Shown piece by piece: positions 1-64,000 of a DNA stretch of 64,000 nucleotides. The position numbers and the translations under genes are program-made. Source of the stretch: Prochlorococcus sp. AG-436-M02 (lineage in GTDB: Bacteria > Cyanobacteriota > Cyanobacteriia > PCC-6307 > Cyanobiaceae); assembly GCA_003212515.1 (NCBI GenBank), contig QCPL01000008.1, positions 1-64,000 on the forward strand, read 5' to 3'. The notes beneath the pieces were generated by a model. That model was not told where the DNA came from, did not search any database, and saw only the letters and a program-made list of their open reading frames with translations. Each line of letters starts with the position of its first letter. The stretch's first letter is position 1.

Positions 1-2
1 AG

Positions 3-974
<972 letters not shown>

Positions 975-1008
975 CTTTTTTCTTCTTTACCTTCCCAACA
1001 CTGACTAG

Positions 1009-5308
<4,300 letters not shown>

Positions 5309-5317
5309 TTTCTAAGC

Positions 5318-6370
5318 TTGGAAAGCAAACCTAAAAATCTTGAGTTGCTAGGGTTAAACCTTAATCAGCTTCAAGATGTAGCTGTCGAAAATTCTGAACC
5401 TGCTTTTCGTGGACGACAACTACATAAATGGATTTATGAAAAAGGAATATGCGACCTTCAAGATATAACAGTTTTACCTAAGTCATGGAGAAATTTATTA
5501 ATTCAAAAGGGCTTTACTGTTGGTCATCTCCATGAAATAAAACGATTAATAGCGAAGGATAAAACAATTAAATTATTGCTAAAAACAAATGATGGCGAGA
5601 CTATCGAGACAGTTGGGATACCTTCTAGAAATCGTCTGACTATCTGCATTTCAAGTCAGATTGGATGCTCAATGGGGTGCCAATTTTGTGCAACTGGTAA
5701 AGATGGCCTCCGACGTTCATTAAAAGCAAGTGAAATTGTATCTCAATTTTTTGCAATCAAGGAAGCTTTTGACAGGCGACCTTCTCATGTTGTCTTTATG
5801 GGTATGGGAGAACCTCTCTTAAATATAGAATCAGTTTTGTCTTCTATATATTGCTTGAATAAAGATTTAGGGATTGGGCAACGAAGGATAACCTTAAGTA
5901 CAGTAGGTGTTAAGAATACTCTGCCTAAATTAGCTGAGCTGGCTTTGAACTATCTTGGGACTGTTCAATTCACACTTGCGTTAAGTTTACATGCACCTAA
6001 TCAAAACTTACGCGAGGCTTTAATACCTACAGCTAAGAGTTATCCTTTGAATACTCTTTTGGATGATTGTCGACATTATTTAGATATAACAGGAAGAAGA
6101 GTCAGCTTTGAGTATATTTTATTAGGCGATGTAAATGATAATAATGAACATGCTGAAGAATTAGCTGACTTAGTTGGTGGTTTTCAAAGTCATGTCAACC
6201 TTATTGCTTATAACCCTATTGATGGGGAGGACTTTCAACGCCCTAGCTTAAAACGAGTTCAGAATTTCATGAATGTTTTGGAGAAAAGAGGAATTGCTGT
6301 TAGCTTACGAACAAGTAGGGGACTTGATAAAAATGCTGCATGTGGACAACTCCGGCGTATCCATCTTTAA
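5318..6370 (+). CDS. rlmN: 23S rRNA (adenine2503-C2)-methyltransferase, radical SAM
   Basis: [11 protein letters not shown] radical SAM motif and [10 protein letters not shown]; full-length RlmN-like protein. Confidence 0.96.
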
Positions 6371-6423
6371 TTGATCTAGAGGAGATTTAAAGAAAACGAC
6401 TATTAAAAAATTGCTTAAAACTA

Positions 6424-8187
6424 ATGAAACTAATAGATTGGCTGATCCTTGCTATTTATTTACTAATTTCGCTAGGTTTAGGTGTTTTCCTTGCGCGTAG
6501 GAATAAGGGTGAAGATGATTATTTTGTCGCTGGTAGAAAGTTGACAGGATGGCTTGCAGGAGCCTCAATGGCGGCAACGACCTTTTCTATAGATACACCA
6601 TTATATGTGGCTGGGTTAGTTGGTACTAGGGGTCTTGCTGGTAATTGGGAGTGGTGGAGCTTTGCATTGGCCCATGTTGCAATGACTGTAGTTTTTGCTC
6701 CTATGTGGAGACGCAGTGGTGTTTTAACCGATGCAGCATTTACTGAATTACGCTATGGGGGATCTGCTGCTGCTTGGTTAAGAGGTACAAAAGCTTTTCT
6801 GCTTGCAGTTCCTATAAATTGCATCGGTATTGGGTACGCATTTCTAGCTCTTAGAAAAGTTGCAGAAGCTCTTGGGATGGTAGATGGACATCAGATATTT
6901 GGTTTATTTAGTGACTCATTGCTCTTGCTTGTAGTAGTTGCTTTTTTTATGCTTGTTTATACAGTCCTAGGTGGTTTGTGGGCAGTTGTTGTTAATGATT
7001 TTGTTCAGTTATTATTAGCACTTTTTGGTGCATTGACTCTTGCTTTTGTAGTTATTCATGAAGCTGGAGGTATGTCGCAATTGCTATCTAGTTTGGAAGA
7101 GCTTCATAGACCTGAATTATTATCAATTTTCCCATGGGTATGGACAGAAGGTCGTTTTGAATGGATTGAGAGTGCGGGTATGAGTACAGCAACTTTTACA
7201 GCATTTCTTTCACTTCAATGGTGGAGCTTCAGAAGGAGTGATGGTGGGGGGGAATTTGTTCAACGTATACTTGCCACTCAGAATGAAAAACAAGCGGAAT
7301 TAGCAGGTTGGGTTTTCTTAGTGATTAACTATCTTTTACGAAGTTGGTTATGGATTTTGGTTGGATTGTCGGCACTTGTTTTAATCCCATTTCAACAAGA
7401 CTGGGAACTTAGTTACCCACTATTAGCGGTTAGGTATCTTCCCCCAGTAGCACTGGGAGTAGTGGTAGTCTCAATGGTCGCTGCATTTATGAGTACTGTA
7501 AGTACTTCTTTGAATTGGGGCTCTAGTTATTTAACGCATGATCTCTACAAGAGGTTTTTACGACCTCAAGCTGGTCAGAAAGAGTTGCTATTAGTTGCTC
7601 AAAGTACCTGTCTATTGCTACTTAGCATTGGAATAATTACTGCATTTTTGAGTGACAGTATTGGTTCTATCTTTCGACTTGTTATAGCTATAGGAACTGG
7701 TCCTGGGGTTGTTCTGGTATTGAGATGGTTTTGGTGGAGAATTAATGCAACAGCTGAGCTTGCAGCTATGTTATGTGGTTTCTTTGTTGGTATGACAACA
7801 TCAGTGATTCCTGTTTTGCGAATTGAAGATTATGGATTAAAACTTTTTTTTACGACGATTTTAACTGCAACAGTTTGGTTGCTTGCTTTGTTAGTAACCC
7901 CCCCTGAATCTGACTATGTTTTAGAGAAATTTGTGCGGATTGTAAAACCTCCCGGTCCTGGTTGGAGTGATTTAAGAAAACGCTTAGGAGTTGAGCCAGT
8001 TGACTCTTTCAGAGAATTGATTGTTCATTTTTTGTTAAGTTCTGGCGTTCTTTTTGGATTGCTTTGTTCAACTGGTGGTTTTTTATTACACCAACAAAGA
8101 GGAGGCTGGCTAGGTTTAATTTGCGCTGTTTTTTGTATTTTGGGGATGAAGAGGAATATCTTAAAAAGAGCTTTTTCTTTGCATTAA
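6424..8187 (+). CDS. Sodium:solute symporter family transporter
   Basis: Multi-TM protein with an N-terminal SSS-family pattern (FFVAGRKLTGWLAGASMAATTFSIDTPLYVAGL). Confidence 0.88.
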   Translation: MKLIDWLILAIYLLISLGLGVFLARRNKGEDDYFVAGRKLTGWLAGASMAATTFSIDTPLYVAGLVGTRGLAGNWEWWSFALAHVAMTVVFAPMWRRSGVLTDAAFTELRYGGSAAAWLRGTKAFLLAVPINCIGIGYAFLALRKVAEALGMVDGHQIFGLFSDSLLLLVVVAFFMLVYTVLGGLWAVVVNDFVQLLLALFGALTLAFVVIHEAGGMSQLLSSLEELHRPELLSIFPWVWTEGRFEWIESAGMSTATFTAFLSLQWWSFRRSDGGGEFVQRILATQNEKQAELAGWVFLVINYLLRSWLWILVGLSALVLIPFQQDWELSYPLLAVRYLPPVALGVVVVSMVAAFMSTVSTSLNWGSSYLTHDLYKRFLRPQAGQKELLLVAQSTCLLLLSIGIITAFLSDSIGSIFRLVIAIGTGPGVVLVLRWFWWRINATAELAAMLCGFFVGMTTSVIPVLRIEDYGLKLFFTTILTATVWLLALLVTPPESDYVLEKFVRIVKPPGPGWSDLRKRLGVEPVDSFRELIVHFLLSSGVLFGLLCSTGGFLLHQQRGGWLGLICAVFCILGMKRNILKRAFSLH

Positions 8188-8237
8188 GGTTTTATCTCTT
8201 AGAATTTGGAGCAAAATGACTCAAACAAATTTTTTCA

Positions 8238-8363
8238 TTGGGCTTTCTTCGCACAACAATTTTACCTTTAATTATTGTTTCCCTTTTTGCTTTGGCTTTA
8301 TTCGCAGTGACTGCTCGAATTTGGCTTCCAGGAGATATGCTGGCCCCTGCTCCTATCGGCTAA
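8238..8363 (+). CDS. Small single-TM membrane protein, about 41 aa (TTG start assumed)
   Basis: Manual translation (M)GFLRTTILPLIIVSLFALALFAVTARIWLPGDMLAPAPIG*; one hydrophobic helix. The computed ORF 8216-8404 lies in a different frame and looks less protein-like. Confidence 0.55.
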   Translation: MGFLRTTILPLIIVSLFALALFAVTARIWLPGDMLAPAPIG

Positions 8364-8400
8364 CTCAGCAGCTCTTTCTAACCCTGGTAAATATTTCCAC

Positions 8401-9210
8401 ATGAAAGAAGAAAGTTTCAAATCAATTGATGAGGATCTGAGAAATCTGGCTATCGATCCAGACGTCCTAGAGAAGGAACTGGCTGCCGAACTTCAGGGTG
8501 ACCCTCTTGATGACATTGAGTTTGAAGTATTTAACTCAGATAAAAATAAAATTTCGAATGAGTGTGAATTAGGCCTGAAGTGGTTGAAACAAGGCCATGA
8601 GGAACGTTTACAGGGACTTCGTGTTTTTTGTGAGCATAGAGATAAAAGAGCACTCTCTTTGTTGATACCTTTGCTTTCAGAGCCATCTCCTGTAGAGAGA
8701 ATGAGTGCTGTATATGCATTAGGTAGGAACCCTTCCCCTAAAGCTGTTGATACTCTTCTTGAATTATTACAGTCAGATAGCAATGCATATGTAAGAAAAG
8801 CTGCGGCTTGGAGCCTAGGCAATTATTCGGCTTCTCCTGTTATGGAACCATTGATTAAAGCTTTACATAATGATGTGGCGGCAGTCCGGTTGTGGGCTGC
8901 GAGCTCTTTGGCCGAAGTAGGATCTACTTCTATTGAGAAAGCAGAGGCTGTAGTCTCAGAACTTCTCCTGGGTTTGCGAATTGATCAAGAGCCTTTAGTG
9001 AGAAGTAATTGCATTTGGTCATTGGGGCGTCTATATGAAAAGGTACTCGAAGCTATGAAATTAGAATTAACTGAAGGTCTTTTTAGTATTTTGTTGAATG
9101 ATTTGGAGCCCTCTGTCCGCTATGAAGCAAGAGTGGCACTAGAACAAATACAAAGTCCTGAGGTTGTTGTTCGATTACAAAGGCTTGTGGAAGATGGTTT
9201 TTTGCTTTGA
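8401..9210 (+). CDS. HEAT-repeat protein
   Basis: Repeated HEAT-like units such as SPVERMSAVYALGRNPSPKAVDTLLELLQSDSNAYVRKAAAWSLGNY. Confidence 0.88.
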   Translation: MKEESFKSIDEDLRNLAIDPDVLEKELAAELQGDPLDDIEFEVFNSDKNKISNECELGLKWLKQGHEERLQGLRVFCEHRDKRALSLLIPLLSEPSPVERMSAVYALGRNPSPKAVDTLLELLQSDSNAYVRKAAAWSLGNYSASPVMEPLIKALHNDVAAVRLWAASSLAEVGSTSIEKAEAVVSELLLGLRIDQEPLVRSNCIWSLGRLYEKVLEAMKLELTEGLFSILLNDLEPSVRYEARVALEQIQSPEVVVRLQRLVEDGFLL

Positions 9211-9298
9211 TAAAAGAACGGGAAATGTTTACATGTATCAATTGAACATACATTTTGACTTGCTTTTATATATCATTTAGATCATTTAATTTCCTTGA

Positions 9299-9508
9299 AT
9301 GCCTCAGCGCACCATCCGATTTAGGATTCGCCAGGATGGTGCGGTTGAGGAGACTGTTGAGGGAATTGCAGGTCAGTCATGTCTAAAGCTGACTGAAAAG
9401 CTTGAGGATGCTTTGGGCAGTGTTCAGCAAAGGGAGTTGACTTCTGAGGCATATGTTTGTCCTGAAGATCAGTCTCTAGCAACTCAAGATCAAATTGAAA
9501 TTATCTAA
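9299..9508 (+). CDS. DUF2997-like small protein next to ycf35
   Basis: 69 aa, MPQRTIRFRIRQDGAVEETVEGIAGQSCLKLTEKLEDALGSV; stop overlaps the start of the next gene. Confidence 0.82.
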   Translation: MPQRTIRFRIRQDGAVEETVEGIAGQSCLKLTEKLEDALGSVQQRELTSEAYVCPEDQSLATQDQIEII

Positions 9509-9900
9509 TGTCTCATTTCAGCACTGTTAAAACCCAATTAAAAAAAAGAGAGCCTCTTTTGAATGCTTTGATTCAATTAGGTTATCTTCCTCAAGAAGGA
9601 GCGCAGCAAGTACGAGGCTATCGTGGCCAAACAGTTCAAGCTGAAATGGCAATTCAAATGCCAAAGGGTGGTGATATAGGGTTCAGATGGAACAAAAATA
9701 CAGGTGCATATGAGTTAGTGACAGACTTGGATCTTTGGAAACAAGATATCCCTGTAGATAGATTTTTATCGAAGTTAACTCAACAATATGCTCTTTCTAC
9801 TGTTCTCTCAGCCACTAAGGAGGAAGGTTTTGAAGTTACAGAAAGGAAGAACCATCTTGATGGCTCTATTGAGCTTGTGGTTACTCGCTGGGACTACTGA
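9508..9900 (+). CDS. ycf35: Ycf35/DUF1257 family protein
   Basis: MSHFSTVKTQLKKREPLLNALIQLGY...VRGYRGQTVQAEMAIQMPKGGDIGF, typical Ycf35 N-terminus. Confidence 0.9.
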   Translation: MSHFSTVKTQLKKREPLLNALIQLGYLPQEGAQQVRGYRGQTVQAEMAIQMPKGGDIGFRWNKNTGAYELVTDLDLWKQDIPVDRFLSKLTQQYALSTVLSATKEEGFEVTERKNHLDGSIELVVTRWDY

Positions 9901-9912
9901 TTTATTAGTTTT

Positions 9913-10272
9913 TTGACTAGTAATCCTGAGTTAGCTTTTCAGGCAAAAGCTCAAGAGGAAAGTAAACGGAATGGGAAAGAGCCTGTTCTTGGTGGAAAAC
10001 TTCGTTCTAAAGCTGTATGGGTAGATGAGTCACTTTGCATTGGTTGTACTTATTGCAGTTGCGTTGCAACCAATACTTTTGCTATGGAGCCAATTAATGG
10101 ACGTGCAAGAGCTTTTCGCCAAGATGGAGATAGCTCAAAATTAATTCAAGAGGCAATAGACACCTGCCCAGTAAATTGTATTGAGTGGGTCAAATTTGAA
10201 GATCTAGATGATTTACGGAAACAGCTAGAAGCAAAGTCTATTAGGTCCCTTGGGTTACCACCTTTGAGATGA
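9913..10272 (+). CDS. Single [4Fe-4S]-cluster ferredoxin
   Basis: CIGCTYCSCVATNTF...DTCPVNCIEWV. The ORF-track start is TTG (tttTTGactagt). Confidence 0.9.
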   Translation: MTSNPELAFQAKAQEESKRNGKEPVLGGKLRSKAVWVDESLCIGCTYCSCVATNTFAMEPINGRARAFRQDGDSSKLIQEAIDTCPVNCIEWVKFEDLDDLRKQLEAKSIRSLGLPPLR

Positions 10273-10296
10273 AGGAGCTGTTTTACAGGTTATCTT

Positions 10297-11511
10297 ATGA
10301 AAGAAAAGATCAATTCTTTACCTACTCGTCGCTTTGGACGGACCGAGCTAAATATTCCTGTCTTGTCATTAGGTGGAATGAGGTTTCAGCATAGTTGGAG
10401 TGATTTGAAGATGGAAAAGGTATCAGCTGAGAATCAACAAAAATTAGAAGAAATATTGAAATTTTCAGTTCAAAATGGAATTCACCATGTAGAAACTGCA
10501 AGACATTATGGGACTTCGGAGTTACAGCTTGGGTTTGGGATACAAGAATTTCCCGATATTAACCGTATTCTTCAAACAAAAATTCCTCCAAGAGAGGATC
10601 CTTCTCAATTTGAGCTTGAGCTTGAGCGTAGTTTCTCTAATTTGCAGTGCAAAAAACTGGATTTACTTTCTATTCATGGTTTGAATCTTCCTAAGCATTT
10701 GCATCAAACCATTCGCCCAGGTGGTTGCTTAGAAGTTGCACGTCGCTGGCAGGATAGAGGGCTTGTTGATCATATTGGCTTTTCAACTCATGGCCCAACT
10801 GATTTAATTGTTAAGGCTATTGAGTCAGATGAATTTGATTATGTAAATCTTCATTGGTATTTCATTTTTCAAGATAATGAGCCAGCTTTGGCTGCAGCTG
10901 CAAAATTAGATTTAGGAGTTTTTATTATTAGCCCAACTGATAAAGGAGGGCATTTACATAGCCCTTCAGAAAAACTAGTTAAATTATGTTCCCCTCTCCA
11001 TCCAATTGTTTTTAATGATCTCTTTTGTTTAAATGATCAAAGAGTTCATACTTTAAGTGTTGGTGCATCAAACATTGAAGACTTCGCTTTGCATTTGCAT
11101 GCAGTGAGTTTGCTGGATAAAGCTGATAAATTTCTACCAAAGCTGCAACATCGTCTTGCGCATGCTGCTAAGAAAGAACTTGGAGAAGAGTGGCTCTTAA
11201 CCTGGAAAAAAGGTTTGCCAAGTTGGGATCAAACACCAGGTAATATTAATATTCCAATTTTGATCTGGTTGTATAACTTAGATAAGGCTTGGGGGATGGA
11301 ATCTTATGCAAAAGCTAGATATAGTCTGCTAGGCAATGGGAGTCATTGGTTCCCCGGGGCTAATTTAGATTGTTTAGATAAGCACGTCAGCGAAGATAGA
11401 CTCAAAAAAGCTCTTAATTTGAGTCCTTGGGGTAATGAAATCATTCAGAAACTTCGTGAACTAAAACTTAAATTCCAGGGGGAATCTTCGAATCGATTGT
11501 CAATCAGTTAA
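10297..11511 (+). CDS. Aldo/keto reductase family oxidoreductase
   Basis: RRFGRTELNIPVLSLGGMRFQ, HHVETARHYGTSELQLG and GFSTHGPTDLI are AKR-type motifs. Confidence 0.9.
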   Translation: MKEKINSLPTRRFGRTELNIPVLSLGGMRFQHSWSDLKMEKVSAENQQKLEEILKFSVQNGIHHVETARHYGTSELQLGFGIQEFPDINRILQTKIPPREDPSQFELELERSFSNLQCKKLDLLSIHGLNLPKHLHQTIRPGGCLEVARRWQDRGLVDHIGFSTHGPTDLIVKAIESDEFDYVNLHWYFIFQDNEPALAAAAKLDLGVFIISPTDKGGHLHSPSEKLVKLCSPLHPIVFNDLFCLNDQRVHTLSVGASNIEDFALHLHAVSLLDKADKFLPKLQHRLAHAAKKELGEEWLLTWKKGLPSWDQTPGNINIPILIWLYNLDKAWGMESYAKARYSLLGNGSHWFPGANLDCLDKHVSEDRLKKALNLSPWGNEIIQKLRELKLKFQGESSNRLSIS

Positions 11512-12252
11512 CTGGCTTAATGGTTTTTTTGCGGGTAAACCTATTGATCGTGGATATTGATTCGGACATCCCTCAGCGGAACTCAGAAAAATTACGTTTC
11601 TCAACCCTCGATTGTCTGGTAATTGAAATTTTTTAATTTCTTCAATTTGGCCTTTAAGTGGATGTAGTGAACCAACTAATTCCTTATGCTCTTTTTTAGA
11701 CCAGTTTCCTTTATAAATGACGGCTTTCCCAGATCGATTTAAAAGGGGTATTAAGTATTCAGCTAGTGTAGGAGCCTGAGCAACAGCTCTTGCTAAGGCG
11801 AAATCAAATTTGTTCCTGAATTTGCGATTTTGCCCTGTAAGTTCTATTCGCTCTGTTCTGATATGAACTCTGGAGATAAGATCGAGTTCTCTAATAATCT
11901 CGTTTAAAGCAGTAGTTTTTTTGTAAATTGAATCGACTAGTGTGATTGATGAGTTAGGTATTCCTATTGCTAGAGCTAAACCTGGCAAGCCACAACCTGT
12001 CCCAACATCAATAATTTCTAATGGTTTATTTTGCTTACTGAGGTTGTCTTTAAAAGGCCATAGACTATCAAGAATTTGAGATACCCAAAAATCATTACCT
12101 TCAATGAGTCGAGTTAAATTCACTTGCTTATTTGATTCTTTTAGCAGGCATTGAAGATCTTTGAGTTGTTCTAGTTGTTGCTTTGAGGGAGACCAATTCA
12201 AATATTCCCAAATGTGATTCCCATGCTTTTCAAAATTTGATTTTTGATCCAT
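11500..12252 (-). CDS. rsmG: 16S rRNA (guanine527-N7)-methyltransferase
   Basis: IIDVGTGCGLPGLALAI SAM-binding motif; GidB/RsmG-like; 250 aa. Confidence 0.93.
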   Translation of the reverse strand: MDQKSNFEKHGNHIWEYLNWSPSKQQLEQLKDLQCLLKESNKQVNLTRLIEGNDFWVSQILDSLWPFKDNLSKQNKPLEIIDVGTGCGLPGLALAIGIPNSSITLVDSIYKKTTALNEIIRELDLISRVHIRTERIELTGQNRKFRNKFDFALARAVAQAPTLAEYLIPLLNRSGKAVIYKGNWSKKEHKELVGSLHPLKGQIEEIKKFQLPDNRGLRNVIFLSSAEGCPNQYPRSIGLPAKKPLSQLTD

Positions 12253-12330
12253 TGTTGTGAGTTTTCTTTATAGAATTTGCTTGTATGAATGTTTTGTGAA
12301 CTTCTTATTGCAAAGGATTGTTTTTTAATT

Positions 12331-12867
12331 GTGTCACGAAGCTACTATCAACTTCTAGATGTTGCTGAAACTGCTGATTTGCAGACGATTAAGAAAGCAT
12401 TTCATCGTTTAAGTAAAATCTTGCATCCGGACACAACTGTGCTCCCTGCAAATGAAGCTGCAAAGGAATTCCATCAAGTTTGTGAGGCCTATGAAATTTT
12501 GTCGGATCCGATTAGCAGGGCAAAGTATAACAATATTCTTAAGGAGGTAAGGAGTGAGTATGACTGCTATAGCACTAAATTAAATGTGGATATGAACTTC
12601 TATTCGAAGATAAATGTGAACGATGGGAATCGACGACCATTGTCTGGAGGGGAATTCCTTTCCTTAATTCTTTTAGGTATCGCACTTTGTATTAGCTTAT
12701 TGTTAGGAATTATATTTGCTTTGTTAGATGACAGGGATCTTTACGTAGCTCCAAGTTGGCTTAATTCAAGCAATTCAATTGTTAATGAAAGTCTTTACAA
12801 AAATAGAAATGCCGACTCTTCCTCCAGCCAAGACACCATTGAATCAACATTCCTTGCAGGCCATTGA
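12331..12867 (+). CDS. DnaJ-domain membrane protein (GTG start assumed; the ORF track extends to 12289)
   Basis: SRSYYQLLDVAETADLQTIKKAFHRLSKILHPD J-domain with HPD; C-terminal TM segment. Confidence 0.88.
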   Translation: MSRSYYQLLDVAETADLQTIKKAFHRLSKILHPDTTVLPANEAAKEFHQVCEAYEILSDPISRAKYNNILKEVRSEYDCYSTKLNVDMNFYSKINVNDGNRRPLSGGEFLSLILLGIALCISLLLGIIFALLDDRDLYVAPSWLNSSNSIVNESLYKNRNADSSSSQDTIESTFLAGH

Positions 12868-13075
12868 ATTTTGGTTGCTTAGTCTTGGAGCAACAAAGTG
12901 TATTGACAATCCTTGTGTTTGGGAGTGGACTCTTCTTCAATGGTCTGCAGAAATAATCATTAAACAAGATGAATTAATTGTGATGTGGATGGATAAGGAT
13001 CTTAAGAGTCAGTTTGCCTTCCCTTATGGATTGCCTCGTGAGGATGTTGAGGCTGCTTTAAAACATGGCCCGTGA
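12809..13075 (+). CDS. DUF3143-like cyanobacterial protein
   Basis: MPTLPPAKTPLNQHSLQAIEFWLLSLGATKCIDNPCVWEWTLLQWSAEIIIKQDELIVMW; overlaps the dnaJ-like 3' end in another frame. Confidence 0.8.
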   Translation: MPTLPPAKTPLNQHSLQAIEFWLLSLGATKCIDNPCVWEWTLLQWSAEIIIKQDELIVMWMDKDLKSQFAFPYGLPREDVEAALKHGP

Positions 13076-13077
13076 AT

Positions 13078-14406
13078 TTACTTAATCAGATCCAAACTCT
13101 TTTGAAGAATGTTGTAGCAGTGTTTTAATTGCTCATCGGTTATACATAGTGGTGGCAAAAGATATATCACATTACCGAGTGGCCTGATGAAAACATTGTG
13201 TTCTAATGCATATGTTTTTATAGATTTACCTGCAATGTTTAGATAACCATTCCTTTCATTGGTGTTTAATTCGAAAGCAGCAATAGTGCCAGCTAATCTT
13301 ACTTTTTTGACTTTTGGATGGACACTTAGTGATTTTAGATGAGTTAAATGCCTGGCTTCAAAATTGAGGTATGACCTAGGATCTTTTTCTAATAGATCTA
13401 AACTTGCATTGGCTGCAGCGCAACCTAGGGGATTCGCGGTAAAGCTATGACCATGCCAAAAAGTCTTTTTCGGATTTGAATCAAGAAAAGCATTAAAAAT
13501 TCTCTGACTTGCCATAGTGATACCCATTGGGAGAAAACCACCGGTCAGTCCTTTAGAAAGGCACATGAGATCAGGTGAGAGTTTCGCACGTTGAGATGCA
13601 AAAAGAGAGCCTGTTCTCCCAAAACCAACCATTACTTCATCAGCAATCAACAATGTATTTGATTGATTAATAATTTTTTGTATCTTTTCTAAAAAAGATG
13701 GTCTCACCATTTCCATGCCACCTGCACCTTGTACAAGTGGTTCAAGAATGACTGCGGCTGTAGGAACTTCAAGTAGTGACTCCAGTATTCTTATTGCCTT
13801 TTCTTCTCGTTTATCTATTTCTGGATCATTCCACCATGTTGATGGCCAGGGTGCTCTGCTTACAGGGAAAAGTAACTTTTCAAATGGTTCGTTAAAAAGG
13901 TTTCTTTCTCCTACTGACATTGCTCCAAAAGTATCTCCATGATAGGCACCTTCAAATGCAATAATGTGTTGCCTTTCCTCTCCTTGATTATGCCACCATT
14001 GTATAGCAAGTTTGATTGCTACCTCTACAGCAGTGGAACCATTGTCTGAAAAAAATAGTCGTTCTAGTCCAGTTATTTTGCTGAGCCTATTTGCTAGATT
14101 TTCTGCTTGTGGATGTGTGAAATCAGCAAATATTACTTGTTCTAGTTCTTGGGCTTGGTGATATATTGCCTCCGCTATATATGAGTTTCCATGACCATGA
14201 AGCGTAACCCACCAACTACTTATTGCGTCAATTAGGGATGTACCATCTTCTTTAATAAGGACAGCGCCATCACCTTTTAGCACTCTTCCAGTTGGCTTTG
14301 AGGATGTTAATTGAGTGAATGGGGGCCAGAGATTTGGATGCCATTGGGCTGCTAATGAATCTTTCATTTGCTTGATCTGGATTGGTTCATGTGACGAAGA
14401 AAGCAA
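13078..14406 (-). CDS. bioA: Adenosylmethionine-8-amino-7-oxononanoate aminotransferase
   Basis: Class III aminotransferase with LIADEVMVGFGRTGSLFA and LSKGLTGGFLPMGIT; next to the bio genes. Confidence 0.95.
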   Translation of the reverse strand: MLSSSHEPIQIKQMKDSLAAQWHPNLWPPFTQLTSSKPTGRVLKGDGAVLIKEDGTSLIDAISSWWVTLHGHGNSYIAEAIYHQAQELEQVIFADFTHPQAENLANRLSKITGLERLFFSDNGSTAVEVAIKLAIQWWHNQGEERQHIIAFEGAYHGDTFGAMSVGERNLFNEPFEKLLFPVSRAPWPSTWWNDPEIDKREEKAIRILESLLEVPTAAVILEPLVQGAGGMEMVRPSFLEKIQKIINQSNTLLIADEVMVGFGRTGSLFASQRAKLSPDLMCLSKGLTGGFLPMGITMASQRIFNAFLDSNPKKTFWHGHSFTANPLGCAAANASLDLLEKDPRSYLNFEARHLTHLKSLSVHPKVKKVRLAGTIAAFELNTNERNGYLNIAGKSIKTYALEHNVFIRPLGNVIYLLPPLCITDEQLKHCYNILQKSLDLIK

Positions 14407-14601
14407 TTAACCTTTGATCTGTTGAAAAACAAAAATTGGTATAGGTCTTATTTTAAAAGTCATTTAATCAAATTCTATTCATCATTTTGCTTTGTGGTTA
14501 GATTACTTTCCTAAACAACTTGAAAAATTGAACTTTGCTTGAAAATTTTTAACTAAGCTCCAATAATAAAGTTTTGAAGAGTTATCTTTTAAAATTAATT
14601 A

Positions 14602-15255
14602 TCAAGACCCTTTAAGCAGATGCTCAAGCCTTTCACTAATCTTTTGTTCTATCCATATCTTAGAGAGCACTTGGGAGGAAACTGTGTCTAGTATAGGCAA
14701 TTGTGCAATTATAGCTACTCCACTAATCTCTTCTAAAGTTTTTGGGTTGTCTGGATGAAATGCTCCATTCAATATGATTCCTAATAAAGGGATATTTCTT
14801 TTTTTTAAAGCTTCAATAGTTAGCAGTGTGTGATTAAGAGTACCTAAACCACTTCTTGCAACGAGGACAATTGGCAGCATCCAATTTTTTAGTTGATCAA
14901 TTTGCATATATTGCCTAGTAAGGGGAACCATGACTCCGCCAGCTGTCTCAATTATCAGAGATTGCTTGACCATAGGAAGGCTTAGATTCTTAGGGTTAAT
15001 TAATTCGTTTTCCTGTTCGGCTGCCCAGTGAGGTGAGACAGCCGCTTTGAACTTATAGCGCTCAGTTAAGATCCTCTCTTTAGGTAGATTTAGAATTCCC
15101 TTAACTGTATTAGTATCACCACCATCTTCAAAGCCGCTTTGAATAGGCTTCCAATAAATTGCGTTTAAGCCTTGCACTAGAAGGCTACTGACGATAGTCT
15201 TACCAACATCTGTATCTGTCCCACATACAATTAATTTTAAAGATTTAAAATTCAT
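14602..15255 (-). CDS. bioD: Dethiobiotin synthase (start at MNFKSLK; the ORF track extends to 15285)
   Basis: LIVCGTDTDVGKTIVSSLLVQGL P-loop; start overlaps the bioC stop by 4 nt. Confidence 0.94.
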   Translation of the reverse strand: MNFKSLKLIVCGTDTDVGKTIVSSLLVQGLNAIYWKPIQSGFEDGGDTNTVKGILNLPKERILTERYKFKAAVSPHWAAEQENELINPKNLSLPMVKQSLIIETAGGVMVPLTRQYMQIDQLKNWMLPIVLVARSGLGTLNHTLLTIEALKKRNIPLLGIILNGAFHPDNPKTLEEISGVAIIAQLPILDTVSSQVLSKIWIEQKISERLEHLLKGS

Positions 15256-16007
15256 TTTTGAGCTATAAGTATTTGAATAAACCAAGTCAATTCATATAGA
15301 TTTGTTCTTTGAGAAATTTTCCATGCATTAGTTAGCTTTCTCCATTCCTTCACTTTAAGTGATTGTTGAGGACTACTATGGGCTCCAATGTGTACGAATT
15401 TCTTTAAAAGAGAAGTAATTCTGGGACTTTTTTCAGTAAAACTTTCGAGTTTTTGCAATTGTATATGTTCATTTTTTATTACTTTAATTATTGAATCTTT
15501 AGAGGGAAATGACATGGCTGTACAGATTACATCTGCTTTGTTAGCGGCTTTATGCCATTCAGGGAAACATCCCTTCACTGGGATTGCTATTGCAAGCCAC
15601 CCTCCAGGAGCTAATGCTGAAAACCATTCCCTTAATTTTTCTTCAGGTTTATGTAACCAATGGAGGACAAAACTGGATGCAATTAATTGTGGGGGATGAC
15701 TCAACTTGGGCAGACCTAAGTTCAAATCAAAAAGGATTGTTTCACTATTAGATGGATGCTGTTTAAGCATTTCTGGAGAACTGTCTATTCTGGTAACAGT
15801 TTGATTATGATTAAGTCTTTCTAGTTCATTTGCAAGAAATCCTGTCCCGGAACCTAGGTCAACCCACAGTCCAGTAGGGATATCTCTTTTTGAGCATTCT
15901 AATGCGAGTAACCTTGCAAAAGGTATTTGCAAGCTTGCAGCTTTGTTATAGCTAGAGGAAGCCTCGTCAAAATTTTTGATAATGAGATTTTGCCAGCTTC
16001 TTTTCAT
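15252..16007 (-). CDS. bioC: Malonyl-ACP O-methyltransferase-like SAM methyltransferase
   Basis: WVDLGSGTGFLANELE SAM motif; NFDEASSSYNKAASLQ N-terminus typical of BioC; in the bio operon. Confidence 0.92.
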   Translation of the reverse strand: MKRSWQNLIIKNFDEASSSYNKAASLQIPFARLLALECSKRDIPTGLWVDLGSGTGFLANELERLNHNQTVTRIDSSPEMLKQHPSNSETILFDLNLGLPKLSHPPQLIASSFVLHWLHKPEEKLREWFSALAPGGWLAIAIPVKGCFPEWHKAANKADVICTAMSFPSKDSIIKVIKNEHIQLQKLESFTEKSPRITSLLKKFVHIGAHSSPQQSLKVKEWRKLTNAWKISQRTNLYELTWFIQILIAQK

Positions 16008-16720
16008 TTAGTTACTTCTAACCAGTTTCTAACTTTCTTAATGATGGCTGGAAGATGAATTACATGACCTTCACCGTTAATAAACCATTCAGTAGGGGCT
16101 TGATTCATATAAGCTCTTAGATCAGAGATGAGTTGAGTAGTTGTTATAGAACTAACTATTTTATCTTCTTTTCCTTGTACAACTAGAACTCTTGCACTTT
16201 TGGATAGAGCATTCGGTAACTTTTGAGTGTTGATTAGCAGGCTAAGGTCTTCAATAAGTTGTTTGCGGCCTTCGCTAGAGATTTCTTGTACAAGACTTTC
16301 CTGCACAAAAGAATCCATCTTATAAGGTTCATTTGCTTTTTGAAGAAATTTTAAAAGCATTTTATTCTCTGTTGGCTTTCCTAAATGTTTTTTCATACCG
16401 TTTAACGCTGTCATTATAGCTCTACTATTTTCTCCATTAGGAATAAAACGACTAAAGCTATTTAGTAAGACAATATCTGAAGCTTCTTTCAAGGTTTTAC
16501 AAGGAACTAAATGTATCCCAAGTGAATGACATAAAATAACTTTTTTCTGGCTTTTAGTTTTCTCTATATTACTTTCCCATGTAGGGCTTTTAGCCTTAAA
16601 ACTCCCATAACCTCTTTCAGAATTTTTCCAGATCCAACCATAGCTTTGAAAGTGTTTTTCCCAGTTTTTCCAAAAGATGCTGTCATAGCACCATCCATGC
16701 ATAGAGATTACTTGGTTCAT
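16004..16720 (-). CDS. bioK: Alpha/beta hydrolase, probable pimeloyl-ACP methyl ester esterase of the BioK type
   Basis: Nucleophile elbow ILCHSLGIH, C-terminal GKEDKIV and GEGHVIHLP; lies between bioF and bioC with 4-nt overlaps on both sides. Confidence 0.8.
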   Translation of the reverse strand: MNQVISMHGWCYDSIFWKNWEKHFQSYGWIWKNSERGYGSFKAKSPTWESNIEKTKSQKKVILCHSLGIHLVPCKTLKEASDIVLLNSFSRFIPNGENSRAIMTALNGMKKHLGKPTENKMLLKFLQKANEPYKMDSFVQESLVQEISSEGRKQLIEDLSLLINTQKLPNALSKSARVLVVQGKEDKIVSSITTTQLISDLRAYMNQAPTEWFINGEGHVIHLPAIIKKVRNWLEVTK

Positions 16721-17862
16721 TGCTTTTCCCCAAGATGAAACAATAGTTTCTTTAAAGTTTTTTCAGGTAAATTACTTCTGACAATAATTCTTAAGCGAGA
16801 AGTTCCTTCTGGAACAGTAGGTGGACGTATTGCAATAGTTAAAAGACCATTTTGTTCCAGTTCATATTGCTTGTTTAAGGAAGCTTCATCAGTACCAAGT
16901 TCAAGAGAAATAATGGGCCCATTCCCCTTAGGCGAATCCCACCCTTGATTTGATAGCTCTGATCTCCAAAGCATGGATTCTTTTTGAAGATTTCTACCTT
17001 TGTTAGGGTTTTCTTTGAGGAGCTTTAATGCTTCTAATGCTGCTGAGGCTAATGGTGGGGCTAGAGCAGTTGTATAACGAAAAGCACCACTAGTTTGAAG
17101 AAGATGTTCTCCAAAAGTTTTATTTGTAGCTAAGAAAGCACCTCCACTACCAAATGCTTTACCAAAAGTCCCACTAATCATTGTTATCCCTTTCGAGATC
17201 CCATGGCATAGACCACGCCCTTTGCTTCCCATCACACCTAAAGCATGAGCTTCATCAACCAAAAGTCTTGCTTTATAATTTTCACAGAGGGTAGCGACTT
17301 TCTTAATGTCTGGGCTAGTACCTTCCATACTAAAAAGACTTTCGGTTATCACGAGAGGGGACTGCAGGGGATGTTCTACAACACAATTTTGAAGAATCCT
17401 TTCAAGATCAATAATATTGTTGTGAGCAAAACGCTTCATTTTTGCTCCAGAGGCTTTGATCCCTACTAAGAGAGAATGGTGAATTAACTTGTCAGCAATC
17501 ACAGGGGTCGTGCGATTAGCCAAGGCACAGACTGCAGCCAAGTTCGCTTGAAAACCACTTGGGAAGAGGAGAACCCTTTCTAAACCAAGCCATCTCCCAA
17601 GTTCTGTTTCAAGTTTTTTATGTATGGGCCTACTTCCAGTGACAAGTCTGGAGCCTCCAGCTCCTACTCCTTCGTAGAGCATTGTTTTATGTGCTGCTTC
17701 AATTATTCTGGGATCTTGGCTGAGTCCCAGATAATCATTGCTAGCAAGATCTATTAATGAGATTGGGACATTGTCTTTCCCGGAACCATTTAATTGATAA
17801 GCTTTTTCACCTGGCTCCCAGGTCCTCATATTACGTTTTCTTGAGTTGGGAAGATTTTTCAT
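16717..17862 (-). CDS. bioF: 8-amino-7-oxononanoate synthase
   Basis: LLVDEAHALGVMGSKGRGLCHG and TFGKAFGSGGAFL, alpha-oxoamine synthase motifs. Confidence 0.95.
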   Translation of the reverse strand: MKNLPNSRKRNMRTWEPGEKAYQLNGSGKDNVPISLIDLASNDYLGLSQDPRIIEAAHKTMLYEGVGAGGSRLVTGSRPIHKKLETELGRWLGLERVLLFPSGFQANLAAVCALANRTTPVIADKLIHHSLLVGIKASGAKMKRFAHNNIIDLERILQNCVVEHPLQSPLVITESLFSMEGTSPDIKKVATLCENYKARLLVDEAHALGVMGSKGRGLCHGISKGITMISGTFGKAFGSGGAFLATNKTFGEHLLQTSGAFRYTTALAPPLASAALEALKLLKENPNKGRNLQKESMLWRSELSNQGWDSPKGNGPIISLELGTDEASLNKQYELEQNGLLTIAIRPPTVPEGTSRLRIIVRSNLPEKTLKKLLFHLGEKQ

Positions 17863-17995
17863 GTATCTAGTTTGATGAGATCTTAAGTACTAAAGAAGAC
17901 TTTTTGATATTTTGAATTTGTATACCTTTCTTGAGATGGCATTATTAGATGGGGAGACTATTTTCTCTGATTAGGATTAGTGAGATGAGCTGGAG

Positions 17996-20773
17996 ATGAT
18001 TAAAACGGCTTTTGATTTTCAAGAAGAAAACTTAGACCTAGGGAATATTTTCCCATTTCAGCTGGACACTTTTCAGCTTGAGGCTATAGATGCTCTTAAT
18101 CAGGGACATTCACTTGTTATTAGTGCCCCTACGGGCTCTGGTAAGACTGTGATTGGTGAATATGCCATTTATAGGGCGATGTCGCATGGTCAGAAGGTTT
18201 TGTATACAACTCCTCTCAAGGCTTTATCGAATCAAAAACTACGTGATTTTCGCAATCAATTTGGTTATGAGAATGTAGGGCTTCTTACAGGGGATTTGAG
18301 TGTTAACAGGGGAGCTCCGATAACGGTGATGACTACAGAAATTTTCCGAAATATGCTGTATGCAGAAGTAGATAAGATGGATGACCCACTCTCTGATGTT
18401 GAAGCGGTTGTTTTAGATGAGTGTCATTATATGAATGATTCTCAACGCGGCACGGTGTGGGAAGAATCCATTATTCATTGTCCTTCAACTGTTCAGCTAG
18501 TAGCACTCTCAGCAACTGTTGCAAATGCAGGGCAATTAACTGATTGGATAGAGAAAGTTCATGGTCCTACAGAATTAATTTTCAGTGACTTTAGACCAGT
18601 ACCTTTGAACTTTTCTTTTTGTAGCGCAAAAGGATTGCATCCTTTGCTAAATAATTCCAGAACTGGCTTGCACCCCAATTGCAAGGTGTGGAGACCTCCT
18701 AAAGGTCAAAAGAAAAAGAGGCGCTCTCCTAGGCAATTACAACCTGAGGCCCCTTCAATCAGTTTTGTAATTAAGCGAATGGCTGAGCGGGAGATGCTCC
18801 CTGCTATTTATTTTATATTTAGTCGACGTGGTTGCGATAGAGCAGTTAAGGATCTTACGGGATCATTTCCTTTACTTTCTAATGTAGAGAAAGCAAAAAT
18901 TGAAGCTCGTTTGAAGACATATATTAATGAGAATTCTGAAGGTATTCGTCGTGGAATACATATTGATGCTCTTAGATGTGGTATTGCCTCTCACCATGCG
19001 GGTGTTCTTCCCGCATGGAAGGAATTAATAGAGGAGTTGTTTCAACAGGGTTTAATTAAGGTTGTCTTCGCGACAGAGACGCTGGCTGCAGGAATTAATA
19101 TGCCTGCTCGCAGCACAGTTATTTCAGCCTTATCTAAACGAACTGAGAATGGTCATCGGCAACTTATGGGTAGTGAGTTTTTGCAAATGGCTGGGAGAGC
19201 GGGTCGGAGAGGATTAGATTTGCAAGGTCATGTTGTAACTGTGCAAAGCCGTTTTGAAGGTGTTCGTGAAGCTGGCGAATTAGCTACTTGTAGTGCAAAC
19301 CCCTTAGTTAGTCAATTTACTCCAAGTTATGGAATGGTGCTGAATCTTTTGCAGCGTTATGACTTGGAAAAATCAAGAGAATTAGTTCAGAGGAGTTTTG
19401 GTTGTTATTTGGCGAGCTTAGATTTGTTTGATGAAGAAGAGCAACTCCAGCAATTACGCAATCAACTTGCTGATCTCCAAGCTTTGGTTGGTGAGATCCC
19501 ATGGAATGCGTTTGAAGATTACGAGAAGAGAAGGAATCGTTTAAAAGAAGAGAGACGGTTGCTTCGCATTCTCCAAAAACAAGCAGCAGATACCTTAATT
19601 AATGAACTTACTGCAGCATTGCAGTTTGCTAGCGTTGGAACATTGATTAGTTTTAAAAACCCATCTTTTAAAGGCCAGGTTATACCTGCGGTTATTGTCT
19701 CAAAATATAAGCAGCAGGGTAAGTCATCGCGTCTTGTGTGTTTGACTGATACCAATGCTTGGACCTTGATAGCTTGTCAGTCTGTGGTAAGTCTTCATGC
19801 AGAATTAAGTTGCCTAGATGTTTCATATATTAAGGCTCCTGATATGAGCCGTCTTGATGAAATAATTTATGGTGATGAGCAAAGTTTATTACTTTCATCT
19901 TCTGTTAAAGATGCCGCACAAGCTCATGATATGGTTACCCCTCAGTATGACCTTGCTGAAGAAGTACTTTCTCAGTCTAAATTTGTAGATTCATTAGAAG
20001 AAGAATTGGCTTGTTTGCCAGCACATCAATGGGGTGATCGTAAAAAGCTCAAAAAGCATCGTAGACGTATGGATGAGTTAGACATTCAAATTAGAGAACG
20101 TCAGGATTTAATACATCATCGTGCAAACCATCATTGGGACACTTTTCTAGCGTTATTGGAGATTTTGCAATATTTTGGATGTCTTGATGAACTTAATTCT
20201 ACTGAAATAGGTAAAACGGTTGGATCATTACGCGGAGATAATGAGCTTTGGTTAGGTCTTGTGCTAATGAGTGGTCATTTGGATGAATTACAACCCTCTC
20301 AGCTAGCTGCTGTGTTGCAAGCTATTAGTACAGAGGTCAATCGTCCTGACTTATGGTCTGGATTCTCAGCATCTTCTCAGTCATTGGAAGCTTTAAATGA
20401 TCTTTCAAGTATACGTCGAGAATTATTACGAATTCAGGAGAGGTATAATTTAGAGATCCCAGCTTGTTCAGAGCCTGAGTTGATGGGACTAGTAGAGGAA
20501 TGGGCCAATGGTTCAACCTGGGATCATTTAATGGCTAATACTTCATTAGATGAGGGAGACGTTGTTCGAGTTTTGCGTCGCACAATTGACCTTCTTGCTC
20601 AGATCCCTTATTGCATTGTAATCAGCAAACAACTTAAATCTAATGCTGCGAAAGGATTACTAGCTTTGAATCGTTTTCCCGTTCGTGAATCAGAAGATAT
20701 ATTTAATGAAAAATTTGAAAATACAAAGGAGAGTAATCCAGCTACGAAGCGCTTGCCTAATTCAGATGTTTGA
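17996..20773 (+). CDS. Ski2/Mtr4-like DEAD/DEVH-box RNA helicase
   Basis: APTGSGKTVIGEYAIYRA, VVLDECHYMND, ATETLAAGINMPARSTVISAL, LQMAGRAGRRGLD. Confidence 0.94.
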   Translation: MIKTAFDFQEENLDLGNIFPFQLDTFQLEAIDALNQGHSLVISAPTGSGKTVIGEYAIYRAMSHGQKVLYTTPLKALSNQKLRDFRNQFGYENVGLLTGDLSVNRGAPITVMTTEIFRNMLYAEVDKMDDPLSDVEAVVLDECHYMNDSQRGTVWEESIIHCPSTVQLVALSATVANAGQLTDWIEKVHGPTELIFSDFRPVPLNFSFCSAKGLHPLLNNSRTGLHPNCKVWRPPKGQKKKRRSPRQLQPEAPSISFVIKRMAEREMLPAIYFIFSRRGCDRAVKDLTGSFPLLSNVEKAKIEARLKTYINENSEGIRRGIHIDALRCGIASHHAGVLPAWKELIEELFQQGLIKVVFATETLAAGINMPARSTVISALSKRTENGHRQLMGSEFLQMAGRAGRRGLDLQGHVVTVQSRFEGVREAGELATCSANPLVSQFTPSYGMVLNLLQRYDLEKSRELVQRSFGCYLASLDLFDEEEQLQQLRNQLADLQALVGEIPWNAFEDYEKRRNRLKEERRLLRILQKQAADTLINELTAALQFASVGTLISFKNPSFKGQVIPAVIVSKYKQQGKSSRLVCLTDTNAWTLIACQSVVSLHAELSCLDVSYIKAPDMSRLDEIIYGDEQSLLLSSSVKDAAQAHDMVTPQYDLAEEVLSQSKFVDSLEEELACLPAHQWGDRKKLKKHRRRMDELDIQIRERQDLIHHRANHHWDTFLALLEILQYFGCLDELNSTEIGKTVGSLRGDNELWLGLVLMSGHLDELQPSQLAAVLQAISTEVNRPDLWSGFSASSQSLEALNDLSSIRRELLRIQERYNLEIPACSEPELMGLVEEWANGSTWDHLMANTSLDEGDVVRVLRRTIDLLAQIPYCIVISKQLKSNAAKGLLALNRFPVRESEDIFNEKFENTKESNPATKRLPNSDV

Positions 20774-20790
20774 AGATAATTACCGACTAT

Positions 20791-22185
20791 TTAATTTGGG
20801 CCGGTCATCAACTTTGGATTAACAATACGATCAAATTCACTCTCACTAATATAGTTTAATATTCTAGCTGCTTCTTTTAGGGTTATCTCCTTCTCATGAG
20901 CGTATTGTGCAATTCGAGTTGCTTTCTCGTACCCAATTTCAGGAGCTAAGCTTGTTACAAGCATAAGAGACTGATTAAGGTTATGCTCGATTTTTATAAG
21001 ATTAGGCTGGATTCCATCAATCATGGAAACGCGTGAGCATTTACAGGCGTTAGTGAGGAGTGTAATACTTTGTATAAGATTAAAGCCTATTAATGGCTTG
21101 TAGGCATTCATTTGTAAATGCCCTCCACTTCCAGCCATCGTAACTGCATTATCAAGAGCAATTACTTGAGTACATACCATTGCCATCGCTTCACATTGTG
21201 TTGGGTTGACTTTCCCAGGCATTATTGAGCTGCCAGGTTCATTTGCAGGAAGGAATAATTCTCCAAAGCCAGCTCTTGGCCCGCACGATAAAAGCCGAAG
21301 ATCATTGACTACTTTTAATAGCGCTACAGCTAATAATTTTAATCCCGACATTGCGTTTACTAAGCCATCATGACTGGCCATTATGGCAAATTTGTTTTTA
21401 GCCGAACTAAAAGGAAGTTTAGTTGTGTTGGCAATAATCTGAGCAATCTCTTCTCCGAACTCTTGTGGTGCATTAAGACCGGTTCCTATTGCAGTACCAC
21501 CTAAAGGAAGAGGGAAAAGCTCTTTCAAGCTTTCTTCTATTCTCTTGCTAGCAGTTGACAATTGATCTTTCCAAGCAGATGCTTCTTGGCCGAGCGTGAG
21601 CGGAATAGCATCTTGGAGATGTGTTCTCCCTATTTTAGTTATGTCATTCCATTCAGTTGATTTTTTTTTGAATGCATTAATAAGTTGATTAAGTTCAGGT
21701 AAAAGATGCTTAGTAATTTCTTGAGCAGATGCTATCTGTATAGCTGCTGGGAAAACGTCATTGGTAGATTGTGATTGATTTACATCATCATTTGGATGCA
21801 AAGGGTTATGACTACCTAAAGGGTGGTTATTGGATAATGATGCAATATTGCAAATCACTTCATTGACATTCATGTTAGTTTGAGTACCACTACCTGTTTG
21901 CCAGACACTTAAGGGGAACTGCTTGTCATGAAGACCTGAAAGAATTTCCTTGCATGCATTAACGATGAAATCTTTCTTGCTCTTTGAGAGTAGACCTAAT
22001 TGTGAGTTAACTATTGCTGCAGATTTTTTAATTGTAGTTAGAGCATAAATTAACTTGATCGGAATTTTGTCGTCTCCAATTGCAAAATTAAGAAGAGCAC
22101 GTTGTGTTTGAGCTCCCCAAAGCGCATGGTTCGAAACCTCTATTGAACCCATGCTGTCACTTTCTAATCGAGATAAATCAGTCAT
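20791..22185 (-). CDS. fumC: Fumarate hydratase class II
   Basis: PGSSIMPGKVNPTQCEAM, the fumarase/aspartase signature; 464 aa. Confidence 0.97.
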   Translation of the reverse strand: MTDLSRLESDSMGSIEVSNHALWGAQTQRALLNFAIGDDKIPIKLIYALTTIKKSAAIVNSQLGLLSKSKKDFIVNACKEILSGLHDKQFPLSVWQTGSGTQTNMNVNEVICNIASLSNNHPLGSHNPLHPNDDVNQSQSTNDVFPAAIQIASAQEITKHLLPELNQLINAFKKKSTEWNDITKIGRTHLQDAIPLTLGQEASAWKDQLSTASKRIEESLKELFPLPLGGTAIGTGLNAPQEFGEEIAQIIANTTKLPFSSAKNKFAIMASHDGLVNAMSGLKLLAVALLKVVNDLRLLSCGPRAGFGELFLPANEPGSSIMPGKVNPTQCEAMAMVCTQVIALDNAVTMAGSGGHLQMNAYKPLIGFNLIQSITLLTNACKCSRVSMIDGIQPNLIKIEHNLNQSLMLVTSLAPEIGYEKATRIAQYAHEKEITLKEAARILNYISESEFDRIVNPKLMTGPN

Positions 22186-22247
22186 TTTTTATAGATGATA
22201 TACAAGCTATAGTTGTTTCATACTAATTCTTTAAATTGCCAGTATTT

Positions 22248-23543
22248 TTAGATTTCGAGGCGCTCCCAAATCACATCTAAATTTCCTTGATGTATGTCTG
22301 TACTGAAGCAATTATTTAGCTGCTCTGAAGATAGTACGGAGGTGATTGACTCATCTGAATTAAGATTAGCCCGGAAATCTCCGGATTCTTTGTTCCATGC
22401 TTCATGAGCATGTTTTTGAACTAAGCCATAGGCTTGCTCACGTTGCATACCATTTTCTACAAGAGCTAAGAGTACGCGTTGGCTGAAAACCACGCCACCA
22501 TAGATATTCATATTTTTTATCATATTATTCTTATAAATTCCCAGTCCTTGAATTACGTCACTCATTTCTCTCAACATAAAATGAAGGGTCGTTGATACAT
22601 CTGGGAGCATCATTCTTTCTATAGAGCTGTGACTTATATCTCTCTCATGCCATAACGATACATTTTCGAGAGCAGCTACCACATAACTTCGCAGTACTCT
22701 TGCTAGGCCACTAATGCGCTCACTTCTAATTGGATTTCTTTTATGAGGCATAGCAGAACTTCCTTTTTGACCTTTTGCAAATCCTTCCTCTACTTCTAGT
22801 ACGTCAGTCCTTTGAAGGTTTCTTATTTCAGTTGCAAAACGATCTAGAGAGGAACCTATCAAAGCAAGCGTTTGTACATAACTTGCATGACGATCTCTTG
22901 AAATAACCTGTGTACTTGCCATATCAGGGGTTAATCCTAGAGAAGCACAAGTGATTTTTTCAATTTCAGGATCTGTATTTGCATAAGTGCCCATTGCACC
23001 ACTTATTTGCCCAACAGCAATTTCTTTTTCTAGTAACTCAAGCTTTTGCTTATTTCGATTAGTTTCAGCTAGCCATCCTGCAAGTTTGAAGCCAAAGGTA
23101 ATAGGCTCCCCATGGATTGCGTGTGACCTCCCAATCATTATTGTTGCTTTATGTTCTCGTGCTTTTTCTCGAATTATGTTTTGAAGGATGTTTATTTCTT
23201 CGATTAATAATTTTACTGAGGCTTTTAATTGCAAAGCCAGTCCAGTATCCAGGACATCACTGCTTGTCATCCCAACGTGAATAAAACGGCCTGAATCACC
23301 AATGTTTTCATTTAAATTTGTTAGGAAAGCAATGACGTCATGACGGACTTCTGATTCAATTTCAAGAATTCGTTTTGAACTAAATTTAGCTTTTTCGCGG
23401 ATGTCTTTCATTGCACTCAAAGGTATCTTGCCAAGCTTTAAGTTTGCTTCACAAGCAGCAAGCTCTACATCAAGCCAACTTTGGAACTTGGCTTGCTCCG
23501 TCCAAATTTTCCCCATTTCTGGGAGTGTGTAACGATCAATCAA
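22248..23543 (-). CDS. purB: Adenylosuccinate lyase
   Basis: GSSAMPHKRNPIRSE signature; MIDRYTLPEMGKIWTEQAKFQSWLDVELAACEA. Confidence 0.97.
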   Translation of the reverse strand: MIDRYTLPEMGKIWTEQAKFQSWLDVELAACEANLKLGKIPLSAMKDIREKAKFSSKRILEIESEVRHDVIAFLTNLNENIGDSGRFIHVGMTSSDVLDTGLALQLKASVKLLIEEINILQNIIREKAREHKATIMIGRSHAIHGEPITFGFKLAGWLAETNRNKQKLELLEKEIAVGQISGAMGTYANTDPEIEKITCASLGLTPDMASTQVISRDRHASYVQTLALIGSSLDRFATEIRNLQRTDVLEVEEGFAKGQKGSSAMPHKRNPIRSERISGLARVLRSYVVAALENVSLWHERDISHSSIERMMLPDVSTTLHFMLREMSDVIQGLGIYKNNMIKNMNIYGGVVFSQRVLLALVENGMQREQAYGLVQKHAHEAWNKESGDFRANLNSDESITSVLSSEQLNNCFSTDIHQGNLDVIWERLEI

Positions 23544-23588
23544 AGGAATTTAGATTTTTCAAGAAAACCAGAACTAAGTTCTCGTTGT

Positions 23589-23849
23589 TTAAGCTGATTT
23601 TAGTCGGTGGTGTTCAACTTCCCAATGAATATATTGCCCCCATGTCTGTTGCCGAACAAAGCATCGTCCACCTTTACATGAAATTAATTGGAAAGGTGGT
23701 AAATCATGAGGCTGATTTTTTAACCTAACAAAACTTCCTGGCTGAAAAAGCTCTATCAGATTGGAACGTTTTGTAAGCGCAATTAAATTAAGGCGACCAT
23801 TTTCTGGTCTTTTTGGTTTTTGGGATGACTTAGAGCGTTTACCCTTCAC
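23589..23849 (-). CDS. Conserved cyanobacterial hypothetical protein
   Basis: Basic N-terminus followed by GSFVRLKNQPHDLPPFQLISCKGGRCFVRQQTWGQYIHWEVEHHRL; plausible small cyanobacterial protein. Confidence 0.7.
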   Translation of the reverse strand: MKGKRSKSSQKPKRPENGRLNLIALTKRSNLIELFQPGSFVRLKNQPHDLPPFQLISCKGGRCFVRQQTWGQYIHWEVEHHRLKSA

Positions 23850-23949
23850 GTCCTTATGGGATGTTTATGACATAGATCCTCTAGTAGATTTTCTAAATTC
23901 ATCAACTTCTGCGGTTTTTATTCGGTTTCTTGTTTGCTTTTATGACGAT

Positions 23950-25124
<1,175 letters not shown>

Positions 25125-25130
25125 TTAGGA

Positions 25131-25352
25131 TTATAAGGAATATGCAATTTCAGGTACTGCATTTAGTGTTAATCCAGCTTCCCTTGCATCATTAGCAAGC
25201 ATGGTTGCATTGCATTTATTCAGAATTACTTGTTCAGATGAAATAGCTTCCCAATGGCTGCTTGCAAAATGAGTTTGCAGCCAAAGCATTCCATGAATAC
25301 TTGCAGCTCTTACATGTACTCGGTCATTGCAATTAATAAACCATATGTCCAT
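25131..25352 (-). CDS. Small hypothetical protein
   Basis: 73 aa, MDIWFINCNDRVHVRAASIHGMLWLQTHFASSHWEAI; protein-like composition and no competing ORF. Confidence 0.6.
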   Translation of the reverse strand: MDIWFINCNDRVHVRAASIHGMLWLQTHFASSHWEAISSEQVILNKCNATMLANDAREAGLTLNAVPEIAYSL

Positions 25353-25558
25353 GAAGTAAGACTCTCTTAACTGACTCTATTAGCGGTCCTTGCGGGAAAA
25401 TTGTTTGTAATTGATGATACATATTTGTTTTTTCATTCGAAATCTATTCTGACTTAAAAGGTTTCAGCTTTGGAAAACGAATGTTTTGTGGGGACCCCTT
25501 GTAATTAATTAAGAAAGAATTAGCGTTTGTAAAGCCTATATTTTTATTTGAGATTCAA

Positions 25559-25945
25559 GTGAAAACAAATGGTCCTGATTTTTATGGGGAGAGACTCATT
25601 TCAGAGGCTGAAATTGTATGTTTCCCTAATCCAAGTCCTGAAAGGGATTATGAGATTTCAATAGAATTGCCTGAATTTACGTGCCAATGTCCATTCTCTG
25701 GTTATCCAGACTTTGCAGTAATTAGGTTGTTTTACCAGCCACTTGAAAAAGTTTTGGAACTTAAATCAATAAAACTCTATATAAATAGTTTTCGTAATAT
25801 AAAAATCTCTCATGAAGAAGTTGCTAATAAAATTTTAAATGATCTTGTTGCAGCTTCTAATCCTAGTTGGATGAAATTAGAAGCAGATTTTAATCCTCGT
25901 GGCAATGTCCACACTGTAATTCGAGTTTCCCATCACTTAAAATAG
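25559..25945 (+). CDS. queF: NADPH-dependent 7-cyano-7-deazaguanine reductase
   Basis: [22 protein letters not shown]...[17 protein letters not shown] start. Confidence 0.94.
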
Positions 25946-25950
25946 AGCAC

Positions 25951-27240
25951 CTAATTTCTTGAGGCTGCTTTAACTATTAATGGAAATTGCCTGGCAAAAC
26001 CTATTGAGTTTCTATTTGCAGAGCCTCCTATATGTAATAAATTAGATTCTTTTTCTGCAATTACCCAAAGTTGCTTTGTTGATACTACACTAAAGATGCT
26101 ACCTATTAAACTTATTGCAAAACCTATATAAACAATAGGGACCCCTGGATCATATTTTAGTAAAATGCCACTACTAGGAATAATATTTATGACACTTATT
26201 TCAGATTCTCCATTTTGAATTACCCCACCTTGAGGCCTTGCTACTCCAATCGGAATTCCTGATTCACTATAAAATCTTATTGGACCTTTTTCACTCGATA
26301 CAGTTAATAGCATTGCTTCATTTGTATTATCTAATTTAGGAACCAAAACCCCCCAAACTTCATCTCCCAAGGCCTCAATCTTTTTAAGCGGTAGCTGCAA
26401 TTTCTGTTGCTTATTTATTTGAATAGTAATTGCTGCAAGAGCCCAGTCTGCTTGATAGACCGTCATTCCTCTAAAACGTAAAGGATGATTCACACTGATT
26501 TGTTTAGAGAAAATTTTATTGAAATCTTTATCACTTAATTCAATACTTGATCTGAATTGTTCTGGTTGCCCATTCGGACCTCTTTCAATTAGAAAGTCAG
26601 TTAAGTTTAAATTGATCTGATTTGATCCATTAGGACTCAATAGATTTAATGATCTTCCTGGGACAAGGAACCTTTCTACACGGACTCCTTCTAATACACC
26701 AAAGGTTGCTCCAATAATCAAAATTATTAGACCAAAATGGACCAAGGGAGGACCTACTCTACCTATCAATCCTTGCCTAGCAGCTAATCGCAACGATTTT
26801 TTGTTTACTTTCCATCCCGAAGTAATTAAATAACTCTCCAAGTTATCAATACTATTAGATTGCTTATCTATTCTAAAGGTTTGAGAAATTGCGAGTTTTT
26901 GTATTTGCTTAGGGTCTTTATAATCTATCCAAGCCATTGCTTTTTTGAGTGTAGGCCATTGCCTGCGCCAGCTACAAACAAGAAGAGATATAGATAACCA
27001 ACCAAGCAGACCTAAGAACCAAATGCTTGAATAGACATGATCAAATTGCATTTGAATTAACATTTGCCCATCAATCAATCCAAGGAATTTATGGACTTGA
27101 TATTTATCTATATAGGTTTCAGCTAGCTCTCCTTGAGGAAGTGAAGTCCCTATAGCGCTTGCAATGGCAATAAGAAAAAGAAGGATAATTGCAACTTTTA
27201 AACTTGATAAAGCAAAAAGAATCCTACGCAAATATTTCAT
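25951..27240 (-). CDS. ccs1: Cytochrome c biogenesis protein Ccs1/ResB
   Basis: ResB-like architecture; AIASAIGTSLPQGE near the N-terminus; multiple TM segments; adjacent to ccdA. Confidence 0.92.
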   Translation of the reverse strand: MKYLRRILFALSSLKVAIILLFLIAIASAIGTSLPQGELAETYIDKYQVHKFLGLIDGQMLIQMQFDHVYSSIWFLGLLGWLSISLLVCSWRRQWPTLKKAMAWIDYKDPKQIQKLAISQTFRIDKQSNSIDNLESYLITSGWKVNKKSLRLAARQGLIGRVGPPLVHFGLIILIIGATFGVLEGVRVERFLVPGRSLNLLSPNGSNQINLNLTDFLIERGPNGQPEQFRSSIELSDKDFNKIFSKQISVNHPLRFRGMTVYQADWALAAITIQINKQQKLQLPLKKIEALGDEVWGVLVPKLDNTNEAMLLTVSSEKGPIRFYSESGIPIGVARPQGGVIQNGESEISVINIIPSSGILLKYDPGVPIVYIGFAISLIGSIFSVVSTKQLWVIAEKESNLLHIGGSANRNSIGFARQFPLIVKAASRN

Positions 27241-27244
27241 TTAC

Positions 27245-27898
27245 TTATAGCCATTTTGAAAATAGCGATAACAATCCAGTAGTTAAAAAGATTACCCCGC
27301 TTAAAGATGGTATCCATTGACTAATCCCACGCATTGACAAAAGTTTTGGAATTGCAGCAGCAGTTGTTCCAGCTAATAAAAGAGGAATAACTTGACCAAA
27401 ACCAAAGCATGCTAAAAGAATTACACCACTAGTGGGATTACCATTTTTAGCGATCCAAGCTAAAAGAACAGCTAAAACTGGAGTTGTGCAAGGCGAAGAT
27501 GCTAGCCCAAATGTTATTCCGGCAGTTATTGGCATCAGTGGTGCAGGTATTTTTTCTTTCCAAGCATCAATATCAGGTCCATTGGGAAACCTTATTTGAA
27601 GAATCCCTAGGAGATTTAATCCCATTAGAACCATGATCGATGGAACTAAGAAGCCTATTGCTGAAGGGATTTGACCATAAACCTTCCCTAGTAGTCCGCT
27701 GAGACTTCCTAATATGACAAGAGATAGAACTATTCCACTGCAGAAGATTAGGCTTTTCAAAAATGGATTTTGTTCTTTATTAAACCCTCCTAAGTAAGCA
27801 ACAGTTACAGGCAAAAGTGACAAAGAACAAGGTCCAAGGCTAGTAAGCAAACCTCCGGCAAAAATGATAATTAGTGTTAATGGGCTAGGTGACTCCAA
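27245..27898 (-). CDS. ccdA: Cytochrome c biogenesis protein CcdA
   Basis: GGLLTSLGPCSLSLLPVTVAYLGG and GLASSPCTTPVLAVLLAW. Confidence 0.94.
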   Translation of the reverse strand: MESPSPLTLIIIFAGGLLTSLGPCSLSLLPVTVAYLGGFNKEQNPFLKSLIFCSGIVLSLVILGSLSGLLGKVYGQIPSAIGFLVPSIMVLMGLNLLGILQIRFPNGPDIDAWKEKIPAPLMPITAGITFGLASSPCTTPVLAVLLAWIAKNGNPTSGVILLACFGFGQVIPLLLAGTTAAAIPKLLSMRGISQWIPSLSGVIFLTTGLLSLFSKWL

Positions 27899-28008
27899 GC
27901 CATAGCTAATAATTTGCTCACTACGTTGAGCTAAATCAGATATCGCAAGATTGAAAATCGAAATAATAAAAATGAGCAGTGTCCCTATAAATCTAAACTT
28001 TAAAATAT

Positions 28009-29247
28009 CTAATTGAGCTTCTTCTTAATTTTCAACCCTCCTATTAAGCCGCTAGATTCAAGCGAGCATCTTAATAGAAGTCCCCCAATCAGAAAACTCG
28101 AGATCAGTGAGTTTCCACCGTAACTTATGAAAGGAAGAGGCAAACCAGTGGTGGGCATTGCTCCTGATGTAACAGCTAAATGCATAATGGATTGACCAAT
28201 TAGCATTGTGCTACAACCAATTGATATGAGTTTTGAATAGTTATTCCGACTTCGCAAAGATATTCTTAATCCAAGAAATGCGATTAAAATAAAAAATATT
28301 ATGAGCATGAAAGAACCTATAAAGCCAAATTCTTCAGCAAAAACAGAGAAAATAAAATCTGTATTTAGAAAAGGTAGGTACAAAAGCTTTTGGGTTGATA
28401 ATCCATATCCTTCTCCAAACCATCCTCCAGAACCTATGGCAAGAAGACTTTGTATGAGTTGGTATCCGTTCCCATGAGGGTCTTCCCATGGATTTAAAAA
28501 TGAAGTAACTCGTAAAAGTTGATATTCATGCCTTGTAATACTAAATATCCCAAGTCCTATCCCTGATAATGCTGATAAGAAAAGATTTTTAAAACTTACA
28601 CCTGCAGATAGTGCAATCATCCAAATGAGAATACCTATCAGAGCAGCTGTACTTAGGTTAGGTTGTTTTAAAATTAGAATAATTAAAGTTCCAAAAATGC
28701 TTAATTCTAAAAGCTTTTGTCCATTTTTTATTCGTTCCCATTGTGCAAAAAGATTGGCTGCTTGAAGAATTAAAAATGGTTTAACTAATTCAGACGGCTG
28801 GATTCTAATAGGACCAAGAATCAACCATCTTGAAGCGCCATTAATATTACTTCCAAAAACAAGAGTAGCTACCACTAAGAATAGGCAAATCAGTAAACAA
28901 CTTTTGGAAATTCTAAGCCAACTTCTTAAGTTAATTGATATAGCTAACCAAGCAATCGCCCAGCTTGTAAAAAGCCACATCAATTGACGCTTTATGAAAT
29001 AACTGCCTTCACCCATTTCTCTAGTTGCGACCCACCAACTTGCAGAGCCAAGAATACAGAGACCAGCAATACTCCAAAAAACCATAAGAGCTAATAATAA
29101 TCTTGCTTCTGCAGGCCATAGTTGCCAGGGAAGTGGAAAAAACTTACTCAGCAATGGATTTCTGTATATATTTCTTGCAAAATAATTAGTCGATATCTTT
29201 TTGGAAAGAGATCCTCCACCAACTCTTTTGATAGTAGGAGTTCTCAA
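28009..29247 (-). CDS. ftsW: FtsW/RodA-family cell-division glycosyltransferase
   Basis: NGASRWLILGPIRIQPSELVKP, AEEFGFIGSF, GLPLPFISYGGNSLI. Confidence 0.95.
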   Translation of the reverse strand: MRTPTIKRVGGGSLSKKISTNYFARNIYRNPLLSKFFPLPWQLWPAEARLLLALMVFWSIAGLCILGSASWWVATREMGEGSYFIKRQLMWLFTSWAIAWLAISINLRSWLRISKSCLLICLFLVVATLVFGSNINGASRWLILGPIRIQPSELVKPFLILQAANLFAQWERIKNGQKLLELSIFGTLIILILKQPNLSTAALIGILIWMIALSAGVSFKNLFLSALSGIGLGIFSITRHEYQLLRVTSFLNPWEDPHGNGYQLIQSLLAIGSGGWFGEGYGLSTQKLLYLPFLNTDFIFSVFAEEFGFIGSFMLIIFFILIAFLGLRISLRSRNNYSKLISIGCSTMLIGQSIMHLAVTSGAMPTTGLPLPFISYGGNSLISSFLIGGLLLRCSLESSGLIGGLKIKKKLN

Positions 29248-29640
29248 AGCCGTTTACTAAAATCGCTTCTTCTATTGAGCCGCTTAAAAGGCAATTTGCC
29301 AAGTTTTGTTATATATATATTTGAAAAAAATTATGCTCGGTCAATTTTTGTATGAAGTGATATTCCTAATTTAAAAATTTAAAAAAAATTTCCAAATAAC
29401 AAGGTGTTTATGTTTAATTAATTTTTTGAGCTTCAAGACAAGTAATTTATTTTTAGAGAAGACCTAATTTATAAATTAGGGTTCTCATCTTTTGTTGAGG
29501 ATATTTTTCTTTAAGAAACTTTGATTTTTTGACTTCTTTATCTGATCGATCGTAAAAAAAACCATCTTTTTAAGGGACTTTCAAGTTCGAACACAGTTTT
29601 TTTACCTACTGCATGGTAGATTCCCCGGGCCTTTGAAGCA

Positions 29641-30129
29641 TTGGAGCCTTTGTTGGCATCCTCACCTTTTACAACTTCATCTAACTCCCTAAGTGGAGAT
29701 AGTGACTTGTGTTCAAGTATGGAGGCCAGTAAAAGACTGAAGATTTCAGAGGACCTTGAATCTCCGGAAATTAATTCTGTAGATTTATCTGCCGAATATG
29801 CGTTGCTTCAGCTACGCATTTTTAGGATTAACCTTGCTATAACAGCTTTTGCAGTTGTAGTTTCAGTCCTTTTTGTTGATTTAAATGCTGCTATTAGTCT
29901 TCTTTTAGGGGCATGTTCAGGAATCCTTTATTTTAGGCTACTTGCTAAAAGTATTGGTTCTCTTGGCAAATCTTCCTCTTCGGTTAGCAAGGTCCAATTG
30001 ATTGTTCCTGTAGCACTAGTTTTGGTAGTTGCAAAATTACCTGAACTTCATTTGCTTCCTGCTTTGGTCGGTTTCTTGCTTTATAAGCCATCTTTAATCA
30101 TCCAGTTTTTATTTGAGCCTTACTCTTAA
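29641..30129 (+). CDS. atp1: ATP synthase operon protein Atp1/AtpI-like (upstream assembly-associated membrane protein)
   Basis: First gene of the atp operon; 162 aa with hydrophobic segments. The ORF-track start is TTG. Confidence 0.82.
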   Translation: MEPLLASSPFTTSSNSLSGDSDLCSSMEASKRLKISEDLESPEINSVDLSAEYALLQLRIFRINLAITAFAVVVSVLFVDLNAAISLLLGACSGILYFRLLAKSIGSLGKSSSSVSKVQLIVPVALVLVVAKLPELHLLPALVGFLLYKPSLIIQFLFEPYS

Positions 30130-30216
30130 AAAATCTGCTTGATTGATTTGTTGATGCTTTTTAAAGGCTGAATTAAGACTCAATGTCGCCTTTGCGATTT
30201 TTAATTTTTTTATAAA

Positions 30217-30942
30217 ATGGGTACCTCTCCATTTGTTTTACCTTTTGCTGCACTTGAAGTTGGGCAACACCTTTATTGGCAGTTTGGAAAATTAAGGATT
30301 CATGGACAGGTTTTCATGACCTCCTGGATTCTTATTGGTGCTTTGCTAACTCTTGTTGTAGTTGGCACTAAAAAGATGGAACGTGACCCTAAGGGCGTTC
30401 AAAATTTACTTGAGTTCCTTTGGGATTACATCCGAGATTTGGCTCGCACCCAGATTGGAGAAAAAGTCTATAGAGACTGGATGCCATTTATAGGAACTCT
30501 TTTCTTGTTCATTTTTGTGAGCAATTGGGGGGGAGCCTTAATTCCATGGAAGTTAATTGAACTCCCTAGTGGAGAACTAGGAGCTCCTACAGCTGATATC
30601 AATACAACTGTCGCATTAGCTCTGTTGGTGTCACTTTCATACTTTTATGCGGGCTTGAGCAATAAAGGATTGCGTTACTTCGAGTACTACGTTCATCCAA
30701 CACCAATCATGCTCCCATTCAAGATTGTTGAAGATTTCACCAAGCCTCTCTCTCTTTCCTTCCGTTTATTTGGAAACATATTGGCTGATGAACTTGTTGT
30801 CGCGGTACTTGTTTTTCTAGTACCACTTGTTCTTCCTGTTCCAGTAATGTTCCTTGGCTTGTTTACCAGTGCTATTCAAGCCTTGATTTTTGCAACTTTA
30901 GCTGCTTACTACATCGGTGAAGCAGTGGAAGAGCATCATTAA
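30217..30942 (+). CDS. atpB: ATP synthase F0 subunit a
   Basis: [32 protein letters not shown], subunit a signature. Confidence 0.97.
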
Positions 30943-31040
30943 TCAAAACTTTTGTTGCTAGAAATTATTTGTTTTTCTGGCAAAACCCTTGCGAATAGGT
31001 TCAATTTTTTTTGGACCCATCTTATTGATTATGAGATTGA

Positions 31041-31361
<321 letters not shown>

Positions 31362-31503
31362 GCAACTTCTAATCGGGAGGTTGATCTTTAAACAAATTTT
31401 TTTAGTTTGCTTTTAGATCTTCCTCAAATCTGATTTGAGAATTTCTTTCTCAAGCTCTTAATACTTCATTAAGAGTCTTTTTAAACTCACGATCGCCTGC
31501 TAA

Positions 31504-31965
31504 ATGTCCAGCTTGCTTCTCTTTGGTGCTAGTGAGGGAGGTCTATTTGACTTTGATGCAACTCTGCCTCTTATGGCAGCCCAGGTTGTACTCCTCACCT
31601 ACATCCTTAACGTTCTTTTCTTTAAACCTGTCGGTAAGGTTGTTGAAGAGAGAGAAGACTATGTTTTAACTAGTCGTACCGAGGCTAAGAAGAAGCTCGC
31701 TGAGGTTGAAAAGCTTGAGAACGATTTAAAAAATCAGCTAAAAGGCGCACGCCAGGCTGCTCAAAAAGTTATTTCTGAAGCTGAAGCAGACTCTGAAAAG
31801 CTTTATAAGGAAGCTCTAGCGTTGGCTAATTCTGAGGCTAATGCTTCTAGAGAAAAAGTAAGAAAAGAGATTGATTCTCAAAGGGAATCTGCTCTTAATC
31901 AGCTTAAGTCAGATGCTGACAAGCTTGGTGATCTGATTGTTCAAAAGTTATTGGCAGCTAAATGA
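31504..31965 (+). CDS. atpG: ATP synthase F0 subunit b'
   Basis: Membrane-anchored coiled coil, [35 protein letters not shown]; operon position. Confidence 0.94.
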
Positions 31966-32477
31966 ACTACTCACTGATTTTTGCAACTGAAGGATTTGGT
32001 TTGAATCTCAATTTATTTGAGACAAATTTATTGAATCTTGCTGTTGTAGTTTTTGGTCTTTATAAATTTCTTCCTAATTTTTTAGGAAGCATGCTTGAGA
32101 AAAGACGATCTTCAATTTTGCAGGATCTCAAAGATGCTGAAGATCGTTTAGTGGATGCTTCCAAAGCTCTTAAGCAAGCACAATTAGATCTTTCATCAGC
32201 TGAGAAAAAAGCTGACAAAATTAGAACGGATTGTGAGGCTAGAGCCGAATCAATTCGCCTAGAGAGTGAGAAACGTACTGTTTTAGAAATGGCGAGAATC
32301 AAGCAAGGAGCTGCTTCTGATCTCAACGTAGAAGCTGCAAGAGTAAGTAATCAACTTCGAAGAGAGGCTGCAGAATTAGCAATTGAAAAAGCAATGTCTA
32401 GTCTTTCAGGAAAACTTGACGAAAAAGCTCAAGACAAGTTTTTAAGACAGTCCATTAAAAATATTGGAGATATTTAG
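31962..32477 (+). CDS. atpF: ATP synthase F0 subunit b
   Basis: [36 protein letters not shown], 4-nt overlap with the preceding gene. Confidence 0.95.
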
Positions 32478-33026
32478 ATGCCATTACTTAATAACATCAC
32501 AACCCCATATGCAGAAGCATTTCTTCAAGTTGCAGAAAGCCGTAATGAAGTTGATCAGATAGTTGATCAATCCAAGTCAATTCTTGAACTTTGGGATCAA
32601 TCTCCAGAATTTAGTGATGCTATGTCATCCCCTATTCTTGAAATTGAGAGTAAGAAAAACGTCCTTGAGAAGATCTTTTCTAAAGAAGTTTCTCCTTCAT
32701 TTATGAACCTTTTAAAATTGCTTGCTGATAGGCAGCGAATAGGTTATTTGGACTCGGTTCTTGAGAGACTTCTTGAGCTTTATCGTGAACAGCGGAATAT
32801 TGCTCTTGCAACAGTCACTTCTGCAACTTCATTGACTGAGGTCCAGCAGGAAAAAATCCTTAAGACAGTTCAATCAATAGCTGGGACTGACAATCTAGAG
32901 TTAGATCTAAAAGTCGATCCTAACTTGATTGGTGGTTTTGTTATCAATGTTGGATCTAAGGTCATCGATGCAAGCCTTTCAGGACAGGTTCGGCGACTCG
33001 GCCTTGCCCTTGCAAAGGTAAGCTAG
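32478..33026 (+). CDS. atpH: ATP synthase F1 subunit delta
   Basis: OSCP/delta-like; YAEAFLQVAES...DPNLIGGFVINVGSKVIDASLSGQVRRL. Confidence 0.95.
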   Translation: MPLLNNITTPYAEAFLQVAESRNEVDQIVDQSKSILELWDQSPEFSDAMSSPILEIESKKNVLEKIFSKEVSPSFMNLLKLLADRQRIGYLDSVLERLLELYREQRNIALATVTSATSLTEVQQEKILKTVQSIAGTDNLELDLKVDPNLIGGFVINVGSKVIDASLSGQVRRLGLALAKVS

Positions 33027-33092
33027 CTCAGTCCTTTCCTTTTTTATTCACTCTTTTCTCCACTTTCAAACCTTTAATTAAATTCTCCTCCC

Positions 33093-34610
33093 ATGGTTTC
33101 TATACGTCCCGACGAAATTAGTTCAATCCTAAAGAAACAGATTGCTGATTATGACAAGTCAGTTTCCGTCAGCAATGTAGGTACTGTTCTACAAATTGGT
33201 GATGGAATTGCAAGAATTTATGGACTCCAGAAGGCTATGGCCGGAGAATTAGTTGAATTTGAAGATGGAACTGAAGGTATTGCTTTGAATTTAGAGGATG
33301 ACAACGTTGGAGTCGTTTTAATGGGTGAAGCCCTTGGAGTTCAAGAGGGAAGTACAGTTAAGGCTACAGGCAAGATTGCTTCTGTACCTGTTGGCGACGC
33401 AATGTTGGGGAGGGTTGTTAATCCGCTTGGGCAGCCTGTAGATGGTAATGGAGAAATTGCAACGAGTGATTCTCGTTTAATCGAGTCTTTAGCTCCTGGG
33501 ATTATTAAAAGGAAATCGGTTCATGAGCCGATGCAAACTGGTATTACCTCTATCGATGCAATGATCCCTATCGGGAGAGGACAGAGAGAGTTGATTATTG
33601 GTGATCGCCAAACAGGTAAGACAGCTATTGCTATTGATACGATCATTAATCAAAAGGGACAAGATGTTGTTTGTGTATATGTAGCAGTTGGTCAGAAATC
33701 TGCTTCTGTCGCTCAAGTTGTTGAGGTCTTACGCGAAAAAGGAGCCTTAGATTACACAATTGTTGTAAATGCGAGTGCTTCAGAAGCAGCAGCATTGCAA
33801 TATTTAGCACCTTATACAGGAGCAGCTATTGCCGAGCATTTCATGTATCAAGGTAAGGCTACATTGGTTATTTACGATGACTTGACTAAGCAGGCGCAGG
33901 CTTATCGTCAAATGTCATTATTACTTCGTCGTCCACCAGGACGAGAAGCTTATCCAGGTGATGTTTTTTATTGCCATAGTCGTTTACTTGAACGAGCTGC
34001 AAAACTCTCAGATGCAATGGGTAGTGGATCAATGACTGCTTTACCCATAATTGAAACTCAGGCTGGAGATGTATCTGCATATATCCCTACAAATGTGATT
34101 TCAATCACTGACGGTCAAATTTTCTTAAGTGCAGATCTCTTTAACTCTGGCTTAAGACCAGCTATTAACGTTGGTATTTCAGTGAGTCGTGTTGGTGGAG
34201 CAGCGCAAACTAAAGCCATTAAAAAAATAGCTGGTACTTTGAAACTTGAATTGGCTCAATTTGATGAGCTTGCTGCTTTCTCACAATTTGCCTCAGATTT
34301 GGATGAAGCTACTCAGCAACAGCTTGAAAGAGGAAAACGTTTGAGAGAACTTCTAAAACAAGCTCAATTTGCTCCTTTAAATCTTGCTGAGCAGGTTGCT
34401 GTAGTGTACGCAGGTGTAAAAGGTTTGATTGACGAAGTCCCAGTAGATCAAGTTACACAGTTTGCTGCAGAACTTCGTGAATATTTGAAAACTAGTAAGC
34501 CTGACTATATCTCTAAAGTTCTTTCCGAGAAAAAGATGAGTGATGATCTTGAGTCAGTTCTTAAAGAGTCAATCAATGAGGTTAAATCCTCCATGTTGGC
34601 ATCCGCTTAA
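33093..34610 (+). CDS. atpA: ATP synthase F1 subunit alpha
   Basis: [32 protein letters not shown] Walker A. Confidence 0.98.
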
Positions 34611-34640
34611 CCTTGAAGGTATCCAGGAGATTTTTATTAA

Positions 34641-35591
34641 ATGGCAAACCTAAAGGAAATTCGAGACAGGATTGTTTCTGTTAAGAATACTCGTAAGATT
34701 ACCGAGGCAATGCGATTGGTAGCAGCTGCCAAGGTAAGACGTGCTCAGGAGCAAGTACTGAGAAGTCGTCCTTTTGCTGATCGTTTGGCAAGAGTTCTTG
34801 AAAATATTCAGTCACGCATGCAGTTTGAAGCAGCTGACTCTCCGCTGCTTAAAAAACGTGAGGTTAATAAAGTCACTTTGCTTGCAGTTACTGGAGATAG
34901 AGGCCTTTGTGGTGGGTACAATACTAATGTGATTAAATCCACTGAGCAGCGCTATGGGGAGTTGAAAAGACAAGGGTTTGAAATCAATCTTGTTTTAATT
35001 GGCCGAAAAGCTATTACTTATTTTCAGAATCGAAGTAGTCAATATAATATAAGTGCTTCTTTTCAAGATCTTGAGCAGGTCCCAACATCTAAAGATGCAG
35101 AGGGGGCAACTAGTGAAGTCTTATCTGAGTTTCTGTCAGAAAGCACTGATCGAGTAGAGGTCATTTATACAAAGTTTATTAGCCTTGTAAGTTGTAATCC
35201 AGTAGTCCAGACTCTTCTACCTCTTGACCCTCAAGGGATAGCTCAAGAAAATGACGAAATTTTTAGAATTACAACTAAAGATAGCCGTTTAGTAATTGAA
35301 AAGGATTCGGCACCAGCTAATGAAGAACCAAAGTTGCCGTCTGATGTTGTTTTTGAGCAAAGTCCTGATGATTTATTGAATTCTCTTTTACCTTTATATT
35401 TGCAGAACCAACTTCTTAGAGCATTGCAAGAAGCAGCAGCTTCAGAATTAGCAAGTCGGATGACTGCCATGAACAACGCTAGTGACAATGCAAAGGAATT
35501 AGCTAAAAATCTGAATCTCACATATAACAAAGCCCGACAGGCAGCAATTACTCAAGAGATTCTTGAAGTTGTTGGTGGAGCAAGTGCATAA
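34641..35591 (+). CDS. atpC: ATP synthase F1 subunit gamma
   Basis: [36 protein letters not shown]...[12 protein letters not shown]...[17 protein letters not shown] (cyanobacterial naming). Confidence 0.97.
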
Positions 35592-35617
35592 TAAAAAGGT
35601 TTGCATTAGGTGTAGAT

Positions 35618-35812
35618 GTGAGACTTAAGTCTCTTGAATTAAAGCTAGAATGGCCAGAGAATATACCAATCCAAGGCCTACGCAGATATGTTTTAGAGGA
35701 ATTAAGAAACTCTGGTGAACCTATTAGGTGGGCTATTACAAGTATTGTCTTTTCTCCTAAGTCACAATGGAGAAGAGAATTAACTGTTGAAGCTGTTGTA
35801 ATTTTGACTTGA
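35618..35812 (+). CDS. Small conserved hypothetical protein
   Basis: 64 aa, GTG start; SLELKLEWPENIPIQGLRRYVLEELRNSGEPIRWAITSI. Confidence 0.75.
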   Translation: MRLKSLELKLEWPENIPIQGLRRYVLEELRNSGEPIRWAITSIVFSPKSQWRRELTVEAVVILT

Positions 35813-35816
35813 CCTA

Positions 35817-36917
35817 GTGAATCTTTCTATTCCGTTACCAACTCTTTTGCTAATCCCTTCAGGCATAGGATGTGAAGTTGGAGGATATGCTGGCGATGCT
35901 ATCCCTTCTGCGCGTTTGCTTGCAGCGGCAAGTGGGTGTTTAATTACTCATCCAAATGTAATGAATGGAGCATCTCTTTATTGGAATGATGAGCGAATCC
36001 AATATGTAGAAGGTTTTTCAATTGATAGATTTGCGTGTGGAGATCTCTTCTTAAGACCTACTCGTAATCAGAAAGTTGGAGTGTTATTAGATGCAGGCTT
36101 AGAGTCAGATCTTCGTCAGATGCATTTACAAGTAATTGAAGGTTGTCGTGCAACTTTAGGTCTTGATATTGGCCCAGTAGTTTTGACAGAAACGCCTCTT
36201 GAAATATCTACTTCGACATTAGTTAGTGGAGTTAGCTGGGGTGAACTTACTAACTTAGAGCCATTATTAAATGCAGGCGAGAAGCTCAAGGAGGAAGGGG
36301 CAACGGCTATAGCTGTGATTACTAGATTCCCCGATCAATTAGACGACGAAGATTTAGATGCCTATCGGCAAGGGAAAGGAGTGGATCTGATTGCAGGTTG
36401 TGAGGCTGTTCTTAGTCATGTATTGGTTCGTCATTTAGGTATTCCATGTGCGCATGCCCCTGCATTGGCTCCATTAGAAATTGAATATTGTTTAGATCCT
36501 CGTGTAGCTGGAGAAGAGTTGGGGCACACATTTTTACCTTGCGTTTTAGTTGGTTTAAGCCGTGCACCGGATCTTGTCAGTCTTGAAGCAATGAAACAAA
36601 ACACGATTATTGGCAGTTCAGACTTAATCAACATCGAACAGGTAGGAGCTGTAATTGCTCCTCAGGGGGCATTGGGAGGAGCCGCTGTTTTAGGATGTTT
36701 AGAGAGAAGAATTCCCTTGATTGCTGTTTCCAATCCTGGACTCTTAAATGTAGATTTAGAAGCTCTAGGATTATCAGTTAATGGAACTATTCAAGGAAGA
36801 ATGCGCGTTTGTAGTGCTTCTAATTATATGGAGGCAGCTGGTATTGTACTTGCATTGAGAGAAGGTATTTCGATTCCTTCTTTAAGTCGACCAATTAAAA
36901 GAGTTTCTGTAATTTGA
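35817..36917 (+). CDS. DUF3326 family protein
   Basis: LLLIPSGIGCEVGGYAGDAIPSARLLAAASGCLITHPNVMNGASLYW; GTG start. Confidence 0.88.
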   Translation: MNLSIPLPTLLLIPSGIGCEVGGYAGDAIPSARLLAAASGCLITHPNVMNGASLYWNDERIQYVEGFSIDRFACGDLFLRPTRNQKVGVLLDAGLESDLRQMHLQVIEGCRATLGLDIGPVVLTETPLEISTSTLVSGVSWGELTNLEPLLNAGEKLKEEGATAIAVITRFPDQLDDEDLDAYRQGKGVDLIAGCEAVLSHVLVRHLGIPCAHAPALAPLEIEYCLDPRVAGEELGHTFLPCVLVGLSRAPDLVSLEAMKQNTIIGSSDLINIEQVGAVIAPQGALGGAAVLGCLERRIPLIAVSNPGLLNVDLEALGLSVNGTIQGRMRVCSASNYMEAAGIVLALREGISIPSLSRPIKRVSVI

Positions 36918-36923
36918 GAATTA

Positions 36924-38063
36924 TTAATTCAAGCAAGCCATGGGATGCCTTGGTTGGGCACCAATAGCTTTTGCGACACCTGGATGGCAAATTGAACCAC
37001 CTATTGTGTTAAGTCCAGAAACTATTTCTGGACGCTCAGTAAGTGAACCTTCAAGTCCTCGACCAGCAATGCAAAGAATATATGGAAGGGTAACACTAAG
37101 CAATGCTTCGGTTGATGTAAATGGGACAGCGCCAGGCATATTGCTTACGGCATAATGCTGAATCCCTTCAATATTGATAGTAGGATTAGTATGAGTTGTC
37201 TCAACACTGGTAGCAATACAGCCGCCTTGATCAATAGATACATCAACAATTACTGAGTTGGGTTTCATTTGAGTCACCATGCTTTTATCTACGAGTGTTG
37301 GTGCTCTGCCACCTGGAGTTAGTACAGCCCCAATCACTAGATCAGCTGATGGTATTAGTCTTTCCAGAAGCCCTCTACTACTTACTATGCTTTCTAAACG
37401 ACCTCGTCGATGAGCTTCAAGTTTACGCAGTCTTTCTGGTGATCGATCTAGCAACATTACTTCTGCATCCATTGCTGCTGCTAGTCTGGCTGCATTCCAT
37501 CCTACTGTCCCAGCTCCTAGAACAATAACTCTTGCAGGCCTGACTCCAGTACATCCGCCAATCAAGATGCCTCTACCTCCATGAGGCTTTTCAAGTAAAT
37601 GGGAACCAACTTGAGCTGCTAGTCTTCCAGCAATTTCACTCATTGGGGCAAGTAAGGGTAACGTTCCATCTTCCATCTGAACTGTCTCATAGCCTATGCT
37701 TGTTGTACCTGCTTTTAACAAGGCTTCTCCAACTTTCGGATATGCTGCTAGATGTAGATACGTCAATAGAACCATATCTTCTCTAAGTAACTTATATTCT
37801 TCTTCTTGGGGCTCTTTAACTTTGACAACCAGATGTGCAGACCAGGCTCCATCTCGATCAACGATGGTAGCTCCTGCTTCAGCAAATGAGTTGTCAGAAA
37901 TCCCGACACCCTTACCAGCCTCTGATTGCACTCTAACCTCTAGTCCTTGTGTTACAAGTTCTTTTACGCCATCTGGAGTAATGGCAACTCGAAGTTCATC
38001 TGATTTGATTTCTTTAGGGATGCCAATACTTGAGATTGGTGCGGATAATACTGATGAGGGCAT
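36924..38063 (-). CDS. ald: Alanine dehydrogenase
   Basis: IGIPKEIKSDELRVAITPDGVKEL; VIVLGAGTVGWNAARLAAAMDAEV Rossmann motif. Confidence 0.96.
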   Translation of the reverse strand: MPSSVLSAPISSIGIPKEIKSDELRVAITPDGVKELVTQGLEVRVQSEAGKGVGISDNSFAEAGATIVDRDGAWSAHLVVKVKEPQEEEYKLLREDMVLLTYLHLAAYPKVGEALLKAGTTSIGYETVQMEDGTLPLLAPMSEIAGRLAAQVGSHLLEKPHGGRGILIGGCTGVRPARVIVLGAGTVGWNAARLAAAMDAEVMLLDRSPERLRKLEAHRRGRLESIVSSRGLLERLIPSADLVIGAVLTPGGRAPTLVDKSMVTQMKPNSVIVDVSIDQGGCIATSVETTHTNPTINIEGIQHYAVSNMPGAVPFTSTEALLSVTLPYILCIAGRGLEGSLTERPEIVSGLNTIGGSICHPGVAKAIGAQPRHPMACLN

Positions 38064-38122
38064 TTAACTTTGGAGTTTTTAGAGCGATTTCCTTTCGGTT
38101 TGATCTATTGGCTTCTTTCTTA

Positions 38123-39820
38123 TTATGTTGAGGCAATAGGTTTTCTCCAACCACTCCCAAATGCTTGATTACTTACTTTTAATACAGGAGGAGCCTGGCG
38201 CCTTTTAAATTCGGCTTTTTTCAGTAATTTCTGGATTTTTTCTATTAAATCTGTACCATATTTTTGCTGGATAAGTGTTGAGGGATCATTATCTTCTTCT
38301 ATGAGTTCTTTAAGGATTGGATCAAGTATTTCATAGTCAGGTAATGAGTCACTGTCAAATTGATTTGGCCTAAGCTCAGCACTAGGAGCTTTAGTACGAA
38401 TAGATCTTCCTACTAGAGCCTCGTTTTCAGGAAGCATCAAAGACTTTCTGCATTGACAAGCTTTGTTGCTATCAAGCCAGTTACATAAATTGAATACACT
38501 GGTTTTATACAGATCTCCTATGACAGAAAGCCCACCATTCATGTCCCCATAGAGCGTGCAGTATCCAACAGCATACTCTGATTTATTACCTGTCGATAAA
38601 AGGAGATGTTTTTGCTCATTTGCTATTGCCATCAGAAGAGTCCCTCTAATACGTGCTTGTAGATTTTCAGCAGTTAACCCTTGAGGGATTTCCCCTAGTG
38701 ATGCTTTAAGGCTTGTATCGTAGCTATGCATAAGTGGTGTAATGGGGATGACTTCTGTTTGAATATCGAGTCTTTTTGCAAGATCTTTTGCATCTTTGAC
38801 AGAACTTTCTGAACTCCATGGCGATGGCATTAGTATCGCTAAGACGTTATCTGCTCCAAGTGCAGCGCAGGCAATAATAGCTACTAAAGCAGAGTCAATA
38901 CCACCACTTAAGCCTAGTATAACACTTTTAAAGCCACATTTTGCTACGTAATCACGTAAGCCGAGTACTAATACTTTTAGAAGTATCTCTTCTTTATCAG
39001 GGGAATTTAGAGAGGGGACTGTTTCCTTTTTAAAGGTGCTATCCCAGATAGAAGTCGATTCTCGACACAAAGGAAGTGAATGAGTTATTAGTCCTTTCCT
39101 ATCGGTAACAAAACTTGCACCATCAAAGATCAGCTCATCATTCCCGCCGACTTGATTGAGATATACAACAGGACAATTAAGACGCTTAGCAGCCTTAGAA
39201 GCTATTCTTTGACGTATTAGCTTCTTATTATAAGTAAAAGGAGAAGCAGAGAGATTAAGAAGCAGATCTATTTCTTTGTTGGCTAGATCAGCGATAGGAT
39301 CAGGTCCTAGGACACGCTGCCCTTGAATTTTTTCTTCTACCCAGAGATCTTCACAAATTGTCACTCCTATATGCCATAATTTGTCGTCAATTTCTAGTTC
39401 TAGGCATCCTGAGCTTTTTGCAGCTCTAAAGTAGCGCTTTTCATCAAATACGTCATAGGTGGGGAGTAATTGTTTCCTGCCGATGATTTCCCATCCTTTT
39501 TTGCTAACAAGCGCAATGGAATTAAATAATTGTGGTATTTGTAGATCAGCTGTTGGCTCAGCGATCCCAACTAAAACAGCTAGTTGAGATGCATTGTTAT
39601 TAAGGTGAGATGCAATTGTGTCTAAGAATATCCATTGACTCTCTAGAAGAGGTTTATTGAATAGTAAGTCTCTTGCTGGATAGCCTAATAGTGATAATTC
39701 TGGAGTGATTACAAGATTTGCATTGTTCTCAGACGCTTTTTGGCAGCTATTGATGATTTTTGCACAGTTGCCTTTTAGATCACCGATTAATGGATTCAGT
39801 TGTGCTAGACAAAGTCTCAT
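38123..39820 (-). CDS. nadE: Glutamine-dependent NAD+ synthetase
   Basis: N-terminal nitrilase domain plus VILGLSGGIDSALVAIIACAALG and LLSTGNKSEYAVGYCTLYGDMNGG. Confidence 0.96.
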   Translation of the reverse strand: MRLCLAQLNPLIGDLKGNCAKIINSCQKASENNANLVITPELSLLGYPARDLLFNKPLLESQWIFLDTIASHLNNNASQLAVLVGIAEPTADLQIPQLFNSIALVSKKGWEIIGRKQLLPTYDVFDEKRYFRAAKSSGCLELEIDDKLWHIGVTICEDLWVEEKIQGQRVLGPDPIADLANKEIDLLLNLSASPFTYNKKLIRQRIASKAAKRLNCPVVYLNQVGGNDELIFDGASFVTDRKGLITHSLPLCRESTSIWDSTFKKETVPSLNSPDKEEILLKVLVLGLRDYVAKCGFKSVILGLSGGIDSALVAIIACAALGADNVLAILMPSPWSSESSVKDAKDLAKRLDIQTEVIPITPLMHSYDTSLKASLGEIPQGLTAENLQARIRGTLLMAIANEQKHLLLSTGNKSEYAVGYCTLYGDMNGGLSVIGDLYKTSVFNLCNWLDSNKACQCRKSLMLPENEALVGRSIRTKAPSAELRPNQFDSDSLPDYEILDPILKELIEEDNDPSTLIQQKYGTDLIEKIQKLLKKAEFKRRQAPPVLKVSNQAFGSGWRKPIAST

Positions 39821-39822
39821 TA

Positions 39823-40410
39823 TTATTGTTGTTGAGAAATACCATAAAGATTCTTTTGTTTAAGAATGGGTAGGATTGCTTTTGGTATATATGACAGGTG
39901 TGGGCTAGAGTGAATAGCTGAACTTGCTGAAGCAGGGATATCCAATGGTAATACAATAGTATCCCCACCCATTTTTTTGATCACATTTAATTCAGAGTTG
40001 TTGATGGGCCAGCCTTGACGAGGAACAATACCAATTTGTGCTCTATTAACTACCTTCTCTGCTTCAAACCAATTGGGGATAGAGCTTACTAGATCGCTAC
40101 CAATAATTAACATTAAGCGTTTATCTGGCCAGAAAACTTTTGCATGTTCGAGGGTTATTAGTGTCCATTGATTGCTTAAACCTTGTCTTAGTTCTAAATT
40201 GGGTAGATTAATAGCATTAACTAATATATCAAGGAGTTCGTGACGTTGTTCAAGCGATGTTCGATGTTCTTTCCAAGGATTATTGCTTGCCCAAGTCACG
40301 ACCTTTGGGAAAAGCTTGCTTAAAGCAATAAAGAGAGCTTTGTGACCAGTTGTGGGAGGATCTGCACTTGTCCCAATTAAAGCTATAGAATTAAATCTTG
40401 TTTTTTTCAT
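39823..40410 (-). CDS. nadD: Nicotinate-nucleotide adenylyltransferase
   Basis: ALIGTSADPPTTGHKALFIAL nucleotidyltransferase motif; next to nadE. Confidence 0.92.
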   Translation of the reverse strand: MKKTRFNSIALIGTSADPPTTGHKALFIALSKLFPKVVTWASNNPWKEHRTSLEQRHELLDILVNAINLPNLELRQGLSNQWTLITLEHAKVFWPDKRLMLIIGSDLVSSIPNWFEAEKVVNRAQIGIVPRQGWPINNSELNVIKKMGGDTIVLPLDIPASASSAIHSSPHLSYIPKAILPILKQKNLYGISQQQ

Positions 40411-41747
40411 GGTAAGAGACTTGGATTATAGCTTTTTTTATTACTGCTAATATTCCAATTAAAAAGAAATTGATTCAAATATGAGTTGTCTCTGATAAGT
40501 TTTCGTAGAATCAAGCTTGGATTACTGCCTGGTATATTGTTGTTTTGTAGAAGCTCTTGTGCTGCCAACCGTCCAGTTACTTTTGTTGTATGAACCGCAA
40601 CAGCGGCTTGAGCGATAGCTACGGGTGCTGCGGACAAAATACTTATGCCTCCTGTGAATGGAGATGCAAGAAATAGAAGGTGCTGTATTGCGGATAAAGT
40701 CAATTGAATGCTAAGTTGCACCCCGCCGAGCAAGCCATTGTGGACAGAGAGTTTCTGTAAAAGCTTTCGTGCAGAATTTCCTTTTAATTCTAATCCATAT
40801 ATTTTACTTAGTTGAATAACCAGGGCAGTATCTAAAGCTAATCCTGCTGCAAGATCAAACATAAGTAGCGGGTTCGCTGCAACACCAGATGCTTTGATAG
40901 CGGCAAACTTACCAATAAGACCTTGAGCTTCTGACTTTCTTCTTTTAAGTCGTCTACTTTTAAGAGCAAGATAAAATGACTCTGCTTGCCTTAGAGTATT
41001 CAGTATTAGAAAAGTATGACCTTGTTTTTCTAAAACATTAAGCAACGTCTTCTTAAGTGAAAATACATCTGCGAAAGACTCTTGACGTCGGACTCTCCCA
41101 TCTGAGAATATCCTTGCTTCCCGTGGTGCTGCTGAGACAGTCTCAATGGCGAGGTTCTTGGCGGAATTGGGGAGACGGCTTCTGATGCTTTTAACGATTT
41201 TTTCCTTTTCTTTGGAGTCCCATTGGTCACATCTATTTAAAATTAAAATTACCGGCTTGCCATTATTTATAAGTTCTTTCAAAGCTTTAAGCTCTATACT
41301 GGTTATATCGCTGTCCAGAACTAATAATACTAAGTCTGAATGAAGAGCAACATTGAAAGCTAGACATTCTCTTCTCTTTGCAGCAATTTCGTTGATCCCA
41401 GGTATATCAACTAATTCAATTGTCTGAAGATTTGTACTTAGCTGATTTGATATGACCCCTTTTTCTTTACGAGTGAAGCCATGTGCAATATCAGCATCAA
41501 AAACCTTTTTGCCAAGTACTGCATTCAGTAGGCTTGATTTCCCTACTCCTACTCTTCCAAAGGCAGTAACTCTAATATGTCTATTTTCTAAATGATTGAT
41601 TTGTTTGCTTAGTTCTTGAATTTCCCCATCAAGTTGAACCTTCTCTAAGGCGCTTAGCTCTAAGCATTCCTTCCATTCTTTAAGTAAACCACCATAATTT
41701 TTCTGTATGAGTTGAGAACGTGTCATTTCTTTGATTTTCTCCACCAA
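40407..41747 (-). CDS. Membrane-associated GTPase (Era-like G domain with hydrophobic C-terminal region)
   Basis: AFGRVGVGKSSLLNAVLG, VDIPGINE, LILNRCDQWD. Confidence 0.9.
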   Translation of the reverse strand: MVEKIKEMTRSQLIQKNYGGLLKEWKECLELSALEKVQLDGEIQELSKQINHLENRHIRVTAFGRVGVGKSSLLNAVLGKKVFDADIAHGFTRKEKGVISNQLSTNLQTIELVDIPGINEIAAKRRECLAFNVALHSDLVLLVLDSDITSIELKALKELINNGKPVILILNRCDQWDSKEKEKIVKSIRSRLPNSAKNLAIETVSAAPREARIFSDGRVRRQESFADVFSLKKTLLNVLEKQGHTFLILNTLRQAESFYLALKSRRLKRRKSEAQGLIGKFAAIKASGVAANPLLMFDLAAGLALDTALVIQLSKIYGLELKGNSARKLLQKLSVHNGLLGGVQLSIQLTLSAIQHLLFLASPFTGGISILSAAPVAIAQAAVAVHTTKVTGRLAAQELLQNNNIPGSNPSLILRKLIRDNSYLNQFLFNWNISSNKKSYNPSLLP

Positions 41748-42709
41748 CCAGCCAAAACAGCTAATACTGCTTCAGCTCCTATCAATCCTACGAAACCACC
41801 AAACTCATCAACAACTACTCTTACACCTTTCTTGTCTTTGTTGAAAGAAGTTAGCAATCGATCAGCCCTAATCATTTCCGGTACGAACTCTACTGCCTCA
41901 CAAAGATCGATAGGTGTTAATTGCGCATGACCTTGCACCAATGCAGCGAGTAAACGTTCTCGTTTTGCTATTCCTAATACTTTGTCTACTTCTTTCCCAA
42001 GGACAACCCAATTTTGAGAATTATTCGTTAATAACAAAGGTTTTAAATTCAATAATTTAGTAGCACCATCAAGAGTGGGTGCCGCTACTCTTGGAGTCAT
42101 AAGATCTCTAGCAGTTAAGTCATTAAGTTGAAAAACTTTACCTATCATTGCTGCCTCATCAGCTTCAATTTGACCTTTTTGCAAGCCTAGTCTTGCCATT
42201 TGTCTGATCTCTTCTTCATCAGTCGTAATTTCATTTTCTGCTGTTATGACCGGTATCAAATGCTCTAGTGGAAGAATTAATGGACGCATTAATACACTTA
42301 AAAGATGAAGTATCGGTGCACTAATTAATGAAATTTGTAAAGAAAGTTTTGCACCTATTGATTTGGGAAGAATTTCACCAAGGAGAAGAACTAAAATCGT
42401 CAAACATATTGAAAATAAAGCTCGATCTAACCCAGCATTAAATACAAAAGTTGCATAGATACCTAACATCAAACTTCCAAAGATATTAAAACTGTTATTT
42501 GCAATAGTTAGAACCGTGAGTGTTCTCCCAAGACGATGTCTTAACTTAGCCAATCTCTTTGCCCCTCTTACTGTGGGATGCTCTGCAGCAAGTTCATGGA
42601 CTCTTAAGGGGTTTACGGTTAAAAGAGCTGCTTCTACTCCTGAACAAAATGCAGAACCGATTAATACAACTGCAACAAGAATTGTTAGGAATAGAATGTC
42701 AGTATTCAT
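41723..42709 (-). CDS. CNNM/CorC-HlyC-type transporter-associated CBS-domain protein
   Basis: LILLPLEHLIPVI...TTDEEEIRQMARLGLQKGQIEADEAAMIGKVFQLNDLTARDLMTPRVA. Confidence 0.9.
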   Translation of the reverse strand: MNTDILFLTILVAVVLIGSAFCSGVEAALLTVNPLRVHELAAEHPTVRGAKRLAKLRHRLGRTLTVLTIANNSFNIFGSLMLGIYATFVFNAGLDRALFSICLTILVLLLGEILPKSIGAKLSLQISLISAPILHLLSVLMRPLILPLEHLIPVITAENEITTDEEEIRQMARLGLQKGQIEADEAAMIGKVFQLNDLTARDLMTPRVAAPTLDGATKLLNLKPLLLTNNSQNWVVLGKEVDKVLGIAKRERLLAALVQGHAQLTPIDLCEAVEFVPEMIRADRLLTSFNKDKKGVRVVVDEFGGFVGLIGAEAVLAVLAGWWRKSKK

Positions 42710-42812
42710 GCCTGGGGGATCTTCAGTGATTTTGAAGAATCATTAGACCCTCATTTTCCATGATGTTTGCATTCATGCCATCCTTAAGGATTTAATTGAT
42801 TATGAAGTTATT

Positions 42813-44132
42813 GTGAACAATCAGCAAATTTATCAGGATCGGCGTGATCGATTCTTACAAGAATTGGGACCTAGCGCGGCAATTATTCCTGCTGCACAAT
42901 TGGTTACACATCATGCCGATTGCGAATATCCTTTTAGACAAAATAGCGATTTTTGGTATTTAACTGGTTTTGATGAACCTCAAGCAATTGCATTGTTCTT
43001 GCCTCATCGGCCACTAGGAGAGAAATATATTTTGTTTGTTTTGCAAAAAGAAACATCTGCTGAAATTTGGAATGGGTTTAGGTGGGGCGTAAAAGGCGCT
43101 GTTGATAATTTTCATGCTGATATTGCTCATCCTTTAGAAGATTTTTCTAAGAGATTGGGAGATTATTTATATGGAGCAGAAAATATCGTTTTTCGTATTG
43201 GGAAGCATCCGAAAGTTGAATCTATAGTTTTAGAAGTTTGGTCTGAGTTATTAGAAAGATCCTCAAGAGGTGAATCGGTCCCATTAGCCTTAACTGCTCC
43301 ATCTGCGTTTCTTCATAAGTTGAGATTGAGAAAGGATTCTTGGGAAATTCAACGTTTGAGAGAAGCCGCATTAATTTCTTCAAATGCTCATGAATTAGCC
43401 CGTCAAGAAACTCGACCTGGAATGAATGAGCGTCAAATTCAAGCAGTTATAGAAAGATCTTTTTTAGATCAAGGAGGGAGAGGACCTGCTTATGGCTCAA
43501 TAGTTGCGGGCGGGAAAAATGCTTGTATTCTTCACTACACCGCAAATAATGCTCTTCTAAAAGATCGAGAACTGCTCCTAATTGATGCTGGATGCTCAAC
43601 TACTGATTATTACAATGGGGATATCACTAGAACTTTTCCTATTGGCGGTAAGTTTACTTCTGAGCAAAGAGCAATTTATGAAATTGTTTTAGCTGCTCAG
43701 AATGCTGCCATTAAATATGCTTTGCCTGGACAAAATGCAGAAGAAATTCATTTACAAGCATTGAGAGTTTTGGTTGAAGGTTTGATAGAGATAGGTTTAC
43801 TGAAAGGTTCTATTGATTCATTAATTGAACAAGGGTTGTATCGACATCTTTATATGCATCGAACAGGCCATTGGCTTGGGCTAGATGTACATGATGTAGG
43901 TGCTTATCGCTTGGGTGAATACCCAATTCCACTTGAATCAGGGATGGTTTTGACTGTTGAACCAGGTATTTATATTAGTGACCTTACCCCTGTCCCAGAG
44001 GGACAGCCAAGTATTGATGAACGCTGGAAAAATATAGGTATTCGTATTGAAGATGATGTTCTTGTAACTAGTGATCTGCCAGATGTGCTGACTTCAACTG
44101 CTTTGAAGTCAATAGATGATATGGAGCAATAA
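42813..44132 (+). CDS. pepP: Xaa-Pro aminopeptidase (M24)
   Basis: YQDRRDRFLQELGPSAAIIPAA; LLIDAGCSTTDYYNGDITRTFPI; HRTGHWLGLDVHDVG; GTG start. Confidence 0.95.
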   Translation: MNNQQIYQDRRDRFLQELGPSAAIIPAAQLVTHHADCEYPFRQNSDFWYLTGFDEPQAIALFLPHRPLGEKYILFVLQKETSAEIWNGFRWGVKGAVDNFHADIAHPLEDFSKRLGDYLYGAENIVFRIGKHPKVESIVLEVWSELLERSSRGESVPLALTAPSAFLHKLRLRKDSWEIQRLREAALISSNAHELARQETRPGMNERQIQAVIERSFLDQGGRGPAYGSIVAGGKNACILHYTANNALLKDRELLLIDAGCSTTDYYNGDITRTFPIGGKFTSEQRAIYEIVLAAQNAAIKYALPGQNAEEIHLQALRVLVEGLIEIGLLKGSIDSLIEQGLYRHLYMHRTGHWLGLDVHDVGAYRLGEYPIPLESGMVLTVEPGIYISDLTPVPEGQPSIDERWKNIGIRIEDDVLVTSDLPDVLTSTALKSIDDMEQ

Positions 44133-44151
44133 ATGTTTAGGCTTAAGAGAT

Positions 44152-44940
44152 TTACCAATTAGAAGTATGAATGAGAATGTCCTTTGTTGATGAAAGTATT
44201 TCATCGGCACCTGCTTCTTTTAGTTGATTTTCATAAAGTTTGCGTTCCTGAATATTTGTTTTTATATGCAAGTGTGGAGGGGCCACAGCAAAACTAGTAA
44301 ATCGTTGATCTGGGCATTTTTCTCGGGCTCTCATAATTGTGAAAACGTCTGCAACTGTGTCTCCAATGTATGCAATTTGAGGCATACCTTTACCTAGAGG
44401 CTTTGAAAAAAGTTGTTCTCCTAATCTTATTAAGCCTGCAGGGTTTGGTTTATCTGGGGCATCCCCCATAGCTATTAGTGGAGGATTGATTAGGCCAAGT
44501 CGACTCTCTAAAACAAATCTTGCGGAAGGGGCTTCTGCTCCACTAACGAAACCCCAACCAACTTTTTGCTTAGTTAACTCGTCAAAGAATTCTTTATTTA
44601 CTAAAAGCTTTTCATTTTTGATAAATCCATTCCATTTTTCCTGAGCTTCATTTCCAGGCTTCCCGCCAAAATAAAAATCATTGAATTTACGTATTAAATT
44701 ATTTCTAGAAGGCAAGCTAATTTTCAGCTTTTCAAAATCTTTCCTTCTCCTAATTAGTTCAAGACTTGTATCCCAATCATTATTCCATTTCCCTTCAGAT
44801 TTTAGTGAATCAATAACTTGATTGCTAGGACGCCATTGAGAGAAATGGTTGACTGTCTCTTGAACTGCCAGACGGTAGCTTTTGCTCACATCACGAATAA
44901 CGCCATCAATGTCCAGTAGTAATAAACCTTTGAAATCCAA
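44152..44940 (-). CDS. HAD-superfamily phosphatase (TIGR01548-like)
   Basis: LLLLDIDGVIRDVSKSYRLAVQETV HAD motif I; IAYIGDTVADVFTI motif IV. Confidence 0.85.
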   Translation of the reverse strand: MDFKGLLLLDIDGVIRDVSKSYRLAVQETVNHFSQWRPSNQVIDSLKSEGKWNNDWDTSLELIRRRKDFEKLKISLPSRNNLIRKFNDFYFGGKPGNEAQEKWNGFIKNEKLLVNKEFFDELTKQKVGWGFVSGAEAPSARFVLESRLGLINPPLIAMGDAPDKPNPAGLIRLGEQLFSKPLGKGMPQIAYIGDTVADVFTIMRAREKCPDQRFTSFAVAPPHLHIKTNIQERKLYENQLKEAGADEILSSTKDILIHTSNW

Positions 44941-45001
44941 ATTTACCTGATGCAGCTAATCCTGTTAAGTTAGTTGATTGTTAGTTGTATAAGGCTTAGA
45001 A

Positions 45002-45478
45002 ATGAGCGTTTCTGATAGTTCCTCTGCGATTCAAGAGGATCAGTCAAATTCAACCCAAGCACCTGGAGAAGAAAAGGCTAAATCAGGTCGTCCAGGAATG
45101 CTAGGTGCCGCAGAAGTTCTCGCTTCCGCTACCTTTGATGCTGATGGAGTTCCTTCTGGCCATACTCCTAAAGCAGATGAGGGAAGATTTCTTTTAAAGA
45201 TTCTTTGGCTTCCAGATAATGTTGCTTTGGCAGTTGATCAAATAGTGGGCGGGGGGACTAGTCCTCTTACGGCTTATTTCTTTTGGCCTAGAGAAGACGC
45301 ATGGGAGACTCTGAAGACAGAATTGGAAGATAAAGCTTGGATTACAGATAATGAGAGGGTTGAAATTTTGAACAAAGCAACAGAAGTTATTAATTATTGG
45401 CAGGAGGAAGGGAAGGGCAAAACCTTAGAAGAGGCTAAATTGAAATTCCCAGAAGTTACATTCTGCGGAACAGCTTGA
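45002..45478 (+). CDS. psrp3: Plastid/cyanobacterial-specific 30S ribosomal protein PSRP-3 (Ycf65)
   Basis: [45 protein letters not shown]-3 core. Confidence 0.88.
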
Positions 45479-45500
45479 TTTGGAATTTGTTTAAAGACTT

Positions 45501-45911
45501 TTATTTCATTGATACGGCTTGAACTCTTGCTCTTGCCTTGTTTAAAGCTTCCTTCGCTTTGATTTTCTCTGGTGAGTTACCTTCTCCATCAAGTTTACTT
45601 AATGCATTCTTAGCTTCTTCTAACTTTTTTTCTGCATGAGTTGAATCAATATTTTTTCCTAGTTCTGCAGAATTAACTAACACAGTTACATCATCTGATT
45701 CAACTTCTGCAAAGCCTCCCATAAGGGCAATAGAATCCCAGTTTCCATTGCTGCCTCGAACTTTTAGAACACCTATATCAATAGCCGTAACCATTGAAAT
45801 ATGACCTGGAAGAATTCCAAGTAAGCCTGTAGTGCTTGGAAGAATAACTTCTTCAACTGTGTCGTCAAACACACTCTTGTCTGGAGCAAGTACTCTGAGG
45901 GTGAGGGACAT
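45501..45911 (-). CDS. atpE_epsilon: ATP synthase F1 subunit epsilon
   Basis: [44 protein letters not shown]; downstream of the beta subunit gene. Confidence 0.96.
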
Positions 45912-45983
45912 TTTTGTTATTAGGTTGGGATGGTTATGTGTGATTAATGACTAAACCAAGGTGGATTAACATCGTCCCTTGAG

Positions 45984-47474
<1,491 letters not shown>

Positions 47475-47672
47475 TTACTTTTAAGCAAATCACATTAAAC
47501 CGCGCAAGACTACCACTATGCAGGGAAGGATTGTTGTGCGGTTCGGTCAACCGCACAGAACAGTTGTAGTCGGGTGGATGCTTTGGTGAATATCTTGTTG
47601 TTCATATGGATGCGAGAATTCCTCGTCTCTTTAGGCGAAAATTTCGTCAAACTATTGATCCTGCATTAATTC

Positions 47673-47984
47673 ATGGCGGCTGTCTCTCTCAGCGTCTCCA
47701 CTGTTAAGCCACTTGGAGATCGCGTTTTTATTAAAGTCTCTGAATCAGAAGAGAAAACGGCGGGTGGGATTTTGCTCCCAGATACTGCCAAAGAGAAACC
47801 TCAAGTTGGTGAGGTTGCTCAGGTTGGTCCTGGGAAACGAAACGAAGATGGTTCCCGACAAGCTCCTGAAGTTGGAGTGGGTGACAAAGTCCTTTATAGC
47901 AAGTATGCAGGCACTGATATCAAGCTCGGTGGCGATGAATATGTCCTTTTATCAGAAAAGGATATTCTTGCTGTAGTCAACTGA
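47673..47984 (+). CDS. groES: Co-chaperonin GroES
   Basis: [38 protein letters not shown]. Confidence 0.98.
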
Positions 47985-48007
47985 ATCAGATTGCTTAGTA
48001 GTCCTAA

Positions 48008-49687
<1,680 letters not shown>

Positions 49688-49721
49688 TTAGTTGCGGCTA
49701 TTAACAATAGAACAAAATCAT

Positions 49722-49753
49722 AAAAAGACTGGGCACAAGCCTAGTCTTTTTTA
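49722..49753 (+). terminator. Rho-independent terminator downstream of groESL
   Basis: AAAAAGACTGGGC-acaa-GCCTAGTCTTTTTT: 13-position stem with one G:T wobble, ending in a T-run, 35 nt after the groL stop. Confidence 0.88.
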
Positions 49754-49869
49754 GTAAGCTATGATTCTCAACTAATTATTAATTAGTGTTCTATAGATTT
49801 AATTAGATTAATCTACTTGGATAAAGTAAAATATCTTTTAATTTCAATCTATTTTGCTATCTTTAAATT

Positions 49870-50139
49870 TTAATCTCGACAGCATGCATAAATAGGTTTT
49901 GTACTAATTGGCTGCAAGTTAATATCATGTTCAACACCTATTTGATAGCAGTAAAACTCAGCCTTTGAGGCAACGGTCTTATTTCTATTGTTTAGATTTA
50001 CTTTATTCTCTAGTTCTTTAACCCCTACTTTTACATTGAATTTAATATCACATATCCTTTTTCTAGCATATCCACCTGAAACATCTAAAAGATAGAAAAA
50101 TATAAAAAAAAGAATTATCCTATTAATTTTCCAAACCAT
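49870..50139 (-). CDS. Small hypothetical secreted/membrane protein
   Basis: 89 aa with a hydrophobic N-terminus (RIILFFIFFYLLDVSGGYA) and four Cys in the translated protein. Confidence 0.6.
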   Translation of the reverse strand: MVWKINRIILFFIFFYLLDVSGGYARKRICDIKFNVKVGVKELENKVNLNNRNKTVASKAEFYCYQIGVEHDINLQPISTKPIYACCRD

Positions 50140-50208
50140 TTTAAGAAATCTAGAAGCTTTTATGTAAAGAAAATGAGTGGGAAAATATAAATAAGGATTA
50201 TTTAAATT

Positions 50209-50439
50209 TTATTTTAACCATCCAGCACTCAGAATTACTGCAAGTCCAAGGAAAATAGTTAAGGAGAACCATGTGGCTTTATTTAATGTTGCTTCAGCAC
50301 TACTAGCGCTAGAGAACATAGAACTACCACTTGCTGCAAGCCCCCCCATTCCATCTCCTTTTGGACTATGGAGGAGTACTAGAAGTATCAGTAATAATCC
50401 ACTGGACACCCAAACCCAAGAAAGAACAGAAATTAGCAT
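50209..50439 (-). CDS. secG: Preprotein translocase subunit SecG
   Basis: LLILLVLLHSPKGDGMGGLAASGSSMFSSASSAEATLNKATWF. Confidence 0.95.
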   Translation of the reverse strand: MLISVLSWVWVSSGLLLILLVLLHSPKGDGMGGLAASGSSMFSSASSAEATLNKATWFSLTIFLGLAVILSAGWLK

Positions 50440-50450
50440 TGGAAGGTTAA

Positions 50451-52073
50451 TTAGGCAGGTTGAGGGACAAGTGAAGCCTTAGAGGAGGTCTCAATGATTT
50501 CAATCAAAGATGAACCTGACATTGCAGCAGGTTTCTCTAACGATAATAATTGAAGCAGAGTAGGAGCTATGTCAGCGAGTCCGCCATCATCCCTTAGACG
50601 AAGAGAGTTCCCTTGACCTTCTATTTTTCTCCCTTCTCCTTCTATAAGAATGACAGGTACTGGATTTGTCGTGTGCGCAGTCCAAGGTTCTCCATCTGGC
50701 CCCTTCATTAATTCAGCATTCCCATGATCTGCAGTGATTAATAGCGTCCCATGCATTTTTCCAGTCGAGTTGAGAATCTTACCAATACAAGTATCTACAG
50801 TATTAATTGCTTTTTTGGCTGCCTCATGAATACCAGTATGTCCAACCATATCAGGATTTGCGTAGTTAATAACTATAAGAGAATAAACACCACTTTCTAT
50901 TGCATCTTGACAACTTCTTGTTAGCTTTTCAGCTGACATTTCAGGTGAAATGTCATAAGTGGCTACTCTTGGGGAAGGGACAAGATGGCGGTGCTCCCCA
51001 GGCAAAGGCTTTTCAATACCACCATTAAAGAAGTAAGTAACATGTGGATATTTTTCAGTTTCTGCAGTTCTGTACTGAAGTAGACCATTTTCTGAAATTA
51101 CTTGGCCTAACAAGTCGTCAAGAGATTCTGGAGGAAAAGCGACTGAAACTGGTAAGCCAGCTTCGTACTGTGTAAAAGTTACTGCTTCTATTCTTGGGAA
51201 ATGCTTTCGATGAAAATCATCGAAATTCTCAATAGTTAGTGATTTAATTAATTGCCGAGCCCTATCAGGACGAAAATTGAACATTATTAAACCATCCCCT
51301 TTTTGAAGATATGAAGAGGTAAGTCTTACAGGTTCTAGGAATTCATCAGTGATATTTTCTTTATAACTTTTTGCAATAATTTCATCACTATTGAATTTGC
51401 TTACAGGAAAGTCAGGGTTGGTTAATAAGTCATATGCCTTTTCTATTCTTTCCCATCTGTTGTCTCTATCCATTGACCAATATCTTCCGCATAAGCTTGC
51501 AACTTCTCCTATCCCAAGAGATTCAATTTTCTTATTAATTTGCTTTAAATATTGCAAGGAGCTTTTAGCAGGTGTATCTCTACCATCGGTAAAAGCATGT
51601 ATTGCAACTTTTTTAATCCCTTTGTCTTTGGCCCATTCTAAAAGTCCAATTAAGTGATTGATATGACTATGAACACCACCATCTGAACATAGACCTATTA
51701 AATGCAGTGTTTTGTTGTTTTCAACCAAATCTTGAGAAAACTTTTCTAGATTTGAAATTTGATCAAGATTTTTAAACTTTATTGTATTGCTAATTCTTAC
51801 CAGTTCCTGTTGGATTATTCTCCCTGCTCCAATAGTTAGATGACCTACTTCAGAATTTCCCATCTGATTGTCAGGTAAGCCTACATCTGCACCACTTGCT
51901 TGGATAAGTGTGTGAGGGTATGCATTCCATAAAGCATCCATTACAGGTGTATTTGCTTCACTTATGGCATTATTCTTAGCTTCTTCCCTATGGCCCCATC
52001 CATCAAGGATGGTTAAAACAACAGGGGCTACATGACCTGATTTGATTGAAGGGGCGGAACTAATGTTCGGCAT
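50451..52073 (-). CDS. gpmI: 2,3-bisphosphoglycerate-independent phosphoglycerate mutase
   Basis: [48 protein letters not shown]. Confidence 0.97.
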
Positions 52074-52218
52074 GTGTAGGATTTAAGCCCTGTTTTTTGT
52101 AAGCTTTCACCTCAAATTACTTCTTTGTTGGTCATGGGCATTATTTGTATTAACTTCCGTTAGCTTTTCCAAATTGAATCAAATCATCAAAACCTACGTA
52201 AAATGATATTGAAACCAA

Positions 52219-52779
52219 TTGTCAATGACTGATCAGTCTATTCCCAAAAGGGTTGAGATCCTTTCCAAGGATGAGTTGGCTAGAACTCTGACAAGACTTT
52301 CTTCGCAAATTCTTGAGAGTATTTCTAATATGAAGGATTTGTTGCTGTTAGGTATACCAACTAGAGGTATTCAACTTGCAGAAGTTTTAGCTAGTGAATT
52401 AATGGAGAAATCAGGGCATCAAATTGAGCAAGGTATTATTGACCCAACTTTTTATAGAGATGATCTTGTTCGAGTAGGGACAAGAATGGCTGCTCCAACT
52501 TCTTTGCCATCAAGCTTGGATGGAAGAAAAGTGCTTTTAATAGATGATGTCATTTTCACTGGACGAACAGTTCGAGCAGCTATTGAATCACTTCAAGCTT
52601 GGGGAAGACCCCAGAAAGTTATGCTGTTGGTTATGGTTGATAGAAGTGGACATAGAGAGCTTCCTATTCAGCCTGATTTCTATGGTCGACAGGTCCCTAC
52701 AAGAAGGACGGAAACTATTGAGTTAAGACTCAACCAAATTGATGGTGAAGAAGGGGTCTATCTTGGGAAGGCTAGATAA
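52219..52779 (+). CDS. pyrR: PyrR bifunctional pyrimidine regulator/uracil phosphoribosyltransferase
   Basis: VLLIDDVIFTGRTVRAAIESL PRPP motif; GIPTRGIQLAEVLA. Confidence 0.93.
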   Translation: MSMTDQSIPKRVEILSKDELARTLTRLSSQILESISNMKDLLLLGIPTRGIQLAEVLASELMEKSGHQIEQGIIDPTFYRDDLVRVGTRMAAPTSLPSSLDGRKVLLIDDVIFTGRTVRAAIESLQAWGRPQKVMLLVMVDRSGHRELPIQPDFYGRQVPTRRTETIELRLNQIDGEEGVYLGKAR

Positions 52780-52792
52780 TAGTAAAAAAACT

Positions 52793-54403
52793 CTATCTCA
52801 TTGATCCAATTATTTCTTTGAACACCACATTATTGCTTCTAAGATCAATCCCTTTTAAATGAAGTTCACAAGATTCATTTATAGAAAATTGTAGCTTTAA
52901 ACAATCTAGGCCTAATTCTCCAGGTTGATCTAGCTTGACCATGATTGGTTCTATTTCCCAAGGAAATATTTCCGGGATAGAACTTGTTTCACTATCTTGA
53001 ATAACAGGTATTCCATTCATATAAACAATTTCTTGAATTTGATTTATTTCATTGTCAGCAATTATTAATTCAACTTCTAATTGATTGTTTGTATTGGCAC
53101 TGATAATGATTTCTAACGGTTTAATTGTTGGCCATGGTTGCCCAGAAAAGAAAATAGGATGCCAGTCATGCTGATTCTTCTTTAGATCCCAATACCTGAA
53201 TGCGATTCCTTTATTTAATACATCTCTAACCATTACTCCTGGAGTTAATTTTAAAGCCCCAATTGCAACTGCTTCTATTGGAGGCGGAACAAGCAACTTG
53301 GTGTTCCCAATTTTTTCGATGAGACAATTCCTAATGGAAGGTATTTGGGAGCCACCGCCAACAATTACTACACCTGTGAGGTCTCCGAGCTCACAACCAT
53401 TAGACCTACCTCTGGCAAGAGTTTGATCTAATAACTTTGAAATACTTTTAAAAAAACCTTTTTCTTTAAGCAGATCTTCGAATTCAGCTTTCCTTAAGGA
53501 GAATTTCTTTGGTTCTTCTTGTGATTGAAGATAAACTTCTTCGGTAATCTTTGTGTTTTCATTGAGGTTTTTTTCGCTTAGCCTGCATTTTAATTTTTCT
53601 GCCGCATTAAGAAGCAATTCAGTTTGTGGAGAATTTGGATAAAGGTAATTGAGTATCCATCTATCTAAATCTCTTCCCCCTAAGCGAAGGCCTGCTTTCC
53701 CGAGAACTTTTGCACAACGAATAACCTGCTTGCTTTTTCCTTCTAGGTCTTCTCCACCAAAGCGAATTAATTGAGCAATTGGTTCAGCTTCACCTTCACC
53801 GCCTTCAAGAAGAACCATGCACATATCAATTGTGCTTCCTCCTATATCAACTACCAATAACTTCGAACCTCCTTGGAGTCCTGCCCCAAATGCTGCTGCT
53901 GTAGGTTCATCTACTAAGGCAATTTCTTGAACATTTAAATTACTACAAACGGAATGCAGCCATTTTCTATATTCTTTATAGGTTTCAACTGGAGCGGATA
54001 AGACAAGTTTTTTTACTTCTAATTCAGCAGGTATTCTCTTCCAAATTTCTTTGATTAATTTTTCGCCTGCATCTTCTGGAGACAATCCAAAATTTTTTGG
54101 GACTAGATTTTTTGGAGCGCCTATCCAGCGTTTAAAGTCAGATATAAGTGCTTCATCGCTTTTTTGCTCTAGAGATAGATTTTCGATTTCTTGACCGAAT
54201 AAAAAAGATGGCTCTTCATTGATTTGTGATTTCCATATAAGGCTTGGGACTTCTCCAGGAGCTCTAGTAATTGAGGGTAATTCCAGCAACTGAACAGTTC
54301 CTTGATTTTCTTCTTGGAAGGCCACAACTGTAGTTGTACTTCCTAGATCAATAGCAAGCGTGCCCGCTAATTTTTTGACATTGTTATCAATTGGGAGGTT
54401 CAA
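52793..54403 (-). CDS. Divergent Hsp70/DnaK-family protein
   Basis: LAIDLGSTTTVVAFQEE; LVDEPTAAAFGAGLQGGSKLLVVDIGGSTIDM; GVVIVGGGSQIPSIR. Confidence 0.9.
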   Translation of the reverse strand: MNLPIDNNVKKLAGTLAIDLGSTTTVVAFQEENQGTVQLLELPSITRAPGEVPSLIWKSQINEEPSFLFGQEIENLSLEQKSDEALISDFKRWIGAPKNLVPKNFGLSPEDAGEKLIKEIWKRIPAELEVKKLVLSAPVETYKEYRKWLHSVCSNLNVQEIALVDEPTAAAFGAGLQGGSKLLVVDIGGSTIDMCMVLLEGGEGEAEPIAQLIRFGGEDLEGKSKQVIRCAKVLGKAGLRLGGRDLDRWILNYLYPNSPQTELLLNAAEKLKCRLSEKNLNENTKITEEVYLQSQEEPKKFSLRKAEFEDLLKEKGFFKSISKLLDQTLARGRSNGCELGDLTGVVIVGGGSQIPSIRNCLIEKIGNTKLLVPPPIEAVAIGALKLTPGVMVRDVLNKGIAFRYWDLKKNQHDWHPIFFSGQPWPTIKPLEIIISANTNNQLEVELIIADNEINQIQEIVYMNGIPVIQDSETSSIPEIFPWEIEPIMVKLDQPGELGLDCLKLQFSINESCELHLKGIDLRSNNVVFKEIIGSMR

Positions 54404-54488
54404 TTAACTTGCATTATTTTCTATTTCTTGTATTTTGGCCTCTTTGAGGCATTATCAATTAAACTACCTAAACTATTTCAATATTTGT

Positions 54489-54716
54489 GTGATTAAAGCT
54501 GGATTCGATTCTCAAGATCTTGCGAAGCGTGGCGAAAGTCTTATTCGTCAAGCTAGTAATAGGTATTTAACTACTGTGCGTATAGCTTTTAGGGCTAAGC
54601 AGCGACGTTTTGATGATTTTGATGGACTATTGGAAGAATCATCTGTAAAACCAGTACAACGATCAATTATTGAACTTAGTGATGAACAGGATCAACCTGA
54701 TTTGCTACCAGGGTGA
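54489..54716 (+). CDS. rpoZ: DNA-directed RNA polymerase subunit omega (GTG start; the ORF track extends to 54435)
   Basis: [31 protein letters not shown], cyanobacterial omega. Confidence 0.9.
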
Positions 54717-55090
54717 TTCAAAAAGAGGGGTTAGGGTGGAGGCTTGAAAGTGATATCTCTAGGAAAAAGTTTTCTATTTTAATTGGGGCGAAAGATTGTT
54801 CGGTTGAACTTTTGTATACAGAATGGGAAACCTTATGCGCTCTTATTTTTGATTTAATTGATGAGCATGGAAAATTAAAAAATAATTTAATGGCAGAAGA
54901 AGACATATGCTTGGAAATGGAACGTTATCCTTGTTGGGCTTGTATTAATGGCAACAGGGATAGTTGGAGTTTAAAGGTGATTCTTTCTTCAGAAAATGAA
55001 GAAAGAAGAGGCATAGAACTTTTTTGGCCTATCCCAGCTGCTCAGGTTTTTGTTGCGGCAATGAGAACAATGTGGGATTCGAAGCAATGA
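54713..55090 (+). CDS. DUF1818 family protein
   Basis: [47 protein letters not shown]; 4-nt overlap with rpoZ. Confidence 0.83.
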
Positions 55091-55393
55091 AAATGTGATT
55101 GTATTCTTAAAATTCTCAGACTCTTTGTTAAATCTATAGACTTACTGCACATTTTTTCCACAAGTTCTACATCTAACTGCTCCTCTATGCAAGGAATTGT
55201 GGAAAAGAGTGAAAAGTAAATTTTCTGTTGACTTTTATGGAGAATCAGCTATAAGTTTAATTTAGCTCAAAACGAAGGCTCTTCTCTCGCTTCCGATCTT
55301 GTTTTGAGAATTGATGAGATTCTTGATTTATCGCTTGCTTGACGTTTATCTCACCATATGAGGAACTAGTTGTACGGAAAAGATTTTTTCATT

Positions 55394-55675
55394 ATGAAAG
55401 CGGATCACTTGAACAATTCAAATGAATTAGAAGAACAGTCAGCCAATTTTGTGCAGCGAGAAGATTCAATCATTAGTTTTCAATCTCGCTTACCGCTTCC
55501 ATTGAATAAGGCTATGAAGGATTTTATAGAGCGATACCCAAATTGGGATCAGTATAGGCTCGTTCAAGCCGCTTTAGCAGGGTTCCTTGTTCAGAATGGG
55601 GTTGAATCAAGATCTATCACTAGGTTATATATAGGCAATATGTTTGGGTCCCCTTCATTCATTGATAGAGATTAA
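55394..55675 (+). CDS. DUF2811-like cyanobacterial protein
   Basis: ISFQSRLPLPLNKAMKDFIERYPNWDQYRLVQAALAGFLVQNGVESRSITRLYIGNMF. Confidence 0.82.
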   Translation: MKADHLNNSNELEEQSANFVQREDSIISFQSRLPLPLNKAMKDFIERYPNWDQYRLVQAALAGFLVQNGVESRSITRLYIGNMFGSPSFIDRD

Positions 55676-55739
55676 ATTAATTAAGTAAAAAATAAAAACT
55701 CGGTTTTTTAATAATCAAATGAAATTCTTATTTCTATCA

Positions 55740-56207
55740 TCAATTCTCTAGTGACTGAATTATTTGCATGGCAATATTTAAATGTATTGGCATTATAGAT
55801 AATCTATTGCCTTTTCTAATTAGAATCAATTCACTTCCTTTAAAACTCTCATTAATTTCATTAAGACTAAGTAACTTATTAAATTTTTTTATATATTTAA
55901 GCTTTGCACAATCCCAACGAGGGCTTTCTTTTTTTGACTTACTGTCAAAGTAATTTGATTTTTTATCAAATTGGGTTGGATCAATTAAATTAGTCTCAAT
56001 TACTTCCATTAGTCCCGTTATCCCAGGGGGTTTACAGTTTGAGTGATAAAAGAAAACTTGGTCACCGATTTTCATTTTTCTCATAAAATTTCTCGCTTGA
56101 TAATTTCTAATACCATCCCAAAGAGTTGTTCCTTCATTCTTTAGGTCGTCTATGCTATAAACATTTGGCTCGCTCTTCATTAGCCAAAACCTAGTTTCTT
56201 CAGTCAT
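55740..56207 (-). CDS. EVE-domain protein
   Basis: FWLMKSEPNVYSIDDLKNEGTTLWDGIRNYQARNFMRKMKIGDQVFFYHSNCKPPGITGLMEV. Confidence 0.92.
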   Translation of the reverse strand: MTEETRFWLMKSEPNVYSIDDLKNEGTTLWDGIRNYQARNFMRKMKIGDQVFFYHSNCKPPGITGLMEVIETNLIDPTQFDKKSNYFDSKSKKESPRWDCAKLKYIKKFNKLLSLNEINESFKGSELILIRKGNRLSIMPIHLNIAMQIIQSLEN

Positions 56208-56331
56208 AGCAAGGGATCTCGGCGTTTAATTGTGATACTTTGAGGCTGTTCTCGGTGTTGAAACCTAGGAATTGCCTGCATTCTCTTATCTATTCTTACT
56301 CAATTATATGGTTTGTGCTTTTAGTTGATCC

Positions 56332-56365
56332 ATTGCTTTCGGAGCACTAGGTCGCAGGTTCGAAT
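56332..56365 (+). other. Degenerate tRNA-like fragment (anticodon arm through T-loop)
   Basis: attgc-tttcgga-gcact (4/5 stem pairs), variable-loop-like aggtc, T-arm 5' strand gcagg and T-loop ttcgaat; the T-stem 3' strand and acceptor are missing. Confidence 0.45.
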
Positions 56366-56394
56366 AAAGTTCGAATATTGGTATGAACAAAGAT

Positions 56395-57522
56395 TCAGTC
56401 AACAGTGTAGGCATGAGAATCATAAATCCCTTTTTTTGAATTTTCTGGCGAATCTACACTTTCTTCTTTTATTTTCTCTTTTATGATCCAAGCAAGATAA
56501 TCTTTTTTCACCTGCATATATCCACCATTGCTAGAAATGCGTTTTACTAAACCATAGCCACCTTTAATTGATGAAATTTCTTCTAATGTAGGTAGTGACA
56601 TTTCATGAAATTTAGGCTTATTGCTTTTAAGGAATTTTCTTATTTCTTGAAGGATTTTCTTTTTGCTATCTTCCATTACTTTCCTAATTAGATCTATATA
56701 GTCTTTTTGATGAAGAGATAACATTGCATCTCTTAATTCTTTTGCAGCATTAAGTAATGAATCCCAAACCTTATTTTCATTACTAAGCTTTGGCATGATT
56801 CCTTTTTTCTCAATAGATGATTTTGTCTGCTCATAATATTTGTCAAATAAATCTTCTATGTAGCTTTCGATATTTTTACCTTCAATTACAGGGTTCTCCT
56901 TAGCTTCTTTACTATTTTCAAGAGGTATCAACTTTGGTTTGCAGTTAAATTTCTCAGCTAGTTTCATATTGATGAACATATGAAAAATATCTTTTGAACG
57001 ATTATTGCTGGTTTGCATTTCTTTAATAACAAGATCATGGTAGGTATCCAATGGTTTTAATTTTCCATGTACATCACTCTTTTCAATTTTCATTGAGACG
57101 TCATCTCTTTCTCTAAGAACTTTTTCAACATTTTCGTTAAAAAGTAGAAAACCACTTTCATTAGTCCAGGGTAGGTTTGCAGTAAGTTTCTGGTTAACTA
57201 TTGGCAAAATGTCGAGAAAAGTTGCTCTTTCCTTTTGTCCTTGATTATTGGTCTTTTCTATACCAAATAACTTTGAAAAGATATCTATAGCTTTTGAATT
57301 ATCAATTTGCTCTATCAACGTATTTATAAGCATTGAGCCTACTTCTGCGCCTTTAGCTCCTTTCAATCCTGAGTAAAGGATTAGAGCATCTAACAGCTTG
57401 TTTCGAATAAGAGAGGAACAAGCAACTAACTCGTCAATATTTTCTTCGACAGTCTTCTGCTCTAACTCTGAGAAATCAAGGTAGTACTTATCTGACCTGT
57501 GACTATCCAAAGTCATTTCCAA
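56395..57522 (-). CDS. Hypothetical protein, no recognised domain
   Basis: 375-aa uninterrupted ORF, highly charged, helix-rich composition. Confidence 0.78.
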   Translation of the reverse strand: MEMTLDSHRSDKYYLDFSELEQKTVEENIDELVACSSLIRNKLLDALILYSGLKGAKGAEVGSMLINTLIEQIDNSKAIDIFSKLFGIEKTNNQGQKERATFLDILPIVNQKLTANLPWTNESGFLLFNENVEKVLRERDDVSMKIEKSDVHGKLKPLDTYHDLVIKEMQTSNNRSKDIFHMFINMKLAEKFNCKPKLIPLENSKEAKENPVIEGKNIESYIEDLFDKYYEQTKSSIEKKGIMPKLSNENKVWDSLLNAAKELRDAMLSLHQKDYIDLIRKVMEDSKKKILQEIRKFLKSNKPKFHEMSLPTLEEISSIKGGYGLVKRISSNGGYMQVKKDYLAWIIKEKIKEESVDSPENSKKGIYDSHAYTVD

Positions 57523-57690
57523 TAAAATCTCTGAATACCTGCAAATATAGCAAAAATAATAGTCTTTGTTGATTTTCTTAACAATAAATATAGTAGTTAC
57601 ACCAGGCAGTTAGAGGAATCTTGATTTCAAGGAAAAGTATATCTCAGATTTTTTAGACCAATAGGTCTCTTTTCTGCTAGCTTGCTTTTA

Positions 57691-57768
57691 TCTCTGCTTG
57701 AGCTCGCTTGCGAGCATTAAAAAGATCCATGAAGCTGACACTTCATGGATCTAGCCCGAAGGCAGAGA
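57691..57768. ncRNA. Strongly structured element: nested inverted repeats; on the minus strand the main hairpin ends in TTTTT (terminator/attenuator or small-RNA 3' end)
   Basis: TCTCTGC...GCAGAGA outer arms; GCTCGCTTGCGAGC; AGATCCATGAAG-ctgaca-CTTCATGGATCT perfect 12-bp stem; on the minus strand ...CTTCATGGATCTTTTTAATG. Confidence 0.6.
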
Positions 57769-58127
57769 ACACACTCTAAAAGTCATCCTCATGACCTACA
57801 ACATGGCATTAAGTCATCCTTTAGTCAAAAAGATTAAGGGAAATTCGAAACTTTCCTTAGAGGATTGTGTTCCGAATTGTATAACTGAATTTCAGTCAGC
57901 AACGAATTTCGCAAAAACCTCTAGAAGTTTGAATCAACTTCATTATTGGTATCTGCATTGGTCAAGGTCACCACACAACGATTTAGGAGGCTGTTAAATC
58001 TTTATTTTTTTGTGAGAACTTTAAATGGCAAGGATTCTAGATGTAACTCATTCTTGTCTTGCCTGCATAAGGCAGTTCAAAGGGAAAAGAGGTTTAGCAA
58101 ATTTATTAATTTTATTAATTCAAACAA

Positions 58128-58559
58128 ATGTCATTTTTTAAACAACCTTCATTAGTTGAGAACGTTGATGGTCATAGCGCTATAGCTATTGCCCCAATCT
58201 ATCCTGCGGGAGAAGGAATTATTTTCTCTGCAATCATTCCACTTCACCCAACTATTCAGAAAGTTTGGTGTCCGCCTGACTTAACTATTAATGCAAATAA
58301 GACCCTTATTGTCCTGGCTAATCCGGGGGCTACTGGTTTAAATCCAGTCGTAAGATCTATTGTCACTCCTGTAGAGGAGGCTTTTATTGCAAAAATGCTT
58401 CTTTTAAGAGATGGATGTTTAGCTAAAGAACATGGGGTTAGCATCGATGATAAATATTTTCAGTTAGATCTATTTGTCTCAGCTTTTGAATCCCTTGATG
58501 GAACTTGTTCGTTATCAGAAGATAAACATCTTAAAACACCTACACTAAATGAGGCGTAA
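58128..58559 (+). CDS. Hypothetical cyanobacterial protein
   Basis: 143 aa, protein-like composition (GHSAIAIAPIYPAGEGIIFSAIIPLHPTIQKVWCPPDLTINANKTLIVLANPGATGLNPVVRSI). Confidence 0.7.
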   Translation: MSFFKQPSLVENVDGHSAIAIAPIYPAGEGIIFSAIIPLHPTIQKVWCPPDLTINANKTLIVLANPGATGLNPVVRSIVTPVEEAFIAKMLLLRDGCLAKEHGVSIDDKYFQLDLFVSAFESLDGTCSLSEDKHLKTPTLNEA

Positions 58560-58564
58560 ATGAT

Positions 58565-58804
58565 ATGAGAGAGATTAAATCATTTTTTGAAGTCTTCTAT
58601 TCGTTCAGATCGTCAGTTTGGCATCGTCTTTTCAAGAATGAGAAAAGAATCTATAAACTTGAGAAGGACATCTCTATTCTAGAAGACAAAATTAGGGGCT
58701 TAGAAGTTGTTTTCATTGATATCCCAGCAGAAATCGCTGCAGATATGCAAATTGCTTCAGGCCAAATGGGATATTCATCAGTTAATGAAGAGGAGCTTTC
58801 CTGA
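58565..58804 (+). CDS. Small hypothetical protein with coiled-coil-like segment
   Basis: 79 aa; KNEKRIYKLEKDISILEDKIRGLEVVF; follows the previous gene by a few bases and its TGA overlaps the next ATG. Confidence 0.62.
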   Translation: MREIKSFFEVFYSFRSSVWHRLFKNEKRIYKLEKDISILEDKIRGLEVVFIDIPAEIAADMQIASGQMGYSSVNEEELS

Positions 58805-59010
58805 TGTCAAACAATTTGAAAACGTTTAATCTTATGCAAGAACTGATTGAGGAGGCTTTATTGCCGGTAAGAATTAAAAGGAAGGTAAAGATAGAAAGAG
58901 TTAAGGTTTTTATCTTCACTGACCTAGGTTCCCTATTTAACTTAATGCAATGCAATTATAGCACTATTTTAATCTCACATAAACCAGTAAAGATCTCGAC
59001 TTTATTATAG
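58804..59010 (+). CDS. Small hypothetical protein
   Basis: 68 aa; ATG overlaps the previous stop (TGATG). Confidence 0.45.
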   Translation: MSNNLKTFNLMQELIEEALLPVRIKRKVKIERVKVFIFTDLGSLFNLMQCNYSTILISHKPVKISTLL

Positions 59011-59014
59011 ATAA

Positions 59015-59455
59015 TTATTGAATAAGAGATGAAGGTTTTAGAAATAATCTTTCTACAGTCTCATTCAGTTCTTCTGGTACTTCAGGAGTAAAAGAAAATA
59101 TCTCAGATAAAGCATAAGTAGTATCTATAAAACCAGGATTAATTATTCCAATTATATGCTTGCAAGGATAGTCCTTATCATTACTAAGGCAAATTAAACT
59201 TTGTCCTCTCTTCCTTCCACTGGTAATCATAATATCTTCACTCCTCATCCTATTTATTGATTTTATCTCCTCACAAGAAATATTACTAAGTTTAGCTAAG
59301 TTGCTTTCTTTTATTTTACTTAAACTCCACTCTAAGGTATTATTTGATATAACTGAAGTACAGTTTTGCTTCGCTTGGATTGGGCGAATGCTTACACTCA
59401 ATAAAGTTGAAGTGACAATGATTGGTATTATAAGTAAATTAGTTTTTATGATCAT
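59015..59455 (-). CDS. Hypothetical secreted protein
   Basis: N-terminal hydrophobic segment (NLLIIPIIVTSTLLSVSIRPIQAKQN) resembling a signal peptide; four Cys in the mature part. Confidence 0.65.
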   Translation of the reverse strand: MIIKTNLLIIPIIVTSTLLSVSIRPIQAKQNCTSVISNNTLEWSLSKIKESNLAKLSNISCEEIKSINRMRSEDIMITSGRKRGQSLICLSNDKDYPCKHIIGIINPGFIDTTYALSEIFSFTPEVPEELNETVERLFLKPSSLIQ

Positions 59456-59633
59456 TTAATGAAAATCCTTAAATCTCATCATCAATCTAGCATATCCCTA
59501 AAAAGTTTCTAATCATTGTGATCAACTCATAAGTTAGTTCTAATCTAAGAACTGGTATATTTTTATTATTCTACTTAAATTATTACTTCATAAGGAGTAT
59601 TTATTGATACTATAAATATTATAATAATTAAGC

Positions 59634-60866
59634 TTAATCTCCTTCTATCTCTTTGCTATCAGCTTGTAAGAAAATAGCCGTAAATGTAAGTGCTAGAACA
59701 TTAAATACTAATAATGAAACTAGTAACTTGCTTTGTTTCTGTGATCTGCTGTTCTCCATACGGTTGTATGAGTCGGCATATAACCTAATTTTATAACCTT
59801 GAATCTCATGTAGGACTTTGTAATCACTTACTCGATATTTATTTAATTGATTGATACTCACTTTACTATCATTAGAAAGATATTTATTGCAATAAACTGG
59901 GCTTTTCATTAGGTTTAGTATAGCTACTCTATTCTTGTAAGGGATTGACTCGAGATTGTTATAACTGAAAATATTTTGCAGATTCATTTTTCTACAATGA
60001 CCTAGTACGATATTATCAATTTCATAAGACAATAGAGATTGTCCAATAATCACTGATATTAATGCAAATAAGAAAGACAACATCAAAGGTCTAACTTTTG
60101 GAACAATAAATAATACTTTATTTTTCTTATTTAATTTTCCCTCAATAGAGTCATCGCTAATATTATTATTTATAATGTCTACTGAGCAAACTATTAGAAA
60201 TAATATTGCCTCTGATATAATTAATATTAGGTAAGATATATTTAATTTTCTTTTCAGATGTTGAATTGGCTCTCTCCCTAGAGACTCTCTTTCTTTTAAT
60301 GATTTTACTGCCAAGTATAATTTATTTAAATTTGTACTTAAACCTGATTCAATTTGATTGAAATTATTAATATTTGCATTTTCGTTTTCGATAACTCTAT
60401 TTATATATTCAGAGGCTGTTGCAATATTTAATTTTTTGGCATTGTTGAAACTAAGCCCAAAACCATTGCTTGCAATTTGGTCAGCCTTTAATGAAACAGA
60501 AGCAATACTTGCAAAAATTGGATGATTTTCATTAAGTTCTATTGTTTCTAGAAGTGCAATCTTATAGTCTTTAGATCGATTTTTTACCTGAATTAGAGCA
60601 TTAAAATAATTTTGGCAATTTTCAGGAAAATCCTTTTTGCAATATATGCTTTGCTTCTTTAGGTTTTCAAATATAGATATCTTATCTATATTTGCGGTTG
60701 TATTTAGAGCTTCTATTGCTTCTATTTGACCTGCTGCATTGGATAGTTTATGTTCATTTATAGAATAGAAGAAAGAGTTCAAACCAAAAATACTTGTAAT
60801 TCCAAGTGATACTGCTACAAGCTTCTTAACTGTTTTATGTCGTAAAGATGGTATTTTCTTTCTCAT
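59634..60866 (-). CDS. Hypothetical multi-TM membrane protein
   Basis: 410 aa; hydrophobic segments near the N-terminus, centre (YLILIISEAILFLIVCSVDII, LMLSFLFALISVIIGQSLL) and C-terminus (LLVSLLVFNVLALTFTAIFL). Confidence 0.72.
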   Translation of the reverse strand: MRKKIPSLRHKTVKKLVAVSLGITSIFGLNSFFYSINEHKLSNAAGQIEAIEALNTTANIDKISIFENLKKQSIYCKKDFPENCQNYFNALIQVKNRSKDYKIALLETIELNENHPIFASIASVSLKADQIASNGFGLSFNNAKKLNIATASEYINRVIENENANINNFNQIESGLSTNLNKLYLAVKSLKERESLGREPIQHLKRKLNISYLILIISEAILFLIVCSVDIINNNISDDSIEGKLNKKNKVLFIVPKVRPLMLSFLFALISVIIGQSLLSYEIDNIVLGHCRKMNLQNIFSYNNLESIPYKNRVAILNLMKSPVYCNKYLSNDSKVSINQLNKYRVSDYKVLHEIQGYKIRLYADSYNRMENSRSQKQSKLLVSLLVFNVLALTFTAIFLQADSKEIEGD

Positions 60867-60941
60867 TATCGATACTAGACATAGCTTAATTATATTGCAT
60901 TTAATTAAATAGCAATAATCTATAGAATAACTATATCATTC

Positions 60942-61937
60942 TTAACTTTTAGTCCATATTCTTCTATTTAAATTAAGGTCTTGAATAATTCCACATGCCA
61001 TATCAATGTCTTCAAAGAAATTATCAACTAGATTTTTTTCTAGATATGAGCTGAATATTTTAGTTTCAAACATATCTGGGTAATGAGAAAGAGCGATATA
61101 TATATTACTGCCTTTAAATGAAATATAAGTATCTTTTCCAGTCTTTTCCTTAAAAGCTACAAGGTTTTCCATTAGCTTAGGAGTAATAATATATCTTGCT
61201 TCATTTTGATTGTATCCATATACTTTAAAAAGCTTCTCAAACTTTTGATTCTCTAGATTGATTAATTCTGTCCCACTTACAGCAGGAAGCTTTTGAAATA
61301 TTTTTGCAATACCTCCGATTGAGCCTTCCCAATTGTCGGGTAAAATAATAGTTAGACCATTAATATTTTTGTTGAAGTCCGCAACAAAGAAAAAACCTTT
61401 AAATAATCTATGCCACTTTATTTCAATACGGCCATTTTTCTTTTTCCTTCTCGTCTTATACTCTGCATTGATTTCGCTAAACTCAAATGATGTCTGATCT
61501 AAGTTTCCCTGAATGTGGTCTTCTCCAGTGAATCGATCTATTTTACAAATATCTTTTCCCCATTCCCTAGAAGAAAAGAATAGATTACTTTCTTTGAAAT
61601 ATTTGCTACTTATGTGTCCTGAATGATTATATTCTAAGCTACTATCAAAGAAAGTAGCTATTTTAGGAATTACCTTTTTCTTGAATTCTAAATTTAAATT
61701 CTCAGATACACTCCTGTAGTATATTATGATAATAAGCAATAGTATTGTTAATATTATAAATAGGATTATTGATTTGCTTGCTAATGAGATTATAAATAAA
61801 GTTAAAAATATTAGAATTGTGAGAAGTATTTTTTTACATGTAGTTACTCTTTTCTTTTCTAATTGCCTCAGATTTGGCAGAAGATACTTCTTATAATATG
61901 ACTCTTTGTCTTGAGAAAAATCTGATTTAGTATTCAT
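60942..61937 (-). CDS. DUF3137-like membrane protein (start at MNTKSDF; the ORF track extends to 61940)
   Basis: N-terminal TM pair, then DRFTGEDHIQGNLDQTSFEFSEINAEYKTRRKKKNG...FKGFFFVADFNKNINGLTIILPD, typical of DUF3137; adjacent to lemA. Confidence 0.8.
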   Translation of the reverse strand: MNTKSDFSQDKESYYKKYLLPNLRQLEKKRVTTCKKILLTILIFLTLFIISLASKSIILFIILTILLLIIIIYYRSVSENLNLEFKKKVIPKIATFFDSSLEYNHSGHISSKYFKESNLFFSSREWGKDICKIDRFTGEDHIQGNLDQTSFEFSEINAEYKTRRKKKNGRIEIKWHRLFKGFFFVADFNKNINGLTIILPDNWEGSIGGIAKIFQKLPAVSGTELINLENQKFEKLFKVYGYNQNEARYIITPKLMENLVAFKEKTGKDTYISFKGSNIYIALSHYPDMFETKIFSSYLEKNLVDNFFEDIDMACGIIQDLNLNRRIWTKS

Positions 61938-62484
61938 CAATTTTCAAAAATATCTCCAATATCTGGGTTTTCCTTTTTAAAATCAGGTACTTCAAAAAAT
62001 ACCTTGGTTTTGAAGTTGAAAATTAAAGCAATAATGTTAGTTGGGAACATTTGAACAGCGGCATTATATTCAGCTGTAATTGCATTAAAGGTTCTTCTTG
62101 CTGCTGAAAGTTGTTCTTCTACCTCGTTTTCAGATTTCTGTAGTTCGAGGAAATTCTGACTTGCTTTTAGTTCTGGATAATTTTCTACAGCCACCATGAT
62201 GGATCCTAATGTTCTTGTTAATCCGTTCTCTAATGCAACTTGGCTTTCAGTGGCCTTAGATGTTTTGAATGATTGTGAACGGGATTCAGCAATTCGTATC
62301 AAAGTATCTGCTTCATGATTCATGTAACCTTTACCATTTTTGCAAGATCTGGGATTAAGTCATATCTTTTACTTAATTGAACCTCAATGTTCGAAAAAGC
62401 GTTGTCTACCTTTGCTTTCTTATTTACGAGGTAATTGTAAATCAATATTATTGCAATTACTATACAAATTAGTATTGCTCTCAT
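61937..62484 (-). pseudogene. lemA: LemA family protein split by an apparent 1-nt deletion (5' ORF 62320-62484, 3' ORF 61937-62323)
   Basis: 5' ORF MRAILICIVIAIILIYNYLVNKKAKVDNAFSNIEVQLSKRYDLIPDLAKMVKVT*; 3' ORF MNHEADTLIRIAESRSQ... Adding one G to GTAAAGGTTACATGAATCATGAA gives the continuous LemA sequence KMVKGYMNHEADTL. Confidence 0.85.
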
Positions 62485-62764
62485 GTCTGAAGTGCTTGCT
62501 CTAATTAATCTACCATTTTTAAATGCAATCCTTTTGCAGGGTTATGTTTACTTTAACGTAATAAACTAACTATTAATTTATACAGTATAAATAGGGATTT
62601 TGAGGCAGAACCTTTAGATATCGATTAGGGGTGGGGTGTCTTTGGGATATACAGATGGAGCTTTCGTGATGTGGTTCATTATGAAAATAGGGCCGTCTCT
62701 TTAGTGAAAACAATAACTTTTAAAATCAAAAGCAAGCTAATTTTTGTTATACCTGAGACTACAA

Positions 62765-62936
62765 ATGGCCATCGACTCTGAAGTGATCCCACCAGCAAGT
62801 CCTGAAGGATATGGCTCTGTGCGTTTTGGTCCTAAGTGGGCTTTCTTTCTACCTTGCAATAACACTTGGTGTATTCGGATTAATTGTAATCTTTAAAGAG
62901 CTTCTTCCTTTGATTGTGATTCTAGTCAGCCTATAG
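62765..62936 (+). pseudogene. Small membrane-protein gene split by an apparent 1-nt insertion
   Basis: Frame 1: MAIDSEVIPPASPEGYGSVRFGPKWAFFL. Removing one C at 62852-62853 continues it as LAITLGVFGLIVIFKELLPLIVILVSL* (TAG at 62934-62936). Confidence 0.6.
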
Positions 62937-63314
62937 TTGAACAACTACTGCATTGGTTATCTTCTTCCCGTACGCAATATCAGTAATTTCTTTCTTTCGT
63001 TTCCTTATCTCTACCCGTTCCTAGGTGTCCATGTTGTCTTAACGCTATTGCCACATGTACTAGCTAACAAGAGGATATCAGTTCCTTTCATTAAGTGATT
63101 TTCAATGAAGGTTGATCGTAATAAATACAAGGTATAAGGATGATCTGAGAACTTATGACCTTTTAATTTTCCTTAATCCATAAACTTATCAACTGCCCCT
63201 CTCCAATGCTGTTGGATCTTTCATTGATTCGCTTGCTTCATCTCATTCTCTATGAAGTACATCCATCGCTTAAAGACATAACTGACATGTTTCAAGACCA
63301 GCATAAATGATCTT

Positions 63315-63968
63315 TTATTTGAATATGGTAGGACAAATCACTGCGTAATCAGTAGAAATTAGCTCTATAATTTTCTGATTATTCAATGACAATGATTTCT
63401 CAAAGTCAGAGCAAGCATTCTTTTTATCTTTTATGCTTAATCTAGCAAGAGCTCTGTTAAAGTAAAACCTAGAATATTTTGAATTTATTTTTATTGCTTG
63501 ATTATAATCATTTATTGCATCAAGATATTGTTTTTTTTCATATTTTACTAGACCACGATTATAAAAGGCAGTGAAGTCAGAAGGGTTTATTTCTAAAGCT
63601 TTGTTGTAGTCTTCTATTGCATCTTTTATGTTTCCTAAATTTTTATTTGCAATTCCTCTATTTGTATATGCCATAGAGAAATTTTGGTATAATTCAATTG
63701 CTTTAGTATATTCTTCTATAGCCTCAAGAAATTTCTTACCTCTCAATTTGGCGTTGCCAATATTATAATGCCTAACACTATCTTTTGAGTGTTCAATTCT
63801 TTCAACTAATGCTTTTGAATGAGATCCAAGAAACTGAGTTTGCCATAAGACGATTAGGGCTATTAAATTTATTAAATTAATTTTTCTCATTTTCACTCTA
63901 ACTATTAACTTGATTACTTTAGCTGCTATATAAATCATTATGTAATCTATTTGAAAAAGAATAAGCAA
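63315..63968 (-). CDS. TPR-repeat protein
   Basis: Tandem TPR units: YNIGNAKLRGKKFLEAIEEYTKAIELYQNFSMAYTNRGIANKNLGNIKDAIEDYNKALEINPSDFTAFYNRGLVKYEKKQYLDAINDYNQAIKIN. Confidence 0.92.
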   Translation of the reverse strand: MLILFQIDYIMIYIAAKVIKLIVRVKMRKINLINLIALIVLWQTQFLGSHSKALVERIEHSKDSVRHYNIGNAKLRGKKFLEAIEEYTKAIELYQNFSMAYTNRGIANKNLGNIKDAIEDYNKALEINPSDFTAFYNRGLVKYEKKQYLDAINDYNQAIKINSKYSRFYFNRALARLSIKDKKNACSDFEKSLSLNNQKIIELISTDYAVICPTIFK

Positions 63969-64000
63969 AAAATTAACATAAAGTCTTTTGAAGGTAAGTT

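Follow-up and report, generated by a model that had tools for sequence, protein, structure and literature searches.

The hairpin element at 57691-57768, located upstream of a gene without relatives, raises the question of whether it belongs to an RNA and, if so, from which strand that RNA would be transcribed and where it would end. The window, i.e. the whole stretch of 64 kb that was analysed, stems from a Prochlorococcus genome of 1.5 Mb (83% complete, 53 contigs). An earlier note, made from the letters of the window, had proposed either a leader attenuator or a small RNA (sRNA) on the minus strand whose 3' end the hairpin would form; of these, the second, with the hairpin as terminator, proved to be best supported, whereas the case for a leader attenuator is weak. 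The letters and coordinates given for the element were all correct on re-check (Table 1). Read on the minus strand, its main hairpin comprises 13 bp, a U-G pair closing the UGUCAG apex, and is followed by TTTTAATG. The T-run described beside the stem does contain five Ts, but only four of them lie outside the stem, the first T being the last stem base.

Table 1. Positions of the hairpin element, its parts and features discussed in the text (window coordinates unless a genome is named).
Feature	Position	Strand	Remark
5' outer arm, plus-strand three-way junction	57691..57699	+	9 bp including one U-G pair; core TCTCTGC 57691-57697
Small hairpin GCUCG-CUUG-CGAGC, letters GCTCGCTTGCGAGC	57702..57715	+	5 bp; loop CUUG (+), CAAG (-)
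U-tract/tail TTTTAAT, directly 3' of stem; predicted transcript 3' end	57716..57722	-	
Putative terminator stem, perfect 12-bp hairpin	57723..57752	-	13 bp on minus strand with U-G apex pair
3' outer arm, plus-strand three-way junction	57760..57768	+	core GCAGAGA 57762-57768
ORFan, 375 aa, downstream of hairpin	56395..57522	-	no relative found
Best promoter-like -10, TATATT, TG-extended, just ahead of ORF 56395	57544..57549	-	consensus match only
Copies of the sequence upstream of the EVE-domain gene	L064:6189-6278, 7560-7657; L055:10298-10391, 12707-12800		

The element exceeds chance expectation, because it holds the top folding rank of the window and combines a 12-bp hairpin with a T-tail in a way that is absent from shuffled sequence. 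Folding both strands, a check that had been suggested earlier, revealed strong structure of about -37 kcal/mol on each: the 91-nt element folds at -37.0 kcal/mol on the plus strand (z = -5.74) and at -36.8 kcal/mol on the minus strand (z = -5.33), and none of 200 shuffles folded equally well. In a scan of the 64-kb stretch with 90-nt segments (step 30, both strands, 40 dinucleotide shuffles per segment), it ranked first of 4262 by energy as well as by z, with z = -7.57 on the plus versus -5.18 on the minus strand. The window contains three perfect 12-bp hairpins versus 0.03 expected from Markov shuffles; only the one at 57723-57752 bears a T-tail, and the combination was found in 0 of 100 Markov-shuffled copies of the window. 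The outer arms and the small hairpin are weakly supported beyond the 12-bp hairpin, with modest significance and on the plus strand only: when the 12-bp hairpin was held fixed and the flanks alone were shuffled (n = 2000 per strand), 27 versions folded at least as well on the plus strand and 318 on the minus strand.

The minus-strand layout is that of an intrinsic terminator, as the earlier note had recognised. Scoring every hairpin with a T-tract after it, with the groEL terminator as positive control, we recovered the latter 37 nt after groEL (49724-49749, -15.8 kcal/mol) and obtained the hairpin as the top-scoring terminator-like site of the 64-kb window (-19.3 kcal/mol, tail score 3.38). 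A tail of this score is within the top 1.2% of window positions, tails this good being found at about 1-2% of positions. Intrinsic terminators have a stem of about 5-15 bp with a short loop and a U-tract immediately 3' of the stem; here, a stem of 13 bp with a 4-nt loop (-19.3 kcal/mol) is directly followed by TTTTAAT. A survey of 243 kb from this and related genomes found few sites this strong, most of which follow a co-oriented ORF or mirror a site that does. At this locus, no minus-strand ORF of at least 60 aa ends within 300 nt upstream of the hairpin, in agreement with the earlier statement that no minus-strand gene just upstream needs terminating.

An orphan terminator is accepted as an indicator of an sRNA gene (PMC2573895). 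Since there is no minus-strand gene close upstream, the site is most likely the 3' end of a separate short non-coding RNA (ncRNA), and we favour, with about as much doubt as confidence, an orphan Rho-independent terminator at 57752-57716 that would end a short lineage-specific minus-strand ncRNA. The candidate would be roughly 50-300 nt long, starting somewhere in the intergenic 57770-58130, and may have a regulatory role. RNA polymerase would stop once the hairpin forms behind the U-tract, and the hairpin, kept on the RNA, would shield its 3' end. By consensus match, however, minus-strand promoter candidates in 57760-58400 are weak, with scores of at most 9 of 12, and the surrounding 1 kb contains five promoter-like sites versus 2.9 (sd 1.7) expected by chance. 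The lack of a clear minus-strand promoter, together with that of a homologue, weakens the sRNA reading. Furthermore, a terminator leaves the small hairpin and the outer arm that is 3' on the minus strand unexplained, because both lie beyond the predicted minus-strand 3' end.

The earlier claim that no known family accounts for the element was borne out. In the window, no Rfam 15 covariance model (6S, tmRNA, SRP and others) reached its gathering score, and a relaxed search of 57500-58200 at E<5 returned a single match (E 2.9) that was judged to be chance; neither tRNA nor tmRNA genes were detected in the 64 kb. DNA searches found nothing in 60 relatives and, in 300 family genomes, short matches only (18 genomes at E<=0.1), which were no commoner than chance and showed no similar structure when folded in their context. 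The best of them, in L006, agrees at 29 of 34 bases with the left arm and small hairpin, and the 12-bp hairpin is missing there. An exact match to the stem pattern in one archaeal metagenome-assembled genome was taken as chance; the pattern was found in 0 of 385 other genomes sampled of the phylum. A covariance model of the element matched only itself among 201 family genomes, and the phage, plasmid and viral collections yielded no homologue. We also considered a repeat or MITE and rejected it, as the element is single-copy in its genome and no such repeat is nearby. Conserved relatives with compensatory changes, a supporting rather than strictly defining criterion for an sRNA, were thus not found; the missing homologues are compatible with a lineage-specific RNA and do not exclude one.

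Judged by gene order and content, the element is within a variable genomic island beside a conserved EVE-domain gene. In the relatives inspected, both the genes and their order are conserved up to the EVE-domain protein (55740-56207), with the DUF2811 gene absent in one or two, and beyond it gene content differs between genomes; the element lies in the variable part. The description of the downstream minus-strand gene as an ORFan stood up: searches of 201 family genomes, viral contigs, phages, Pfam and PHROGs found no relative of ORF 56395. A weak BrxC match of this ORF (E 2.5e-5, about 75 residues of a 1172-position profile) is probably chance and due to helical sequence. The plus-strand ORFs 57791 and 58128 are likewise without relatives in the genomes searched or the collections tried for each, and phages, viral contigs and PHROGs gave no indication that ORFs 56395 and 58128 are of phage origin. 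At 58128-59010, three consecutive plus-strand ORFs (143, 79 and 68 aa) look like a small operon, because the last two overlap by one base; no relative was found for the first and none in phages for the second, and for the third the search covered Pfam. A LemA-family protein and a DUF3137 protein are encoded next to each other on the minus strand within the island (60942-62323).

Several further features were observed at and near the island. Conservation extends into the sequence directly upstream of the EVE-domain gene, over 56208-56294 and, in one relative, as far as 56376. In two relatives, the variable region contains copies of this sequence along with the first EVE codons (Table 1), a pattern expected if the 5' end of the EVE gene served as an island boundary or integration point that had been duplicated repeatedly. 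The region 62559-63282, farther along the island and without a long ORF, is in parts 82-83% identical to DNA beyond the EVE gene in L054, L059, L061 and L062; the genes around these counterparts differ between genomes, and the region has no phage match and nothing credible in Rfam. Next to the element, at 57779-57820, a dyad GTCAT-CCTC-ATGAC and a direct repeat AAGTCATCCT about 30 bp away appear operator-like. Very strong hairpins at L056:1858-1892 and L057:1556-1599, each lying between the equivalents of ORF 54713 and of the DUF2811 gene in these relatives, are probably terminators of upstream genes.

The element might instead act on the plus strand as a structured RNA, in which a 9-bp closing stem, the CUUG-loop hairpin and the 12-bp hairpin form a three-way junction that serves as an sRNA or as the 5' leader of ORF 57791 or 58128. 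We regard this as unlikely, although it accounts for all parts including the outer-stem U-G pair and the CUUG loop, and although z is more extreme on the plus than on the minus strand in both fold tests. The flank shuffles with the hairpin fixed point the same way on the plus strand, but the gains are modest and post hoc, so that the three-way junction raised in the earlier note stands as a plausible plus-strand fold with little evidence beyond the hairpin itself. In addition, the T-tail on the opposite strand would have to be a coincidence, no strong plus-strand promoter (best score 8) and no terminator beyond the junction were seen on that strand, and both ORFs are without homologue in the genomes searched. 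The junction competes with a minus-strand terminator, because an efficient stop at 57752-57716 would end the RNA before 57715-57702 and 57697-57691. More far-reaching versions, either a plus-strand junction RNA regulating island genes as a new class with a single member or a lineage-specific regulatory RNA paired with ORFan 56395, are highly improbable.

There is a small chance that the hairpin is a leader attenuator, terminating conditionally ahead of ORF 56395. Strand and order fit, since the hairpin lies on the same strand about 170-230 nt upstream of the ORF, as had been described. The probability of an attenuator is nevertheless lowered by the position of the best promoter-like site for ORF 56395, downstream of the hairpin and between it and the gene. 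Local folding revealed no alternative antiterminator pairing, the short minus-strand ORFs listed upstream carry no leader-peptide signature, and Rfam added no aptamer; the outer arm at 57691-57697 again lies beyond the terminator.

Slightly more doubtful still is a terminator that blocks antisense read-through from distant minus-strand genes (59015 and beyond) or insulates neighbouring units, with no separate sRNA. The minus-strand genes from 62323 to 59015 do point toward the hairpin, but 1.26 kb and three plus-strand ORFs separate the end of the nearest one from the hairpin. Finally, there is a very slim chance that the inverted repeat acts in DNA rather than RNA, as an operator, a recombination site or the decayed end of a mobile element: its symmetry on both strands and position in a variable island would suit, but it is unique in the genome and absent from every collection searched, neither Pfam nor PHROGs revealed a transposase or integrase among the neighbouring proteins, and the T-tail is a feature of transcription.

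If the favoured minus-strand ncRNA is transcribed, it would join the lineage-specific sRNAs whose clustering in hypervariable islands of streamlined marine cyanobacteria is known, and orphan terminators could locate such RNAs where conservation-based methods cannot work; if it is not, the locus amounts to one orphan terminator and has little general interest.

Compared with known systems, the element resembles intrinsic terminators such as that of groEL in its stable stem, short loop and T-tract directly after the stem, but it is stronger than the groEL terminator and has no co-oriented gene just upstream. With transcription attenuators it shares a terminator upstream of a co-oriented gene, whereas no leader peptide, aptamer or antiterminator was found and the promoter-like site is downstream of the hairpin. 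In Prochlorococcus MED4, verified ncRNAs cluster in genomic islands, which hold nine of the 21; several are oriented opposite to a neighbour, some to both neighbours, and some are without known homologue (PMC2518516). Like Yfr8-Yfr21 described there, the candidate would be short, intergenic, placed in an island, opposite to a neighbour and of limited conservation; unlike them, it is a prediction from sequence, has no conserved relative at all and shows no sequence relation to them (no Rfam match). By analogy, it would fit the MED4 island-ncRNA pattern, although outside every described family, and makes a reasonable, otherwise ordinary, sRNA candidate.
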